A DNA stretch of 64,000 nt from Roseiflexus sp. RS-1 (GTDB taxonomy: Bacteria; Chloroflexota; Chloroflexia; Chloroflexales; Roseiflexaceae), in assembly GCF_000016665.1 (NCBI RefSeq), contig NC_009523.1:1798001-1862000 (forward strand). Direction: 5' to 3'. A program made the position numbers and the translations under genes. This document shows positions 1-64,000 of this stretch, in pieces (position 1 is the stretch's first letter; every line of letters starts with the position of its first letter). Below the pieces are notes generated by a model that was given only the letters and a program-made list of their open reading frames with translations, did not search any database and was not told the DNA's origin.

Positions 1-2170
1 CGCCGGCCAGAAAACGGTCGAGCTGGGCGGTCAGCGTCTCCAGTCGATGGCGCAATTCCTGCTTGTCGCGGTGGGTGATCCGGCCGCCGTGGGTCGTCTG
101 CTGGGCGCGGAACTGGACGAAGGCTCGATCGGCAAGTTCCAGGTCCTCCTGGAATTGCTCGTACTCCTCGGCTGCGCTTCCGAGAAGGAGTTTGTGCTGA
201 ACCGCTTCGCCGACCTTCTTCTCGTGGAACGCTTTTCGCACATCCTCAGCGGTGGCGTATCCGACAAGCGTGTTGCCGGCGCGGATGTTGAAATCAATGT
301 CGGGCAGCGGCTCGATCTGTTCGACCCGCTCGACCTGCGCCGCGAGTTTGAGGAACAGGCGCAGTTTGCAGATCTCGACCGCCTCTTCCATGATGTCCAC
401 GCCGTAGAGATTGTTGATAATGATGGATTTGAGGATGAAGTAGCGCTCATTGGGGTGCTTTCCGATCTGTTCCAGCACCCTTTTGAAATCGCTGAACTGT
501 TCCGGGTGGTGCTTCTTCCCCTGGAGATCTTCGACGAACCGCTCCATCCGCTCCAGGCAGTCGCTGTAGAGCGTCTCCAGGATGCGCAGGGCGGCGAAGA
601 GGAAGGCGCCGGAGCCGCAGGTGGGATCGAGGACGGTGATGTTCTCGATGGCATGCCAGAAGGCGCGCAGGAGTTCCGGTCCTTCGCACTGCACGATGGC
701 ATCGCGCGCGAATTGCCAGATGTCGAGGTTGAGCGTGATGAGATCGTTGATCTGGTGAACCTCGCCGTTGCGCAGCTTCTCGCGGATCTCCAGGCACCGA
801 TTGCGCCGATAAACGTATTCGCGCCAGGTCTCGGTTGCGAGGCGAAGGAGATCGCCACTGGGCGCTTGTTCGAGATTGTAGCGTCTATCGTGCATGCGCG
901 CTTTGGGGTCGTGCATGCCCTTTTGCACGAAATCGGGCAGGTCGGACTCCGGGACGATGGAACCGTCGGCACGCACGACGCCGTGCCGCACGGCCGGATA
1001 GATGTAGCGGTCTGGGTCGTCACGGAGCAGCCGCCACAGGGCCGAATCGGGTTTGAAAGCCACGGCGCACGCCTTGCTGGCGACGTCGAAGATGAAGGGA
1101 ATGATGGTGTTTTTGCTGATGTATTCGGTGATATCCTCCTTCGTGTAATACGCTCCCATCTGCTTCTGGTTGATGTACTTCTCGAAGATGTAGCCGACCA
1201 CATCAGGGTTGATCTCGTTGTCGGCGCGCAGCGGGCGCTCGTCGAGGTGCCAGGCGTACTGGTCGAAGAAGTCGAAGAGCTTCTCGAAGGCAGCGTCGGG
1301 GATGTCGATCTCTGGCCAGCGCGCTTCCAGGTCGTGGACTTCAAAAAAGCCGCCGTTCAGGAATGGCACGTTGCCGAGCAGCTTTTCAAAGGTTGGGTCG
1401 AGCGCGCGCTCGTCCGGCGACTTGCCGAGTCCTTCATGGAAGAGTCGCAGCAGGAAGTAACGGTAGAAACTGTGAAACTTGTTGCTTCCTCTGACTGCCT
1501 GCACCTGCGCAAGGCGGTTGCGCAGGTAGTCGGTATCGCCGTCCAGGAAGCCTTTCTTCTGGATGAAATAGACGAACATCAGCCGGTTGAGCATGAGGGA
1601 CGTGTACCACTGGAGATCCGCGTCCGACGTGATCCCCTGGATGAGCTTGCGGAAGGCCTCGTGCTCTGCCTTGAACCGGTCGTAGAAGCGCCTGGTGACC
1701 CTGTCCACATCGAAGGCAGCGCGGGCGCGGCCGGCTACGTCCACGACGGTGATCCGCTCTTCCTCATCGAGGCTCACAGCGATCTGGTTGAGCCGCTGGA
1801 TGAGCGGGTCACCGGATTGCGAGACGTAGAACCGATGGTCACGGCTGGCCAGCGGCTTGCCCGGTTCCCGCCGCACCCAGTGCCAGACCTGCTGTCCACC
1901 CGGACGATCAACGTAGATGACGAAGTGCTCGCGCGCAGACCTGGTTACGTGGTTGTCAATCTTCAGCCGCGTCGCACGGTCGGGGATGGCGGGGCAGGTA
2001 AAGGCCACGAACCCGCGCTTCTGCGCAACGGCAGTGAGCGCGTAGGTCTGGTTGCCGACGGCAACCTCAAGCCGCTGGTTGTGATTATCCCAACCCAGAT
2101 GCTCCCGAAAAAGCGTCTGAAAGTCGAAGGACTTCAGGCAGTTTCTAACGGCGTCAACATCGAATTTCAT
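1..2170 (-). CDS. Eco57I-type DNA adenine methyltransferase, partial (C-terminus outside window)
   Basis: The frame opens at ATG 2170 and stays open to the window edge (723 codons). Around residue 513 it has DPTCGSGAF, methyltransferase motif I (SAM binding), followed by NLYGVDIMEEAVEICKLRL, which fits motif II. The catalytic NPPY motif should lie beyond position 1 and cannot be seen. The long N-terminal part before motif I is typical of Eco57I/PglX-like enzymes that methylate adenine N6. It starts 4 nt after the helicase stop, with GAGAGGA about 10 nt upstream, so the two are almost certainly co-transcribed. Role inferred: self-modification and perhaps target recognition in a restriction or defence system. 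Confidence 0.85.
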   Translation of the reverse strand, partial: MKFDVDAVRNCLKSFDFQTLFREHLGWDNHNQRLEVAVGNQTYALTAVAQKRGFVAFTCPAIPDRATRLKIDNHVTRSAREHFVIYVDRPGGQQVWHWVRREPGKPLASRDHRFYVSQSGDPLIQRLNQIAVSLDEEERITVVDVAGRARAAFDVDRVTRRFYDRFKAEHEAFRKLIQGITSDADLQWYTSLMLNRLMFVYFIQKKGFLDGDTDYLRNRLAQVQAVRGSNKFHSFYRYFLLRLFHEGLGKSPDERALDPTFEKLLGNVPFLNGGFFEVHDLEARWPEIDIPDAAFEKLFDFFDQYAWHLDERPLRADNEINPDVVGYIFEKYINQKQMGAYYTKEDITEYISKNTIIPFIFDVASKACAVAFKPDSALWRLLRDDPDRYIYPAVRHGVVRADGSIVPESDLPDFVQKGMHDPKARMHDRRYNLEQAPSGDLLRLATETWREYVYRRNRCLEIREKLRNGEVHQINDLITLNLDIWQFARDAIVQCEGPELLRAFWHAIENITVLDPTCGSGAFLFAALRILETLYSDCLERMERFVEDLQGKKHHPEQFSDFKRVLEQIGKHPNERYFILKSIIINNLYGVDIMEEAVEICKLRLFLKLAAQVERVEQIEPLPDIDFNIRAGNTLVGYATAEDVRKAFHEKKVGEAVQHKLLLGSAAEEYEQFQEDLELADRAFVQFRAQQTTHGGRITHRDKQELRHRLETLTAQLDRFLAG

Positions 2171-2174
2171 GGAG

Positions 2175-5100
2175 CTACGTCCTCTCTGTTCCGGACGAGG
2201 CTCCGGGGACCTGGTAATCCGCGCGCCGGAGTCCGAGCGAGCAAATCACCTGGGGTTCGCCTGTTGCACCATCTTCCTCCACGCGGCACAGGCGGCCGTC
2301 TTGTCGCAAGGCGATAACCAGGGATGCCAGATCCTCGTCCGAAACGCCACTCTTGAGCTGGCGGTTGAGCGTATCGGTGGCGGATTGGAGCAGGGGATGC
2401 CTGTAGATGTCCTCGATAGCCTTGAGCAGGTCGGCCGACTCGAAGAGCGTTCCCTTGAGTTGCTCCGCATACCTTTTGAGCCGCTCGTAGGTGCGGAAAC
2501 GCGCGCCCGACGGGCGACCCAGCTGCCCTCCGACCGACTTCTCAGTCTCGACAATAAGCTGGACGCCTCTGGCGACCAGGTCGTGGTGATTCTCGGCGCG
2601 CGGCAGGGCCTGGGTGTCTGGTGCGCACTCGGCGGCTTTAAGAATGGCAAACTGCGACTCGGTGACACTGTTTCCTTGCGCGTCGATCCATGCAAGCGCG
2701 TCGTTGCCTTCGGCAGTGCGAAGGTAGACCAGCGCCCCCTCGGGGCGATCTGAGGCGGGCTGATGTGGTTTCGTGGAGTACACCACATTCGGTAAGGCCG
2801 GGATGAGCTTCTCAAGCTCCGGGTACTGATCAATGGCGTTCTTCCAGATCTGGTAGGCGTAGGAGGCGAGGTCAACTTCCGTATCCTCATCGCCATCTAA
2901 AATGCCCGCCTTCTCAGTGTACAGGTCGTGGAGCGACCGGTCATTGCGCTCGCCTTCAAAGAACGCCTCATCGGCGCCGACCACCTCTGCGTTCTCGCGG
3001 AGCCGTTGCATCACCCGCGCGCGCAACCGGATGATCCGTTCCACGCCATCGGCGGGGAGGAACGAGTAGCACAAAATCCGGTCCGATTTCTGGCCGATCC
3101 GGTCCACGCGCCCGGCCCGCTGGATAAGCCGGATAATGGCCCAGGGCAGGTCGTAGTTGACGATGATGGAGCAGTCCTGGAGGTTCTGCCCCTCACTCAG
3201 AACATCCGTCGTCAGCACGACGCGCAGTTCGTCTTCGGGAGCAATGCGGTCGCGCCGCTCATTGCTGACGGGACTGAAGCGGTAGGCGATAGCCGTCGGA
3301 TCGGCGGTGTCGCCCGTCACGGCGGCGATAGCGTGCAGTCCGTGGGCTTCGAGCTGCTCCTCCAGGTACTTGACCGTATCGGCGAACTGAGAGAAGACGA
3401 GAACCTTTTCCTCTGGATGTCGCTCCTTTAAGAGCTCAAGGAGCGCTTTGAGCTTCTCGTCTTGAGCGGCATCCCACACGCCGACAAGCGTCAGCACTTC
3501 CATCAGCGCCTGCGCATCCTTGCGCAGATCCCTGGCGAGCGCTTCTTTATTGAAGAGTTCCAGCCTCAACCACTTGAAGCAGCGTTTGAATTGGGTGGCA
3601 TAGACGTTATAGATTCCAGCGGCACGGCGTTGAATCTCCCGCTCCGTCAGTTGGCTGCGAGCTGGTTTATCCAGTTCCCTGGGCGTGTCGTCATTGTCGT
3701 CCTCGGTCGCTGCCTCCCACAGGTCGCTGTCCTGGTCATTCGCCCAGGTGTCAAGGAGGCCCATATCCTGGGCGCCGATGGGGAGCGGCAGTCCTTGTTC
3801 AATGGCGTGGAGGAAGATGTAATTGCGCAGGATGTGGCGCTCCAGCGACAGGATGAAGGAATAGCCGCTGCTCTCCAGGCGCTTGAACAAGTTTGTGCGG
3901 CAGAAGCCCTTGAGGCGCGTGCCGGCGCGGGAGAGATCGGCCAACACCCTGGCTTCTTCCGCTGTGGACCGCTTGTGGGATGAGGGCTTCAGGTAATTCC
4001 CCAGTCCATAGCGTGGCAGCGTGAGGTTGTTCACCCTCTGCACGACGTCGTCGGCGAAGAGGCGCGCGTACTGATCGGCGGGGTCGTTCTCATTGATCGT
4101 GAACTTGACCGTCTTCGGCACGCGGGTCGGGAAGTAGGAGCGCGCGCCGTTTGCGAACTCGAGGTACTTGCGGTTTTGAGCAGGGTCGAGTTTGGCGTAG
4201 TTCTCCTGGATAAAGGTGCGGGTGCGGCGGATCAGATACAAGCGCATAAGGTCGCGCCAGTCGTCGGCGTACTCACTTTTCTCGAATGCTGCGAGAGACC
4301 GGACGGGGCATTGGTAGCGGCGGACGAATTCGGTCTCTCCCAGATCGCGCAGCAGCCTCTCCGGCCGGATGCCGATGTCCCTGGATTCGTCAATGAACAG
4401 CCGGAGTTGGTTTGAGAGGTCGAGATAGGTCTTGTTGTAGGGCGTAGCCGACAGCAAGATGACGCGACTGTCATTCGAGGCGATGTAATCGGCAATGGCG
4501 CGGTATCGTTTGCTGTTGCGATTGCGCAGGTTGTGGCTCTCGTCAATGACGACCAGGCGGAAGCGGCGAAGGTTGGGAAGCTCTTGCTGGACTCGCGTGA
4601 TCGAAAGCACCATAGCGCGGAGGCGGTATTGCTGCCGATAATCCTCCCACATCGGAACCAGGTTCTTGGGGCAGATGATGAGCGTCTCAACGCCGTAATC
4701 GTCCTCAAAAATCCGCGCCAGGGCCGTCGCCATAAGGGTCTTGCCCAGACCGACCACATCGCCGATAACGACGCCGCCGCGCTTGTTCAGGTGATGCGCA
4801 GCGATTTTGACGGCGGCCTTCTGGAACTCAAGCAGCTTATTGTCGAAGTCGCTCGGGATGCGAAACTCGGTGAGGCCCGCCCGCGCCTCCTGAGAAAGGT
4901 GGTAGGCTATCTTGATGTAGATATAATAGGGAGGGATCGGTTCTGTCCGCGCCCAGCTCTCGTTGATGATCTCGACCAGCTCCTTAGAGATGTCGAGGCA
5001 GAATCGGTCGTTCCAACGATCCTCGAACCATCGGGCGAGCTTGTCGCAGGCGTCGTGATCGAGGACGTCTATGTTGAGCTCCCCTTGCCCGGCAAGCCCC

Positions 5101-5597
5101 GCCAGGGTCAGGTTGCTACTGCCGAGGTAGCCGATCTTCGGGTTGAGCGGGTCTCGTCGAAAGAGCAGATAGAGCTTGGCATGAAGCGGATGGCGCAGAA
5201 AGAGCTTGACAACCACCTTCTTAGCAACGATTTGCGAGGCCAGGCGCTGCAGCCCTGCCTCGTCCTCGTTCGTCGGAACGCCCACGATAAGCTGGTCGCG
5301 GAACTCCTGGGCCAGCTTGCGCTTCAGAACAGTGGCAGTGGCCTGGTCGATGTCGTGCCCATCCCTACCGAACCTCAGGGCCTGCTTAAGCTGGTCTTGC
5401 GGCATCTGCTGCATGCCGACCAATAGCCGGCAACAGTGCCCCTCACCGCCAGCCCACCTGTCGACGAGGGGAGATAGTTGCTTCCATCCACGCAGGTTGA
5501 AGTAGCCGACGCAAAAGTCCGCCCGTTCCGACAGCTTCATCGCATCGGTCAGGGCAGACAAGAGATGCTTCTCGATGTTATCAAAGATTTGCGGCAT
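2175..5597 (-). CDS. PLD-domain SNF2-type helicase, predicted restriction/defence effector
   Basis: 1140 aa. The N-terminal part holds one phospholipase-D-like HKD motif (H139-x-K141, D149, then GSSN 159-162), a nuclease signature. A SNF2/superfamily-2 helicase follows: Walker A GDVVGLGKT (K286), DESH box, LLSATPYNKT, and a C-terminal helicase domain with SEGQNLQ and QRAGRVDRIGQ (motif VI). Single-HKD proteins usually act as dimers. It is the first gene of a pair with the methyltransferase 4 nt downstream. Known relatives are the SNF2 helicases and PLD proteins of DISARM and similar methylase-helicase loci, but here PLD and helicase are one chain. Predicted role: ATP-driven DNA translocation and cleavage of unmodified DNA (inference). 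Confidence 0.88.
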   Translation of the reverse strand: MPQIFDNIEKHLLSALTDAMKLSERADFCVGYFNLRGWKQLSPLVDRWAGGEGHCCRLLVGMQQMPQDQLKQALRFGRDGHDIDQATATVLKRKLAQEFRDQLIVGVPTNEDEAGLQRLASQIVAKKVVVKLFLRHPLHAKLYLLFRRDPLNPKIGYLGSSNLTLAGLAGQGELNIDVLDHDACDKLARWFEDRWNDRFCLDISKELVEIINESWARTEPIPPYYIYIKIAYHLSQEARAGLTEFRIPSDFDNKLLEFQKAAVKIAAHHLNKRGGVVIGDVVGLGKTLMATALARIFEDDYGVETLIICPKNLVPMWEDYRQQYRLRAMVLSITRVQQELPNLRRFRLVVIDESHNLRNRNSKRYRAIADYIASNDSRVILLSATPYNKTYLDLSNQLRLFIDESRDIGIRPERLLRDLGETEFVRRYQCPVRSLAAFEKSEYADDWRDLMRLYLIRRTRTFIQENYAKLDPAQNRKYLEFANGARSYFPTRVPKTVKFTINENDPADQYARLFADDVVQRVNNLTLPRYGLGNYLKPSSHKRSTAEEARVLADLSRAGTRLKGFCRTNLFKRLESSGYSFILSLERHILRNYIFLHAIEQGLPLPIGAQDMGLLDTWANDQDSDLWEAATEDDNDDTPRELDKPARSQLTEREIQRRAAGIYNVYATQFKRCFKWLRLELFNKEALARDLRKDAQALMEVLTLVGVWDAAQDEKLKALLELLKERHPEEKVLVFSQFADTVKYLEEQLEAHGLHAIAAVTGDTADPTAIAYRFSPVSNERRDRIAPEDELRVVLTTDVLSEGQNLQDCSIIVNYDLPWAIIRLIQRAGRVDRIGQKSDRILCYSFLPADGVERIIRLRARVMQRLRENAEVVGADEAFFEGERNDRSLHDLYTEKAGILDGDEDTEVDLASYAYQIWKNAIDQYPELEKLIPALPNVVYSTKPHQPASDRPEGALVYLRTAEGNDALAWIDAQGNSVTESQFAILKAAECAPDTQALPRAENHHDLVARGVQLIVETEKSVGGQLGRPSGARFRTYERLKRYAEQLKGTLFESADLLKAIEDIYRHPLLQSATDTLNRQLKSGVSDEDLASLVIALRQDGRLCRVEEDGATGEPQVICSLGLRRADYQVPGASSGTERT

Positions 5598-6005
5598 GAT
5601 TTGCGTTACCGTTTCCTCTTTTATTCAAACGGCAAGTTTTCTGCACCATGATGCCGGATTTCAAGGTTTTTCTCTCCACAGCATCTTGATGCTTTGAATC
5701 AACGCTCCATCAGCGAGAGAATGCGGATAGTCGGTGAATATCGACCATTCGGGTGCGTATTGAACACGTTATTGTCGATGCGAAGTATCATTAGAGCATA
5801 TCAGATGTCGTCATTCGTTCAGAGTTCTGAGGCAGGGTGATGGAAACATGCCAGGTATTGCACAACTTACGCTCGCAAAAGCAGAGGGAATACTGAATAA
5901 TCAACATAAACCTTGATGATATCTACTCAATCTTGCGGAGTGAGCATGTGCAATCTCAGAGGTACAGGCCGTTAATGTGACTAAAGTATAATGAGGAACC
6001 CTTCC
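5598..6005. other. Non-coding, relatively AT-rich spacer upstream of the helicase
   Basis: No open frame with family features or a convincing ribosome site was found; a 21-codon frame at 5848 is too short to claim. The stretch is visibly richer in A and T than its neighbours. It must hold the promoter of the helicase-methyltransferase pair, but no clear -35/-10 pair was recognised. Confidence 0.4.
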
Positions 6006-6121
6006 AATGTCAACGCCTGTGCCCAACGTTCAACGGTTGCCGCTTTCTCTTTTCTCTCTCCTCACTCCTCTTCCCTCACTATGTCAACGCCTGTGCCCGA
6101 CGTTCAACGGTTGCCGCTTCG
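6006..6121. repeat. Direct repeat pair around a pyrimidine heptad tract
   Basis: A block of about 42 bp starting ATGTCAACGCCTGTGCCC occurs at 6006-6047 and again at 6079-6120 with one mismatch seen (A/G). Between the copies lies a CT-rich tract that splits into 7-nt units (TTCTCTT, TTCTCTC, TCCTCAC, TCCTCTT, CCCTCAC). The block sits just upstream of the SDR gene. Confidence 0.8.
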
Positions 6122-6178
6122 CGCACTGGCGGGTATAATCCGTGTAGCAGGATTGTGCGCCAATGCGGGAGTAAGAAC

Positions 6179-6898
6179 ATGCGTCTTCAAGGGCGGGTAG
6201 CGATTATCATCGGGGCTTCGAGCGGCGTCGGGTATGAGACGGCACGGCGTCTGGCTCGCGAAGGTGTGTCGGTGGTGGCTGCGGCGCGACGCCGCGACCG
6301 GCTTGAGTCGCTGGTGGCTGAGATTGCCGGAGAAGGGGGGCGGGCGGTTGCGATTCCAACCGATGTGACTGACTCGGAACAGGTGGAGCGATTGGTCGAA
6401 AGTGCGGTCAATCTGTTCGGGCGGGTTGATATTCTGGTCAACTCGGCGGGGGTGACGCACAAAATTGCGCCGCTCGAGCAGTTCAGCAATGATGATTTTC
6501 GGCTGGTGATCGAGACCAATCTGCATGGAACATTCTATGCGGCGCGTGCAGTTATTCCCCACATGAAGCGTCAGCGATCCGGTACGATTGTCAATATCGC
6601 CTCGCGGGTGGGGAAGATCGGTATTGCCAATATCGCTCCATTCTGCGCAGCCAAATTTGCGCTCGACGGTCTCAGTCAGGCGCTTGGCGCAGAGTTGCGT
6701 CCGTACAATGTTTTTGTGACCACTATCTTTCCAGGGCTGATCAACACCGAACTGGAACCGCTCAATCCCGGCGAAGAGTTTCGTCGGCGCCTGATGACGG
6801 CTGCCGATGTAGCGGAGGTTATTCTGTGGGTATGCACGCTTCCGCCGACGGTACGGGTTGATGAACTGCCGATCATGCCGCGTCAGATCGACATGTGA
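6179..6898 (+). CDS. Short-chain dehydrogenase/reductase with Phe in place of the catalytic Tyr
   Basis: 239 aa from ATG 6179, chosen because GGGAG lies 7 nt upstream; an in-frame ATG at 6155 lacks this. Rossmann fold with GASSGVG for NAD(P), NSAG after strand 4 and a catalytic Ser in NIASRV. The usual Y-x3-K reads F-C-A-A-K: Ser is followed 13 residues later by Phe (TTC) and then Lys at the correct spacing. Loss of the Tyr hydroxyl should cripple ordinary hydride-transfer chemistry, so activity is doubtful or altered. Substrate unknown. The 3' end overlaps the convergent neighbour by 26 nt. Confidence 0.85.
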   Translation: MRLQGRVAIIIGASSGVGYETARRLAREGVSVVAAARRRDRLESLVAEIAGEGGRAVAIPTDVTDSEQVERLVESAVNLFGRVDILVNSAGVTHKIAPLEQFSNDDFRLVIETNLHGTFYAARAVIPHMKRQRSGTIVNIASRVGKIGIANIAPFCAAKFALDGLSQALGAELRPYNVFVTTIFPGLINTELEPLNPGEEFRRRLMTAADVAEVILWVCTLPPTVRVDELPIMPRQIDM

Positions 6899-8039
6899 CC
6901 TCGTGCGCGGCGCTGGCGTTGCGGATCGCGGTCGATGAAAGGTCGATGCGAAACAGGCGTTCGGGCAGTTCGCGGAAGAGGGGGCGCAGTGCGGGCGGCA
7001 TGTCGATATCCGCCAGGGTGCGGAAGATGCCGTCCCTGACACGCCCGGCAACCAGGAAGGTGCAGCGTTGTGCGGCAATCCTGGCGAATGCCGCGTCACG
7101 ACCGGCTTCGCCGTCGTAGTAGCGCGGATCGATGATCCGAAGCGCGGTATCATATCCGATCACGAACGTGCATCCGGGAAAGAGGTCGGCTTTCTGAACG
7201 AAGAGTGGCGCGCGCGTCAGCACCACGGGGTAGCGCCCGCGGAACTGATCAAGGCGGCGCTCCAGTTCGATGTATCGCAATGGCGGTTTGTCGGCGTTCA
7301 GCACCGGCAGTTCGAATGTCACCGGTGTATCGAGCACCACGGCTGCCGCCTGCGCCAGATACTCGTGACCGGCATGGAGCGGGTTGAACGAACCAGACAG
7401 CAATGCAGCCGGCGGTGCGCCTTCGCGACAGATACGACCATCTTTGCCAACAAAGACCGCTGCAATGTCACCGTTCAGCAGGAGCATCAGCGGATCAGGG
7501 GACGCTTCTTCCTCCACCTCGACGGTTTCGGAGGGTTCCAGCGCCAGCGCAGGCGGTGCGACGCCACACGCCTCGGCGATTGCGCGTATAATCAGCAGGC
7601 TTATCAACGCCTCCTCGCCAGCACGATCACGCGCGCCTTTGGCGAGGGTCAGTCTGGAGACTCGCAACGTTGCGCCGTCGTAGACGGCAACCGAGCAACC
7701 GTGATCACCACGTTTGACGCGGTCGGTTGCGATAGCGGCAGTGCAGGCGACCCCCAGGCATGGTGCAGCGCCATCGGTCAGGCGCAGGGCGCGGCGGTAC
7801 GCGGCTTCAGCCATGGCGCGCGCCGTAGCGGCAGAGACGAACTTTTCCGGCGTCGCGCCGATCAGATCGGCGAGAGACGCGGCGGCGTAACGGTCGGTCG
7901 CCTCCAGCACTGTGCGAGACGAACCGGGGACGCTGTGCAGCCAGAAGAGCGCCAGGCTTCCGGCGCCAGCAAACTCGAAGACCAGGCGATGGGGCGTTTG
8001 ATGAATGGACGTGATCGTCTCTTGAGGCATTGGCATCAT
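6873..8039 (-). CDS. CinA-like domain fused to HxGH nucleotidyltransferase
   Basis: 388 aa. Residues about 10-160 resemble the CinA C-terminal (PncC, nicotinamide-nucleotide amidohydrolase) fold: VPGSS, an alpha/beta layout and a VACTAAI segment. The PncC AESCTGG motif and its Lys are not recognisable, so this half may be non-catalytic. Residues about 210-375 are an adenylyl/cytidylyltransferase: SGSFNPLHAGH carries the HxGH motif and ISSTAIR-like LSSTAIR closes the site, as in NadD/NMNAT. Together they suggest a role in pyridine-nucleotide or related metabolism (inference). Start uncertain among Met1, Met2 and Met4; no strong ribosome site. Overlaps the SDR gene tail to tail. Confidence 0.82.
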   Translation of the reverse strand: MMPMPQETITSIHQTPHRLVFEFAGAGSLALFWLHSVPGSSRTVLEATDRYAAASLADLIGATPEKFVSAATARAMAEAAYRRALRLTDGAAPCLGVACTAAIATDRVKRGDHGCSVAVYDGATLRVSRLTLAKGARDRAGEEALISLLIIRAIAEACGVAPPALALEPSETVEVEEEASPDPLMLLLNGDIAAVFVGKDGRICREGAPPAALLSGSFNPLHAGHEYLAQAAAVVLDTPVTFELPVLNADKPPLRYIELERRLDQFRGRYPVVLTRAPLFVQKADLFPGCTFVIGYDTALRIIDPRYYDGEAGRDAAFARIAAQRCTFLVAGRVRDGIFRTLADIDMPPALRPLFRELPERLFRIDLSSTAIRNASAAHEVTCRSDAA

Positions 8040-8092
8040 AAGAAATAGTGTACCACGATTTACCCGCCTTTGCCTGAAAGCGACCAGAATCT

Positions 8093-9019
8093 ATGAATGG
8101 ACGCGCAACACTGACCCGTTTTGCATGGCTGTCGATCGCTGCGGCAATCGTCACCATTTCGCTGAAAGCCGGTGCGTATCTGGTCACCGGTTCGGTTGGT
8201 CTTCTGTCCGATGCGCTGGAGTCACTGGTCAACCTGGTAGCGGCGATTATTGCGCTGATTGCGCTGACGATTGCGGCGCAACCGCCGGACGAGGACCATT
8301 CCTACGGGCACGAGAAAGCGGAATACTTTTCGAGCGGCGTCGAAGGGGCGCTGATCCTGATAGCCGCTTTGAGCATTGCGTTCGCAGCGGTTGGGCGCAT
8401 CCTTCATCCACAGCCGATTGAGCAACCGGAATTGGGTCTGACAATCGCAGTCATCGCGTCGCTGGTGAACCTGGTGGTGGCGCAGATATTGATCCGTGCC
8501 GGTCGGCGTTATGAATCGATCACGCTTGAAGCCGATGCGCACCATCTGATGACCGATGTCTACACGTCGGCAGGCGTCATCGTCGGCGTGGCGCTGGTCA
8601 GTCTCACCGGCTGGTATCTGCTCGACCCGCTGATTGCGCTGGCGGTCGCCGGGCACATTGTCTGGACCGGTGTTCAGTTGTTGCGGCGATCAGTGGCGGG
8701 GTTGATGGATACATCGCTGCCGGCGGCTGAACGCGAGGTGCTGGATGCAACGCTGGCGCCGTTTCGTGATGAGGGGATCATTTTCCACGCACTCCGCACC
8801 CGCCAATCGGGCGCGCGACGTTTTGTGTCGTTCCATGTTCTGGTGCCGGGAACGTGGAGCGTCCGTCGTGGACATACGCTGCTGGAACAGGTCGAGCGCG
8901 ATGTGCGCAAGGCGCTGCCGAATACGACCGTCTTCACCCACCTGGAGCCGATCGAAGATCCGGCGTCGTTTCAGGATACGGCGCTCGACCGCGTTGAAGA
9001 GACGAAGGATCAGCACTGA
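8093..9019 (+). CDS. Cation diffusion facilitator (divalent metal exporter)
   Basis: 308 aa with about six transmembrane segments and a soluble C-terminal domain, as in FieF/ZitB proteins that exchange Zn, Fe, Mn or Co for protons across the inner membrane. The transmembrane metal site is D40 with Ser at 44, and H151-x3-D155 (HHLMTD); YiiP has Asp where Ser44 is, so specificity may differ from classic Zn exporters. A histidine/acid loop ([14 protein letters not shown]) follows TM2. The C-terminal domain (about 205-300) is the usual cytosolic dimerisation module. Divergent from the CinA-fusion gene with a 53-nt gap. Confidence 0.9.
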
Positions 9020-9035
9020 ATGAGGCTTTATTCCC

Positions 9036-9125
9036 GTGCGCTTGTACCCCTCATTCCCCCTGCCCCCTTCTCCCACAAGGGGAGAAGGGGGAGTCTGGGC
9101 GTCCTGAAGACCCTGGGGGCAGGCA
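9036..9125 (-). repeat. Dispersed palindromic repeat (copy 1, reverse orientation)
   Basis: Holds a hairpin at 9063-9091 (CCCCCTTCTCCC, short loop, complementary arm) with flanks GACGCCCAGACT and TACAAGCGCACGGGAAT when read on the minus strand. The same core and flanks recur at 14358-14420 and around the IS at 14491-15950. Lies between the CDF and qor 3' ends, so it may also act as a bidirectional terminator. Confidence 0.85.
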
Positions 9126-9167
9126 TTCAGCGCAACATGAGGACGCTCATCGTGCGTCGGGTGCGGA

Positions 9168-10136
9168 TCAGGGCAGCAACAGCAGTTTGCCGCTGGTGGC
9201 GCGGCTCGCCAGGGCGCGGTGCGCTTCGGCTGCCTGTTCCAGCGGATAGGTTGCGTCGATCCGCACCTTCAATTCGCCGGCCGCCATCCACGCGAACAGA
9301 TCGCCAGCGCGCCACAGGAGTTCGTCGCGTGTGAGCAGGTAGTGACCGAGCGACGGGCGTGTGAGGAAGAGCGATCCTTTTGCGTTCAACACCTGCGGAT
9401 CGAACGGCGGCACGGCGCCGCTCGATTGACCGAACAGCACCATATACCCACGTGGACGCAGACAGTTCAGGCTTCCTTCAAAGGTGGTCTTCCCGACCGA
9501 GTCGTATACGACATGCACCCCGACGCCGTCGGTCAGTCGGCGCACCGCTGCGCTGAAGTCTTCCTGAGTGTACAGAATGATGTCGTCGGCGCCGGCTTCG
9601 CGCGCCAGCGCCGCCTTTTCTTCGGTCGAAACGGTGCCGATCACTCGCGCGCCGCAGCGTTTGGCGATCTGTACCAGCAACAATCCGACGCCGCCAGCGG
9701 CAGCGTGGATCAGTGCGACTTCACCAGGGCGCAGCGGGTAGGTGCTGTGTGTCAGATAGTGCGCTGTCATGCCCTGGAGCATCACCGCTGCCGCCTGGTG
9801 CAGGTCGATGCCTTCGGGAACCGGCGCCAGCATCGTCGCTGGTACGATAGCATACTCAGCGTAGGCGCCCTGCCGCATGGCGTATACCACCCGGTCGCCC
9901 ACCCGCACATCGCTGACGTCGGGACCGACCGCATCGACGATCCCGGCAGCTTCCATGCCGGGCGTCATTGGCAGCACGCCTTTGTACTGTCCGCTCCGGT
10001 GATAGATATCGATGAAATTCACCCCAGCCGCTGCAATTTTGACCCGCGCCTCACCCGGTCCAGGTTCGGGCACGGGGAGATCCTCCAGACGCAGCACCTC
10101 TGGTCCGCCATAGTCGTGAACACGTATGGCACGCAT
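9168..10136 (-). CDS. qor: NADPH:quinone oxidoreductase, zinc-free MDR family
   Basis: 322 aa. GroES-like N-terminal domain, then a Rossmann domain with [12 protein letters not shown] for NADPH and the YDSVGK segment typical of quinone oxidoreductases/zeta-crystallins, which lack the structural zinc cysteines of alcohol dehydrogenases. It probably reduces quinones or activated alkenes in the cytosol. ATG 10136 is chosen because it overlaps the upstream stop as TGATG and has CAGGAG 8 nt upstream; a GTG one codon earlier is also in frame. Translation is probably coupled to the GH13 gene. Confidence 0.92.
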
Positions 10137-13100
10137 CACTCTGCTCCTGTATCTGTCAATGACTCCTCGCTCTGCGACACTGCAAGCAACTGTTCGACCC
10201 GGTAGCCGCTCTGTTCAGCCGCGTCGATCAGGCGTTCGATGGTCTGGGCGCAATCGGCGCGGATCGCATCGGCGTCGGGCGTTGCTTCCACCTGTAACGT
10301 TGCGACGGCGATCAGGTCCAGCCAGCGCAGGAGCCGTTCGAATCGCTCTTTGTTGAACCATAGCACGCCCTGGAAGCGGTTGACCCGTGTGAACAACTGA
10401 ACATCGCCGTCCGACATCAATGCTGATGCGAGGGCGTGGTACTCGTCGGCGAATGTCGCGTGCCAGCGCTGCCGGGTGGTCAGAATCTTGACCAGCAGCG
10501 CCGCATCGGCGGCTGTGTCGTCGCTGTAGCCGAACTCGACCAGCGCCGCCTGGAGCGCGCGCCCGAGCAGGTATTCGTCGATCAGGCTTCGGCTCTGTCC
10601 GGCAATATCATCGGCGGCAACCATGAGACCCAGTCGATGGAGCGTTGCCCAGGCGATGGCGGTTCCCCAGCGCGCCGGATCGTCCGCCAGCGGTGCGCCA
10701 ATACGCTGCGCCTGATGTTCATCGGCGCAGACCATGAGATCGATCATCGTTTCCAGGCGATGCACCACATCGGTGACGATGCGGTTGGTATCGACCGTGC
10801 TCCCGGTGAAGGCGGCAAATTCAGTGAGGAAGGTTCGCAGATGCTGCTCGAAGCGTTCGATGGCAGCGGTTTCAGTCTGTTCCGGCGTGGTTGGAACAGG
10901 AGTCGATGGCGCAACCGCGCTTTCGGGGGTTGACCGGCGTTGTGCGAGCGCCTGGAGTTCTTCGGGTGTTGGTTCGTCGAACGCATCGGGTCCTTCCAGC
11001 ATGCTATCGATCCTGTCATTGTCCGCGCCGTCGAACGCTGGCAGGACTCCGCGCTGCACAGCGCGGCGATCCGCCCAGGCTGCCAGTTCGCGCAGCGTTG
11101 CAGCGCTGACCAGTTCGCGGAAGGGGGTCAGCACCGGTTGGAGGAACATCTCGCGCAGGGCGATATCGATGCTGGGTACGCCGCGCCCGCCCAGGTATGC
11201 CGTAATCTGAGCGTAGCGTCCGTCTGGATACTCGGTAACTTCGCGGAAATCGAGGAACACGTGGCAGCCATACGGACCGAGTTCGACATACAACCCGCGT
11301 TCCGCCAGGTCGCGGCTATGGCGAATATATTCCAGCCCGTTGCGGTGATCGCGGAAGATGGTGTAATTGTTGTCGCCAGCGCGGAGCGCCAGCCCTTCGG
11401 CGAGGGTGCGTTGCGTCAGAGTTCGTTCATCGCCTTTGCCGGTGCGCGCCATGAACGCTGCCGAAAGGCGCACCCAACCGCTTGTGTGGGCATAGCGATT
11501 ATGGTAGACCACCAGCGCGCGTTCATTGCCATAGCGGTTCGAGAACGCAAACACATCCTCGTTCACATGTCCGTCAGGCATATAGAAGTCGTACAGCAAG
11601 AAATGGTCGGTGCCGGCGAACAGGTGACGGCGGTGGAGCAGCGGGAAGATTTCGCGCTCGTGCCGCGCAATCAGCCACTCATCCGGCTTCTCGTCCCAAT
11701 AGGCGCGGTAATACTCCATGCCATACTTTTCGGCAAACCCCTCGATCTGCCCGTGCCCAAACATCGGCAACCCTGGCATGGTGACCAGCATGGTGCAGAC
11801 GCCGAAGTATTTATCACCTTTGCCAAACTGATCGACCGCGGTGCGCTCGTCGGGGTTATTCATAAAGTTGACGAAGCGGCGCAGCACTTCCGGGTCGAAC
11901 TCGAGCACATTCTTCATAATCTGGCGATACTTGGCGTTCTCCTCATCGCGCAGACAGACCATGAACGCACTGTTGTACACGCGATGCATGCCGAGGGTGC
12001 GCACGAAGTACCCTTCCATCAACCAGAAGGCTTCTGCCAGCAGCAGCGTATCAGGCGCTTCGACCGCGCAGCGGTCAACAACCTCGCGCCAGAACTCCTC
12101 CGGCATCACCGCGTCGAACTGAGCGCGCGTCATGCCAAAGCCGGCGCGCGATGGAATATCGCCGCCGGTTCCCGGTTCGGGGAACCAGAGACGGTGATAG
12201 TGGCGTTTGGTCAGCGTCATTGCCGCGTCGAAGCGAATGATCGGGAACTGCCGCGCCACGTGCAGGATCGTCTGAATCACTGCCTCACGCACTTCAGGCT
12301 TGAGGTAGTTGAGTTGCGCCGTATCGTTCCACGGCATGCTGGTGCCGTCGTTCCCGTGGTAAATGTAGCGCGCCTGTCCCGTCCAGCGGTCGAGGCGCTT
12401 GAAGACCACCGCCGCATCGCTGCGGTCGTAGTAGTGATCTTCGATGAAAATGCCCACCCGCTCATCACTCGACAGGTCGGGACCGTTGAAGGTGTAGGTT
12501 GGAAAGGGCGGATAATCGAGTTGAATGAACCAGTCAGGATGCTCGATCACCCAGCGCCCGTCGATGCCGACGTGGTTCGGCACCATATCGGCGGAGAGAC
12601 GAATGCCGCGCTGCCAGGCGCGCGCCCGCAGATTGTCGAGCGCCGGTTGACCGCCGAGCGCCGCAGCAATCTGGTAGTCGTAGAGCGAATAGGCGGAGGC
12701 GACGGCATCGGGGTTGCCCATGATCTGCTTGATGCGTTTCGACGCCTGGCTGCGCTCCCAGAGACCGATCAGCCACAGACCGGTGAACCCACGGCGCGCC
12801 ATCGTATCGAGTTCCTCGTCTGGCACCTGGTCGAGCGTCTTGATCGGACGACCGTACCATTTGCTCAACTGATCGAGCCAGACGAAGGTATTCTTTGCCA
12901 GCAGCACCAGGCGTGGCATCCACTCACGGTCGGGGGTATAGCGCTCCGGTTCCGCCTCCAGATAGCGATAGTCGGCAACCGGTACATATGCACCGGTCAG
13001 ATCGCCGCCGCCGACGCCGAAGCGCGCCCGTTCCTCTTCTTTAATAACGTCCAGGCTGCTGAGCAGGCGGTAGAGAAATGCGCGATCCAGGAAGCCCGCC

Positions 13101-13897
13101 CAGTGTTCAAGCACATAGTTGAGTTGCCCTTCGATCGAGTAGGGTGACGCCAGCGCGGGGGCGCGCAGAAGTTCGATCAGGGTGCGACTGGAGACGCCGG
13201 GCAGAACGGCGGCTGGCGGCGGTTGGGTTTCGAAGAAGCGGTCGAGTTCTTCGATGATCTTGAGATAGACGGTATCGTGCTTCAGTCGAGAGTCATCGAA
13301 CAGTTCGAGGAAAGGATTGAAGGCCGGATTCATGTTTTCCAGCCAGAGCATGAGCATCTCTTCGAGCGCAACTTCGCGGTGTGGCGTGCTGGCGGTCGAT
13401 CCTTCGAGGTACGCTTCGATGGTCTGTTCACGACGGTACACGGCAATTGGCGGGAACTCATCGCTGAAGGCGCGCAGCGCCGTCTCGACCTTTTCTGCGC
13501 CCAGGCGTTCGTTGAGCCAGGTGAGCGCATCGGCGAGCAGACGCTCCTTCACGCGCTGGCGGTAGAGTTGCGCGACATAATGCAGAATTTCGTCGAGCAA
13601 CCCCATTGCGCTGATCTGCCCGGCGCGCACCGCCTGCTCAGGGAAACGCGCCAGGTCACGCTTCTGGTTCATCTTCTGAGCGAAGACACGCGCGGCGTGG
13701 AAGTTGGCAAAGATGACGTTGCCGCTGAACTGGAACAACGACTCATCGAAGTGGTAGCGGTCGCGCGCGCTGCGGGCGACATGAAACTCCATCACCGGCG
13801 CGCCAGTTATGCGGCTCAGGTCCACACTGTACTCCAGTCGAATTGCAATGGGCGCACGCCTGTTCTGCGGGTGCACGCCGATAACGTCGATTGCCAC
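10136..13897 (-). CDS. Very large alpha-amylase-family (GH13) protein
   Basis: 1253 aa, about twice the usual family size. A helical N-terminal region (about 1-330) of unknown role precedes a GH13 barrel (about 350-800). Visible GH13 regions: DMVPNHVG (437-444), RFDAAM with nucleophile D557, AEAFW with acid/base E622, and NNPDE with D683. A proline/threonine-rich linker (about 1020-1040) leads to a helical C-terminal region. It lacks an obvious signal peptide, suggesting cytosolic alpha-glucan or maltosyl transfer, such as glycogen-linked metabolism (inference). Start is a GTG at 13897; the first internal Met is about 35 residues later. Its stop overlaps the qor start. Confidence 0.85.
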
Positions 13898-14012
13898 AAA
13901 CCCGGAAATGAAGCCGGAACGAAACGCGCTCTGTAGTATACCACGCAGATGACAGTTCGCTGACAGGCGCAGCGATGTGTGTAGGAGTGCACGGAAGGAG
14001 GCGTTATTGGGA

Positions 14013-14306
14013 GTGAAGGGGCGAGGCGAGAGGGGCGCGAGGCAAGAGGTACGAGGGGATGAGGCGCGAGGAGTTGCAGGTTGAACGTTGCACGTTGAAC
14101 GTGGGACGACAACGTGGAGGGGCGCAGCGCTGCTGCGCCTGGACTGGCAGCAGGGGCCATGGCAGTGGCGCGAGGCGCGAGGAGTTGCAGGTTGAACGTT
14201 GCACGTTGAACGTGGGACGACAACGTGGAGGGGCGCAGCGCGGGTGCGCCTGTGCCAGCAGCGAGAGCAACGGCGGGGGCGAGGCGCGAGGCGAGGGGGG
14301 AGAGGA
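14013..14306. repeat. Heptad-periodic tract with a 111-bp-spaced duplicated block
   Basis: The sequence splits into 7-nt units (GTGAAGG, GGCGAGG, CGAGAGG, then GAACGTT, GCACGTT, GAACGTG). A 72-bp block starting GAGGCGCGAGGAGTTGCAGG occurs at 14061-14132 and again at 14172-14243. The GAACGTTGCACGTTGAACGTGG core also appears near 22377 and, reversed, near 32549, so this is a dispersed family. Preceding bases 13898-14012 show nothing else recognisable. Confidence 0.85.
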
Positions 14307-14510
14307 GATGCTCACAGGGGTAGATTTTTGGCAAGCCCCTGCGTGCTATCGCCTGTTTCAGGCATCAGGACGCCCAAACTCCCCCTTCTCCCCTTGTGGG
14401 AGAAGGGGGTTGGGGGGATGCTCACAGGGGTAGATTTTTGGCAAGCCCCTGCGTGCTATCGCCTGTTTCAGGCATCAGGACGCCCAAACTCCCCCTTCTC
14501 CCCGTGTGGG
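14307..14510 (+). repeat. 110-bp tandem repeat carrying the palindromic element (copies 2 and 3)
   Basis: A unit starting GATGCTCACAGGGGTAG runs 14307-14416 and restarts at 14417. Copy 2 holds the intact hairpin at 14381-14409; copy 3 is interrupted at its hairpin by the insertion sequence and resumes at 15905. In each copy the hairpin arm is CCCCCTTCTCCC. Confidence 0.88.
14500..14510. repeat. Left target-site duplication of the IS4-like element
   Basis: CCCCGTGTGGG, identical to 15894-15904. Joining the flanks through one copy rebuilds the same palindrome that is uninterrupted at 14381-14409. Confidence 0.9.
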
Positions 14511-15893
14511 TTGAAAGGGGGGGGATTCGCAGGCAGATTGTCAACCGTTTCCGTTCCACCGAACGCACGGGCCGATCCGTCGGTATCATGATCATGGAAG
14601 GATCGCGAGACACGGAGGATGGTATGTCCCGCACGTCCACAGAACGGTTGCTGCAGCAGCAGATCCAGACCCTCTTCCCGCGCTTGTCGCGTCACCGGCG
14701 CCGCGCCCTGGCCCGCTGGGTCTTGGGCGCCTTATTGGCGGGGAGCGCCAATCGTCCCGCGCTGGCGCCGGCGCTCGCCACTGCCGGGATCGCCCGCGCC
14801 GCCACCCTGGCGGACGCCTGGGATGCCTGGATCGCCGCCCCGGCCCATCTCATAAACACCGCCGACCCACCCGCAGCGGGTGCGCCACCGGTGGTCAGTC
14901 CGCTGGCGTGCGGCGCCGACCTGCTCCGCTGGATTCGCGCGCACTGGACCGGCGGACCGCTCGTGCTTGGGCTGGATGCCTCCCATCGGCGCGATGACGT
15001 CGTTCTGCTGCGCATGAGCGTCCTCTATCGGGGCGCCGCCCTGCCGGTCGCCTGGGTGATCGTCCCGGCGAACCAACCGGGTGCGTGGGAACCGCACTGG
15101 GAGCGGATGCTGCGCTGGGCCCGCAGCGCGCTGCCGCGCGACCAGGAGGTCCTCGTGCTGGCGGATCAGGGGTTGTGGAGCCCCCGGCTGTGGCACGCCA
15201 TCCGGTCGCAGCAGTTCCATCCCATCATGCGGGTGCGCACCACGTCGACCTTCGCGCCGACCGGTCAGGCGCGCCAGTCGGTGCTGCGCCTGGCGCCCGG
15301 ACCGGGGCATGGATGGGTGGGCGTGGGGGTCGCCTTCACGCACGCACCCAAGCGGATTGCGGGCACGCTGGCGGTGGCGTGGGGCGCCGACCATGCGGAA
15401 CCGTGGGTGCTGCTGACCGATCTGCCGCCCGCGCAGGTGGATGCCGCGTGGTATGCCCTGCGCAGTTGGGATGAGGCGGGCTTCCGCCAAAGTACGTCGA
15501 TGGGCTGGGACTGGCAACGCGGTCAGGTGACGGACTCGGATGCAGTCGCCTGGCAGTATCTGGTAGTGGCGACGGTCACGCTGTGGACGGTGGCCGTCGG
15601 CACGCGGATCGAAGATGCAGAACAGCAGGGGGTTCCGCCCGGTCGCCTGAAGCGGGCGCCGCCGACGACCGGCGCGCCGCCGCGCCGTCGCTGGAGCGGC
15701 ACGGCGCAGCGGGTGATCAGCCTGCTCCGGCGGGGGGCAGGTCGGCGCCTGCGCTGGTTGCTGGCGCAAGGGCGTTGTTGGGTCCGCTTGTGGTTGCGCC
15801 CGGAGCCCTTGCCCAAAATAGGTGACAGCGTAACCATGCATATCTATGACCCGTCCCAATGCCTGAAATCGCCCTAAATCCCCCCCCTTTCAA
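14511..15893 (+). mobile_element. Complete IS4-like insertion sequence, 1383 bp
   Basis: Ends are perfect 17-bp inverted repeats, TTGAAAGGGGGGGGATT at 14511-14527 and its complement at 15877-15893. It is flanked by an 11-bp direct repeat (14500-14510, 15894-15904), within the size range of the IS4 family. One transposase fills most of it, and its stop codon lies at the inner edge of the right terminal repeat. The target is the loop of the dispersed palindrome. Intact ends, duplication and reading frame suggest a recent insertion. Confidence 0.93.
14624..15877 (+). CDS. IS4-family DDE transposase
   Basis: 417 aa from ATG 14624, chosen for GGAGG 5 nt upstream; in-frame ATGs at 14587 and 14593 are alternatives. 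The DDE triad is visible: D118 in LGLDAS, D181 in LVLADQGLW, and E284 in YALRSWDEAGFR, with the Y-x2-R-x3-E part of the IS4 YREK signature (the Lys position is not Lys here). It cuts and joins the element ends. The frame is intact, with a very Arg/Trp-rich C-terminus after residue about 340. Confidence 0.9.
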   Translation: MSRTSTERLLQQQIQTLFPRLSRHRRRALARWVLGALLAGSANRPALAPALATAGIARAATLADAWDAWIAAPAHLINTADPPAAGAPPVVSPLACGADLLRWIRAHWTGGPLVLGLDASHRRDDVVLLRMSVLYRGAALPVAWVIVPANQPGAWEPHWERMLRWARSALPRDQEVLVLADQGLWSPRLWHAIRSQQFHPIMRVRTTSTFAPTGQARQSVLRLAPGPGHGWVGVGVAFTHAPKRIAGTLAVAWGADHAEPWVLLTDLPPAQVDAAWYALRSWDEAGFRQSTSMGWDWQRGQVTDSDAVAWQYLVVATVTLWTVAVGTRIEDAEQQGVPPGRLKRAPPTTGAPPRRRWSGTAQRVISLLRRGAGRRLRWLLAQGRCWVRLWLRPEPLPKIGDSVTMHIYDPSQCLKSP

Positions 15894-16040
15894 CCCCGTG
15901 TGGGAGAAGGGGGTTGGGGGGATGAGGGGCACAAGCGCACGGGAATACAGAACATTGCTCATCTCTCCCAAAAACTCTGCACTTGAGAGCGCGAGGCGCG
16001 AGGGGCACGAGGGGCGAGGCGCGAGGGGTAAGGAATTGTA
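15894..16040 (+). repeat. Rest of palindromic repeat copy 3, then a purine heptad tract
   Basis: 15894-15950 carries the right target duplication and the repeat tail (GAGAAGGGGGTTGG then ATGAGGGGCACAAGCGCACGG), matching the flank of copy 1 at 9036 in reverse. From about 15989 the sequence falls into 7-nt units such as GCGAGGC, GCGAGGG, GCACGAG, GGGCGAG. Confidence 0.8.
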
Positions 16041-16082
16041 TTTGAGGACTCGAGAACGGTGGCCTGAATAAGGATGGTCGGT

Positions 16083-16826
16083 ATGGATCCCATCATCACA
16101 ATGACTGCCGCGATTGCATCGCTTCTGGTAGTTGCCGGATGTGTTGTTGCACTGGCGGCAATGCGTCCGCGTCGGCGCACAGCGACATCAAGCAGAAGCA
16201 TGTCACCGCGTGCGTCTGCTGTGTCGCGGGGTGCATCGGGCGAACCGGAGTTTCTGCCTCGCCTGCCCTATACCCGCGCGCCACATCTGCTTGCGGGCGA
16301 CCATCGCGCCCTGTTTGCGGCGCTCAACGCCGCCGCGCCCGACGATCTCGCCGTGCTGCCCCACGTGCGCCTGAGCGACATCCTGCACGTTGAACCGCAC
16401 ACGACGCAATCGGAGCGTTACCAGGAGCGCATTCGCGATAGCGTGCTCGATTTTGTGCTCTGCGATGCGCAGACAACCACGCCGCGCCTGGCAGTGCTTT
16501 TTGCGCAACCCGGCGCAGCCCGACGCACCGCATTTATCGACGCCGCGCTGATCGGCGCCGGTGTGCCGGTGTTGCGCCTGACCCGCGACGATCTGCCATC
16601 TGTCGAGGCGCTGGCGACGCAGATAGCAGCACTGCTGGGATTGCCGGTCAGACCTGCGGCAGCGCCGTTCGAGCGTGCTGCTCTCCCCGATGGCGCATCA
16701 ACAGCATTTCGGCAGGACGTCCTGGTCGTTGCGCGCACGCCGGTGCGCTACGCCTGTGGACGTTGCCACCGCGACATTTCTGCGCATGTGCACCGTTGCC
16801 CGCACTGTGGCGCGCCGCTGGCATGA
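16083..16826 (+). CDS. Membrane-anchored DUF2726-like protein with C-terminal zinc ribbon
   Basis: 247 aa. An N-terminal hydrophobic segment (about 8-27) should anchor it in the membrane. The middle part (about 85-200) resembles DUF2726, a nuclease-like fold of unknown role (LSDILHVEP, DFVLCDAQTT, PRLAVLF). The end has a zinc ribbon, CGRC then CPHCG, with two Cys pairs about 12 residues apart. ATG 16083 is preferred because AAGGA lies 8 nt upstream; an in-frame ATG at 16074 is possible. No function can be assigned. Confidence 0.72.
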   Translation: MDPIITMTAAIASLLVVAGCVVALAAMRPRRRTATSSRSMSPRASAVSRGASGEPEFLPRLPYTRAPHLLAGDHRALFAALNAAAPDDLAVLPHVRLSDILHVEPHTTQSERYQERIRDSVLDFVLCDAQTTTPRLAVLFAQPGAARRTAFIDAALIGAGVPVLRLTRDDLPSVEALATQIAALLGLPVRPAAAPFERAALPDGASTAFRQDVLVVARTPVRYACGRCHRDISAHVHRCPHCGAPLA

Positions 16827-16900
16827 TGTTCTCCGGATTTCTACACAGGAGAGATAAGGGAGAGGTGCATCAGCGCGTCGGTATTTCTTGACTAAATAGA

Positions 16901-16929
16901 TTGACAAATATAGAAATATCAGATATACT
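16901..16929 (+). promoter_or_regulatory. Near-consensus sigma-70-type promoter for the rhodanese operon
   Basis: TTGACA at 16901-16906, a 17-nt AT-rich spacer, and TATACT at 16924-16929. Predicted start of transcription is near 16936. It is the best-matching housekeeping promoter seen in the window. Confidence 0.8.
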
Positions 16930-16945
16930 ACGCTCGCACCGGTGC

Positions 16946-18013
16946 ATGCAGAGAAAGTCGCCTACCGAAAGCGAGGACCTTGTGGACAGAACGCTGTTGC
17001 GAACTGCTGGCGCCGCTATTGCTGGCGCACTCGTGACGCTGGCCGTCGTTGCGCTCATCTTCTTCGTTCGCCAACCCGCCGGCACTTCGTCGACCACTGC
17101 TCCATCCGCTGCTGACGCCTCATCCGCGCCTGTGGCGGTCAATCCGCCACGTGAACCGCGCAAATTCGAGGATGTGGTTGTCAGCACCGAATGGCTGGCG
17201 CAGAATCTCGACAACCCAAAGGTGCGCGTGATTGAGGTCAGTGTCGTTCCAGGAGTGTACGAACGCGGTCACATCCCCGGAGCGGTCAACTTTGTCTGGA
17301 CGACTGACTTCGTTGATACAGTATCGCGCAACATTATCGCGCCGGAGCGCTTCCAGGAACTGGCACGTGCTGCGGGTATCAATAACGACACGACGATTGT
17401 GCTCTACGGCGATAACAACAACTGGTTCGCCGCCTGGGGTGCGTGGGTTTTCCGCCAGTACGGCGCTGAGGATGTGCGACTGCTGGATGGAAGCCGCAGC
17501 AAGTGGGAAGCCGAGAACCGCGAACTTTCGACACGCGCGCCGACCTATCCGCCGGGCAATTTTACCGTCCGGCAACGCAGCGACCTGCGGGTATTCCTGC
17601 CCGATGTGCTGAAAGTCGTGCGTGGTGAGGAACAGAAGGTGCTGGTTGATATCCGCTCGCCGGATGAGTTCAGCGGCAAGATTTTTGCGCCGGAAGGCTT
17701 CCAGGAACTTGCAGTGCGAGCCGGTCACATCCCCGGCGCTGTGAATGTGCCGTGGAAGAAGGCGCTCAACGAGGACGGCACGTTCAAGAGCGTCGAGGAA
17801 CTGCGTAAACTGTACGCAGAGGCCGGAGTCGATGGCAGCAAGCCGGTCATCACCTATTGCCGGATCGGTGAGCGCGCCAGCCATACCTGGTTTGTCCTCA
17901 GCGAAATCCTGGGGTATCAGGTGGCGCTCTACGATGGTTCCTGGACGGAGTATGGCAACAGCGTCGGCGTGCCGATCGCCAACCCGGCCGGTACAATTTG
18001 GGGCGTGAAGTAG
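16946..18013 (+). CDS. Membrane-anchored two-domain thiosulfate sulfurtransferase (rhodanese)
   Basis: 355 aa from ATG 16946. A single N-terminal hydrophobic segment (TAGAAIAGALVTLAVVALIF) suggests export with a membrane anchor. Two rhodanese domains follow. The first lacks a catalytic Cys (YGDNNNWFAAW), the second has C305 in TYCRIGERASHTW, as usual for tandem rhodaneses. It should move sulfane sulfur from thiosulfate to an acceptor on the outer face. The ATG lies only about 10 nt after the predicted transcription start; GTG 16982 with GAGGA 4 nt upstream is an alternative. The next gene, a thiosulfate-type transporter, starts 6 nt after its stop. Confidence 0.9.
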   Translation: MQRKSPTESEDLVDRTLLRTAGAAIAGALVTLAVVALIFFVRQPAGTSSTTAPSAADASSAPVAVNPPREPRKFEDVVVSTEWLAQNLDNPKVRVIEVSVVPGVYERGHIPGAVNFVWTTDFVDTVSRNIIAPERFQELARAAGINNDTTIVLYGDNNNWFAAWGAWVFRQYGAEDVRLLDGSRSKWEAENRELSTRAPTYPPGNFTVRQRSDLRVFLPDVLKVVRGEEQKVLVDIRSPDEFSGKIFAPEGFQELAVRAGHIPGAVNVPWKKALNEDGTFKSVEELRKLYAEAGVDGSKPVITYCRIGERASHTWFVLSEILGYQVALYDGSWTEYGNSVGVPIANPAGTIWGVK

Positions 18014-18019
18014 ACGACG

Positions 18020-19258
18020 ATGTCGAACGCATTGCCTGGGAGCAGCCCTGCCGACCGGGCTGCTCCTTCCAAACCAGTCCTGACTCCGGCGTTGATCCTG
18101 CGGAATGGCGGGGCGGCGCTGATCTTCGTCACCCTGCTGATCGGCGCGCACGTGCTTCAGACAACGTCGGGGTATGGCGCGTCGGCGGCGCTCTCGCTGC
18201 TGATCGGCGCCGCGCTCGGGGTTGTCTTTGAGCGTGGTCGGTTCTGCTTCTTCTGCATCTTCCGCGACTTCATCGAGCATCGCAACGCCGGACCGCTCTA
18301 CGCGATCCTGACGGCGCTGGCTGTGAGCGGAATCGGGTATGCCGTCGTGTTCGGCGCGTTTCTTCCCAATCCGTTCAGCGGTCGGCTCGCCCCCGATGCC
18401 CATATTGGTCCGGTCAGCCTGGCGCTGGTCGTCGCCGGTTTGTTGTTCGGCGTGGGGATGGCGCTCTCCGGCGCGTGCATCAGCGGTCATCTCTATCGTT
18501 TGGGAGAGGGATCGGGCTACGCGCCGCTGGCGCTCATCGGCGCATTGATCGGCTTTGGTCTGGGATTCCGAACGTGGAACTGGCTCTATGTGACGGTGAT
18601 CGCCGATGCGCCGGTGATCTGGCTGCCGCACTGGATCGGGTACGGCGGGGCGCTCCTCCTTCACCTGGCAGTTCTCAGCGTCCTGGCGTTCGCGCTGTTG
18701 CGCTACGTATCGCCGCTGCCGCCCCGTCCTGCACATCAACTCGACATAAAATATCTTTATGAGGCGCTCTTCCGCGACCGCTGGAATCCGCTGGTCACCG
18801 GCGCGATCGTGGGAGTCATCGGGGTCGTGGCGTACCTGCGGGTCGAACCCCTCGGCGTGACGGCGCAACTCGGCAGCCTTGCCCGCACGGTGATGCACAC
18901 GAGTGGCATGCTGCCGGCGCGACTCAATGGGCTGGACAGTTTCGCCGGTTGCGCCACGCAGGTGGTGCAGACGATTACCGACAATGGGTGGCTGATCGGC
19001 GGACTGGCGCTCGGCGCTTTTGGCGCCGCCCTGATCGCCGGTCGCTTTCAGCCAGCGTTGCCGCGTGCCAATGGCAGTGTCGCTGCGCTGGTCGGCGGGG
19101 TGCTGATGGGCTGGGGCGCGATGACGGCACTCGGCTGCACAGTGGGGACGCTCCTCTCCGGGATTGCTGCATTTGCGCTATCGGGATGGGTGTTTGGCGC
19201 GGCGGTCTTTGCTGGTGTCTGGGGCGGTATTGTGCTGCGCCTCCATCGCTGGACGTAG
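18020..19258 (+). CDS. YeeE/YedE (TsuA-like) sulfur-compound transporter
   Basis: 412 aa, about ten membrane segments. Conserved Cys motifs of the family are visible: RFCFFC (C76, C79), LSGACISGH (C153) and ALGCTVGT near residue 375; in TsuA such cysteines relay thiosulfate through the membrane. Placed 6 nt after an exported rhodanese, so the pair probably handles uptake and transsulfuration of thiosulfate or a related species (inference). The 3' end faces lnt with 21 nt between stops. Confidence 0.88.
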   Translation: MSNALPGSSPADRAAPSKPVLTPALILRNGGAALIFVTLLIGAHVLQTTSGYGASAALSLLIGAALGVVFERGRFCFFCIFRDFIEHRNAGPLYAILTALAVSGIGYAVVFGAFLPNPFSGRLAPDAHIGPVSLALVVAGLLFGVGMALSGACISGHLYRLGEGSGYAPLALIGALIGFGLGFRTWNWLYVTVIADAPVIWLPHWIGYGGALLLHLAVLSVLAFALLRYVSPLPPRPAHQLDIKYLYEALFRDRWNPLVTGAIVGVIGVVAYLRVEPLGVTAQLGSLARTVMHTSGMLPARLNGLDSFAGCATQVVQTITDNGWLIGGLALGAFGAALIAGRFQPALPRANGSVAALVGGVLMGWGAMTALGCTVGTLLSGIAAFALSGWVFGAAVFAGVWGGIVLRLHRWT

Positions 19259-19279
19259 CGCACGGGCGGGCGTCTGCAC

Positions 19280-20809
19280 TCACTGCTGATGGTGCGCGCG
19301 TCCGCGACCCTGCCACAGAAGCCCGATCACCATCGCTCCGGTTATCGACCAGCCGAACCAATCGCCGAGACGGGTGTAGAGCGTTCGCTCCGGTACAGTG
19401 AATGCTTCACCCGTCACCACACCCCGCTGATTGATCGCGCTCTCGGCAGTGATCCGCCCATACGGGTCGATCACCATCGCAATGCCGCTGGTCGCTCCCA
19501 GACCGAAGGCGACCCGGTTCTCCGCCGCTCGCAGAACCGAATCGGCGGCGTGCAGCGGCGGGAACCAGCGGTTGCCATAAAAGTCGTCGTCCACCGGCAT
19601 CAGCACCACGTGCGCTCCGGCGCGCGCCAGTTCGCGGGTGATCCACGGGACGTGGCGATCCCAGCACACTCCCAGTCCGACGTTGCCATACGGCGTCGTG
19701 AAGACCTGGAAATCGCGCGGTCCGGGAACAAAGCCAAAAGCCTGCTCGTCGCCGGTGAGATTGATTTTGGCGTGCCGACCAACCTCGTTACCGTCCGGTC
19801 CGAACAGAACTGCTGCGTCGTGCATGCCTTCCGACGTTCGCCAGACCATATCCACCACCAGGTAGGCGTTCAGTTCACGCGCCAGCGCCCCGACCTGCGC
19901 GGCAAACGCGGGGTCATCCGCATCGGCGAACTCATTTTCGGGCCACACGACGAAGGCGGGACGCAACGCAGCCACCTGACGGGTCAGGGTTGCATTTGTG
20001 TCGAAGATCGCCTGTGACATCTCCGGCGTATCCGCGTAGTACCCTTCCTGACCGACAGGCAGGCGACTCAACGCCTGAACGGCGCGGTCCTGGTTGACCA
20101 GATCGACCGTTGCGGCAATGCGGAATTGCGCATCCGGCGCTGGTGGGATGCTCAGGGCGCCCCACCCCAGGATGAGCGCAGACCCTGCCAGCGCAAGAAC
20201 GGCAGGTAGATGCACGCGCTGCTGGCGCCATGTTTCAAGGATGAGCAGTGCAATGGCGACATTCGCCAGCATCAGCAGGAAACTGAGACCGGGAACGCCG
20301 GTGATCGCCAGGAGTTGGAGCGCGGGGGGGAAGCGCCACTGGCTTTTTGCCAGCAATTCAATCCACCAATCACCAACAACAGGCGCGACTGATCGAACGA
20401 ATTCGAGCGCTGCCCAGGCAACTGGCATACCCAGGATGCGCAGCGGTTCCGGGAGTCGTTCCTGGAGCGCCATTCCCGCCTGAAGCACCCCGGCATAGAA
20501 GGCGCCGACCGCTGCCACAAGAAAGATTCCCATCCCGACGCCAAACAGCGCCGGATACCACAGATGCGTCATCGCTGACCAGACGATGCCGAAGGGGAGT
20601 GCGACCAGGAAGCGACGGTGGGGCGGTTGAACGTTCAGCGCGATCAGCACGGGCGCCAATCCCACCCATCCCAGGAAACCCCAGTCGAGCAGTGTTGGCA
20701 TCGAAGCGCCGATCAGGAAACCCGACAAAACCGCAAGCGCCAGGCTTATACCCCAGGACATCGCGGTTGCGGCGTTCTCTGGCGCTGTCCTCGTTCGGGT
20801 GATCAGCAT
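19280..20809 (-). CDS. lnt: Apolipoprotein N-acyltransferase
   Basis: 509 aa. About six N-terminal membrane segments, then a periplasm-facing nitrilase domain with the Glu-Lys-Cys triad visible in WPENEF, RHAKINLT and GVCWDRHVPW, and a final membrane helix. Lnt adds the third acyl chain to lipoproteins. Several predicted lipoproteins in this window (26459, 48566, 51736) would be substrates. GGAGG sits 7 nt before ATG 20809. Presence in a Chloroflexi-type bacterium is notable since such cells lack a standard lipopolysaccharide outer membrane. Confidence 0.87.
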   Translation of the reverse strand: MLITRTRTAPENAATAMSWGISLALAVLSGFLIGASMPTLLDWGFLGWVGLAPVLIALNVQPPHRRFLVALPFGIVWSAMTHLWYPALFGVGMGIFLVAAVGAFYAGVLQAGMALQERLPEPLRILGMPVAWAALEFVRSVAPVVGDWWIELLAKSQWRFPPALQLLAITGVPGLSFLLMLANVAIALLILETWRQQRVHLPAVLALAGSALILGWGALSIPPAPDAQFRIAATVDLVNQDRAVQALSRLPVGQEGYYADTPEMSQAIFDTNATLTRQVAALRPAFVVWPENEFADADDPAFAAQVGALARELNAYLVVDMVWRTSEGMHDAAVLFGPDGNEVGRHAKINLTGDEQAFGFVPGPRDFQVFTTPYGNVGLGVCWDRHVPWITRELARAGAHVVLMPVDDDFYGNRWFPPLHAADSVLRAAENRVAFGLGATSGIAMVIDPYGRITAESAINQRGVVTGEAFTVPERTLYTRLGDWFGWSITGAMVIGLLWQGRGRAHHQQ

Positions 20810-20833
20810 ACGCCGCCTCCTTCTGGCAGGCAG

Positions 20834-21021
20834 CCTTCAACCTTCAACTTTCAACCCTCGGTTCGCTTGTTTTCATGCAAGGCTTCCTGATGCCGTAAAA
20901 CGGGGGCGTTCTCGCAGCCGGGTCGTTATTTGTCAAGTCGCAGATCGCATCAGGAAGCCATCCGTCAGAAAAATGAGCGAACGGTAGGTTCAACCCCCAA
21001 CCTTCAACCTTCAACCTTCTA
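20834..21021 (-). repeat. Two short heptad arrays between nurA and lnt
   Basis: 20834-20861: CCTTCAA, CCTTCAA, CTTTCAA, CCCTCGG. 20987-21021: GGTTCAA, CCCCCAA, CCTTCAA, CCTTCAA, CCTTCTA. The last unit ends with the complement of the nurA stop TAG (21019-21021), so on the sense strand the array begins at that stop codon. Between the arrays nothing else is recognisable. Confidence 0.85.
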
Positions 21022-22236
21022 CCACGCCGGTCGTTCTTTCGCCTCCGCCTTGCGCGACGATGTTGCAGGAAGTTCGGCGCGTTGCAGGGTCTGTTCAACC
21101 ATCCGCTCAAAAGCGCGTCGGTCGGCGGCGCGCACCACTGCCTGCTCGTGAGCGCGCGCCAGCGCCACAGGGTACCCCTGCCCCTTGAGACACTGGTCAT
21201 ACACCAGGGCGTGCACCCGGTCGCACAGATCGGCGTCGTTCGCAACCCAGCGCGGAATTTCGACGCGCGCGATCTCCCGCCCGACCCGCATATAGAAGAA
21301 ATGGATCAGATGATCGCCGTAGGACTCGATGTTGATCCGTGACATCGAGACGAACAGCGGTCCGCGTTGCCCTTCGTCCAGCATATCCGCCAGAATATCG
21401 GCGTCGCTCAACCCCTCACACACAAAGCACGACGGCGTGCGCCCGGCGGCGGCATCGCTACAGACGCTGCACGTTGCGCCGCGATCCTCCGCCACGCATA
21501 CATCGGGGCAGAACATCAGGCGGATCACGCCAGTGACTTCGGGGGAGCGCGGACGACTGATGTATGAGGCGACCGGTATTCCACGTTTGCTCATATCGTC
21601 CAGGTAGCCCAGGTACGGGCGCAAAAAGCGCTCGCGCACGAACGACTCGGCGCCTGCCAGCGTCCAACGCACCAGTGTGCCGTCCTGCAGCGCCAGCGAC
21701 GGCATGGCGCCTGTATCCTTCGCCAGAAACTCATCGGCGAGCGCAACGAGTTCGACGCCCTCGGCGACATCGCGCTGTGCGCTGAGATAGTTTCCCTCGA
21801 TCAAGACACGGCGCATGCCGTCGATCAGGTACAGATCCTCATCACGGAAGCGGAGCATCGGGCGCGACGACAGTTTTGCCGCTGGATGGGCGCCATACCG
21901 CAGGTAGACCCGTCCGATGTTGAGCACATAACAGAGCGCGGCGCCGTGTCGGTCACTATCGATATGCGACCCGTCGGTTGCAATCACCGCGTAGTCTGTC
22001 GGATGCGGCGGCGCATTGCGCACCGTGTTGAGCGGTTCGACCGGGCGCGCCAGCAGCCAGGCGCTCCCCTCACGACTGAGATCGGCTGCCTGCGCCCACG
22101 TTGCGTGGGCGGGCGCCTCGCGCAGGTAGCGTTCCAGCGCCTGTGCGCGCCGTTGCGCCAGATCGGGCGCGTTGCGTTGCAGCGCGCTGCTCATGGCGCG
22201 CACCTGACGACTCAGTTCGGTCAGATCGAGTGGCAT
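21019..22236 (-). CDS. nurA: NurA-domain nuclease with an inserted cysteine cluster
   Basis: 405 aa from ATG 22236, chosen for AAAGGAG 11 nt upstream. NurA is a 5'-3' nuclease that in archaea works with the HerA translocase in end resection. Metal-binding acidic motifs are visible as IATDGSHI and LQDGTLVRW, and DILADML lies further on. An insert in the second half has six Cys in the order C-x3-C-x8-C-x2-C and then C-x2-C, which could bind zinc or an iron-sulfur cluster. No herA is in the window. The stop codon forms the first bases of a heptad array. Confidence 0.82.
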   Translation of the reverse strand: MPLDLTELSRQVRAMSSALQRNAPDLAQRRAQALERYLREAPAHATWAQAADLSREGSAWLLARPVEPLNTVRNAPPHPTDYAVIATDGSHIDSDRHGAALCYVLNIGRVYLRYGAHPAAKLSSRPMLRFRDEDLYLIDGMRRVLIEGNYLSAQRDVAEGVELVALADEFLAKDTGAMPSLALQDGTLVRWTLAGAESFVRERFLRPYLGYLDDMSKRGIPVASYISRPRSPEVTGVIRLMFCPDVCVAEDRGATCSVCSDAAAGRTPSCFVCEGLSDADILADMLDEGQRGPLFVSMSRINIESYGDHLIHFFYMRVGREIARVEIPRWVANDADLCDRVHALVYDQCLKGQGYPVALARAHEQAVVRAADRRAFERMVEQTLQRAELPATSSRKAEAKERPAW

Positions 22237-22310
22237 TGGCGCTCTGCTCCTTTCCGCCATCGAAGCATGATGAGTATAGGACATGTGAGCGAAAATGTCG
22301 AATGTGGGTG

Positions 22311-22650
22311 TGAGAGGCGAGGGGGGAAGAGGCGTGAGGCGAGGGGCGAGAGGGGATGGGGCGTGAGGGGTTGAAGGTTGAACGTTGCACGTTGAACGTG
22401 GGATGACAACGTGGAGGGGTGCACCGACATGTGCGCCCGCACTGGCGTGTGCGCCCGCGCCGGGGGACTCCGCCCGACCTCAAGGGTTTGGGGAGAGGGG
22501 CGAGGCGAGCGGGGATGAGGCGAGAGAGGATGAGGCGAGAGGCGAGAGGGGATAAGGCGAGAGGCGAGAGGGAAAAGGCACGAGGGAAGAGGCGCGAGGG
22601 AAGAGGCGAGCGGCGAGCGGCGAGGGGGGATGCGGCGAGAGGCAAAGGAT
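22311..22650. repeat. Long purine-rich heptad tract in the nurA-menA divergent region
   Basis: Largely divisible into 7-nt units: AGGCGAG repeated, CGGCGAG, AGGGAAG, AGGCGCG, and at 22370-22410 the GTTGAAC, GTTGCAC, GTTGAAC core shared with 14.1 kb. A non-heptad island (about 22417-22490) includes a twofold TGTGCGCCCGC. The region separates two gene starts and must also hold their promoters, none of which is recognised. Confidence 0.8.
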
Positions 22651-22691
22651 ATAACTCCTAACCCCTCATCACGTGGTATCATGAAAAAAGA

Positions 22692-23630
22692 ATGTTTCGG
22701 AAGCACAGAGAGATCACACACTCGCTTATGAGCATTCCTCTCTCCCCATCGCATCCCGGGCGCATACGAGCCTGGGTTCTCGCTGCGCGCCCGCAGACTC
22801 TGCCGGCAGCGGTCACTCCCGTGGTCGTTGGATCGGCAGCGGCGCTGGCAACCGGCAGTTTTCGCTGGGGACCTTTCATCGCCGCGCTGGTCGCGGCGCT
22901 CCTGATTCAGATCGGGACGAACCTGGCGAATGATTACTTCGACTTTCGCAAGGGTGCGGATACGGAAGAACGTCTGGGTCCGACGCGGGTGACACAGGCG
23001 GGGCTCCTGGCGCCGGAAACGGTGCGGAATGGCATGATCGCAACGTTTGGCGCGGCGGCGCTCATCGGCGTCTACCTGATCGTCGTCGGCGGTTGGCCTA
23101 TTCTGGTGATCGGCGTCCTCTCGATTGCAGCCGGGGTGCTCTACACCGGGGGACCCTGGCCCCTCGGCTATCACGGGCTGGGTGATCTGTTCACCTTCAT
23201 TTTCTTCGGGATTATCGCGGTGACTGCGACCGCCTACCTGCACGCCGGTACGGTTCCGCCGCTGGCGTGGGCGGCGTCGGCGCCGGTGGCAATGCTGGTA
23301 ACGGCGATCATCGTGGTGAACAATCTGCGCGATATTGCCACTGATCGCCGGGCGAGCAAACGCACGCTGGCAGTCATGATTGGGGCGCGGGCAACGCGCG
23401 CGGAGTATGCACTGCTCGTCGTCGGGGCATTCCTGGCGCCGCCGCTTCTCTGGATCGGCGGGTTGACCGGACCATGGGTGTTGCTGGCATGGCTCGCAGC
23501 GCCGCTGGCGATTGCACCGTTGCGCACCATGCTCACGGCTGAAGGGCGGGCGTTGAATCCAGCGCTCAAAGGAACCGCCCGCCTGCACCTGATCTTCGGT
23601 CTGCTGCTGGCGCTGGGGATGGTTGTATGA
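22692..23630 (+). CDS. menA: UbiA-family prenyltransferase, probably 1,4-dihydroxy-2-naphthoate polyprenyltransferase
   Basis: 312 aa with about nine membrane segments. The two Asp-rich motifs that bind Mg-prenyl diphosphate are present: NLANDYFDFRKGAD and NNLRDIATDRRASK; the second form is characteristic of MenA, which makes demethylmenaquinone. This fits a menaquinone-based phototroph. Start uncertain: ATG 22692 or ATG 22728, neither with a good ribosome site. A heptad array begins 3 bases after the stop. Confidence 0.88.
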   Translation: MFRKHREITHSLMSIPLSPSHPGRIRAWVLAARPQTLPAAVTPVVVGSAAALATGSFRWGPFIAALVAALLIQIGTNLANDYFDFRKGADTEERLGPTRVTQAGLLAPETVRNGMIATFGAAALIGVYLIVVGGWPILVIGVLSIAAGVLYTGGPWPLGYHGLGDLFTFIFFGIIAVTATAYLHAGTVPPLAWAASAPVAMLVTAIIVVNNLRDIATDRRASKRTLAVMIGARATRAEYALLVVGAFLAPPLLWIGGLTGPWVLLAWLAAPLAIAPLRTMLTAEGRALNPALKGTARLHLIFGLLLALGMVV

Positions 23631-23633
23631 CGT

Positions 23634-23864
23634 GAACGTTCAACGTTGAACGTTCAACGTTCCAACCTTCAACCTTCAACCTTCCAACCTTCAACCTTCA
23701 ACCTTCAACCTTCAACCTTCAACCTTCAACCTTCCAACCTTCAACCTTCAACCTTCAACCTTCAACCTTCAACCTTCAACCTTCCAACCTTCAACCTTCC
23801 AACCTTCAACCTTCCAACCTTCAACCTTCCAACCTTCAACCTTCCAACCTTCAACCTTCCTTCA
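23634..23864. repeat. AACCTTC heptad array between convergent menA and a small gene
   Basis: Starts with GAACGTT/CAACGTT units and becomes AACCTTC repeated, with some 8-nt AACCTTCC units; towards the right the 7- and 8-nt forms alternate as a 15-nt unit. It fills the whole gap between the menA stop (23628-23630) and the stop of the small gene (complement TCA at 23862-23864), which is part of the array. Confidence 0.92.
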
Positions 23865-24086
23865 CCCTTTCTTTTCGCCGCCCATCAACCCGCCGAGACC
23901 TTTGATGACCGACTCGGCCGCCCCTGCCACGCCGCTCACATCGGCGGAAAGCACCGCATCGACCTGCCCGGCGACCGGCGCCGGCAGTTTCTCTTTCAGA
24001 AAGTCCGCCACTGCCCTGACCGCCGTCTGCGCCTGCGCCTCGGAAATACCCGCCTTCTCCGCAACAATTTGCACCAGTGTTGCCAT
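23862..24086 (-). CDS. Small helical protein of unknown function
   Basis: 74 aa starting MATLVQIVAEKAGISEAQAQ, all helix-forming, ending in a Gly/Lys-rich tail. The first half resembles small bacterial DUF2267/DUF2780-like helical modules, but no firm family can be given. Support for a real gene: GAGAGGAGC 8 nt before ATG 24086 and clean codon use. A longer overlapping frame in another phase is rejected. Divergent from the RidA gene. Confidence 0.72.
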   Translation of the reverse strand: MATLVQIVAEKAGISEAQAQTAVRAVADFLKEKLPAPVAGQVDAVLSADVSGVAGAAESVIKGLGGLMGGEKKG

Positions 24087-24221
24087 ATCTGTGCTCCTCT
24101 CTTCGTATTCGCATTATAAGGGGATCGCAGAGATATGGTACCATAGTTTCACTCAGAGTGTCGTTGCAGGCGCAGCGAGAACTTCGCGCGCCATTTGATG
24201 CGCAATCACAGGAGATTCGCC

Positions 24222-24626
24222 GTGGAACACATCCACATCCTCACCGACGCTGCCCCGGTGCCGCACGGCGCTTACGATCAGGCGATCCGCATCGGCGATA
24301 TGGTGATCACGTCCAGTTATATGGGATTGCATCCCAGCCACGCGGGCATTATTGCTGGCGGCTTCGAAGCCGAATTTCGCCAGGCAATGCACAACATTAT
24401 CGCAGTGCTGGCGGCTGCGGGCTGCACATTGCGCGATGTGGTGCGGGTGAATGTGTCGTTGACCGACATCCAGAAGTATACCGAGATGGATCGACTCTAC
24501 CGTGAGTACTTTCACCCGCCCTACCCGACGCGCCGCACGATCGGGGTCAAAGAATTGATCGGCGGCGCGCAGGTGGAGATCGACGTGATCGCTATCGTGC
24601 GCGAAAATGGCGGTCACTCCCAGTAA
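24222..24626 (+). CDS. RidA/YjgF family enamine-imine deaminase
   Basis: 134 aa from GTG 24222, chosen for AGGAG 7 nt upstream. The family hydrolyses reactive imines such as 2-aminoacrylate. Expected features: VPHGAYDQA for the N-terminal IGPYSQA motif, the substrate-binding Arg in PTRRTIGV, and the acidic end VEIDVIAI. The usual IGPYSQA is altered, so it may belong to a sister subgroup rather than true RidA. Overlaps the convergent DJ-1 gene by 13 nt. Confidence 0.87.
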   Translation: MEHIHILTDAAPVPHGAYDQAIRIGDMVITSSYMGLHPSHAGIIAGGFEAEFRQAMHNIIAVLAAAGCTLRDVVRVNVSLTDIQKYTEMDRLYREYFHPPYPTRRTIGVKELIGGAQVEIDVIAIVRENGGHSQ

Positions 24627-25213
24627 TCGTACTCAATGCCGAGCGCCGTCGCGCGCGCCACGTCGGCGCCGTACAACCGGCGTACCACATGCAGCGCAAC
24701 ATCGATGCCGGCGCTGACTCCGGCGGCGGTGATGATCTCGCCGGTATCGACCCAACGCTCATCTTCGACGATTTCGACATCGGGGAAGCGCTCTCGCATC
24801 TCGTTGATGCGTTCCCAGTGCGTCGTCGCCGGGCGACCGCTGAGCAACCCGGCCTGCGCCAGCAGAAAACTGCCGGTGCAGACGCTCACCGTCAGTTCGA
24901 CTTCCTGCGCGCGGGTGCGAACCCATTCGACCAGATTGCTTCGCTCCAGCGCAGGACGCACCCCCGCTCCTCCCGGAATGACCAGCACATCGACCGGCGG
25001 GCACTCGTCAATCGTTCGTTCCGGTTGAACGACCAGCCCGTTCCGGCATCGCACCGGCGTCAGCGACTCGGCGACCGCAAAAACATCCATCAACCGCTCG
25101 TGATCACCGGTCAGGTTGCGCACCGAACTGAACACCTCGAACGGACCGGCAAAATCGAGCAACTCAACGTCGTCGAAGATCAGGATTGCAACCGTGCGTT
25201 TCCGTGGCGTCAT
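24614..25213 (-). CDS. DJ-1/PfpI superfamily protein
   Basis: 199 aa. Class I glutaminase-like fold with nucleophilic Cys in SVCTGSFLLAQAGLL and an upstream acidic residue in DDVELLDFAGPFEVFS. This resembles isocyanide hydratase and the sensor halves of AraC-type regulators, but no DNA-binding domain follows. Function unassigned. AAGGAGATATCG directly precedes ATG 25213. Confidence 0.87.
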   Translation of the reverse strand: MTPRKRTVAILIFDDVELLDFAGPFEVFSSVRNLTGDHERLMDVFAVAESLTPVRCRNGLVVQPERTIDECPPVDVLVIPGGAGVRPALERSNLVEWVRTRAQEVELTVSVCTGSFLLAQAGLLSGRPATTHWERINEMRERFPDVEIVEDERWVDTGEIITAAGVSAGIDVALHVVRRLYGADVARATALGIEYDYWE

Positions 25214-25293
25214 CGATATCTCCTTTCTTCTGGACGAACGGATGAGTACCTCTTATTGTACCCGATTTTGCACGCATCCGATTGTCCGGTGGT

Positions 25294-25878
25294 TCACGGA
25301 GAACGATGGGACATCGGTTGAAGATAATGCGCCCCGATGATCCGCCATCCGCGTTGTTTGCCGAAGTGCAGCGTCAGGATCAGTTCATGCGTCTCGCCGG
25401 ATCGTGAGAGTGCGACAGGAACACGGCGTATACTCCCTTCGGGAATCGATTTGAGCCATGGCTCCTGCTGATACGGTCCAATACATCCCCAGACCCCCGG
25501 TTGACGAAGAGCGCCAGGGGGCCAGTGACGCAGCGCCTCACTGACCTGCTCGTGCACTGAAGGCGCACTGTGATCGACAAATCGCATGACTCCGGCGAGA
25601 TCGTGACGGTCGAGCGCAAAGAGCGCCTGACGGGCAACATACTCCGGCGGTTGATGGATCACCCCGATGCTGCGCAGCACGAAGGGCACATCACGCTCCC
25701 AGAGACGGCGCACCTGGGTTGTCACAAGGGTGTGCAGCGCCGGTTGTCCGGTCGCCGCGCCCGGCGCCGCGACGGGCCATAGAACGATCAACCCCATGAG
25801 CAGACTGACCCCCAACCGCCGCCTGCAGAACGATAGCAGGCGCTTTGATCGTATCAGTGCGCACAATCCCTGATTCAT
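25294..25878 (-). CDS. Exported protein of unknown function
   Basis: 194 aa. Positively charged N-terminus, a hydrophobic stretch (LGVSLLMGLIVLWPVA) and an Ala-rich cleavage region indicate a signal peptide. The rest is about 150 residues ending in a beta-rich part (THELILTLHFGKQRGWRIIGAHY) that suggests an NTF2-like or similar small domain, but this is not secure. AAAGAG lies 9 nt before the ATG. Confidence 0.65.
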   Translation of the reverse strand: MNQGLCALIRSKRLLSFCRRRLGVSLLMGLIVLWPVAAPGAATGQPALHTLVTTQVRRLWERDVPFVLRSIGVIHQPPEYVARQALFALDRHDLAGVMRFVDHSAPSVHEQVSEALRHWPPGALRQPGVWGCIGPYQQEPWLKSIPEGSIRRVPVALSRSGETHELILTLHFGKQRGWRIIGAHYLQPMSHRSP

Positions 25879-26458
25879 CGCACAACTCTTTCTGACCGCA
25901 ACGCAGCGAGAACCGCGTCGAACAGCACGTCTATCGAGAAACCCGTCGCGTGGGCTGGACGTATCGTCACCAACAGCACTGCTGCGTCCGCCTCACGTGA
26001 CATATTGCGCCGTTGATAGAAAAGATCATTCCGCCAGCTGGCGATCCAGCAAGAACCGGACACCGACGGGAACACGAGTGCAGCCGGGTGTGCAGGCGTC
26101 GCGCCCGCACGCAGCAATGTGACTCATCACGGGAGTGAGAGCATTGTGCCCTCGACTGCCCCACGAGAGCGGGACGCCCTCGCTCCAGGGCAACCAGCGC
26201 GGATGGTAAACGAACACCGGTGGAACGCGCAGCGTGTTCTACCAGATTTGATATGAAACATCTCACGAGGGGTGCGGATGGAGCGTTCGTTTCAGGCGTA
26301 CAGGACATAACAGGCGCTATCGTCCTGCCGGAGCAGAAAAGCGTATGCCGCCCCCCGCGATCCACGCTGTGCATCGCTGCTGATGACCCTGGGTGCAGGA
26401 CGTGTGAGATGCGGAGATCTCACACGTCGTTCCTCCTCGCATCAGGTGTGCATGATCC
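25879..26458. other. 580-bp spacer without a convincing gene; one strong hairpin
   Basis: No frame here has a recognisable protein or a good ribosome site. At 26400-26427 there is a perfect 11-bp inverted repeat (ACGTGTGAGAT, 6-nt loop), about 31 nt past the cytochrome c stop. It lacks a T-run, so it is a weak terminator candidate. Confidence 0.55.
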
Positions 26459-26899
26459 CTACGGTCGCTTCAGGGTGTGCAGGTATGCCAGCAGATTCGC
26501 CATGTCTTCGTCGCTCATTTCGTGGGGCGACATCACGCCAATCTGCCCCTGACCGCCGCTGCGGATCCACGCCGCGATGTTCTCCTCAGTGCGCGGCTGA
26601 CCATTTGGCAGGTTCCCGCGGTAATTGACCCCTTCAGGGTAGACCGGACCTGCGGTTGTCATCACACCAGCAAGCCCTGGTCCCACCAGTTTATCGACGC
26701 CGGTCGAGTGGCATGCCAGGCATCCCCCTTGGTTCTCGTAGTAGAGCCTGCCCTTCTCAGGGTCGCCATTGGCTGAGATTGTGCGTGCCAGCGGTTCTGC
26801 CGCTGCACTCGGTGCAGGTCCGCTCTGCCCGCCGCATGCGGATAGCGCCAGCACCAGAGCCATCAGACAGGCAAATGTGATTGTATATGTGCGATTCAT
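26459..26899 (-). CDS. Lipoprotein cytochrome c
   Basis: 146 aa. Signal peptide with lipobox LSAC (Cys about 22), then a class I cytochrome c: heme site CLACH and a likely Met ligand in GVMSPHEMSDEDMANLLAYLHTL. It should carry electrons at the outer face of the membrane. GGAGGAAGCC precedes the ATG. Last gene of the copper-handling group on this strand, so it may take part in copper-linked respiration (inference). Confidence 0.9.
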   Translation of the reverse strand: MNRTYTITFACLMALVLALSACGGQSGPAPSAAAEPLARTISANGDPEKGRLYYENQGGCLACHSTGVDKLVGPGLAGVMTTAGPVYPEGVNYRGNLPNGQPRTEENIAAWIRSGGQGQIGVMSPHEMSDEDMANLLAYLHTLKRP

Positions 26900-27021
26900 G
26901 GCTTCCTCCAGATCAGGTGTAACAGTTGATAGACCCAGGAAACAGTGAGGTTGATCCTGAACCCATGGTAGTATGAGGCGCTATTGTGCTCTTCATTCCT
27001 GTGGGTTCGACTGCCAGCACA

Positions 27022-27441
27022 TCATGCACTGCGAGGAGGAGGAGTTGGAGGAGGCGCCAGGAGATGGGTGTAGGTATGATGAACGGGTATCAGCCAGCCG
27101 ACTGCCATCAGGAAGACAATCAACAACATCGGGATTGTCACGATTGCTGCGTAGACGACCGGCGGAAGCGTCGAGACCGGCGGTAGCGATGGGTATGTAT
27201 CGGTAACGTACTCGAATACGCAGGTAAAGAGTGGCGCCTGCTGTACCGGCGAGCGCGTGACGATCAGGGGAGCGATGTGGCAATGAATAATGCAACAGAG
27301 CGGAGCGTGCAGCGCAATACTCCAGATCAGCAGCAGCGCCGGAAGGTGTCGCGCGGCTCTGCGTGTGGCAGGCGTTCCTGCCTGAACGATCGACCATGCC
27401 TGTTCAGGCAGACTCTTCACCTGTGCATCAGTCACTACCAT
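27022..27441 (-). CDS. Small membrane protein with CCIIHC motif, paralogue of 30486-30836
   Basis: 139 aa from ATG 27441; an in-frame ATG at 27483 is possible and neither has a clear ribosome site. Two hydrophobic segments. The first ends in LHAPLCCIIHCHIAP, and the C-terminus is proline-rich (PPPTPPPR). The protein at 30486 has LLCVLHCQMP at the same place, a similar second segment after a P-x3-AVY-like motif, and PPPSPPPR at its end, so the two are paralogues. Cys/His placement and the CopC/CopD neighbours suggest a copper role (inference). No known family recognised. Confidence 0.65.
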   Translation of the reverse strand: MVVTDAQVKSLPEQAWSIVQAGTPATRRAARHLPALLLIWSIALHAPLCCIIHCHIAPLIVTRSPVQQAPLFTCVFEYVTDTYPSLPPVSTLPPVVYAAIVTIPMLLIVFLMAVGWLIPVHHTYTHLLAPPPTPPPRSA

Positions 27442-27581
27442 GTGCGATTTATCACAAAGATCAACGGCTGTATAGTAGCACATCTCTCCTGCGTGTGCAA
27501 CTCCCCAGACGTTGACGCATCTTCACCCTGCGTGAATGCGTTGCCTTGATCGTTCTGCAATGCGCACCTGTTTTCTGGCAT

Positions 27582-29363
27582 CTATCTGTTGATCAACAAT
27601 TGGAAATCGGCGGTTACATCATCAGCGTCGATGCGCCGCACCTGCACCTGCACCTGCCAGACCCCCGCGATGCCGATCACCTGGTTGCGAACAACATATG
27701 TCCCTCGACCGTCAGGTTCAGCGATGACCGACGTTTCGCCAATATCCTGGTCGCGCATCCGTAGCGTCACGCGCACACGCTGCACGTCATGCGAGCGGTT
27801 CTGTGCATCGGTGATAAGGATGTGCACCTGATTGCGACCGGGGACAGCCGGTTCGATCCGAAGGGTGACGCGCAGATCGCCAGCTGGCTGGGTGGCGATG
27901 AAAGGTTGAGGCGTTGGTGGCGGCAGCGGCGTCGGCATGACGATTATGGTCGGAATGGGCGCTACGACCGTCGGTGCAATGGCATGGGTCGGCATAACCA
28001 CTGCGCCCGGATGCGGCAGGCTGGTCAGGACCCCGGCAATGCCGACCACGACAATGGCAATCGTTGCTTCCAGCGGAAGCGAACGGCGGAATCGCCGGAC
28101 GAGCGCACGTACTTTTTCTCCTGGACGCCACGCCGTTTCTCGTCGCAGCAGCAGTGCGTGGTATGCGCCAAAACCGATCAGAAGCCCGAAGAGAGCGCTC
28201 TTCGCCAGCAGCGCGCGCCCATAGTCGGTCAACCACAGGTCGCTGACGGTGCGCAGGTACGACAGCGCCGCAATCACGCCGCTGATCGCCAGCGCCGCCG
28301 CTGATCCGAGGGCAAGTCGGGAGAAACGGGTCAGCGCTGTGCGGAATGGATGCAGGTCAGGCGCGCTGTTGACCTCCTCGCCGGTTTGAAGGAGCGCCAG
28401 CGCGAGTGCTGCGAGCCCTCCAACCCAGATTGCCGCCGCTGCCAGGTGGATCCAGTCGAGGAGGATGGATGCCAGTGGGGTCTCTGTAGCGGCAGGATGT
28501 CCGCTTACGGAAAATGTCAACAGCATCAGCACGCCAGACAGCGCCAGTGCCCACTGTGGTCTCCAGTTGGAGAGCAACAGCGTGATCAGCGTCAGGATCG
28601 TGCGGGCGACAAGTGCCTGTCCCAGGCGTGTATCGCGTGCAACAGCAACCAGCGCATCTGGAGTGATGCGCCCGGCAATCGCCAGCGTGTGCACTGCGAA
28701 GAATGCCAGCGTTGCGACAAGCAGCGTTAGCAATGCGCCGACCACCAGCAGATACATCCGTCGCGTGAAACGCCCATTTCCCGGCACTGCGATCACATAC
28801 AGGCAGAACATTCCGCCGACAGCCACGACTGCGCCGATCAGCATCACGCTGCGCAACACTGCCAGCGCCGCGTCTGGCAGTGGATCCGACGAGCGCGAAG
28901 GCGCCGGTTGATCGACGGCATGCCCCGCTTCGGTCGGAAGCGTAGTTGGCGGCGGGGAAGGAACGAACGGCGAAGGTTCCCCCGATGGTGCGCCAGCGAT
29001 ACTGAAGGCGAAATTTCCCTTCACCAGATGCCCGTCACGCCCCACCACCCGCCACACAACCGTATACACGCCAGGTTCGAGCGGCGGCAGACTGGCGCTC
29101 AGCGTTGTCGGATCGTCCTGCGCCCGTCTACCATCGCCGCGATCAACCGCGCGTCCGGTCGCGTCGAGGACCTGGATCGACGCAAATGCATCCTCAATCG
29201 GTTCGTTGAACGTGATCCGCACCCGCTCCGGCGCCTGTTCGAGGCGGGCATTGGGTGCAGGTTCAACGGATACGATCTGAGGATGGGCGTACACCGCCAT
29301 CGCGCTGCTGAGCGCGAAGAGGAGACCGGCGATGATGACTGATCGACGAATCATAGCGATCAT
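27582..29363 (-). CDS. CopC-CopD copper fusion protein with C-terminal YtkA-like domain
   Basis: 593 aa from ATG 29363. A signal peptide is followed by a CopC domain (mature start HPQIVSVEP, later GRDGHLVKG, supplying the copper-binding His residues). Then about eight membrane helices form CopD (LDWIHLAAAAIWVGG, LLAKSALFGLL). A proline-rich linker leads to an exported beta domain (about 495-590) like YtkA/FixH. Such fusions import or handle copper for cuproenzymes. Start alternatives are the Met three codons later and a longer frame from 29411. Confidence 0.88.
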   Translation of the reverse strand: MIAMIRRSVIIAGLLFALSSAMAVYAHPQIVSVEPAPNARLEQAPERVRITFNEPIEDAFASIQVLDATGRAVDRGDGRRAQDDPTTLSASLPPLEPGVYTVVWRVVGRDGHLVKGNFAFSIAGAPSGEPSPFVPSPPPTTLPTEAGHAVDQPAPSRSSDPLPDAALAVLRSVMLIGAVVAVGGMFCLYVIAVPGNGRFTRRMYLLVVGALLTLLVATLAFFAVHTLAIAGRITPDALVAVARDTRLGQALVARTILTLITLLLSNWRPQWALALSGVLMLLTFSVSGHPAATETPLASILLDWIHLAAAAIWVGGLAALALALLQTGEEVNSAPDLHPFRTALTRFSRLALGSAAALAISGVIAALSYLRTVSDLWLTDYGRALLAKSALFGLLIGFGAYHALLLRRETAWRPGEKVRALVRRFRRSLPLEATIAIVVVGIAGVLTSLPHPGAVVMPTHAIAPTVVAPIPTIIVMPTPLPPPTPQPFIATQPAGDLRVTLRIEPAVPGRNQVHILITDAQNRSHDVQRVRVTLRMRDQDIGETSVIAEPDGRGTYVVRNQVIGIAGVWQVQVQVRRIDADDVTADFQLLINR

Positions 29364-29410
29364 ACACGGCACAATCCGAGGATTGCCCCGTGCTCTTACG
29401 AAACCCGGCA

Positions 29411-29760
29411 TAGCCCGCGCAGGCGGGCTTCGCCCTGGCTAGCCGAGGGCTTATGGTCTTTGAATAAATAATCCGGTATAGCCCGCGCAGGCGGGCTTCG
29501 CCCTGGCTAGCCGAGGGCTTCAGCCCCACGGCTAGCGCAGTATAGCGGATTTAATTTTCAATCTCCATGAGCCCCACGGCAAGGACGTATACCGGATTTA
29601 ATTCTCAATCTTCATCAGACCCACGGCAAGGGGCGCATATCGGTTTCTATTCTTACATTAGCTACATTAGCCCGGCGGCGAGGGGCGCATACCGGTTTCT
29701 ATTCTTCTTCACGAGCTTGCCTGAGACATGCTCAACCATCAACCAAACCGCTATGCGCCC
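29411..29760. repeat. 68-bp tandem repeats with GCCCGCGCAGGCGGGC palindrome
   Basis: Units starting TAGCCCGCGCAGGCGGGC begin at 29411 and 29479, exactly 68 bp apart, each followed by TTCGCCCTGGCTAGCCGAGG. Further on, a second motif (CAATCTCCAT, CACGGCAAGG, CGCATA) recurs three to four times to about 29700. The same units occur near 31440 and, in reverse, at 59440-59790. Lies between copC and the CopC-CopD gene. Confidence 0.85.
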
Positions 29761-29775
29761 GAACAATGGCGGATG

Positions 29776-30294
29776 CTACGACCAGCGCAATGCGTGGCGG
29801 CGCACCAGCGCTCCGATCAGCAGCAAGCCTGCGCCCGACGCAATGATCAACCAGGGCAATTCACTGCCAGACGTTGCCGGGAGTGGCGCAGGCGCTGCCG
29901 TACCGCTGCTGATCCGGAAGCGGAAGCGTCCTGTCTCGCTGTGACCATCCGTGCTGGCGTTCTTCCAGTTCACCGTGTACAACCCGTCGCTTAGACCGGG
30001 GTTCAGCGAGACAACCAGCGTTTTGCGATTCGGGTCGGTACGATCCAGCGCGGTATCACCGCGATCAACCTGATTGCCTCGTGCGTCGGTAACGCGAATG
30101 GTGTTGCCTTCCGGCTTCAGTTCTTGCGAAAAGACGATCACGACCCGCTCCGGAGCAGTGGTTACCGTTCCGTCAGCTGGCGGATCGGACGAAACATAGT
30201 CGGCGTGCGCCAGCGCACTGCGCGCGCCCACGAATCCTGTTATCAGCGCGACCAGCACCACACCCACGCGCACCATACGAGTCAGAGATACCAT
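29776..30294 (-). CDS. CopC-domain copper-binding protein with C-terminal anchor
   Basis: 172 aa. The signal peptide ends at SALAHADYVSSDPP, leaving the His near the mature N-terminus typical of CopC. Other family motifs are VVIVFSQELKPEG, DGLYTVNWKNASTDGHSETG and a C-terminal membrane helix (LPWLIIASGAGLLLIGALV). Binds Cu(II) outside the membrane and hands it to CopD-type proteins. GGAGGAG precedes ATG 30294. Confidence 0.9.
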   Translation of the reverse strand: MVSLTRMVRVGVVLVALITGFVGARSALAHADYVSSDPPADGTVTTAPERVVIVFSQELKPEGNTIRVTDARGNQVDRGDTALDRTDPNRKTLVVSLNPGLSDGLYTVNWKNASTDGHSETGRFRFRISSGTAAPAPLPATSGSELPWLIIASGAGLLLIGALVRRHALRWS

Positions 30295-30485
30295 AGCGAC
30301 ACTCCTCCAGGAAGTTCATCATGTCAGGTTATCAGTCTGTCAGTCGGGTTTCATGACATCGTTGCGTCGATCAGAAGGGACTCCAGACCTGCGGCAGCGC
30401 TTCCAGCCTGCCGCAAAGCGCGCCAAAACGGAACCCGCCAGCCTGGCTGGCGCCGGGCGCACTCCGCCTTGCGTGTCGGCATCTG

Positions 30486-30836
30486 TCAGGTCCTGGGAGG
30501 AGGAGATGGCGGAGGGAAGGCGAAGAAGCGGTAGGGCATTTCGCCATCAGGGTCATACGCCAGCGCCAGCAGCAGATACGCAACGGCAAGCGCTGACGCC
30601 ATCACACAGTCGTACACGGCGCGGATCGTCGGCGACAGCGATCTGGCGGAATCGACCGCAGACGACGGAGAGATCTCTGCAAAGCCGGGAACCAGATGAC
30701 AGAGGAACAGGAAGGGACGCAGCGCGTCCTGAACCGGAGCGGAAGGCATCTGGCAATGCAGCACGCAGAGCAGCGGCAATGCCACAATCGCAAGAGTAAC
30801 GACGAACGCTGTCATGGAAGCGCACGGCGTCTCCAC
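30486..30836 (-). CDS. Small membrane protein with CVLHC motif, paralogue of 27022-27441
   Basis: 116 aa from GTG 30836, chosen for GGAGG about 9 nt upstream; ATG 30815 is an alternative. An N-terminal hydrophobic segment carries LLCVLHCQMP, a second lies near AVYDCVMASALAVAYLLLAL, and the tail is FPPPSPPPR. It resembles the protein at 27022 in motif, topology and tail. Probably first gene of the copper group on this strand. Function unknown; metal binding by the Cys-His-Cys cluster is an inference. Confidence 0.62.
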   Translation of the reverse strand: METPCASMTAFVVTLAIVALPLLCVLHCQMPSAPVQDALRPFLFLCHLVPGFAEISPSSAVDSARSLSPTIRAVYDCVMASALAVAYLLLALAYDPDGEMPYRFFAFPPPSPPPRT

Positions 30837-31053
30837 CGATCTGCGCCTCCGGACGATGCAATGCGCCAATTGACATACACGCGCCACGTGTCGCGCCCCC
30901 TGGGTCTGGTTGCCTGGCGGTATCAGCGGTGATGTGCAGTATATCACATGCTCCCTGAGCATTGTGTTTTATGCCTTCAAACGTGGACGATATGTGCGGC
31001 GCGATGATGGCTTCATGCGTCGGGGGGTGCAATGTTGGAAAAGAGGTCATTGA

Positions 31054-31763
31054 GAGGCGCATCTGCATCCGCGCGTCGCCTGGCGACTGATGAAAGAAGT
31101 GCGGGGCGTGCGGCGGTCGCCCGATGTCCTTACCATCCGCGAATTCGAGGCGCTCAAACTATAGCGGTTCTCATAGAGGTTGAACCTCCTGGGACAAGCG
31201 CAGTCCCTCGCGCGTTCCCAATGCGGCGACCGCCTTGCATGGCGGTCGGAGAGAAGCCATCCGCCATCGTCGTCGTCGGGCGTGACTCCGCTCGTGCGGG
31301 CTCAAGCCCTCCCTGAGCGCGTGGAAGCCCCTACGGGGCTGGCGTGTCCGTCACCCTTCCCTATGCCGGGGGCGCCGGGTTAATCCAGCCCGCAGCGCTT
31401 GCCCGACCTCAGCCAGGGCTTATGGTCTTTGATAATCCGCTCTAGCCCGCGCAGGCGGGCTTCGCCTTGGATAGCCGAGGGCTTCAGCCCGACGGCACAC
31501 GCGGGATAGCGGATTTATTTCTCAATCTCCATCAGCCCGCTGCGGCGCACGACGATGGAAAGCTCTAGCAATCCAGACACGGGTCAACGTATCTGAGAAC
31601 TGCTATAATCGTCGGGGGTCGGGATAACCAGGAAATTGCAGCGCAGTTGCACCTGAGCGAGAAAACGGTCAAAACTCACGTTGGCAACATCCTGCTGAAA
31701 CCTGGGTTGAAAGATCGCATGCAGGCAGCCATCTACGCGCTAAAGGCGACCACGGGTTGGTAG
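31054..31763 (+). pseudogene. LuxR/NarL-type response regulator remnant split by a miniature element
   Basis: 31054-31161 reads EAHLHPRVAWRLMKEV then LTIREFEALKL. After the insert, 31608-31763 reads IVGGRDNQEIAAQLHLSEKT, VKTHVGNIL and ends ALKATTGW before TAG. This is the linker and HTH of a NarL-family regulator. Deleting the insert with one TA joins the parts in frame as ALKLIVGGRDNQ. Upstream of 31054 the frame meets a TGA and no receiver domain is found, so the gene was already truncated or lost its front part. Confidence 0.88.
31160..31607 (+). mobile_element. MITE-like element flanked by TA (copy A)
   Basis: Ends are inverted: TATAGCGGTTCTCA at 31160 and TGAGAACTGCTATA ending 31607; the similarity extends inward (GTTGAACC / GGTCAACG). 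Flanked by TA as expected for IS630/Tc1-type transposition. It carries no transposase but includes one copy of the 68-bp repeat (31440-31500). It sits inside the HTH codons of the regulator remnant. Related ends occur at 48313-48461 and 59189-59411. Confidence 0.88.
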
Positions 31764-31778
31764 CATTACTCCTCCGCC

Positions 31779-32462
31779 TCATCCCCCATCCGACCGTCGC
31801 GCTTCACCGACAGAGGCATGCCTGTGAGACGCCGGTTGCCGCCGCGCGACGAGTGCGCGACGCCACGTTTCGATCCGGCGGCGCAACGGTGGGAGACGCA
31901 GCACCAGCAGGAGCGCAACCGCCGCACCCAGCAACAGAGGCTGGCGGATGTCGCTCTTCTGCGCCCAGGCGTAGTGGACAATCGCCAATGGAACCGCCAG
32001 GTACGCCAGACGGTGCAGCCGCTTCCAGTTTCGACCAAGCCGACGCTGCCATCCCTTCGTTGAAGTCAGCGCCAGCGGCAGCAGAATCAACAGCGCCAGC
32101 GTTCCGACCAGAATGTACCGTTTCTCGGCGATCTCCTGGATGATCAGCGTCAGGTTGAGACCAAAATCGAGCGCCACGAAGATGAGCATGTGCAGGATGG
32201 CGTAGAGAAATCCATACAGACCCAGCGGACGGCGCAGGGCGATCATGCGTTTCCAGCCGGTCACGGTGCTCAACGGCGTGCAGCCAAGCGACAGGATCAG
32301 CAGGATGACCGCCGTGTAGCCGGTGCGCTGGGTCAGGTCCTGGATCGGGTTGACCGTCAGCCCCCCGCTGAGTGCGTCCCATATCAGCAGCGCCAGCGGC
32401 GTCAGTGCCGCCGGATGAACGACGTGGGTCCAGTTGTTGGGATGAGTCTCAGACTCAGCCAT
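31779..32462 (-). CDS. msrQ: MsrQ-like heme membrane subunit of methionine sulfoxide reductase
   Basis: 227 aa from ATG 32462. Six membrane helices of the ferric-reductase-like type; His residues in LYAILHMLIFVAL, WKRLHRLAYLAVPLAIVHYAW fit heme ligands. MsrQ passes electrons from the quinone pool to MsrP. The longer frame upstream is only translated repeat sequence. Placed directly after msrP on the same strand. Confidence 0.9.
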   Translation of the reverse strand: MAESETHPNNWTHVVHPAALTPLALLIWDALSGGLTVNPIQDLTQRTGYTAVILLILSLGCTPLSTVTGWKRMIALRRPLGLYGFLYAILHMLIFVALDFGLNLTLIIQEIAEKRYILVGTLALLILLPLALTSTKGWQRRLGRNWKRLHRLAYLAVPLAIVHYAWAQKSDIRQPLLLGAAVALLLVLRLPPLRRRIETWRRALVARRQPASHRHASVGEARRSDGG

Positions 32463-32548
32463 ACACACCTCGCGCCTCGCGCCGCCGCCGTGAACCCCGC
32501 TGCCGGTTCGGGCGCCGCGCTGCTGCGCCCCTCCATGTTGTCGTCCGA

Positions 32549-32597
32549 CATTCAACGTGCAACGTTCAACCTTCAACCCCTCACGCCCCGCGCCTCA
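32549..32597 (-). repeat. Heptad array starting at the msrP stop codon
   Basis: Plus-strand units: CATTCAA, CGTGCAA, CGTTCAA, CCTTCAA, CCCCTCA, CGCCCCG, CGCCTCA. The last unit ends with the complement of the msrP stop TGA (32595-32597). On the sense strand most units contain TGA. The GAACGTTGCACG core is shared with 14.1 and 22.4 kb. Confidence 0.87.
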
Positions 32598-33530
32598 ATA
32601 ATTCACCCGCAGATCCATCCCGGCGTAGAGGCTCGCCACCTGGTCGGCATACCCGTTGAACAGCAGCGTCGGGCGGCGCTCGAACTCGCCGATGCGTCGC
32701 TCCGTCGCCTGCGACCAGCGCGGATGCGGGACGTTGGGGTTGACATTCGCGTAGAAACCGTACTCGTGCGGGGCGGCAGCCATCCAGAGCGACGTTGGTT
32801 GTTCGGCAACCAGGTCGATCTTCACGATTGATTTGATGCTCTTGAACCCATATTTCCACGGAACGACCAGTCGCAGCGGCGCGCCGTTCTGCGGCAGGAG
32901 CAGGTTGCCGTACAGCCCGACGCTCAGGATCGTCAGATCGTGCATCGCCTCATCGAGGCGCAGCCCTTCGACGTAGGGCCAGGTGTACCAGCGATCCCGC
33001 TGCCCCGGCATCTGTTCCGGGTCGTAGAGCGTCTCGAAGCGGACGTAGCGCGCGTCCGCCATCGGTTCGACATCCGCCAGCAATCGGCGCAGCGGGAATC
33101 CCAGCCATGGGATAACCATCGACCATCCCTCGACGCAGCGCAGGCGGTAAATGCGCTCTTCCGCAGGGTAACGCTTCAGTATATCCTCGATGGCGATAGT
33201 CTGCGGTTTGTGAACCAACCCGCCGATGCTGATCGTCCACGGCGAGGTGCGGAAGTTGCGCGCCAGTTGGGCGACGCCTTCTTTCTGCGTCGTGAATTCG
33301 TAGAAGTTGTTGTACGTGGTGATCTGCTCGTAGGTGTTGAGCGGATCACCCAACTCATCGGTCTGTTGCGACACCGGTCCTGGTGTGAGGGCGGGCGATT
33401 GGACTGACGCATCGCCGCATGCGGCGATACCCAACCCTGCCAGCGCTACAGCGCCGATCCCGCGCAGGAACCGGCGTCGCGAGCGGTAGATATGCTCTGG
33501 CGTAATCTCGGATGAAGGAATCCGGTTCAT
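32595..33530 (-). CDS. msrP: MsrP-type molybdopterin sulfoxide reductase
   Basis: 311 aa from ATG 33530. Tat signal SRRRFLRG followed by a hydrophobic stretch ending AAC. Sulfite-oxidase-fold catalytic domain with molybdenum ligand C132 in RLRCVEGW and the [14 protein letters not shown] and [14 protein letters not shown] segments of the YedY family. It repairs oxidised methionine in exported proteins with MsrQ. Flanked on both sides by heptad arrays. Upstream cysK is on the same strand. Confidence 0.93.
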
Positions 33531-33574
33531 GTCCGTCTCTCTTGCACGAGCCATATGGTATGGCGATAATTCCC

Positions 33575-33672
33575 GGTTCTCAGTTCCCGGTTCTCAGTCC
33601 CCGGTTCTCAGTTCTCAGTTCTCGGTTCCTGGTTCCTGGTTCTCAGTTCCTGGTTCCCGGTTCCCGGTTCTC
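33575..33672 (-). repeat. 14-unit heptad array between cysK and msrP
   Basis: Fourteen consecutive 7-nt units without a phase slip, consensus (A/G)GTTC(C/T)(C/T) on the plus strand, GGTTCTC first and last. The array is inside the cysK-msrP spacer, 49 nt from the cysK stop and 44 nt before the msrP start, so it should be transcribed if these genes form an operon. Confidence 0.93.
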
Positions 33673-33721
33673 TATACCACCATACGCGCCGAAGCCAGAA
33701 ACGGTTGTGTCGAACCATCAT

Positions 33722-34651
33722 TTACACATCATCGCCGTACAGCGGCGTACTCAGGTAGCGTTCCCCATTCGATGCAGAGATAAACACAATCAATTTACCG
33801 GCGTTCTCCGGGCGTCGCGCAATTTCCAGCGCCGCATACGCCGCCGCGCCTGAACTGATGCCGACCATCAACCCTTCTTCGCGCGCCAGGCGACGCGCCA
33901 TCTCGAAGGCGTGCTCATTTGACACACGGAATACTTCATCATACGCCTGTGTGTTGAGCACGTCGGGAATAAAACCGGCGCCGATCCCTTGAATCTTGTG
34001 CGGACCGGGCTTCCCGCCCGAAAGGACTGGCGATGCTTCCGGTTCGACTGCCACGACATAGAACGACGGCTTGCGCGGCTTGATCACTTCCGACACACCG
34101 GTGAGCGTTCCGCCGGTGCCGACCCCAGACACCAGAATATCGATCTGACCGTCGGTGTCGCGCCACAGTTCTTCGGCAGTCGTGCGGCGGTGAATCTCAG
34201 GGTTGGCAGGATTCTTGAACTGCTGCGGAATCCACGCATTCGGCAGTTCAGCGGCAATCGCTTCCGCCTGCGCGATGGCGCCGCGCATCCCTTCTGCGCC
34301 GGGCGTCAGCACCAGTTCAGCACCGAAACCGCGCAGCAGTTTGCGTCGCTCGATGCTCATCGTCTCCGGCATCGTCAGAATGACTTTATATCCCTTTGCC
34401 GCCGCCACGAATGCCAGCCCGATCCCGGTGTTTCCACTCGTCGGCTCGACGATCACCGTCTCGCCAGGGCGGATGATGCCGTCGCGTTCGGCAGCTTCGA
34501 TCATCGCCAGCCCGATGCGATCTTTGACGCTGCCAGCGGGGTTGAACCATTCGAGTTTGGCAACGACAGTGGCGTGGGTGTCGTTCACCCGGTTCAGGCG
34601 CACAAGCGGCGTGTTGCCCACGAGTTCGGTAATGCTTCCGTAAATGCGCAT
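33722..34651 (-). CDS. cysK: Cysteine synthase (O-acetylserine sulfhydrylase)
   Basis: 309 aa from ATG 34651, with GAGGAACCC directly upstream. PLP enzyme with K43 in NPAGSVKDR, the substrate loop [11 protein letters not shown] and phosphate-binding [10 protein letters not shown]. Forms cysteine from O-acetylserine and sulfide. Followed by msrP and msrQ on the same strand, linking sulfur assimilation with methionine repair. Confidence 0.95.
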
Positions 34652-34770
34652 GGGTTCCTCTTTCATTTGTTATTTTTGTTGCGTAACATTGGAAGTATAC
34701 GTCCCATGATTGTGCCCGTCAAGCCGGTGGTTATGCCATTATGCCAGAATCGCAGGCGCGCAATCCGTGA

Positions 34771-34776
34771 TATAAT
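34771..34776 (+). promoter_or_regulatory. TATAAT -10 element upstream of the CpXC gene
   Basis: Perfect TATAAT at 34771-34776; no good -35 box at the right distance. It implies transcription from about 34783, which would make ATG 34781 unusable or leaderless and supports GTG 34841. Confidence 0.5.
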
Positions 34777-34840
34777 ATTCATGACTGGTTATCCGTCCGC
34801 GCCGGTGCATCCGGCGCGTGCGATTCTGAAAGGGTATCGT

Positions 34841-36175
34841 GTGACCACGGGTCCATCAGCGCAGGTCGTTCAGCTGACCTGTCCATCCTGCCGCACACCG
34901 CTTCGTGCGTCGATCGTCACGATTGTCGATGCAGTGCAGCATCCCGAATTGAAGGCGCGTCTGATCGCCGGGCAGTTGAACCTTGCGATCTGCCCGAGTT
35001 GCGGCATGGCGATCATGATCAGCGCGCCGTTGTTCTACCACGATGCCGCCAAACAACTGGCGCTCGTGCACATTCCGCAGCAACTCAATGCCCGTCAGGA
35101 GGAACAGGAACGTTTTATCGGCGATGCTGCGGCGCTGGTGATGCGCACGCTGCCGCCGAACGCGCCACGCGCATATCTACTGGCGCCGCGCCGTTTTCTG
35201 ACGATCAACTCGCTGATCGATGCCATTCTCGAAGCTGATGGTGTGTCGCGCGAGAAGATCGAAGCTCAGCGTCAGCGTGTCGATCTGATCGCGCAGCTGG
35301 CAGAAGCGGCCGAACGTGGCGAAGAGGCGTTCAACGCACTTGTCGAACAACAGCGTGATCAGCTGGACGAATCATTTTTTGCGACCCTCGATGCGTTTAT
35401 CGTTGCCAGCAGCCAGGTGGGGCGCGATGACTCGGCGCAGGTTCTGATGGCGCTGCGTCAGCGGCTGGCGGAAATGGTCGGTTTTGCCGGCGCAGGCGAG
35501 GAGGCAGCGCTCGATACGCCCGATATTGCAACAACCGAAGCGGTCGAGCGCCTGATAGCGGCGAATGACGATGAACTGGAAGGGTTGATCGCTGAACTGC
35601 GCCCCGCCATTGACTACAGTTTCTTCGAGGAGTGGACTGCGCGCATCGATCAGGCGGAGCAGTCCGGCGACCGGGCGACGGCTGAACGCCTGACGGCGCG
35701 GCGGAGCGTTATTCTCGCAACCGTCGAGCGCATGGATCGGGAAGCGCAGGAACTGTTCGACGCTGGCGCGAACCTGCTGCGCGCAGCGCTCGATGCGGCA
35801 GACCCGGCGACGGTGCTGCGCGAGCGCAGCGATGAGATCAACGAGGCATTCATGCTGGTGCTCCACTCCAACCTGGCAGCGGCTGAACGCAGCGGTCAGG
35901 ATCACCTGACGGAACGGTTGCGCGCAATTGAGCAACTGGCAACCCAGATCGTCGAAGAATCCCTTTCGCCCGAAGATCGCTTCATCAGTCAGTTGCTTCA
36001 GGCGGAGACGCCACAGGAGGCGACGAAACTGCTGCGCCAGAATCCGGCAATGATTACGCCCGCCTTCGTCAGGCGCCTGAACGAACTGGCGGAGCAGATG
36101 GAGAAGAACGGGCGCAAGCCTGCCGGTGAGCGTTTGCGTCAACTGGCGCGTGAAGCGGGCGTGATGCTATTTTGA
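34841..36175 (+). CDS. CpXC-domain protein with long helical C-terminus
   Basis: 444 aa from GTG 34841, which has AAAGGG 6 nt upstream; ATG 34781 is in frame but falls at the predicted transcription start. The N-terminal CpXC domain has two CPSC pairs (about residues 14-17 and 50-53) with LKARLIAGQLNLAICPSCG between, expected to bind zinc. The rest (about 130-444) is almost entirely helical with acidic/basic coiled-coil-like stretches. Molecular role unknown. Tail overlaps the convergent gene by 9 nt. Confidence 0.78.
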   Translation: MTTGPSAQVVQLTCPSCRTPLRASIVTIVDAVQHPELKARLIAGQLNLAICPSCGMAIMISAPLFYHDAAKQLALVHIPQQLNARQEEQERFIGDAAALVMRTLPPNAPRAYLLAPRRFLTINSLIDAILEADGVSREKIEAQRQRVDLIAQLAEAAERGEEAFNALVEQQRDQLDESFFATLDAFIVASSQVGRDDSAQVLMALRQRLAEMVGFAGAGEEAALDTPDIATTEAVERLIAANDDELEGLIAELRPAIDYSFFEEWTARIDQAEQSGDRATAERLTARRSVILATVERMDREAQELFDAGANLLRAALDAADPATVLRERSDEINEAFMLVLHSNLAAAERSGQDHLTERLRAIEQLATQIVEESLSPEDRFISQLLQAETPQEATKLLRQNPAMITPAFVRRLNELAEQMEKNGRKPAGERLRQLAREAGVMLF

Positions 36176-36598
36176 TTGTGGAACCGGCGCGCCGGATTCG
36201 ATCTGCTGGCGCGCCTGACGCATCAGTTGCTCAAGCCGCGCGTTGACGATCTCCTGCCATTCGGCAGCCTCGTGGTCTTCGAGCGCCCCGCCGCCGTACT
36301 TCAACTCCATCGCCATATCCCACCCTTTGCGCTGCGCAAAGCGTTCGATCTGCTCGCGCCGCTCAGGCGACCAGCGCTCGATATAGCGCTGGAAGGCGCG
36401 CACAAGTTTGCCGGACCCATCAGGGTTGAGCGCCGGCAGAGGGAATGTGTCGTGCCCTTCATGGGCGGTATCGGGGTTTTTGGCTGATGTGAAGTAGATC
36501 ACCATGCATGTGCGACAGCAACGGTATTCGCCGGCGCCGTGAACATCTGCGGGGTTGCTCGCAATCGCTCCAATGAGCATCCGATCGGTTATGGCCAT
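36167..36598 (-). CDS. Hypothetical protein with CCRTC motif
   Basis: 143 aa from the Met of MAITDRMLIGAIASNPADV at 36598. The frame extends upstream to 36721, but that part overlaps the galE promoter region and looks non-protein-like. Features: CCRTC near residue 28, TAHEGHDTFPLP, then a helical, charged C-terminus. No family recognised. Convergent overlap with the CpXC gene suggests a real end. Confidence 0.6.
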   Translation of the reverse strand: MAITDRMLIGAIASNPADVHGAGEYRCCRTCMVIYFTSAKNPDTAHEGHDTFPLPALNPDGSGKLVRAFQRYIERWSPERREQIERFAQRKGWDMAMELKYGGGALEDHEAAEWQEIVNARLEQLMRQARQQIESGAPVPQSK

Positions 36599-36732
36599 AG
36601 CGCTGTCCCTGAACGAAGCAATGTCGTACCTGCCTGGTAGCATAGCACAAAAGGCGCGCGTTGTACATAGTCGCGATTGTGGGCTGCCTGTGCTATACTG
36701 TGCACGATTCGTTCCTGCCACGGAGGTTCGCT

Positions 36733-37713
36733 TTGAAAATCCTTGTTACCGGCGGCGCCGGTTATATTGGAAGCATCTGCGCCGCAGAACTCCTCGCAGC
36801 CGGTCACGATGTCGTCGTGTTCGACAATCTCTACCAGGGTCATCGTGCAGCCGTGCCATCCGGAGCGGCCTTTGTTGAAGGCGACCTGCGCGATCCCGAC
36901 GCGGTGGCGCGCCTGTTTCGCGATCACCGCGGGTTCGACGGCATCATGCACTTTGCGTCGTTTACGCTGGTGGGAGAAAGCATGCAACTCCCGCTCAAAT
37001 ATCTGCGCGACAATCTGGTCGCAGCAGCGAACCTGCTGGAACAGGCGGTTGCGCATGGCGTGGGGCGCTTCATTCTCTCCTCCACTGCCAATCTGTTCGA
37101 TGATCCGGCAACCATCCCGATCGATGCCGATGAACGGATTGTGCCGGGTTCGCCGTATGGCGAGTCGAAGTATTTCATCGAACGGACGCTTTACTGGTTC
37201 GAGCGGATCTACGGGTTGAAGTACGCCTGTCTGCGCTATTTCAACGCCGCCGGCGGCATGCCCGACCGCGGGGAGCATCATGAGCCGGAACTGCACCTGA
37301 TCCCGATTGTGCTCCAGGTGGCGCTTGGTCAGCGCGAGAAGGTGATCATTTTCGGCAATGATTACCCGACGAAGGACGGTACGTGCGTGCGCGACTATAT
37401 CCACGTGCTCGATCTGGCGCAGGCGCACATTCTGGCGCTCGAAGCCCTTGATCGCCTGGGCAGTCGCACGTATAACCTGGGCAACGGCAACGGTTTCACC
37501 AATCTGGAGGTCGTCGAGACGGCGCGAAAGGTGACCGGTCACCCCATCCCGTATGAGTTCGGTCCGCGGCGTCCCGGCGATCCGGCGATCCTGATCGCTT
37601 CGTCGGAGAAGATCCGCAACGAACTCGGCTGGTCGCCGCGCTTCCCGCACCTGGAACAGATCATCGGCAGCGCCTGGGAATGGCACCGTCGCCATCCGCA
37701 TGGGTATCGCTGA
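36733..37713 (+). CDS. galE: UDP-glucose 4-epimerase
   Basis: 326 aa from TTG 36733, chosen for GGAGG 6 nt upstream and because the protein then begins [14 protein letters not shown]. Extended SDR with NAD motif GGAGYIG, catalytic Ser in ILSSTANLF and Y-x3-K in SPYGESKYF. Conserved RYFNAAG and [17 protein letters not shown] are as in GalE. Provides UDP-galactose for glycans. Ends 6 nt from the chemoreceptor stop on the other strand. Confidence 0.93.
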
Positions 37714-37719
37714 TGATGC

Positions 37720-39975
37720 TTATGCCAGCCGGTAGATAGCAACCATCTGCTGGAGCGACTGCGCCAGGGCATTCAGGTTCTGCGCAGCGCGCTCCGCCTG
37801 ACGGGTGCTGGTGAGCGTTTCGGAAGCCGCTTTCTGAATCGACAGCAGCGCCTGCCCGATCTGCTCCAACCCGACAGTTGCCTGACGCGCACTGGCTGCC
37901 ATTTGCACATTGACCTGTGCGCCGTTCTCGACTTCGCCAGCGATCCGGTGGATGACGTTCCCCGCCTGACTGACCAGTTGACTGCCGCTGTCAACACGCC
38001 GGGCGCCTTCTTCGGTTACCATCACCGCTGCCTGGGTTGACTTCTGGATGTCCCCCAGGATCGAGCGGACCTGAACGGTCGCCTGTTTGCTGCGCTCTGC
38101 CAGGTCGCGCACCTGCTGCGCCACAACGGAGAAGCTTCTCCCCTGCTCACCGGCGCGCGCGGCTTCGATCGCGGCATTGAGTGCGAGCAGATTCGACTGA
38201 TCGGCAAGCTCGGAAACCGTGCCGGTGATCGTGTTGATCGCCTGCGCCTGCCCGGCAAGCGACAGGATGGTTTGGGCGATTCCTTCGACGCGCTGACGAA
38301 TGTCGGTCATACTCTGCACTGTCTCTTCGACGATGGCAATCCCCTGCTGCGCGGCGGTCAGCGCCGCCTGTGCGTCGCGCGCAGTATGATCGGCCTGATC
38401 GGCAGTCTGTCGCGCGATTGCGCGCACCTCATCAAGCGCTGCCATGGTCTGAGCAACGGCGGTTGATTGTTCGTTGACCGCCGATGCCTGCTGGGTGGTG
38501 GTAATCAGGATTTGCGCCGCCGCTTCGGCGATAGCATTAGCCGCTTCCTGAGATCGGCGTCCCATAGCGCGCAGGCTTTCGACCATCTTGTTGAGACCAA
38601 TGCCCAACTGTCCCAGAGCGTCGTTGCGATCAATGGCGAGGGTTTGGGAGAGATCGCCATCCGCCACCCGTTGCACAAACGCCAGATATTCCGCGACGCT
38701 GCGTTCGAGCGATGCGCGCCCTTCGGCTTCGGCGCGCTGCGAACGCTGCGCCTCTTCTTTTGCCGCCTGAGCTTCGGTGATGCGCGCTTCCAGTGCATCC
38801 GCCATGGTGTTGAATCCGTCGGCAAGGATGCCGATCTCATCACGCTGATGCATCTGTAAACGGCGGCTCAGGTCGCCTCCGGCGATCGCGCTCGCCGTCT
38901 CCACCAGCTGGATCAGCGGTCGGCGCAGCGACCGTTGCACGAACCAGAGGGTGATCATAATGGCGATCACCGCAGCAATGACGGTCACCAGCACGGCATA
39001 ATTTGTCTGGGCGCGCACCACGCTGTAGAACTGCTCGATCGGCACACGATGGATATAGTACCAGTCTGCCGAGCGCAGCCTGCGAATGACCGATTCGCCT
39101 TCTTCGCCGGAATTAAGCGCTCCCGTGAAGAAATGACGTTCTTCGACGCGCTGATTGATGAGATTGATGCTCTCCATGACTTCAGGCATCGAGGACGATT
39201 GCCGGATCAGCATTGCGGTATTGCTGCCAAAGCGACGGGTGTCGATCATCTCCTGAGCCAGGGTTGGCGCCAGCGGCGCAACCGGCTGGAACAGGAGTTG
39301 CGGGAAATCCGGGATGGAAATGCGGATGCCATGGCGATCAACGATGGCGCTGTAACTGCCGGCGCCGCTGCGATTTTTGTCTAACGCCACCAATCGGTGG
39401 AGCTCGTCGAGTACGATCCGTCCGTCAACTACGCCGATCATCTGTTGTTTGTTCAATCCGTAGACCGGAGCGGTGAAATGGAGAAACACCCGCTCCTCGT
39501 CCGGGTCGGCGGCAACGTCTGACATCGCCGGTACGCCGCGTCGCGCCTCAATCACCTCTGGTCGCTGGCTGCGATCCTGCCCGATCACGCCGGAGTTGGT
39601 GCTCAACACCGTTTTGCCCGAAATGTCGATCAACGATATGGTATCGTAGTTGAAGGTGTTCTGCACCGCGTTGATGACGAACTGCCCGCGCTCGCGCGCT
39701 TCTGGGCTTTCCTGATTCTCGAGCATTGCACGAACCAGCGGCAGTTGCGCGGTCAACGCAACGCCGGAGCGTCGATCCTGAAGATACATTTCGACGCGCT
39801 CGATGCCGTTGAGCGCCTGTGTATCGATCTGGTGACGCGCCGTAGCGATGGCGTTCTCCGTTGCTGCTGCATTGGTGAGCAGGGTCAGCGCCAGCATTGT
39901 CGTCATCGCCGTGGCAATCGTGAATAGCGCCAGACGGGTGCTCAGCGAGCGAGTGGGTGAGATCGTTTTCAGCAT
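37720..39975 (-). CDS. Methyl-accepting chemotaxis protein (dCache type)
   Basis: 751 aa from ATG 39975 with AAGGAGG 6 nt upstream. TM1 (about 12-34), an extracytoplasmic dCache-like sensor (about 40-310), TM2 (about 325-345), HAMP, a second HAMP-like stretch near [18 protein letters not shown], then the signalling domain with the conserved hairpin tip [33 protein letters not shown] (central part quoted as motif only: [13 protein letters not shown]). It would couple to CheW/CheA for gliding or twitching control. No che genes are adjacent. Confidence 0.92.
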
Positions 39976-40117
39976 GGTGAGCCTCCTTGTCGCACGGGCG
40001 TTCAATGGCTGGCAGTTCGCTTATGAGCAATGACGTTACAATAAAAACGTACACCGCAGAGCGATGCCAGACGTGCAGCGTTTTCCATCAATCAATCGCT
40101 CTCTGCGTTTACTGCGT

Positions 40118-40288
40118 CTAGTATAATCTAACGGGACACGGTATACCGTTCTGCGCCAGGTTCACGAGATCGCCGCGGAGTGTTGGGTAGCCGTGTCCTT
40201 CAACGCGACCAAGCCGAACAGTTATCTGGGCCCTCAAACCCGCATATGCTAGCAAGGCTGGCGCCGTTTTCCTCAGGAGGTTCTGTGT
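40118..40288 (+). ncRNA. Candidate IS110 left-end non-coding RNA (bridge/seek RNA) region
   Basis: IS110-group elements encode a guide RNA in the non-coding stretch upstream of the transposase. Here about 170 nt lie between the likely left end and the gene. Seen: TATAAT at 40122-40127 and a palindrome ACGGTATACCGT near 40138. Secondary structure and exact ends were not determined; this is an inference from position and family. Confidence 0.4.
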
Positions 40289-41251
40289 ATGGCTTCCCGT
40301 GAGTCGCTCTTTATCGGCATTGATGTCTCCAAACAGACGCTGGATGTGGCGTTTGGCGCCGACCCGCACGCGCCACTCGAGACGATACCGTCTACCGACG
40401 AAGGTGTCCAGCTCCTGGTCACGCGACTCCAGCGCCTGCAGCCGACCCTGATTGTGCTGGAGGCGACCGGCGGGCTGGAACGCATGGTGTTCGCCCAACT
40501 GCTCCAGGCTGGCTTGCCGACGGCGCGGGTGCAGCCACGCCGCGTGCGCGCCCTGGCGCACGCGGAAGGACGCCAGGCGAAGACCGACCGCCTGGATGCC
40601 CGGTTGCTCGCCCGCTTTGCCGAACGGGTGCGCCCGCCGCACCACCAAGCGACGGACGAGCAGCGCGCATCCTTGCGCGACCTGCTGGTCCGGCGGGAGC
40701 AGGTGATTCAGATGCGGACGGCTGAGATCAATCGGTTGACGGCTGCCGCGCCGAACCTCCGCCCGGGCATCCAGCAGCATATTGATTGGCTGGATCAGGA
40801 GATCCGTGCGCTTGAGCAGGAACGCGACAACGAGGCGGAGCGCACCGACGAGGTGCGCCGGAAACGGGAGCTGCTCGAAAGCGTGCCCGGCATCGGCGCG
40901 ATCACCGCACTGAACCTGCTGCTCCGCCTGCCCGAACTGGGGACCATCAATCGCAAGGAAGCGGCGGCCTTTGTGGGCGTTGCGCCGTATGCCAATCAGA
41001 GCGGCGCACAGCACAAACCCCGGCATATCTCCGGCGGCAGGAGGGATGTGCGCAGCGTGTTGTACATGGCGACCCTGGCGGCCACGCGGCGCCGTCTGGT
41101 CAGGCGCGCCTTCGATCAGCGCCTGTGTCAAGCTGGCAAGCCGCGCAAGGTCGCCATCGTCGCTGCGATGCGCAAGCTGCTGACTATTCTCGGCGCAATA
41201 TTGCGTCAGCAAAAGCCCTGGGATCCGGCTGTGCATACGAGCGCCCCTTGA
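40289..41251 (+). CDS. IS110-family DEDD transposase
   Basis: 320 aa. RuvC-like N-terminal domain with D12 in GIDVSK, E58 in VLEATGG, and D100/D103 in KTDRLDAR; C-terminal Transposase_20 domain with VPGIGAITALNLL, AFVGVAPY and the Ser-containing NQSGAQ, SGGRRDVR region. Frame intact. AGGAGG sits 7 nt before the ATG. These enzymes use a bispecific guide RNA to choose target and donor. Confidence 0.93.
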   Translation: MASRESLFIGIDVSKQTLDVAFGADPHAPLETIPSTDEGVQLLVTRLQRLQPTLIVLEATGGLERMVFAQLLQAGLPTARVQPRRVRALAHAEGRQAKTDRLDARLLARFAERVRPPHHQATDEQRASLRDLLVRREQVIQMRTAEINRLTAAAPNLRPGIQQHIDWLDQEIRALEQERDNEAERTDEVRRKRELLESVPGIGAITALNLLLRLPELGTINRKEAAAFVGVAPYANQSGAQHKPRHISGGRRDVRSVLYMATLAATRRRLVRRAFDQRLCQAGKPRKVAIVAAMRKLLTILGAILRQQKPWDPAVHTSAP

Positions 41252-41300
41252 CAAGCAACACAGTTACTCTGCGGTGAGATGATCTTTCTACAGTAGACTC

Positions 41301-41909
41301 AGCAATGCAATCAGCCAGCACATGTTTCGTACTACAACATCGGTCGTGCCGCAGACGGGTGTGGCGCTCGAAGAGCGCAGTGCATGATGGCGACGCTTAA
41401 CCGAGATTCGTGATAGTGATGAGTGGTAGCGCGGGTCGCGTATGGGTATGCGCCCACTGCAATTGACATATCATGTCAGTCTTTTGATGACAAGGATCAA
41501 TATGTGAACAAAATAATGACAGTTTTGTTATGGTGACCCGTAGGTTGGCGTGCGCTCGTTCGCTGATGCTTTTTCCTGGTGATTGTCTGCATGTTCATCG
41601 CTCACGCACTCCATTCCACCTCCCACATGCTCATCTCTAACCAAACCTCAACGTTGATTTTGCGCAGGCGTGCGTTATACTACATGCAGAAGGTCGCTGC
41701 ACCTACTCTCTCGCTTTACTGCCTGCGCAAAACCTCTGCGTCGTCATTCTGGCAGCCGGGTGCACCGGACCGGATGCATTTCTGGTTTTATCCTCTCTGT
41801 GATTCTTGATACCGTTCTGCACCCGGCTCACAGGCGAGCGGGGGATAGCGTTATTGTGCAGTCTGATGGCAACCAGCGTTCGCTTTCGGGCGTTGTGAAA
41901 AGAGCACGT
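41301..41909. other. Spacer between IS110 and the SARP-type regulator
   Basis: No convincing gene; open frames here have no family features. It should hold the promoter of the regulator, not recognised. Confidence 0.4.
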
Positions 41910-43595
41910 ATGACGCACCCCAACCATTCGAGCGCCCATCGCGTGAAGTCCCGCAAAGGGGAGAAACCCGGATGGCATTCGTACCGTCAGGCGCTTGACC
42001 TGTTGCGGCAACAGGAATGGAATGGAGCGCTTCGTCTGCTTGCCGAGGCAGAGGTTGTCTTTCGCACGACAAACGATGTGGATGGGCAGTGGCGCGCGCT
42101 GGCAGCTCAGGCTGAAATTCACATGCATGAGGGGATGGCGCCGCAGGCAATGGCGCGTGCGCTGGCGGCGATGGCGATTGTCGAGCATTTCGACGACCCG
42201 CGGACGTGTGGTTTGCTGGCGTGGCGCATTGCGCTGATTGCGCTCCATCAGGGCGACTATCGCACGGGGAGCGCCTATCTCCAGCGCGCGCAGTTCTGTC
42301 TGGATATGGCGGACGCTGCGCCGCCAGGCGGGATACTCGCATCTGCAGCGCAGATTTGCGCCGAAATTGCGCGCTGGCAACAGGTGATTCTCCAGGGTCG
42401 CATGACGGTGGATGAGGGCGAGGCGATCATCAACGAAGCCCGTGCTGAGTTGATGCGCTGTTTGCTCGATATTCATCGCGCGCTGACATCGCGTGATCTT
42501 GCGCCTCCCGAATCATGGGCATGGGTGCATACCGGACTCCTTCCCCCGCCTCCGCCAATGTTGACCGCCGCGCCGCCGCGATCACTGGTGCAGCGCTTCC
42601 TGGCATGGTGGCAGGCGCGCTTCGCTTCGCCTTCCCCCCCGCGACGCCCGGTGGCCATCGAGCCGATCAGCGCAGAAGAAACGTATGTCGGGGATGCGAT
42701 GCTCGCTCATGCGGAGCCTGTTGAACAGGAAGATGGCACGACGGACGAGCGCATACCGGCGACAGCGGATGACATTCAGGAACAGGATCGATCCCCCGCT
42801 GACAGGGTGAGCGATGCTGCACCGATGCCGGGCATTGCGGGGCTGACCGTCTACACCTTTGGTAATTTGCGCGTCTACTTCAACGACACGTTGATCGACC
42901 AGTGGGAAGGGGCGCGTTCGCGTTCACTGTTCCGCTTTCTCATCGCCCATCGTCGCGCGCCGGTCTCGAAGGAGCGCCTGGCGGCCCTGTTCTGGCCCGA
43001 CTCAGAGCCGGACCTGGCGCGGCGCAGTTTGCATCAGGCGGTCTACTGCCTGCGACAGACATTCAAGCGCGTGATGGGTGAGACGCCGGTGGTGTTATTT
43101 GTCAATGGCTGTTATGCGCTTGCGTCGGATCTGCCGCTATGGGTCGATGCGGATGCATTCGAGGAATCGATCACTGCGGCGCGGAGTGCGTGGAGCCGGG
43201 GAGACATCGAGAGCGCGTTACAGGCGTATGGTCGCGCGATTGATCTGTACCAGGGCGACTATATGGCGGAGGAGCGGTATGAAGACTGGGCGGAGGAACG
43301 CCGGAGAACGTTTCAGGCTGCCTATCTCGAAGCGTTGCACCAACTGGCGCGCGTCTATCAGGAGCGCGGCGATTACCCGACCGCAATCATGCTCAGCCAG
43401 CGCGCTCTGGCGGTTGATAGTTGCGACGAAGATGCGCACCGGGTGCTGATCGGATGCTATGCGGCGCAGGGGTTGCGCCATCTTGCCGTGCGCCAGTACC
43501 AGATCTGTGTGGCGACCCTCAAGAGTCAGTTCGGTCTGAGTCCTTCCGATGAACTCGAAGCGTTCGTGCGGCAGGTGGTCGAGGGTATGAATTGA
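41910..43595 (+). CDS. BTAD/SARP-family transcriptional regulator with N-terminal TPR-like region
   Basis: 561 aa from ATG 41910, chosen over an upstream extension that looks random. N-terminal helical repeats (about 25-200, YRQALDLLRQQEWNGALRLL and following) resemble TPRs. A Pro-rich, acidic linker leads to an OmpR-type winged helix (about 312-400: VYTFGNLRVYFN, FLIAHRRAPVSKERLAALFW) and the bacterial transcriptional activator domain (about 405-555, RALAVDSCDEDAHRVLI). Such proteins activate neighbouring or secondary-metabolism genes. The large secreted subtilase downstream is a possible target (inference). Confidence 0.88.
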   Translation: MTHPNHSSAHRVKSRKGEKPGWHSYRQALDLLRQQEWNGALRLLAEAEVVFRTTNDVDGQWRALAAQAEIHMHEGMAPQAMARALAAMAIVEHFDDPRTCGLLAWRIALIALHQGDYRTGSAYLQRAQFCLDMADAAPPGGILASAAQICAEIARWQQVILQGRMTVDEGEAIINEARAELMRCLLDIHRALTSRDLAPPESWAWVHTGLLPPPPPMLTAAPPRSLVQRFLAWWQARFASPSPPRRPVAIEPISAEETYVGDAMLAHAEPVEQEDGTTDERIPATADDIQEQDRSPADRVSDAAPMPGIAGLTVYTFGNLRVYFNDTLIDQWEGARSRSLFRFLIAHRRAPVSKERLAALFWPDSEPDLARRSLHQAVYCLRQTFKRVMGETPVVLFVNGCYALASDLPLWVDADAFEESITAARSAWSRGDIESALQAYGRAIDLYQGDYMAEERYEDWAEERRRTFQAAYLEALHQLARVYQERGDYPTAIMLSQRALAVDSCDEDAHRVLIGCYAAQGLRHLAVRQYQICVATLKSQFGLSPSDELEAFVRQVVEGMN

Positions 43596-44143
43596 TCCAC
43601 TCAGCCTGCTGCTCCTCGCGCAGGTGCGATCGCATACTTCCGGTGCGCTTCACTAGCGCATATGGGCACTGACATGCCGCCTGTGTGCGCCTGTCGCCGT
43701 GTCGTGTGCACTCTGCCCGGCATGGCGGGCATTCGGCGCCGGGTGCTGGCTTCCTTGCCATCACACATAAAAACCACATCAGCATCTCGATGCTCTCCGC
43801 CACGTCAATAATGACCGATTTTTTGGTAACAATCTTTTCATCTTCTTTTTTCATCTTCGCGCAGGTCAGGCGCCTGTTTTTCTTTTTCTGAAGCCCTGAA
43901 AAGCCGCTCTTCGTCACCTGCGACGGAATGTTTGTCCCGCTTGTCTCTTTGACCGGCATCGGCTACTATAGACGATACCCGCAGGTATACGAGAGAAGCA
44001 GAAGCCGCGCCTGTCATGTGCTGATAATGCCGCAGGCGCGGGTGTTGCCGCGTGTCCGGCGAAAGGAGGTGGGCGCGGCGCTTTGCGCATGCCGTTGGAT
44101 CGAGGAGTTCCTATCGTTGAAATCTGCGAAAAGGGATCATCAT
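43596..44143. other. Upstream region of the subtilase gene
   Basis: 548 bp without a convincing gene. There is a local AT-rich part at 43790-43890. TTGACC near 43950 followed by TATAGA is too closely spaced for a standard promoter. Confidence 0.4.
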
Positions 44144-47100
44144 ATGCGACACCTCGCACGCTATGCTCGAATCACGGCGTTCATGCTCGTACTCGTGGTC
44201 GCGTTGGCGTCTGTGGCGCCGATGCGCAACGTTGCAGCCCAAACCCGACCAAACCGTCCCACGCCTGGCACGCCTCTGACGATCGAACCGGTAACCGTCG
44301 TCAGTCGTGAAGACCTTGCCGTCAACAAGAATCTGGCCGTGTCGCGCGATGGCACCCTGGCGAGCGTTTTCATCAAGATCGACTCGCCATCGCTGGCATC
44401 ATACATGGCGCAGAATGGCATCACCGACATTAATGCGCCAGCTGCTCAGAGTTACCTGCAGCAGTTGAACGCGGAACTTGATGCGCTGGTTGCGCAGGCG
44501 AAGCAGCGCGTTCCCGGCTTGCGCGTCACCCATCGCTTCGATCTGATCATCGGCGGTGTCTCTGTTGTGGCGCCGGTCGGTGAGATTGACAAACTGCGAC
44601 GCCTGCCGAATGTGGTGGAGATTATCAACGACCGCATCGAGCGGATCGAAACCTACCGTACACCGGCATTCATCGGCGCAACAACCGCCTGGGGCAAGGG
44701 TGGCGGCTCCGCCTTCGCTGGCGAAGGGGTCATTTTTGGTGTGCTCGATAGCGGCGTCTGGCCCGAACATCCGTCGTTCTCCGATCCTGATCCGCTGGGG
44801 AAACCGTATGCGCCGCCGCCACCCGCACCCGGCAATCCCGGCGGCGTTCGTGCCTGCAATTTCGGCAGTGCGACGCCTGGTGATGCACCTTTCACCTGCA
44901 ACAACAAACTGATCGGTTCATACCGCTTCATGACGGCCTACGACTTCTTCGTCGGTACGGAACCGTATGAATTTCGGTCTGGCCGTGATGACGACGGTCA
45001 CGGCACCCATACCGCTTCCACGGCCGCCGGTAACCGTGGCGTTCCAGCCAGCGATGGGAGCCGCGTTTTCGGTACTATCTCCGGCATCGCACCGCGCGCA
45101 TATGTTGTCAATTATAAGGTGTGCGGTGAAGTAGGCTGCTTTACAACCGACTCGGCAGCTGCGGTGCAGCAGGCAATCCGTGATGGCGTCCACGTCATCA
45201 ACTTTTCGATCAGTGGCGGAACCAATCCGTACAGCGACATCGCCTCACTCGCCTTCCTCGACGCCTATAATGCCGGTATTCTGGTTTCTGCCTCGGCGGG
45301 CAACTCCGGTCCGGCAGCCGACACGGTCAACCACCGCGAACCCTGGGTTGCGACCGTTGGCGCCAGCACGTCGGATCGGTCGTACCTCAGCACGCTGACG
45401 GTTCAGGGAGTAAGTGGTACGTTCACTGCTGTTGGCGCTTCCAGTGGCGCCGGGATTTCCACGCCCGCGCCGATTGTGGTGAACACGGCTGATCCACTGT
45501 GCCAGAACCCGGCGCTCCCAGGAACATTTACGGGGAAGATTGTGGTGTGTCGGCGTGGAGTGATCGCACGGGTGGCGAAGAGCGCGAACGTGGCAGCTGG
45601 CGGCGCGATTGGCATGATCCTGTACAATCCGACGCCGAACAGTCTCGACGCCGATTTCCATGTCATTCCGACCGTTCACCTTCAGAACACCGACGGCACT
45701 GCGCTGCTGACATTCCTGACCGCCAATCCCGGCGCGACGGCGACCTTCACCCCTGGCGCACCCGGACCAATCCAGGGTGACGTGATGGCGGGCTTCAGCT
45801 CACGCGGCGGTCCCGGTCAGACCCTTGGTATCAGCAAGCCAGACGTTACCGCACCGGGTGTCAATATTCTGGCTGGCTACACCGCCATCGAATATGGACA
45901 ACCAGTGCCACAATTCGCATTTCTGAGCGGCACGTCGATGTCCAGCCCGCACAACGCCGGTGCTGCGATCCTGCTCAAATGGCTCAATCCAACCTGGACG
46001 CCTGGGCAGATCAAGTCAGCCCTGATGACCAGCGCCAGGAGTGCAGGCGTCTTCAAGGAAGACGGGGTAACGCCGTTCACACCGTTCGACGCCGGTTCAG
46101 GGCGCATCGATCTCCGCAAGGCGTGGGATCCTGGTCTGACCTTCGACGAAACCGGTGCCGGTTATGTGGCGTTGAAAGATGAACTGTGGAAGGCGAACTA
46201 TCCGAGCCTGTATGTGCCGAAGATGCCGGGTCGTATTACCGTCAGCCGAACGGTGCGCGAAGTGTCCGGGTACGATAGTTTCTACAAGAGTTCCATCTCG
46301 TACCGGGCAGGGCAACCGCGCGACTTCACGATCACGGTGCCGCGCGAGTTCTTCGTGCCAGCTAACGGCACCTACACCTTCGACATCACAGTTGATGCCC
46401 GTGATGTGCCGGTGGGTCAGGTGCGCCATGCGGTCGTCGTCTTCACCGAGCGCAACGGGTGCCGGGTGCGCTTCCCGATCACCATCGTGCGCGGCGAACC
46501 CGATATTCGCATGGACAAGCAGTGCAATCCGGCAACGTTGGCGTTGCGTGGAACGACCGACTGCACCATCTCGATCACCAACACCACCTTCCAGAACGCT
46601 TCTGTGACGCTGAACGATACAATGCCGCGCCAGTTGAAGCTGGTGAGCGGGAGCGTCACCGGTGGCGCAACTGAGGTCGACAATGGGTTGACCTTCAGCG
46701 GGACCCTTACCGGAGCAGCACCACCTGATGTGAGTGCAGGTCGTCTGACCTTCAACGGCTATCTGTCGCTTGCTGGACTCGGCGCGTCGCCCAACGTCCC
46801 CCTCGGCGACGAGACCATCGTTAACCTTACTCTGACGCGTCCATTCCTGTTTGGTGGGCAAACCTACGACACTATTGGTATGGTGAGTAACGGTTACGCC
46901 GTCGTTGGTGGCGGGACAGCGGCAGATGTGCAGTTCATCAATCGCACCTTCCCCAACACTGCCCGCCCGAATAATACCCTGGGAGCCTTCTGGACCGATC
47001 TCGACGGGAGTGCTGGCGGCAGTTACTATGCGTACCTGGTCGGCTTCGGTCCGTGCAGCAACCCGGCGAACGCCTGCTGGCTGATCCTGGAATGGGAGAA

Positions 47101-47494
47101 CGCACCGAACTGGAGCAATAACAGTCAGCGGAACACCTTCCAGATCTGGATCGGGTTGAACGGCGTGGAGGATATTACCTACTCCTACGGTCCGATTCTC
47201 TCCAGCGGCGATGGCGGTTATGTCACCGTCGGGGCCGAAAATGCCTTCGGCAATCGCGGGGCGAACATCTACAGCAACGACGGTGTTGGTCCGATCATCG
47301 GCACAATTCCCACGGCGAACTCGAACGATGTGTACATCGAGACGACCCCCGGCGCTCCGGGGCAGACCGTCACCATCGGTTTCCGGGCGCAGGGCGTGCG
47401 CGTCGGGCGCTGGACGAACTATGCGGAACTGACCAGCCCGGCGTTCTTCGGCACGTACATTGATCCCTTCAGTGGTGAGGTCGTGCGACCGTAA
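44144..47494 (+). CDS. Large secreted subtilisin-like serine protease (S8, PA domain)
   Basis: 1116 aa from ATG 44144 (AAGGGATC upstream). Signal peptide to about residue 34 (VAAQ). An I9-type propeptide (about 65-165) is followed by the catalytic domain with D202 (LDSGVWPEH), H286 (DGHGTHTAST) and S598 (SGTSMSSPH). A PA domain is inserted between His and Ser (about 400-520), as in Vpr and plant subtilases. The C-terminal 400 residues contain a Fn-like part, a DUF11-type adhesion module (ITNTTFQNASVTLNDTMP) and a further beta domain. Likely extracellular protein degradation. Confidence 0.94.
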   Translation: MRHLARYARITAFMLVLVVALASVAPMRNVAAQTRPNRPTPGTPLTIEPVTVVSREDLAVNKNLAVSRDGTLASVFIKIDSPSLASYMAQNGITDINAPAAQSYLQQLNAELDALVAQAKQRVPGLRVTHRFDLIIGGVSVVAPVGEIDKLRRLPNVVEIINDRIERIETYRTPAFIGATTAWGKGGGSAFAGEGVIFGVLDSGVWPEHPSFSDPDPLGKPYAPPPPAPGNPGGVRACNFGSATPGDAPFTCNNKLIGSYRFMTAYDFFVGTEPYEFRSGRDDDGHGTHTASTAAGNRGVPASDGSRVFGTISGIAPRAYVVNYKVCGEVGCFTTDSAAAVQQAIRDGVHVINFSISGGTNPYSDIASLAFLDAYNAGILVSASAGNSGPAADTVNHREPWVATVGASTSDRSYLSTLTVQGVSGTFTAVGASSGAGISTPAPIVVNTADPLCQNPALPGTFTGKIVVCRRGVIARVAKSANVAAGGAIGMILYNPTPNSLDADFHVIPTVHLQNTDGTALLTFLTANPGATATFTPGAPGPIQGDVMAGFSSRGGPGQTLGISKPDVTAPGVNILAGYTAIEYGQPVPQFAFLSGTSMSSPHNAGAAILLKWLNPTWTPGQIKSALMTSARSAGVFKEDGVTPFTPFDAGSGRIDLRKAWDPGLTFDETGAGYVALKDELWKANYPSLYVPKMPGRITVSRTVREVSGYDSFYKSSISYRAGQPRDFTITVPREFFVPANGTYTFDITVDARDVPVGQVRHAVVVFTERNGCRVRFPITIVRGEPDIRMDKQCNPATLALRGTTDCTISITNTTFQNASVTLNDTMPRQLKLVSGSVTGGATEVDNGLTFSGTLTGAAPPDVSAGRLTFNGYLSLAGLGASPNVPLGDETIVNLTLTRPFLFGGQTYDTIGMVSNGYAVVGGGTAADVQFINRTFPNTARPNNTLGAFWTDLDGSAGGSYYAYLVGFGPCSNPANACWLILEWENAPNWSNNSQRNTFQIWIGLNGVEDITYSYGPILSSGDGGYVTVGAENAFGNRGANIYSNDGVGPIIGTIPTANSNDVYIETTPGAPGQTVTIGFRAQGVRVGRWTNYAELTSPAFFGTYIDPFSGEVVRP

Positions 47495-47541
47495 CTGGCG
47501 GCGCGTGGCGGAGGCGCTGTAAAATCTCCGTCGGCAAGGAA

Positions 47542-47576
47542 CCCGTCGGCGGAGGAAAGACCTGCCGACGGGTTTT
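47542..47576 (+). terminator. Rho-independent terminator of the subtilase gene
   Basis: Perfect 9-bp stem CCCGTCGGC (47542-47550) with GCCGACGGG (47564-47572), 13-nt loop, then TTTT. Located 48 nt after the stop. Confidence 0.85.
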
Positions 47577-47695
47577 GTGTGTATAAGAGGAACAGGGTTG
47601 AGTGATAAGACGTGTGCGATGCGACCTGTCACCGCACGCAGAACGGGCAACGGATACCCCCGGGGCATGACCTGTTCAGGAGACTCATTTGGAGA

Positions 47696-47881
47696 TCACA
47701 GCGTCACCTGTTTTTGCCTTTGTATCGTCTGCGCTGGCGTTTTGACCCCTTTTCCTCCGGCAGCAACTGTATACCGGGGTTCAGCGTATTGCACGACGGC
47801 GTAACCTCCGACGACCAGATACCTTACGCCGCCTGCGTTGAAATGTCTCAACAGATCGCTGAAGTCGGAGTTGACGAACAT
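47696..47881 (-). pseudogene. Truncated nucleotidyltransferase (MNT/AbiEii-like) fragment
   Basis: 61 codons. The start matches small nucleotidyltransferases of toxin-antitoxin-like pairs: FSDLLRHFNAGG, YLVVGGYAVVQY, EPRYT. Homologues continue directly with the catalytic Asp-x-Asp, but here the sequence turns into unrelated residues after RYT, so the active site is missing. Read as a remnant. Confidence 0.75.
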
Positions 47882-48029
47882 CGACGCCCTTTACCCGCCA
47901 TGCATGGACGACCATCTCCCAGGCAGCCGCAAACCGGTCACATGGTTCCAGAGATTGCCAGAACGCCAGATCGAAGGATCGATCCAGATCCTCGATCCGC
48001 CCTGTGCGCTCTACGAAGATCATACGCTT
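47781..48029 (-). pseudogene. Remnant of the small partner protein of the nucleotidyltransferase
   Basis: From ATG 48029: MKRMIFVERTGRIEDLDRSF, then AFWQSLEPCDRFAAAWEMV and LRLQRSVE. This matches the pattern of short proteins encoded just before such nucleotidyltransferases. The frame runs on 100 bases into the nucleotidyltransferase start as Arg-rich residues, which suggests a lost stop codon or a frameshift. Function of the pair is unproven; some are toxin-antitoxin modules. Confidence 0.6.
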
Positions 48030-48230
48030 CATAACGACACACCTGCTTCGACCGATGGATCTGCTGAGTCGGATGATGACGTCACTGCAAAAACGCACTA
48101 CTGATCGCAGAGAACTTACAGCGAAGTGCAAAACAGTTGACCTTCGGAATTGCGCGCCTCATACCGTCATGCGGGCGAGACGCCCGCGCACCCGGCACGC
48201 ACGTGGCTCAATCATTTTGCATTTCGCTAT

Positions 48231-48312
48231 AGAGCCTATCCGAAAAACTCGTGCACCTCTTCGCCTGTGGCTTGATCGCCTTGCGTGCTGTCGGGTTATT
48301 CGGATAGGCTCT
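48231..48312. mobile_element. 82-bp miniature inverted-repeat element
   Basis: Perfect 14-bp terminal inverted repeats AGAGCCTATCCGAA (48231-48244) and its complement (48299-48312), bordered by TA/TAT on both sides. Too small to code. It abuts a second, unrelated miniature element at 48313. Confidence 0.88.
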
Positions 48313-48461
48313 TATAGCAGTTTTCACAAAAGTTGAACACTCTACGGGTGACCGCAATCACCATGACCGAAATGAGTTTCGGTCTACCCTCTGACGGAAC
48401 CGGACGTCTCGCGCAACACGGTGGACACAGGCGATGGTCAACGTATCTGAGAAATGCTGTA
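48313..48461 (+). mobile_element. MITE-like element flanked by TA (copy B)
   Basis: Left end TATAGCAGTTTTCAC, right end GGTCAACGTATCTGAGAAATGCTGTA. The ends match copy A (31160-31607) and copy C (59189-59411); the interior differs and is only 149 bp overall. Confidence 0.8.
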
Positions 48462-48565
48462 AACATGATGCACGGCAAGCATGAGTTTGAGCGACTCAAT
48501 ATGGAACGCTGCGCATCTACAGTGAAATCATCTTGTGGAGTCAATTATACCTGAACCGCGCTCGA

Positions 48566-49165
48566 TCACAGCGCGCGTCCCGGCATGCGCCTGGTGTGCC
48601 CGCCGTGAGGCTCAGCCTGCGCGTCGCACAGGAACAAGCGGCGCTGCCCATCACCGTGGTAGCGGTAGATCTGCCCGTTTGCGCGGAGTTGCACCAGCAC
48701 ACCCTCAACCAGCACCTGCGGGTACATCATGCCCGGCTTCGGGCAACCGAGCGATGTGTCGGGCCAGGTGACCGCGTCCACTTCCACGACCTCAATCGCC
48801 GACGCATCGATTCCCAGGCGCTGCGCCAGGTCTTGCTTCGCTGCGTCAATCTGCGCTTCCATTGCCGCGCCGTAGGGCGGAGTCAGCGGTTGCGCGTTGT
48901 ACGGTGGTACAGGGCGACCTGTATCAGATGATTGATCTGGTGCTGGCACAGGCGTCTCCGTTGGTTGCAGAACAGGATACGCAACAGGCGTCGCCGTCGG
49001 TGGCGGGGTTGCCGTCACCAGCAGCGGTTGACCGGGCGCGGCTGTCGCTGCCGGTGGTTGGGTCGCGTCGGGTGGCGATGGAACTGTTGGAGGCGCCGAT
49101 GTCCCGGCGCGACCGCATCCCGCCACAATCAGCACAATTATGAGACAGAGAAGAATGAAACGCAT
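48566..49165 (-). CDS. Predicted lipoprotein
   Basis: 199 aa from ATG 49165 with GAGGGATGGT upstream. Signal peptide with lipobox IVAGC, then a Pro/Thr/Ala-rich tether (about 20-90). The globular part (about 100-185) has WPDTSLGCPKPGMMYPQVLV and YRYHGDG, a pattern seen in small exported domains of Chloroflexi; function unknown. Likely a substrate of Lnt. Confidence 0.75.
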   Translation of the reverse strand: MRFILLCLIIVLIVAGCGRAGTSAPPTVPSPPDATQPPAATAAPGQPLLVTATPPPTATPVAYPVLQPTETPVPAPDQSSDTGRPVPPYNAQPLTPPYGAAMEAQIDAAKQDLAQRLGIDASAIEVVEVDAVTWPDTSLGCPKPGMMYPQVLVEGVLVQLRANGQIYRYHGDGQRRLFLCDAQAEPHGGHTRRMPGRAL

Positions 49166-49236
49166 ACCATCCCTCAGCACGCTGCACAATGTTTCTTCTA
49201 CTGCTCATAACGCGCAGGCGGTTCACTTTGTTCCCC

Positions 49237-50752
49237 TCACAGAACGCTTTCCATCTTTTTTTCGTGCGCTCCAATCCCAAAGATCAGGCGCACGCCGCGA
49301 TCATAGGTGAAGTAACTGTACGCCCAGTTCAGCAACACCAGCGCCCGATTACGAAAGCCGACCAGTTCCATCAGATGAACGAACAGCCATCCAACCCATG
49401 CGGGCCATCCGGTCAACTGGATGCCGAAGGCGTCGAGCACCGCTGCGCTGCGCCCGATCGTCGCCATCTGCCCCTTGTCGAAGTAACGGAACGGCTTCAT
49501 CGGATTGCGCCTGGTGCGCGCGATAATATTGCGCGCCGCCTGCTCCCCCATCTGGATCGCCACCGGCGCAACCATCGGATAGGGTACGCCGGGACGGTAT
49601 CCTTCCAGATACGCCATATCGCCGATGACGAATACCTCAGGATGACCGGGCAGCGTGAGTGTCGGTTCGACCTTCACCCGCGCTCCGCGTCCCAGCGCCA
49701 CGCCAAGCGCCTCCGCCAGCGGTGATGCGCGCACCCCCGCAGCCCAAGGGTACGCCGGGACGGTATCCTTCCAGATACGCCATATCGCCGATGACGAATA
49801 CCTCAGGATGACCGGGCAGCGTGAGTGTCGGTTCGACCTTCACCCGCGCTCCGCGTCCCAGCGCCACGCCAAGCGCCTCCGCCAGCGGTGATGCGCGCAC
49901 CCCCGCAGCCCAGACGATCGTCTCCGCTTCCAGTTCTGTGCCATCCTTGAACACCAGCACCCCCGGACGTGTATCGGCAACCGGTGCACTCAACCGCACA
50001 TCCACACCCATACGCTGTAGACGATCCAGCGCTGCGCGCTGCAACGACTCCGGAAATGTCGCCAGCACCCGGTCGGTCGCCTCGACCAGCACCACATGCG
50101 CCTGACACACATCGAGCATGGGGTAGTCCTTCCGCATAACATGGCGGATCAACTCGATGAACGCACCCGCCAGTTCAACGCCGGTCGGACCGCCTCCAAC
50201 CACAACAAACGTCAGCAGCGCCGCACGTCGCGCCGGGTCGGTTTCCGCCACCGCATGCTCGAAGCATGTCAAAATATGGTTGCGCAACCGCTGCGCCTCG
50301 TCAAGGTCTTTCATCCCAAGCGTATACCGCTCGAACCGCTCATTGCCGAAGAAATTGGTTGTGCTCCCGGCTGCCAGCACCAGGTAGTCATACATCACCG
50401 GACCAACGTCGGTGAGCACCGCGCGCTGCTCGAAATCCACTCCGTTCACTTCAGCAAGGAGAAAATCGGCATTGCGGTAGCGGCGCAGGATTGCGCGCAC
50501 CGGGTACGCAATCGACTCCGGCTCCAATCCGGCGGTCGCCACCTGGTAGAGCAGGGGCCAGAAGCCGTGATAGTTCGTCCGGTTGATCATCAACACATCG
50601 ACGTCGGCGTCCGCCAGTTCGCGCGCCGCTGCCAGCCCGCCAAAACCCGCGCCAACGATCACGACACGCGGGCGGGCGCGCCGCTCCGTCACAGTTCTAT
50701 CGAATACCGGCGTGTTACGCGCCTTGATGTCTGGTTGAATGTCGATCATCAT
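49237..50752 (-). pseudogene. ndh: Type-2 NADH dehydrogenase broken by an internal duplication
   Basis: From ATG 50752 the protein has FAD motif VVIVGAGFGGLAAARELA, NADH motif FVVVGGGPTGVELAGAF, and FVIGDMAYLEG. A 166-bp exact tandem duplication (49581-49912) shifts the frame, so the first part stops at 49637 after 371 residues and the end (from YPMVAPVAIQMGEQAARN) is in another frame down to 49237. Removing one copy restores a single 449-aa enzyme of normal length. NDH-2 feeds electrons from NADH to the quinone pool without pumping protons. Confidence 0.9.
49581..49912. repeat. Exact 166-bp tandem duplication inside ndh
   Basis: Copy 1 is 49581-49746 and copy 2 is 49747-49912, beginning AGGGTACGCC and ending CGCAGCCCA, with no difference seen between the copies. 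166 is not a multiple of 3, hence the frameshift. Confidence 0.95.
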
Positions 50753-50935
50753 GCATCATGCCATTCCTTTTCGTGAAATCATTCACAATAATACACCCTC
50801 CTCACCTGTATGTCAATGGCGGTTCAAAGCAGTGCGCTTTACCGCAACCCGACGCACCATCCACGATCTGCATCGTTGTGGTGTAATTTCGTGTATGATA
50901 GTAATCGTCAACAACCTGCCAGGAAAGGAATCATC

Positions 50936-51703
50936 ATGCCCTCTCTCCGTGTCGGTGTCCAGTTGCATCCGCAGCACACCTCATACCGATCATTTGCCGA
51001 TGCTGTGCGTCAGGTCGAGGCGCTCGGCGTCGATTCGATCTGGAACTGGGATCACTTCTTTCCGCTCTACGGACCCGCCGAAGGCGCCCATTTCGAAGGA
51101 TGGACGCTGCTGACCGCCATGGCGACACTGACGAGTCGCGCCGAGATCGGGTGCCTGGTGACCTGCAACAGTTACCGCAACCCGCACCTGCTTGCCGATA
51201 TGGCGCGCACTGTCGATCACATCAGCGGCGGTCGTTTGATCCTCGGCATTGGCGCAGGGTGGTTCCAGCGCGACTATGACGAATATGGATACGAATTCGG
51301 CACGGCGCCGGATCGCCTGCGCGCCCTGGGGCGAGCGCTGCCGCAGATCAAACAGCGGCTGGAACGTTTGAATCCGCCGCCGCTGCGTCAGCCGTTGCCT
51401 GTTCTGATTGGCGGCGGCGGTGAAAAGGTCACGCTCAAACTGACGGCGCAACACGCGACGATGTGGAACGGTTTTGGTCCGCCTGAAACCTATCGTCACA
51501 AAAACCAGGTGCTCGACAGCTGGTGCCGCGAAATAGGACGCGACCCGGCAGGCATTGAGCGTACCGTCTCCATCAGCGTCGGCGACCTGGACCGCCTCGA
51601 TGCCTTCGTCGATGCCGGTGCGACACATATCATTCTGGGAATTGGCGAACCGTGGAACTTCGCCGCCGTCGAGCGTCTGGTCACGTATCGCGATCGGTCG
51701 TAG
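50936..51703 (+). CDS. LLM-class, probably F420-dependent oxidoreductase
   Basis: 255 aa from ATG 50936, with AGGAAAGGAATC just upstream. Luciferase-like TIM barrel: WNWDHFFPLYGP, ISGGRLILGIGAGWFQRDYDEYGYEF and PVLIGGGGEKVTL, typical of F420-dependent family members. Substrate unknown. The next gene, a lipoprotein, starts 32 nt after its stop. Confidence 0.88.
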   Translation: MPSLRVGVQLHPQHTSYRSFADAVRQVEALGVDSIWNWDHFFPLYGPAEGAHFEGWTLLTAMATLTSRAEIGCLVTCNSYRNPHLLADMARTVDHISGGRLILGIGAGWFQRDYDEYGYEFGTAPDRLRALGRALPQIKQRLERLNPPPLRQPLPVLIGGGGEKVTLKLTAQHATMWNGFGPPETYRHKNQVLDSWCREIGRDPAGIERTVSISVGDLDRLDAFVDAGATHIILGIGEPWNFAAVERLVTYRDRS

Positions 51704-51735
51704 GGGCGCAGCGCCGTTGCGCCGCTACAACTCCA

Positions 51736-52377
51736 ATGATGCGTTTTGCACAGAACACACACCTGTTGCACCGGCTTGCCCTGGCGCTGATTGCGGGAGT
51801 ACTGGTCGGTTGTGGCGCTCCGCCGCCTTCATCCGCACCGACGCTTCCCCTGCCGACGGTTGCGGTGCAGCGCCCGACTCCCTCTATCCCGTCTGCGCCA
51901 GGGGTTCAACCGGCGCCAGCATCACCCCTGGCAGCCCGTCCTTCACCCGCCGGTCCGTCATCGCTTGAACGCGGCGATCCGGCGCGTTTCCGGTATCAGT
52001 GGCCCTCGTTCATTCCTGATGGCATGAAGCCATCACCCGCCGAGTCCCGCATTGCGCGCGATGATGAAGTCGGTGACGGCGACATTGGCTTCTACCTGGT
52101 GACGTTCAACGGTAACGGCGCCAAGATCGTCATCGGCGGTGGCGCAGTCGAGCCATTCAGTTTGAGCGGAACAATCGAGCGGACGAGTCTTGGCGCATAC
52201 AACGCCCGGATCGTCACGCAGAGCGATCAGACGCTGATCGTCATTGATGATGGCGCGCCGGGGACATTATTCGTGCTTGGGGTGGGAATGGCGCGCAGTG
52301 ACCTGCTGCGCGTCGCTGCGTCGCTCACCCCCATCGATCCGCGTGAGATGCGGCGGCTTGTCGGACTAGACTCGTAA
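51736..52377 (+). CDS. Predicted lipoprotein
   Basis: 213 aa from ATG 51736 (or 51739). Signal peptide with lipobox LVGC, then a Pro-rich tether to about residue 75, and a beta-rich domain (about 80-210: FRYQWPSFIPDGM, GDIGFYLVTFNGNGAKIVIGG). No family recognised. The stop is 7 nt from the end of the convergent kinase gene. Confidence 0.75.
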   Translation: MMRFAQNTHLLHRLALALIAGVLVGCGAPPPSSAPTLPLPTVAVQRPTPSIPSAPGVQPAPASPLAARPSPAGPSSLERGDPARFRYQWPSFIPDGMKPSPAESRIARDDEVGDGDIGFYLVTFNGNGAKIVIGGGAVEPFSLSGTIERTSLGAYNARIVTQSDQTLIVIDDGAPGTLFVLGVGMARSDLLRVAASLTPIDPREMRRLVGLDS

Positions 52378-52384
52378 AGCAGAG

Positions 52385-54673
52385 TCAGGGTCGCTGGCGG
52401 AAACGCACCTCGGCTGCGGTATACCTGCCGCCGTTGAGGTTCGTCACCCGCACCTCATTTGCCTGGAATTCGGGGAAGTCGGCTACCGACGCCAGGCGCA
52501 CGATCCAGGTGGTGCATCCCAGACCGGGTACCGTATAGGTGCCGTTGGCGCGGGTGCGTACACTGAACTGATTGCGCCCATCGGCGCTGGTGACGGTCAA
52601 CGTCGCCCCCGCAATACCCTGCCCCCTTCGGTCCTCGACGCTGCCGTAGATGCTCGAGTGGAACTGTGTACCGCAGCGCACAGCGCGATCAGTAGGCGTT
52701 TGCCCCAGAATGCCGTCGAAGACCAGCGGCGGCACACGCTGATTATCGATCAACCAGCGTTCGATCCAGCCGACAGCGCCGAGATGGAAAGAATTCCCGC
52801 TCTGTCGAATGCGAACCTGGTACCATCCGTCTGTATCATTGCGCAGTATCTCGACAACATCATCATTGCGCAGCACGGCAAAACGGTCGCTGGCGGCATC
52901 CGGTGCAGCGTACAGACTGGTGTATGCGCCAAGTTCATCCACGCCGACGCGCTCAGTATAGCGGTATTCGCGGCGCACCCCCGCTACCGTTCGCCGCTCC
53001 AGGAAATCACGCACAACCACGCTGATCTGCGGTTGCGGCACGCCATCGATAGTGAGCGTCAGTGTCGCCTCACCGCGAAAAGCGGATGGCAGCATGGTCA
53101 AAAGCAGCGTGACGCGGGCGCTGTCGCCGCCGCTGACCTCCAGGGGAAGCAGGTAGCCGGTTTCCGACGACTCCAGTTTGAACACGCGCGCCTGATCGAG
53201 CGCCTCACCTTCAACAGTCAGTGTCACGGGAAGCGTAACGGCATACACCTCGTCTGGCGTCACCCGCCGAGCAATCGGCTGAGCAATGGAGGGTGAACTG
53301 CTCGTAGTGGCGGTGGTTCCATCTGGTGCGAAGACCTGAACCGGCGCCTGCGTGGTCGGCGACGTGTGCAACGCCGGACTCGCCACCGGCGTGGAAACCG
53401 GGATGGCGGAGTGCATCTCAGGCGAAGGGATTGCTGCCAGATCAGGACGACCCAGATCGGTCATCAGCGATACGCTGAACATTACGAGCAACAGCGCAAG
53501 AACGCCGGATGCCGGAAGCGCATACCGGTTCCAGGGAGACGGCAGCCGGTCGGCGTAGCTGCGGAGCGCACGCCAGCCGCGCAGACCGGTTGCGCGCATT
53601 CGCTGCCATAGCGCGGCATAGCGACCGGCGCCGCCGGAAGCGCTGCGCTGCGTTGCTGGCGTTCTCTGCGTCAGCGCGCCGGAGGGTGTGGGATGCTGTG
53701 CTGCCTGTGTATCTGATGGGCGCGTGGTTGGCGTCAGGCTCTGAACATTCCCGGCGCCATAGTGCTCGTGCGCCTGCGCGACGGAAAGCGTGTCAGCATC
53801 GGCAGGGTAGATGAACATGCGCTCCGGGGCAGTTGTGTGCTGTCCGGCGCGAATCGTTGCCAGTGAGGCGCGCATATCCGCAGCGTTTGCCGGACGCTCA
53901 TCGAGGTTGAGCGCAAGCGCCCGTATCAGGAGGGCGCTCATCTCTTTTGGGATAGCCGCATTCAGCAGATCGGGCGCAATCAGCGGGTCGGGCAGGCGAC
54001 GCAGTACTGCCGTCGCGCGGGTCAGCGCATCCGGCGGTTGAACGCCGGTCAGAAGATGATACAGGGTTGCCGCCAGGCTGTAGAGATCGCTGCGCGCTTC
54101 CGTACCGGCGCCGTTGATCTGTTCCAGGGGCGCGTAGTGCGGGGTATACCCGAAGATGCTCTCATTGGTGCGATGCATGCTCTGACTTCCCGCGCCGCCT
54201 TTTGCCAGCCCAAAGTCAAGCAGCACAATGTCGTCATCGGTGGTCAGTTTCAGGTTCTGGGGCTTGATGTCGCGGTGGAGAACCGGCGGATTCTGGCGGT
54301 GGAGATAGTCGAGCGCATCCAGGAGTTGATCAGCCCACTCGAGAACGCGTCGCAGTTCGAATGGACGGTCACGCTGGATCAGCAAGGCGCCCAGATCGTC
54401 GCCGCCGATGAACTCCATGACCAGGTACTGGTAGGTGCCATCAACGAAGTGATCGATGATCCTTGGCAGCGCCGGATGCCGCAGTCGGGCGAGCAGGCGC
54501 GCCTCGCGCTCCAGCAAGTTGACCGTCTGTTCCGCAGGAATGATGGTTTGCTTGAGCGCAACACGGTTCCCCAGGCGCAGGTCGATGGCTTCATACACCG
54601 CTCCTGTGCCGCCTTTCCCGATGACACGAACGATCCGATAGCGATCTTGCAGAACTGTTTCAGGCGCAGGCAT
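52385..54673 (-). CDS. Transmembrane Ser/Thr protein kinase with extracytoplasmic SH3 and carboxypeptidase-regulatory-like domains
   Basis: 762 aa. PknB-type kinase (about 10-270): GKGGTG, VALK, HRDIKPQN, DFG and APLEQ, all catalytic residues present. A Pro/Ser/Thr-rich segment leads to one membrane helix (YALPASGVLALLLVMFSVSL, about 385-405). Outside: a beta domain (about 475-555), a bacterial SH3 module (YTSLYAAPDAASDRFAVL, WYQVRI) and a CarboxypepD_reg-like domain at the end (IYGSVEDRRGQGIAGATLTV). It may sense cell-wall or surface state. The FHA protein encoded upstream is a plausible partner (inference). Confidence 0.9.
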   Translation of the reverse strand: MPAPETVLQDRYRIVRVIGKGGTGAVYEAIDLRLGNRVALKQTIIPAEQTVNLLEREARLLARLRHPALPRIIDHFVDGTYQYLVMEFIGGDDLGALLIQRDRPFELRRVLEWADQLLDALDYLHRQNPPVLHRDIKPQNLKLTTDDDIVLLDFGLAKGGAGSQSMHRTNESIFGYTPHYAPLEQINGAGTEARSDLYSLAATLYHLLTGVQPPDALTRATAVLRRLPDPLIAPDLLNAAIPKEMSALLIRALALNLDERPANAADMRASLATIRAGQHTTAPERMFIYPADADTLSVAQAHEHYGAGNVQSLTPTTRPSDTQAAQHPTPSGALTQRTPATQRSASGGAGRYAALWQRMRATGLRGWRALRSYADRLPSPWNRYALPASGVLALLLVMFSVSLMTDLGRPDLAAIPSPEMHSAIPVSTPVASPALHTSPTTQAPVQVFAPDGTTATTSSSPSIAQPIARRVTPDEVYAVTLPVTLTVEGEALDQARVFKLESSETGYLLPLEVSGGDSARVTLLLTMLPSAFRGEATLTLTIDGVPQPQISVVVRDFLERRTVAGVRREYRYTERVGVDELGAYTSLYAAPDAASDRFAVLRNDDVVEILRNDTDGWYQVRIRQSGNSFHLGAVGWIERWLIDNQRVPPLVFDGILGQTPTDRAVRCGTQFHSSIYGSVEDRRGQGIAGATLTVTSADGRNQFSVRTRANGTYTVPGLGCTTWIVRLASVADFPEFQANEVRVTNLNGGRYTAAEVRFRQRP

Positions 54674-54792
54674 AGATGTGTCAGCTTCAACGGCGCTTAC
54701 ATCTCATTATACCGCTTCACTGAAAGTGAAGAAACGGTAAGCACAGATGCAACGCACCGACGCAGCGGAACCTGAATCTGACGGAAGGTCGT

Positions 54793-54816
54793 AGAGACGG
54801 GGCGCGCCCCGTCTCT
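54793..54816. terminator. Perfect 24-nt palindrome, possible terminator
   Basis: Arms AGAGACGGGGCG and CGCCCCGTCTCT without a spacer, so any hairpin would lose a few inner pairs. It lies between the clostripain stop (54866) and the kinase start on the same strand, and could separate or tune the two. Confidence 0.5.
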
Positions 54817-54865
54817 TCCTTCTCCCTTGTGCCTGACGTGATCTGGTTGAACGCAGGGTGGACTG

Positions 54866-57800
54866 CTATTTGATCTTCATCGAGTCGACGATTGCCGCCA
54901 GCGTATCAGCGTAGCGACTGAAATCGGCGGACGGCGCCTGAACCGATACCAGATAACTCAAGCCGGTGCGTGGACTGGTTACTGCGATGACGATCCCGCT
55001 GAAGGTCACGCCGTTCTGATCGGTGTACTGGTAGCGCGCCGACGGTCCGACCTCGCCGCCAAGCCGCAGCGGATCGCCGGGCGCCTGCTGGAAGTTCTGC
55101 TGGGTCTGGAGCGAATCCAGGAAGAACTCCAGCAATCGCTGGTTGGCTTCGTTAACCGGCAGACCCGTCTGATAGACATCGACGCTGACGAAGACGTTGC
55201 CGTTTGCCGCCGGATCGTAGAAGTAGATATGATCATTGCCGGTGTCGAGTGTCGCCCAGTCTGTCGGATATTCGATTGAGAAGCCGAGTTGCGGATTGTT
55301 GTACAACTGATACCCGGACTGGGTTCCAGGCGACGTCTGCACCGGCGATGGCACGTTGACGCCAGAACCGGCGGCGCTGACATTAATATCCGCATACTGA
55401 TAACTGAAGCGTCCGGCAATATCACGCACCAGAAAACCGGCAACATACGCGCCAGCCGGTAACGGAATGCGCTGCACGGCGAGCGGTTGGTTGCCGATCG
55501 TCAGGGTGTCTCCTTCGACAAATCCCGGTTCCAGACGATCACCCTTCACCGTATATGTGCGGATCACTGCGGTAAACGTATCACCCGGCGTCGGCACAAT
55601 CTCGAACGGTTGCGCTTCCTGTTTCTGATTCTTCGGGAACCCGTAAATAGTGATCAACTCTGGCGCTCCGCTTTCAACGGTAAACACCAGCGCTGCGGCG
55701 ATCCGCTCCCTCGTGCGTTGAACGGTATAGATCCCTTCGACGCCATAGAGCGCAGTGCCATACTTCGCCGGTCCCAACAGCACCGGGATAGTGTCCCGTC
55801 CATTGGTCAACCCCCACTGTGCGCCGCTGTAGTTGACCCTGAGGCGCGTGCTGCCGCCCGTCCAGGGGGGAATACTGCTGCCCGGCACACTTCCCGGCGG
55901 GTACAGGAAGTCGATGCTGGTCAACAACACACCGCTCCGATCATTGTTGGGAATGCCTGCAAAGAAGAACACGTAGGCAATGTTGTCGCCGGTCACAACC
56001 CCCTCAACGGTGATCGGGTTGTCAATGTTGACGGTCGTGTTCGACACAGAGAGCGAACTGATCTCGGCAGCGCTTCGCAGACCGGTGTTGGCAGTGTGGA
56101 ATGCGTTCAGGAAATCGCCCCACGACGTCTGTTGTGGCAACGGCGATCCCTGCCCGTAGATTGGCGGATAGAGCTGGGCATACTGCGGGAAGAAGATCGA
56201 CAATCCGGTCGAGTTGGCGTGGAATCCGCCATTCCACTCAGCGATACGCGCCTGATCGATTGCCTCAAACAACGCGCGCGCCGGATCCGCCACCGCTGGA
56301 CGCGCTCCGCGATCAACAACCAGACGGGCGAAATGTCCCAGATCGACGGCGCTGAACTCTTCAGGCGCAGGCTGACTGTACACATCGACGAATGATCGCG
56401 CCTCGGCAATCGCAGTGTACGAATCGCCCATTCCTTTCAGCATGGCATCCGAGAGAGCGTTCAACTTCTGACGCAGGTCGTTGGCGCGGGTCAGGTCGAA
56501 CGCCGAGAGCGTCACGGTCGGATCGTCGCGCCTCTCATAGAACTCACGGTAGGATTCCACAATTCCCGCGCCGAACGTTGCCGCGTCCTGCTGCGGATTT
56601 TCGACCAGACGGCGCAGCAGAAGGTCCCATGCCCAACCGGTGTTGGGTTCGAGTTCGGCGGATGCCACAAACACATCGGCATACGGCGCCACAACCAGCG
56701 CAACATCGATCTGCGCCATCAGGCAGGCATCAAAGCCGATCAGGTCGATCCGCTGCCCCGTCTGCTGCTGAATGGTGCGCAACGCCGCGTCGAGTTCTGG
56801 CATATTGATCCCATCCTTGCCGTCGGTGTCATCGAACGCGATCCCTGCCCACGATGCGCCATGATCCCACAGAATGAGCGCATAGCGCTCGGCGGGATAG
56901 GTTTGCATCCCCCAGACTGCAAAGTCGACCAGGGTCTGCGGATCGCCCATATTCAACTCACCCAGGTCCTCCACTTCGCGTGAGCGAATAGTATCCGGGT
57001 CGTCATCACGCTCGACCAGGAAACGCTTGGTTGTCTCCCAGTCGCCGTTGGACGTATCGTCCCAGGGGGCGGCTGCGCCGATGCGGTCGAACTGCACGAC
57101 GATCCTGACCTGATCGGTCGAGCCGACGAGTTCCATTTCGTTGAAATCGATGACGGCGTCACTCTCCAGATTGTTGTCGCCATCCAGGTAGACGAGCACG
57201 GTCCAGGCGGCTCTGTCGCCGGTCGGCTGTGCAACCGGAGTTACGGGTGGCGGCACGGGGGTGCTTCCACCTGTGTTTTGCGGGGTAGGCGAGGATGGAA
57301 CGCTGGTCGTCGCACCGCTCTGCGGCGTTGTGTTCTGGATCAACCCATCGATCCCGCGCGTCACAACGACGGCGCTGCCGACGCACGCCACTGCCAGCAC
57401 AACGAGAATGAGCGCTACCGGAATGAGCCATCGTGGCATGCCTCCTTTGCGCGCAGGCGGCGCTGCCGATGGAGGTTGCGCGGGGGGGGGCTGGTACGAC
57501 GGGGTTGCGGGTGGAACCTGAAATCCCTGCGGTTGCGCGGGGGGGGGCTGGTACGACGGTGGTGCGGGCGGAACCTGAAACCCCTGCGGTTGCGCGGGGG
57601 GTGGCTGGTACGGTGGCGGCGCAGGCGGCGTCTGGGAAGGAGGTGGTGCGGAGGGCGGTTGCGATGGGGGCAACCGAAATCCCTGCGCCGGTTGCGGTGG
57701 TGTTGCCGGTGCGGTTGGTGGAGCAGAGATGGGACCGGGTGACGCGATAAGCGTTGCATCGACCGCAGGTTGCGGTTGCTCAAAGCGAAAGGTCTCATCG

Positions 57801-58063
57801 CCGATCTCGATCAGGTCGCCACTGCGGAGCCGGTGCGGTGCGGCGATGCGTTGACCATTGACCAGCGTGCCGTTTGCGCTCCCCAGATCGTAGAGAATAA
57901 AGTCTCCCCCTTCGCGGCGGATCTCGGCATGGCGACGCGATGCGCGTGCACTGGCAACCACAATCGCGTTATCCGGGTTGCGTCCAAACGAACATGGAGC
58001 GTCGGTGAGCGGAAACTGCTTCCCGGCTTGCGCGCCGCTGACCGCAACAAGGTATGCTGGCAT
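54866..58063 (-). CDS. FHA-domain, transmembrane clostripain-family (C11) protease
   Basis: 1065 aa from ATG 58063 (GGAGGAATC upstream). Cytosolic FHA domain first (about 1-100: FGRNPDNAIVV, SRRHAEI, GSANGTLVNG), a phosphothreonine reader. Next a Pro/Gln linker with 19-residue repeats (PPPAQPQGFQVPPAPPSYQ), a membrane helix (WLIPVALILVVLAVACVGSAVVV, motif in part), then a C11 peptidase with H401 (WDHGASW) and C447 (GFDACLM). C-terminal beta domains follow. The FHA head and the Ser/Thr kinase next door suggest phospho-signalling to an outside protease (inference). Confidence 0.9.
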   Translation of the reverse strand: MPAYLVAVSGAQAGKQFPLTDAPCSFGRNPDNAIVVASARASRRHAEIRREGGDFILYDLGSANGTLVNGQRIAAPHRLRSGDLIEIGDETFRFEQPQPAVDATLIASPGPISAPPTAPATPPQPAQGFRLPPSQPPSAPPPSQTPPAPPPYQPPPAQPQGFQVPPAPPSYQPPPAQPQGFQVPPATPSYQPPPAQPPSAAPPARKGGMPRWLIPVALILVVLAVACVGSAVVVTRGIDGLIQNTTPQSGATTSVPSSPTPQNTGGSTPVPPPVTPVAQPTGDRAAWTVLVYLDGDNNLESDAVIDFNEMELVGSTDQVRIVVQFDRIGAAAPWDDTSNGDWETTKRFLVERDDDPDTIRSREVEDLGELNMGDPQTLVDFAVWGMQTYPAERYALILWDHGASWAGIAFDDTDGKDGINMPELDAALRTIQQQTGQRIDLIGFDACLMAQIDVALVVAPYADVFVASAELEPNTGWAWDLLLRRLVENPQQDAATFGAGIVESYREFYERRDDPTVTLSAFDLTRANDLRQKLNALSDAMLKGMGDSYTAIAEARSFVDVYSQPAPEEFSAVDLGHFARLVVDRGARPAVADPARALFEAIDQARIAEWNGGFHANSTGLSIFFPQYAQLYPPIYGQGSPLPQQTSWGDFLNAFHTANTGLRSAAEISSLSVSNTTVNIDNPITVEGVVTGDNIAYVFFFAGIPNNDRSGVLLTSIDFLYPPGSVPGSSIPPWTGGSTRLRVNYSGAQWGLTNGRDTIPVLLGPAKYGTALYGVEGIYTVQRTRERIAAALVFTVESGAPELITIYGFPKNQKQEAQPFEIVPTPGDTFTAVIRTYTVKGDRLEPGFVEGDTLTIGNQPLAVQRIPLPAGAYVAGFLVRDIAGRFSYQYADINVSAAGSGVNVPSPVQTSPGTQSGYQLYNNPQLGFSIEYPTDWATLDTGNDHIYFYDPAANGNVFVSVDVYQTGLPVNEANQRLLEFFLDSLQTQQNFQQAPGDPLRLGGEVGPSARYQYTDQNGVTFSGIVIAVTSPRTGLSYLVSVQAPSADFSRYADTLAAIVDSMKIK

Positions 58064-58265
58064 GATTCCTCCGTTTTGGTGATGTTGCAACCATATCCCG
58101 ATTGTCTCATACGCACAACGATCTGTCGAGGTTGCGCAGTGCGATCCTGAGCCGCCCCGTACTAAAAAGAACGCTGGCGGAGAGCAATTCGTGATGGCGA
58201 GTACGAAAGACGATGTAAGAACGAATGGTTGTTGTGGCACGAGGCGCGCAGGTGAATAGCGAGGC

Positions 58266-59084
58266 TCATGCGTCAATGGTGATGACCGCCTGTTCCACGC
58301 GATCACACGGCAGGTCGAGGCGATGGATCAGATTGGCGAAACGCTCCGGATCGCCGGTTGTGGCGCAGGTTATTGCGCCTGAAAGGGTGTTCACATTCCG
58401 CATCAGACCGCGCTCCTGCACGATCTGCGCCACACGCTGCGCCACCGCAGGTGCAGCGTCGAGGATCAGCGTATCATCGCCGGCAATCGCGCGCAGTTGT
58501 GGCACAAGCAGAGGATAGTGGGTGCAGCCGAGAACGATGGTATCGGCGCCAGCGTCGAGCAGCGGTGTCACATAGCCACGGAGCAACGCCATTGTTTCCG
58601 GCGAATCGAGCGCGCCTTCCTCGATCTGTTCCACCAGACCGGGACACGCCTGCTCGATGACATGCACCCCCTCCGCCCAACGACTGATTACATCGTGCAG
58701 CAGGTCGCCTGCCAGGGTCGCCGGCGTTGCCAGGACACCGACGACGCCGCTGCGGGTGCGGGATGCGGCTGGCTTCACCGGCGGCACCATTCCTACAAAG
58801 GGGATCGCCGGGAAGCGACGGCGCAGATCGGCAAGCGCCGCCGCGCTGGCAGTGTTGCAGGCGACTACCACGAGTTTTGCGCCGCGCGCGATGAGCCATG
58901 CCGCGCACGCGGCGGCAATTGCGCGCAGTTCATCGGGCGAACGCGATCCGTATGGGCAGCGCGCCTGATCTGCCAGATAGAGCAAATTTTCCCCTGGCAG
59001 GAGACGACGCACCTCGCGCAGGACAGTCATTCCACCGATACCGCTGTCGAACAGTCCAATAGGTCGCGCGCTCTGATCTGACAT
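58266..59084 (-). CDS. murI: Glutamate racemase
   Basis: 272 aa. Cofactor-free racemase making D-glutamate for peptidoglycan. The two catalytic Cys are in VACNTAS and GCTHYPLL; SGIGGMTVLRE at the N-terminus and PYGSRS are also diagnostic. GAGCAGGA lies right before the ATG. Confidence 0.95.
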   Translation of the reverse strand: MSDQSARPIGLFDSGIGGMTVLREVRRLLPGENLLYLADQARCPYGSRSPDELRAIAAACAAWLIARGAKLVVVACNTASAAALADLRRRFPAIPFVGMVPPVKPAASRTRSGVVGVLATPATLAGDLLHDVISRWAEGVHVIEQACPGLVEQIEEGALDSPETMALLRGYVTPLLDAGADTIVLGCTHYPLLVPQLRAIAGDDTLILDAAPAVAQRVAQIVQERGLMRNVNTLSGAITCATTGDPERFANLIHRLDLPCDRVEQAVITIDA

Positions 59085-59188
59085 TCCTGCTCTCTACCAC
59101 AGACGATGCCGATATCTGGCGCTTCCCAATCCAGATGCACCGCTCCTGGCTCTACTCATTCTATGCCGAAACGATGGAGATTGAGCGT

Positions 59189-59411
59189 TATAGCAGTTCT
59201 CGCAAAGATTAGTCCTGTTGGGCAGGGTTGAACACACCATCGAAAGTAGACGCCTCGTGCGCCATCCTCTCCGCGTGCTCCGCGTCTCGGCGGTGAACAA
59301 TACATACACCGCAGAGACGCCGAGGGCGTGGAGATGGAGAGCGCAGTTCCCGCAAGGACCGTTGGACGGGGCAGCCCCGGACGATGGTCAACGTATCTGA
59401 GAACCGCCATA
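59189..59411 (+). mobile_element. MITE-like element flanked by TA (copy C)
   Basis: Left end TATAGCAGTTCTCGC, right end GGTCAACGTATCTGAGAACCGCCATA; same ends as copies A and B. Interior 190 bp without coding signs; it includes an imperfect inverted repeat (CCGCGTCTCGGCGG / CCGCAGAGACGCCG). Confidence 0.82.
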
Positions 59412-59439
59412 ATTCGGTATGCGCCTTGTGCCGTCGGTC

Positions 59440-59790
59440 TCATGGAGATTGAGAAATACATCCGGTATGCGCCCTCGCCGTGGGGCTGATGGAGATTGAA
59501 AAATTAAATCCGCTCTACCGCGCTAGCCGTGGGGCTGAAGCCCTCGGCTAACCAGGGCAAAGCCCGCCTGCGCGGGCTATACCGGATTATTTATTCAAAG
59601 ACCATAAGCCCCCGGCTATGGAATGCAAAGCCCGCCTGCGCCAGCGAGAGCGGATTATGTATTCAAAGACCATAAGCCCCCGGCTATGGAATGCAAAGCC
59701 CGCCTGCGCCAGCGAGAGCGGAATAATGACTCAAAGACTATCAGCCCTCCGCTCTCCAGGGCGAAGCCCGCCTGCGCGGAACGCGAACTC
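59440..59790. repeat. 68-bp tandem repeats, reverse of the 29.4-kb family
   Basis: Units restart at 59593, 59661 and 59729, each 68 bp apart (ATTCAAAGACCATAAGCCCC), and each carries GCAAAGCCCGCCTGCGC. The first unit keeps the full palindrome GCCCGCCTGCGCGGGC. Same family as 29411-29540 and 31440-31500 in reverse. Confidence 0.87.
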
Positions 59791-59810
59791 CAACCGTGAC
59801 CCTCTCGACC

Positions 59811-59850
59811 ATCGGCTATCGGCTATCGGTTATCGGCTATCGGCTATCGG
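59811..59850 (-). repeat. ATCGGCT heptad array at the gcvPB stop codon
   Basis: Five full units (ATCGGCT, ATCGGCT, ATCGGTT, ATCGGCT, ATCGGCT) plus ATCGG. On the sense strand this is TAGCCGA repeated; the gcvPB stop TAG (59844-59846) is part of the array, so each unit repeats a stop codon. Confidence 0.92.
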
Positions 59851-61397
59851 ACGCCTTCCTCCCGTAACCGCGCAAACACGGTCGGATCATAGCGCAGGAT
59901 CGGCTGGCGTGCGGCACGCACCTCATCGAGCCGACGCACCGGCGTTGTAGTCGGAGCGCGCTTCAGAATCTCCGGGTCGCGCGCCGCTTCCTCAGCAATC
60001 GCCAGCAGCGCATCACAGAATGCGTCCAGTGTGCGCTTCGACTCCGTTTCGGTTGGTTCGATCATCAACGCTTCAGGCACGATCAGCGGGAAATAGACCG
60101 TCGGCGGATGGAACCCGTAGTCGATTAAGCGCTTGGCAATATCGAGCGTGCGCACCTCCGGCGCGGCTGCCAGTTTCCCTTGCAGCACCGTTTCGTGCAT
60201 GCAGGTGCGATCAACTGCAGCCGGATAGACATGCTTCAGGCGCGCCTGCACATAGTTCGCATTCAGCACTGCCGTCTCGCTCACCCTGCGCAGACCGACG
60301 GCGCCAATCGAGCGAATGTACGTCCATGCCCGCACAAGCATGCCAAAATTGCCGTGGAATGTTTTCACCCGTCCGATCGTCTTTTCCGGTGCGAATAGTT
60401 CATATGCGCCCTCTGGCAGTGCCGGTGCTCCGGCGGGACGTAGACTGACGCCACGTTCGGTTGGCGGCAATGGTTCACCCTCGTGCGGAACACGGCGCAC
60501 ACGCGGCGCTGGTAGAAATGGCGCCAGCGCTGCAGTGCATCCCACTGCTCCCGATCCGGGACCGCCGCCGCCGTGCGGGGTTGTAAACGTTTTATGCAGG
60601 TTATAGTGCATGAAGTCGAACCCCAACTCGCCCGGCTTTGCAATGCCAAGGAGAGCATTGAAGTTTGCGCCATCGCCGTACACCAGCCCGCCTGCCTGAT
60701 GAACCAGGCGTGCAACTTCGACAACGTGCTCCTCGAACAACCCCAGCGTATTCGGGTTCGTCAGCATCAGCGCAGCGGTACGCGGCGACAGTTTGCGCCG
60801 CAAGTCTTCGAGATCGACATTCCCGCGCGCATCACTCTTCACCTCCACCACGCGATACCCTGCCATCGCCGCAGTCGCCGGGTTCGTGCCGTGCGCCGAG
60901 TCGGGAACCAGTACCTCGACTCGCTCGTGATCGCCACGATCACGGTGGTATGCACGGAACACCAGAATACCGGTCAACTCACCCTGCGCCCCGGCTGCCG
61001 GTTGCAGGGAAACTGCATCAAAGCCGGAGATCTCACCCAGGTACGCCTGCAGTTCATACATCAACTGCAACGCACCCTGCGACAGTTCATCGCCCTGGAG
61101 CGGATGCGCAGCGGCGAAACCGGGCAGGCGCGCAGCCTCCTCGTGGAGTTTGCTGTTGTACTTCATCGTGCACGACCCCAGGCTGACCATGGTCGTGTCA
61201 ATGGCGAAATTGCGCTGACTGATGCGCGTGTAATGCCGGATGACTTCAGGCTCGGTCAACTCCGGCAAACCGGCGAGATCGTCGGCGCGCAACAGATCGG
61301 CGGGCAGTTCGCTCTGCGGTACATCGATCTGCGGCAGATTGACGCCAATTTTACCGGGTCCTGACAACTCAAAGATCGGCGGTTCGTGGTTATGCAT
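59844..61397 (-). CDS. gcvPB: Glycine dehydrogenase (decarboxylating) subunit 2
   Basis: 517 aa. PLP-dependent P-protein half with the Lys in YNLHKTFTTPHGGGGPGSG and PDSAHGTNPATAA. Works with GcvPA to decarboxylate glycine and load the lipoyl arm of GcvH. GAGGAGACG precedes ATG 61397. Last gene of the operon here; its final codon and stop lie in the heptad array. Confidence 0.96.
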   Translation of the reverse strand: MHNHEPPIFELSGPGKIGVNLPQIDVPQSELPADLLRADDLAGLPELTEPEVIRHYTRISQRNFAIDTTMVSLGSCTMKYNSKLHEEAARLPGFAAAHPLQGDELSQGALQLMYELQAYLGEISGFDAVSLQPAAGAQGELTGILVFRAYHRDRGDHERVEVLVPDSAHGTNPATAAMAGYRVVEVKSDARGNVDLEDLRRKLSPRTAALMLTNPNTLGLFEEHVVEVARLVHQAGGLVYGDGANFNALLGIAKPGELGFDFMHYNLHKTFTTPHGGGGPGSGAVGCTAALAPFLPAPRVRRVPHEGEPLPPTERGVSLRPAGAPALPEGAYELFAPEKTIGRVKTFHGNFGMLVRAWTYIRSIGAVGLRRVSETAVLNANYVQARLKHVYPAAVDRTCMHETVLQGKLAAAPEVRTLDIAKRLIDYGFHPPTVYFPLIVPEALMIEPTETESKRTLDAFCDALLAIAEEAARDPEILKRAPTTTPVRRLDEVRAARQPILRYDPTVFARLREEGVR

Positions 61398-61409
61398 CGC
61401 TACGTCTCC

Positions 61410-62318
61410 TCAAGAACGCACAAGTCTCAGCAGAATAGTTCTGTTTCGGCGAGCGTCGTCATGGGCGCCGCGCCGGGCATGTTCGACAGTTCGCCGCAGC
61501 GCCAGGAGTAACCGATATGGACGCAGCGCCGGTTCACGCACCTGTTCGTAGGCGCGTTGCGTTTCGCTATCGTATCCGTTGCCGTACCCGACGCGCAGAC
61601 TGAAGCAGCGTTCTCCTTCGCAGGCATCCAGAAAGGTGACATGCTCCCATGCCGGGCACCAGCCAAGGGCGTGTTCCCACCCCAACACCCCGCCGAGCGT
61701 CCAGCGCCCATCGCGGTGCGCCACCAGCAGCGTCTCCGGCGACAATCCGCCGTTCAACAGCGCCGCCTGACGACCAGGCGGCAGAAACTGCTGCAACACC
61801 CTGCGCACTTCGGCGGCTTCTTCTTCACTCAACGCTTCCAGCGCAATCGCCTGAGCAAGATCGTGATCGAGGCGCGCCTGAATATACGCGCGTTCCTCGT
61901 CGGCGGCGCACGGGTCATCGCCGGTCAACGCACCATAACGTCCGCCCGCAACGCGATGAATGCGATAGACAACCTGCCCTAACCGCATCCCGATCTGATA
62001 GAGCGACTCGTCGGGAATCTGCGGCAACTTCCGTGCCAGCGGCTCGCCGTCGATCCCAATGAAGAGCGCCAGGGGCGCCTCTGACGACGCATCGGCGACA
62101 TCCAGGCGCCGGATCTGCGGGATCGGCAGATCGATCTCGCTGCGCAACTGGCTCAACGCTACCTCAGCAGTTGTCAGCGCATCGGTGCTGGAAAATCGTT
62201 GCACCACGCTCCGCTGACCATCCGCGAGCGCCAGCATCCAGCGATCACCCCCCATGGAGACCAGTTCACGAATGCGAGCGCCCACCGCCGCCTCGATCAG
62301 TTCGGGTCGCAGGTCCAT
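61410..62318 (-). CDS. APH-like pseudokinase encoded inside the glycine-cleavage operon
   Basis: 302 aa from ATG 62318 (AGGG 5 nt upstream). The overall pattern resembles aminoglycoside phosphotransferase-fold kinases: VVQRFSS near the start, a helical centre, then LLNGGLSPETLLV where active enzymes have LHGDLxPxNxLV, and GVLGWEHALGWCP where they have IDWExA. So the catalytic His, Asp and Asn read Asn189, Gly191 and Thr196, and the metal-binding Asp is Gly. Probably a non-catalytic binder or regulator. It sits 37 nt after gcvPA and 12 nt before gcvPB, all same strand. Confidence 0.72.
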   Translation of the reverse strand: MDLRPELIEAAVGARIRELVSMGGDRWMLALADGQRSVVQRFSSTDALTTAEVALSQLRSEIDLPIPQIRRLDVADASSEAPLALFIGIDGEPLARKLPQIPDESLYQIGMRLGQVVYRIHRVAGGRYGALTGDDPCAADEERAYIQARLDHDLAQAIALEALSEEEAAEVRRVLQQFLPPGRQAALLNGGLSPETLLVAHRDGRWTLGGVLGWEHALGWCPAWEHVTFLDACEGERCFSLRVGYGNGYDSETQRAYEQVREPALRPYRLLLALRRTVEHARRGAHDDARRNRTILLRLVRS

Positions 62319-62355
62319 CGTCACCCTCAATCCGGTGATATGCGCCCGGCGCCGC

Positions 62356-63693
62356 TCATGCCGCCGACCGCAGCGCAGTCACCAGCGCATCAATATCGGC
62401 ACGTGTATTCATCTCGGTCACGCAGAGCAGCATCGCATCGCCGAGGTGCGGGTAATCGCCGGAGAGATCGTAGCCGCCGATGATGCCCTGGTTCCGCAAC
62501 GCCGCATTAATCTCAACAACCGGGCGCGGGGTTTTGACGACGAACTCCTTGAAGAACGGACCCCGATCAAGCACCTGATACCCTGGCAATTGCGCAATCT
62601 GCGCAGCGGCATAGTGCGCCCGGTGATAGCACAACTCCGCCACACGCCGCAACCCCTGCCGTCCGAGCAGGCTGAGGTACACCGCAGCCGCCAGCGCCAT
62701 CAAACCCTGATTGGTGCAGATATTGCTGGTCGCACGCTCACGTCGGATATCCTGCTCCCGCGCGCGCAATGTCAGCACATACGCCAGGCGATTCTCGAGA
62801 TCACGGGTCACGCCCACCAGACGACCGGCGATTTTGTGAACGTACTGCTGGCGGCAGGTAAAGATGCCCAGGTAGGGTCCGCCAAACGACAGACCGACGC
62901 CCAGCGGTTGCCCCTCGGCAGTTGCAATATCGGCGCCCGCCTCGCCCGGCGTCTGGAACAGACCAAGGGCAATCGGGTCGAAGTGCGCAACCATCAGCGC
63001 ACCCGCTGCGTGCGCTGCGGCGGTCAGCGGTCGCAGATCATGCAGTACGCCAAAGAAATCGGGGCTTTGCACCATCAGCGCCGCCGTGGTATGATCCACC
63101 AGCGATGCGACATCCGCAAGCGACGCCTCTGGATCTTCATCACCGACAATCTCAACATCGACACCCTGCAACAGCGTGCGCATAACCGCGCGATACTGCG
63201 GGTTCACCCCTGGCGCAACGACGATCTTCCGCCGTCCGCGCACAACGTTGATCGCCATGATCGCCGCTTCTGCCAGCGCCGTACCGCCATCGTAATGCGA
63301 AGCGTTCGCCACATCCATGCCGGTCAGTGCGCAGATCAGGCTCTGATACTCAAAAATCGCCTGTAACGTACCCTGACTGACCTCTGGCTGATAGGGCGTA
63401 TATGCCGTGTAGAACTCACCGCGCCGCAAGATTTGATCGATCGCGGCTGGCACGAAATGGTTGTATGCGCCTGCGCCAAGAAAGATCAGGTGACTGCCAG
63501 CCTGTGCATTCAACCGCTCCAACCGACTCAACTCCCGACGCAGTTCCGGCTCGGAGAGCGGTTCCGGTAATTGGAGCGGCGGAAAACGATGCTCCGCCGG
63601 CACCGCCTCAAAGAGATCCTCGAGACGTTCGACGCCGATCGTCTTCATCATCTCGATACGATCTGCGTCTGTAATCGGAATATAGTGTGTCAT
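62356..63693 (-). CDS. gcvPA: Glycine dehydrogenase (decarboxylating) subunit 1
   Basis: 445 aa from ATG 63693 (GGATGGAG upstream; ATG 63705 also in frame). Family motifs: FLGAGAYNHFVPAAI, FYTAYTPYQPEVSQGTLQ, NASHYDGGTALAEAA and ERATSNICTNQGLMALAA. Partner of GcvPB in the two-subunit P-protein. Preceded by gcvH, with a heptad array filling the gap. Confidence 0.96.
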   Translation of the reverse strand: MTHYIPITDADRIEMMKTIGVERLEDLFEAVPAEHRFPPLQLPEPLSEPELRRELSRLERLNAQAGSHLIFLGAGAYNHFVPAAIDQILRRGEFYTAYTPYQPEVSQGTLQAIFEYQSLICALTGMDVANASHYDGGTALAEAAIMAINVVRGRRKIVVAPGVNPQYRAVMRTLLQGVDVEIVGDEDPEASLADVASLVDHTTAALMVQSPDFFGVLHDLRPLTAAAHAAGALMVAHFDPIALGLFQTPGEAGADIATAEGQPLGVGLSFGGPYLGIFTCRQQYVHKIAGRLVGVTRDLENRLAYVLTLRAREQDIRRERATSNICTNQGLMALAAAVYLSLLGRQGLRRVAELCYHRAHYAAAQIAQLPGYQVLDRGPFFKEFVVKTPRPVVEINAALRNQGIIGGYDLSGDYPHLGDAMLLCVTEMNTRADIDALVTALRSAA

Positions 63694-63720
63694 TTGCGAC
63701 TCCATCCTGTTTCCGGCTGC

Positions 63721-63902
63721 TCAGTTCCCGGTTCCTGATCCCCAGTCCTCAGTTCTCAGTCCTCAGTTCTCAGTCCTCAGTTCTCAGTCCTCAGTTCTCA
63801 GTCCTCAGTTCTCAGTCCTCAGTTCTCAGTCCTCAGTTCTTAGTTCTTAGTTCTTAGTTCTTAGTTCTTAGTTCTCAGTTCTTAGTTCTTAGTTCCCAGT
63901 TC
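63721..63902 (-). repeat. 26-unit heptad array between gcvH and gcvPA
   Basis: Twenty-six 7-nt units without phase slip, mostly alternating TCAGTTC and TCAGTCC, then TTAGTTC. On the sense strand these are (T/C)GAGAAC-, GGACTGA- and TAAGAAC-like units, so almost every unit holds TGA or TAA. The gcvH stop (63903-63905) is the next TCA in the same phase. Confidence 0.95.
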
Positions 63903-64000
63903 TCAATGCTTGATCGTATCCACATACGCTGCATACGCATCTGCGCTCATCAACGCACCGATGCCGGGAGCAACCCTGATCTTCACGATCCACCCCTCAC
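63903..64000 (-). CDS. gcvH: Glycine cleavage system H protein, C-terminal part
   Basis: Reads EGWIVKIRVA, ALMSADAYAAYVDTIKH and stops at TGA 63903-63905; the N-terminus with the lipoyl Lys lies beyond the window. The EGWIVKI segment and the YxxY end are typical of GcvH. First visible gene of the glycine-cleavage operon. Confidence 0.9.
   Translation of the reverse strand, partial: EGWIVKIRVAPGIGALMSADAYAAYVDTIKH

Follow-up and report, generated by a model that had tools for sequence, protein, structure and literature searches.

An IS4-like insertion sequence (IS) in the genome of Roseiflexus sp. RS-1 exercises real target-site choice: all eight of its full copies, together with the left end of a degraded ninth, have entered the palindrome CTTCT-CCCC(G/T)TGTGGG-AGAAG at one and the same base pair. 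This palindrome forms the centre of a dispersed MITE, itself an older mobile element. We consider it highly probable that the element moves by cut-and-paste transposition of the IS4/Tn5 type with a strong choice of target, its transposase capturing, as a symmetric dimer, the symmetric CCC-N5-GGG target in the MITE core. It provides a clear, fully replicated example of target choice by an IS4-type transposase.

The insertion sequence and the palindrome it splits

The window (the whole stretch of DNA analysed, 64,000 nucleotides) carries one copy of the IS, situated between genes within a tandem MITE array, in which an additional left half (14311-14420) stands ahead of the copy split by the IS (14421-15989). 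The features of the locus are as follows.

9063..9091, reverse strand: second intact palindrome, within another repeat copy
14311..14420, forward strand: MITE left half, a tandem neighbour copy with an intact T-type palindrome
14381..14409, forward strand: intact palindrome CCCCCTTCTCCCCTTGTGGGAGAAGGGGG
14421..15989, forward strand: host MITE copy interrupted by the IS, with ends CTCACAGGGGTAGATTTTTGG / CCAAAAACTCTGCACTTGAGAG (175 bp after subtraction of the IS and one copy of the target-site duplication)
14491..14499, forward strand: outer left arm of the split palindrome, CCCCCTTCT
14500..14510, forward strand: left target-site duplication (TSD), CCCCGTGTGGG
14511..15893, forward strand: IS4-like insertion sequence, 1,383 bp, intact, one of eight full-length copies (plus a degraded one) in the genome
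14511..14527, forward strand: left terminal inverted repeat (TIR), TTGAAAGGGGGGGGATT
14624..15877, forward strand: transposase gene, 417 aa, with a D117-D180-E283 triad, a Y(2)R(3)E(6)T motif and a predicted Tn5-like fold
15877..15893, reverse strand: right TIR, AATCCCCCCCCTTTCAA, 17 bp, perfect
15894..15904, forward strand: right TSD, CCCCGTGTGGG
15905..15913, forward strand: outer right arm of the split palindrome, AGAAGGGGG

A preliminary description of this DNA had reported an 11-bp duplication at the centre of a hairpin, with arms continuing as CTTCT and AGAAG, and undisturbed palindromes at 14381-14409 and 9063-9091; all of this was confirmed, the duplication lying at 14500-14510 and 15894-15904. 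It had also placed the IS exactly in the loop. The insertion is indeed centred on the dyad, but the cuts fall in the stem: the palindrome CCCCCTTCTCCC-N5-GGGAGAAGGGGG has 12-bp arms, the strands are cut 3 bp inside them, and the TSD accordingly consists of CCC, the 5-nt loop and GGG. Because the outer flanking bases of the two TSD copies are unlike (T precedes the left copy and A follows the right), the duplication is exactly 11 bp. Both intact palindromes have T at the position where the window TSD has G. The palindrome 21-mer, for which zero chance matches are expected in the window, gives a hairpin with a 12-bp stem (-14.2 kcal/mol, z = -4.9). Directly upstream of the MITE array lies a tandem repeat (14061-14291, period 111 bp, 2.1 copies). 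An inverted similarity of 17 nt (88%) links the right subterminus of the IS (15852-15868) to the MITE left half (14466-14482); it could be chance or shared ancestry and was left out of the argument.

The transposase is encoded by a single ORF, as in other IS4 elements, and its catalytic residues are spaced D117-62-D180-102-E283 (numbering, here and for the motif, leaves out the start Met and covers 416 aa), within the D(60-110)D(100-150)E pattern of the family (PMC2266710). The motif residues are Y276, R279 and E283, and all 14 homologues compared keep the DDE and YRE residues unchanged. At the last position of the Y(2)R(3)E(6)K signature, eight of nine copies, including that of the window, have T; the copy at L002 and many homologues have K. 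The 11-bp TSD likewise lies in the IS4 range of about one helical turn (8-13 bp). Profile searches matched NCBIfam NF033591 transpos_IS4_2 (E 5.5e-17, 61.9 bits, under the cut-off of 152) and Pfam DDE_Tnp_1 (E 0.011, also under cut-off). A PDB search by sequence returned no match, but for the AlphaFold2 model (pLDDT 70.8, pTM 0.77) the best five PDB matches found by Foldseek were all Tn5 transposase (E 1.9e-7 to 1.4e-6). No relative of the IS was found in the viral contigs searched. Since the ends TTGAAAGGGG fit none of the subgroup signatures (IS231, ISH8, IS4Sa, IS4, IS10, IS50 and ISPepr1; PMC2266710 Table 1), the element is best called an IS4-family member outside the named subgroups.

Genome-wide copies and the MITE that hosts them

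A search of the whole genome (one contig of 5,801,598 bp) recovered eight full or nearly full IS copies and one degraded copy, whose right side is rearranged, and no IS copy outside the palindrome. The IS occurs in both orientations within the palindrome, and the related Roseiflexus genome G009 has one copy at the same point. The preliminary description had weighed repeated insertion into one palindrome against copies in unrelated targets; with all copies and their targets listed genome-wide, every copy proved to occupy one and the same point of this palindrome, and none of the full copies in the genome has an unrelated target. The six-base motif alone does not account for this pattern: the genome holds 116 CTCCC-N5-GGGAG sites against about 1,900 CCC-N5-GGG sites expected (extrapolated from 21 in the 64 kb window), which puts the chance of eight out of eight copies in palindromes at about 3e-10.

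The palindrome, present in about 100 copies in the genome, owes its abundance to being the core of a MITE of about 176 bp. Reading of 55 empty copies showed a unit that begins CTCACAGGGGTAGATTTTTTGG, finishes CCAAAAACTCTACACTTGAGAG and forms an imperfect inverted repeat; the palindrome lies at its centre, and the unit has TIRs and duplications of about 11 bp of its own. Among the 17 copies with both ends locatable, ten are flanked by 10-12-bp duplications with at most one mismatch, for example GGGCTTGCTGC and GCGTGCCGTCG; small shifts were allowed in this count, so that any one case carries less weight than the ten together. At L007 the MITE retains its own TSD, CCCGCAATACC, outside the inserted IS. 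The repeat is thus short, apparently non-coding and present in many copies, with TIRs and TSDs, as a MITE should be. The preliminary description had likened the target to REP hairpins; a repeated palindrome is indeed targeted, but a REP, a short palindromic repeat with neither TIRs nor its own TSD, was ruled out by these features of the unit. An Rfam search gave no family.

Ends of the same class as those of the MITE, with 10-11-bp duplications, occur on IS4-like cousins in other Chloroflexota, such as L142 in G381 (ends CTCACAAGGGTAGGTA, 11-bp TSD) and a cousin in G299 (ends CTCAAAGGGGTAGGTA). No intact parent element was found for the MITE in this genome; judged from the resemblance of the ends, the MITE was probably mobilised by a cousin IS4-like transposase. 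The case adds that the target of an IS4-type transposase can be the core of a MITE whose ends belong to a related class, and such nested, safe landing sites would let the IS amplify without hitting genes. At L007 (about 1490-2894) the palindrome core is reversed relative to the MITE halves, whereas 54 of the 55 empty copies share one direction; this suggests that the TSD-IS-TSD block has been inverted between the palindrome arms.

Target recognition in the element, its relatives and known systems

Relatives of the IS are found in a range of targets. One from Chloroploca Khr17 (68% aa identity) is flanked by an 11-bp TSD, CCCAGGGCGGG, that conforms to CCC-N5-GGG and has little hairpin potential, with only CCCC/GGGG pairing. 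A cousin in G008 (27%) has the TSD CCTGACAGGGG within a 23-bp palindrome, off centre by one base, and a G378 relative (35%) has one copy in the axis of a long palindrome (L151) and another near an axis (L140). At least one further IS4-like lineage uses the Roseiflexus MITE palindrome itself: at the G009 site orthologous to L005, a G008-type IS with ends TTTAAGGGCGGACAGA (L084, 1-1215; L085, from 2308) sits in the same MITE palindrome between imperfect 11-bp flanks, CCCACGAGGAG / CCCATAAGGGG. In the present genome, L089/L091 shows one end of a further element, again at this palindrome point. A solo end of the second lineage, TTTAGGGGTGGACAGA, was observed in a neighbouring palindrome, 3 bases before the usual point (L004 2951-3015, L164 4762). 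Cousins in G372, G299, G381 and G333 occupy non-palindromic sites, and an Oscillochloris copy (L095) is non-canonical, with a palindrome next to it and no clean 11-bp TSD; palindrome choice is thus recurrent but not universal in the clade. The Oscillochloris relative stands between two palindrome pieces (L095 3822-3853 and 5240-5262) with inverted loops TCACG / CGTGA.

In the mechanism that we propose as the simplest, a transposase dimer with the two-fold symmetry of the Tn5 synaptic complex would bind a two-fold symmetric duplex target, namely CCC-N5-GGG plus arms, the middle of the 29-bp palindrome carried by Roseiflexus MITEs. The two IS ends would be joined 5' of the CCC, one on each strand, at a distance of 11 bp (one helical turn); repair of the gaps would then yield the 11-bp duplication. 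The MITEs would serve as non-coding landing pads whose ends are of the same class as those of related IS4-like elements. The targeting and its symmetry are observed directly; we infer recognition of duplex DNA from the 11-bp duplication and the Chloroploca site. The outer arms would have a role as well.

The preliminary description favoured targeting of the hairpin; in such a reading, the transposase would recognise an extruded stem-loop (cruciform) or a lagging-strand hairpin instead of linear sequence. The stability of the 12-bp hairpin stands, the cut points are symmetric around the loop, and relatives in strong palindromes of other sequence (G008; G378 at L151, and nearby at L140) would fit such a reading. 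Against it, an 11-bp duplication is what an ordinary staggered cut of duplex DNA leaves, the 68%-identical Chloroploca relative used CCC-N5-GGG without long arms, and the off-centre cuts in G008 and at G378 L140 misfit strict recognition of a loop. We therefore regard hairpin targeting as rather unlikely. An 11-bp symmetric target with about 100 natural sites and a Tn5-like enzyme should suit an experimental comparison of duplex symmetry with an extruded hairpin.

That an IS4-family element can have every one of its copies inserted at the axis of a dispersed palindrome has been known since 2006 from ISRm22 of Sinorhizobium meliloti, which is a direct precedent: nine of its nine genomic copies lie in REPs at the axis of palindromy (PMC1525189, PMC2266710), and three of the nine have imperfect direct repeats, ascribed to recombination (PMC1525189). 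The present IS shares with ISRm22 its family, the position of all copies at the axis of a repeated palindrome and the imperfection of some direct repeats; the likeness is one of description, and ISRm22 has REP targets and 6-bp repeats whereas the present IS has a MITE centre and 11-bp repeats. IS231A has the 11-bp target consensus GGG-N5-CCC, equal in spacing to CCC-N5-GGG with the half-sites in reverse order; its ends (CAT...) and host range differ from those of the present IS. IS231A and the IS231 subgroup show 10-12-bp repeats and target preference (PMC2266710). Tn5/IS50 prefers targets that are palindromic and in which the TSD ends are G-C pairs (PMC1525189) and resembles the present IS in fold, as judged by the Foldseek matches of the predicted model, but differs in its 9-bp TSD, relaxed specificity and ends. 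ISPsy8, ISPa11 and ISPpu9/10, REP-targeting elements of other families (PMC1525189), also have all copies in one dispersed palindrome, but their duplications are short (2-3 bp) or absent. No paper was found on Roseiflexus IS or MITE palindromes. What is new here is the nature of the targeted palindrome, a MITE core, and its use by several IS4-like lineages.

Independence of the insertions and asymmetry of their duplications

Every IS copy is nested in the same repeat, and the copies are mosaic in sequence, which shows that recombination among them happens; both observations could be accommodated by a single insertion of the IS into a MITE, the composite unit then being copied by a MITE transposase or by recombination. 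The divergences speak against this account. IS copies differ by 2.9% on average and the surrounding MITE halves by 12.3%, with a correlation of r = 0.08, several IS-bearing MITEs are nearer to empty MITEs than to one another, and the IS is found in both orientations. The uncorrelated divergences indicate separate insertions instead of copies of one nested unit; on this comparison of sequences, spread of one MITE-plus-IS unit as a block is ruled out as the main process, and hitch-hiking of this kind is very unlikely. It is extremely unlikely that the IS inserts widely and is retained only in non-coding MITEs, since selection, for all that the MITEs are apparently non-coding repeats and the window copy is intergenic, accounts neither for the identical base pair and 11-bp register in every copy nor for other intergenic DNA being without IS copies.

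At the loci surveyed (L001-L007, L010, L059 and L083), the two TSDs are mismatched at one base in four copies of this genome; read in IS orientation, the left TSD then always has T and the right one G. The same is probably true of the G009 copy, whose pair of ends may or may not come from one copy. Counting the eight own copies and one G009 end, the right TSD is G-type in 9/9, while the left has five T and four G, following the T:G mix of the genome whichever way the palindrome faces (65 T vs 32 G among empty palindromes). Depending on the base rate (0.33 to 0.41), the probability of nine out of nine G on the right lies between 5e-5 and 3e-4; that of the T-left/G-right direction within the discordant copies alone is 0.06.

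Recombination, the explanation given for ISRm22 and in keeping with the mosaic copies here, could account for hybrid TSDs but not for their direction. The right TSD might conceivably not be a faithful duplicate, being rewritten during insertion or repair or derived from a palindrome attacked as a heteroduplex or hairpin with differing strands; this we hold to be distinctly unlikely. If true, such rewriting would be an unusual step for IS4-type transposition. Carry-over of the donor right flank was rejected as the cause, since the core is oriented alike in the left and right copies of every insertion and this orientation forms no clade in the IS tree. A single discordant lineage was rejected too, the T/G copies being scattered over that tree. 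Empty orthologous sites, which would date the G/T change, were sought for L005 and L007; the L005 orthologue in G009 is occupied by the other IS lineage, and the L007 orthologue is interrupted by a contig end. Beside the L005 insertion (1061-1412) lies another dispersed repeat family, up to about 350 bp long, with many copies both in this genome and in G009.
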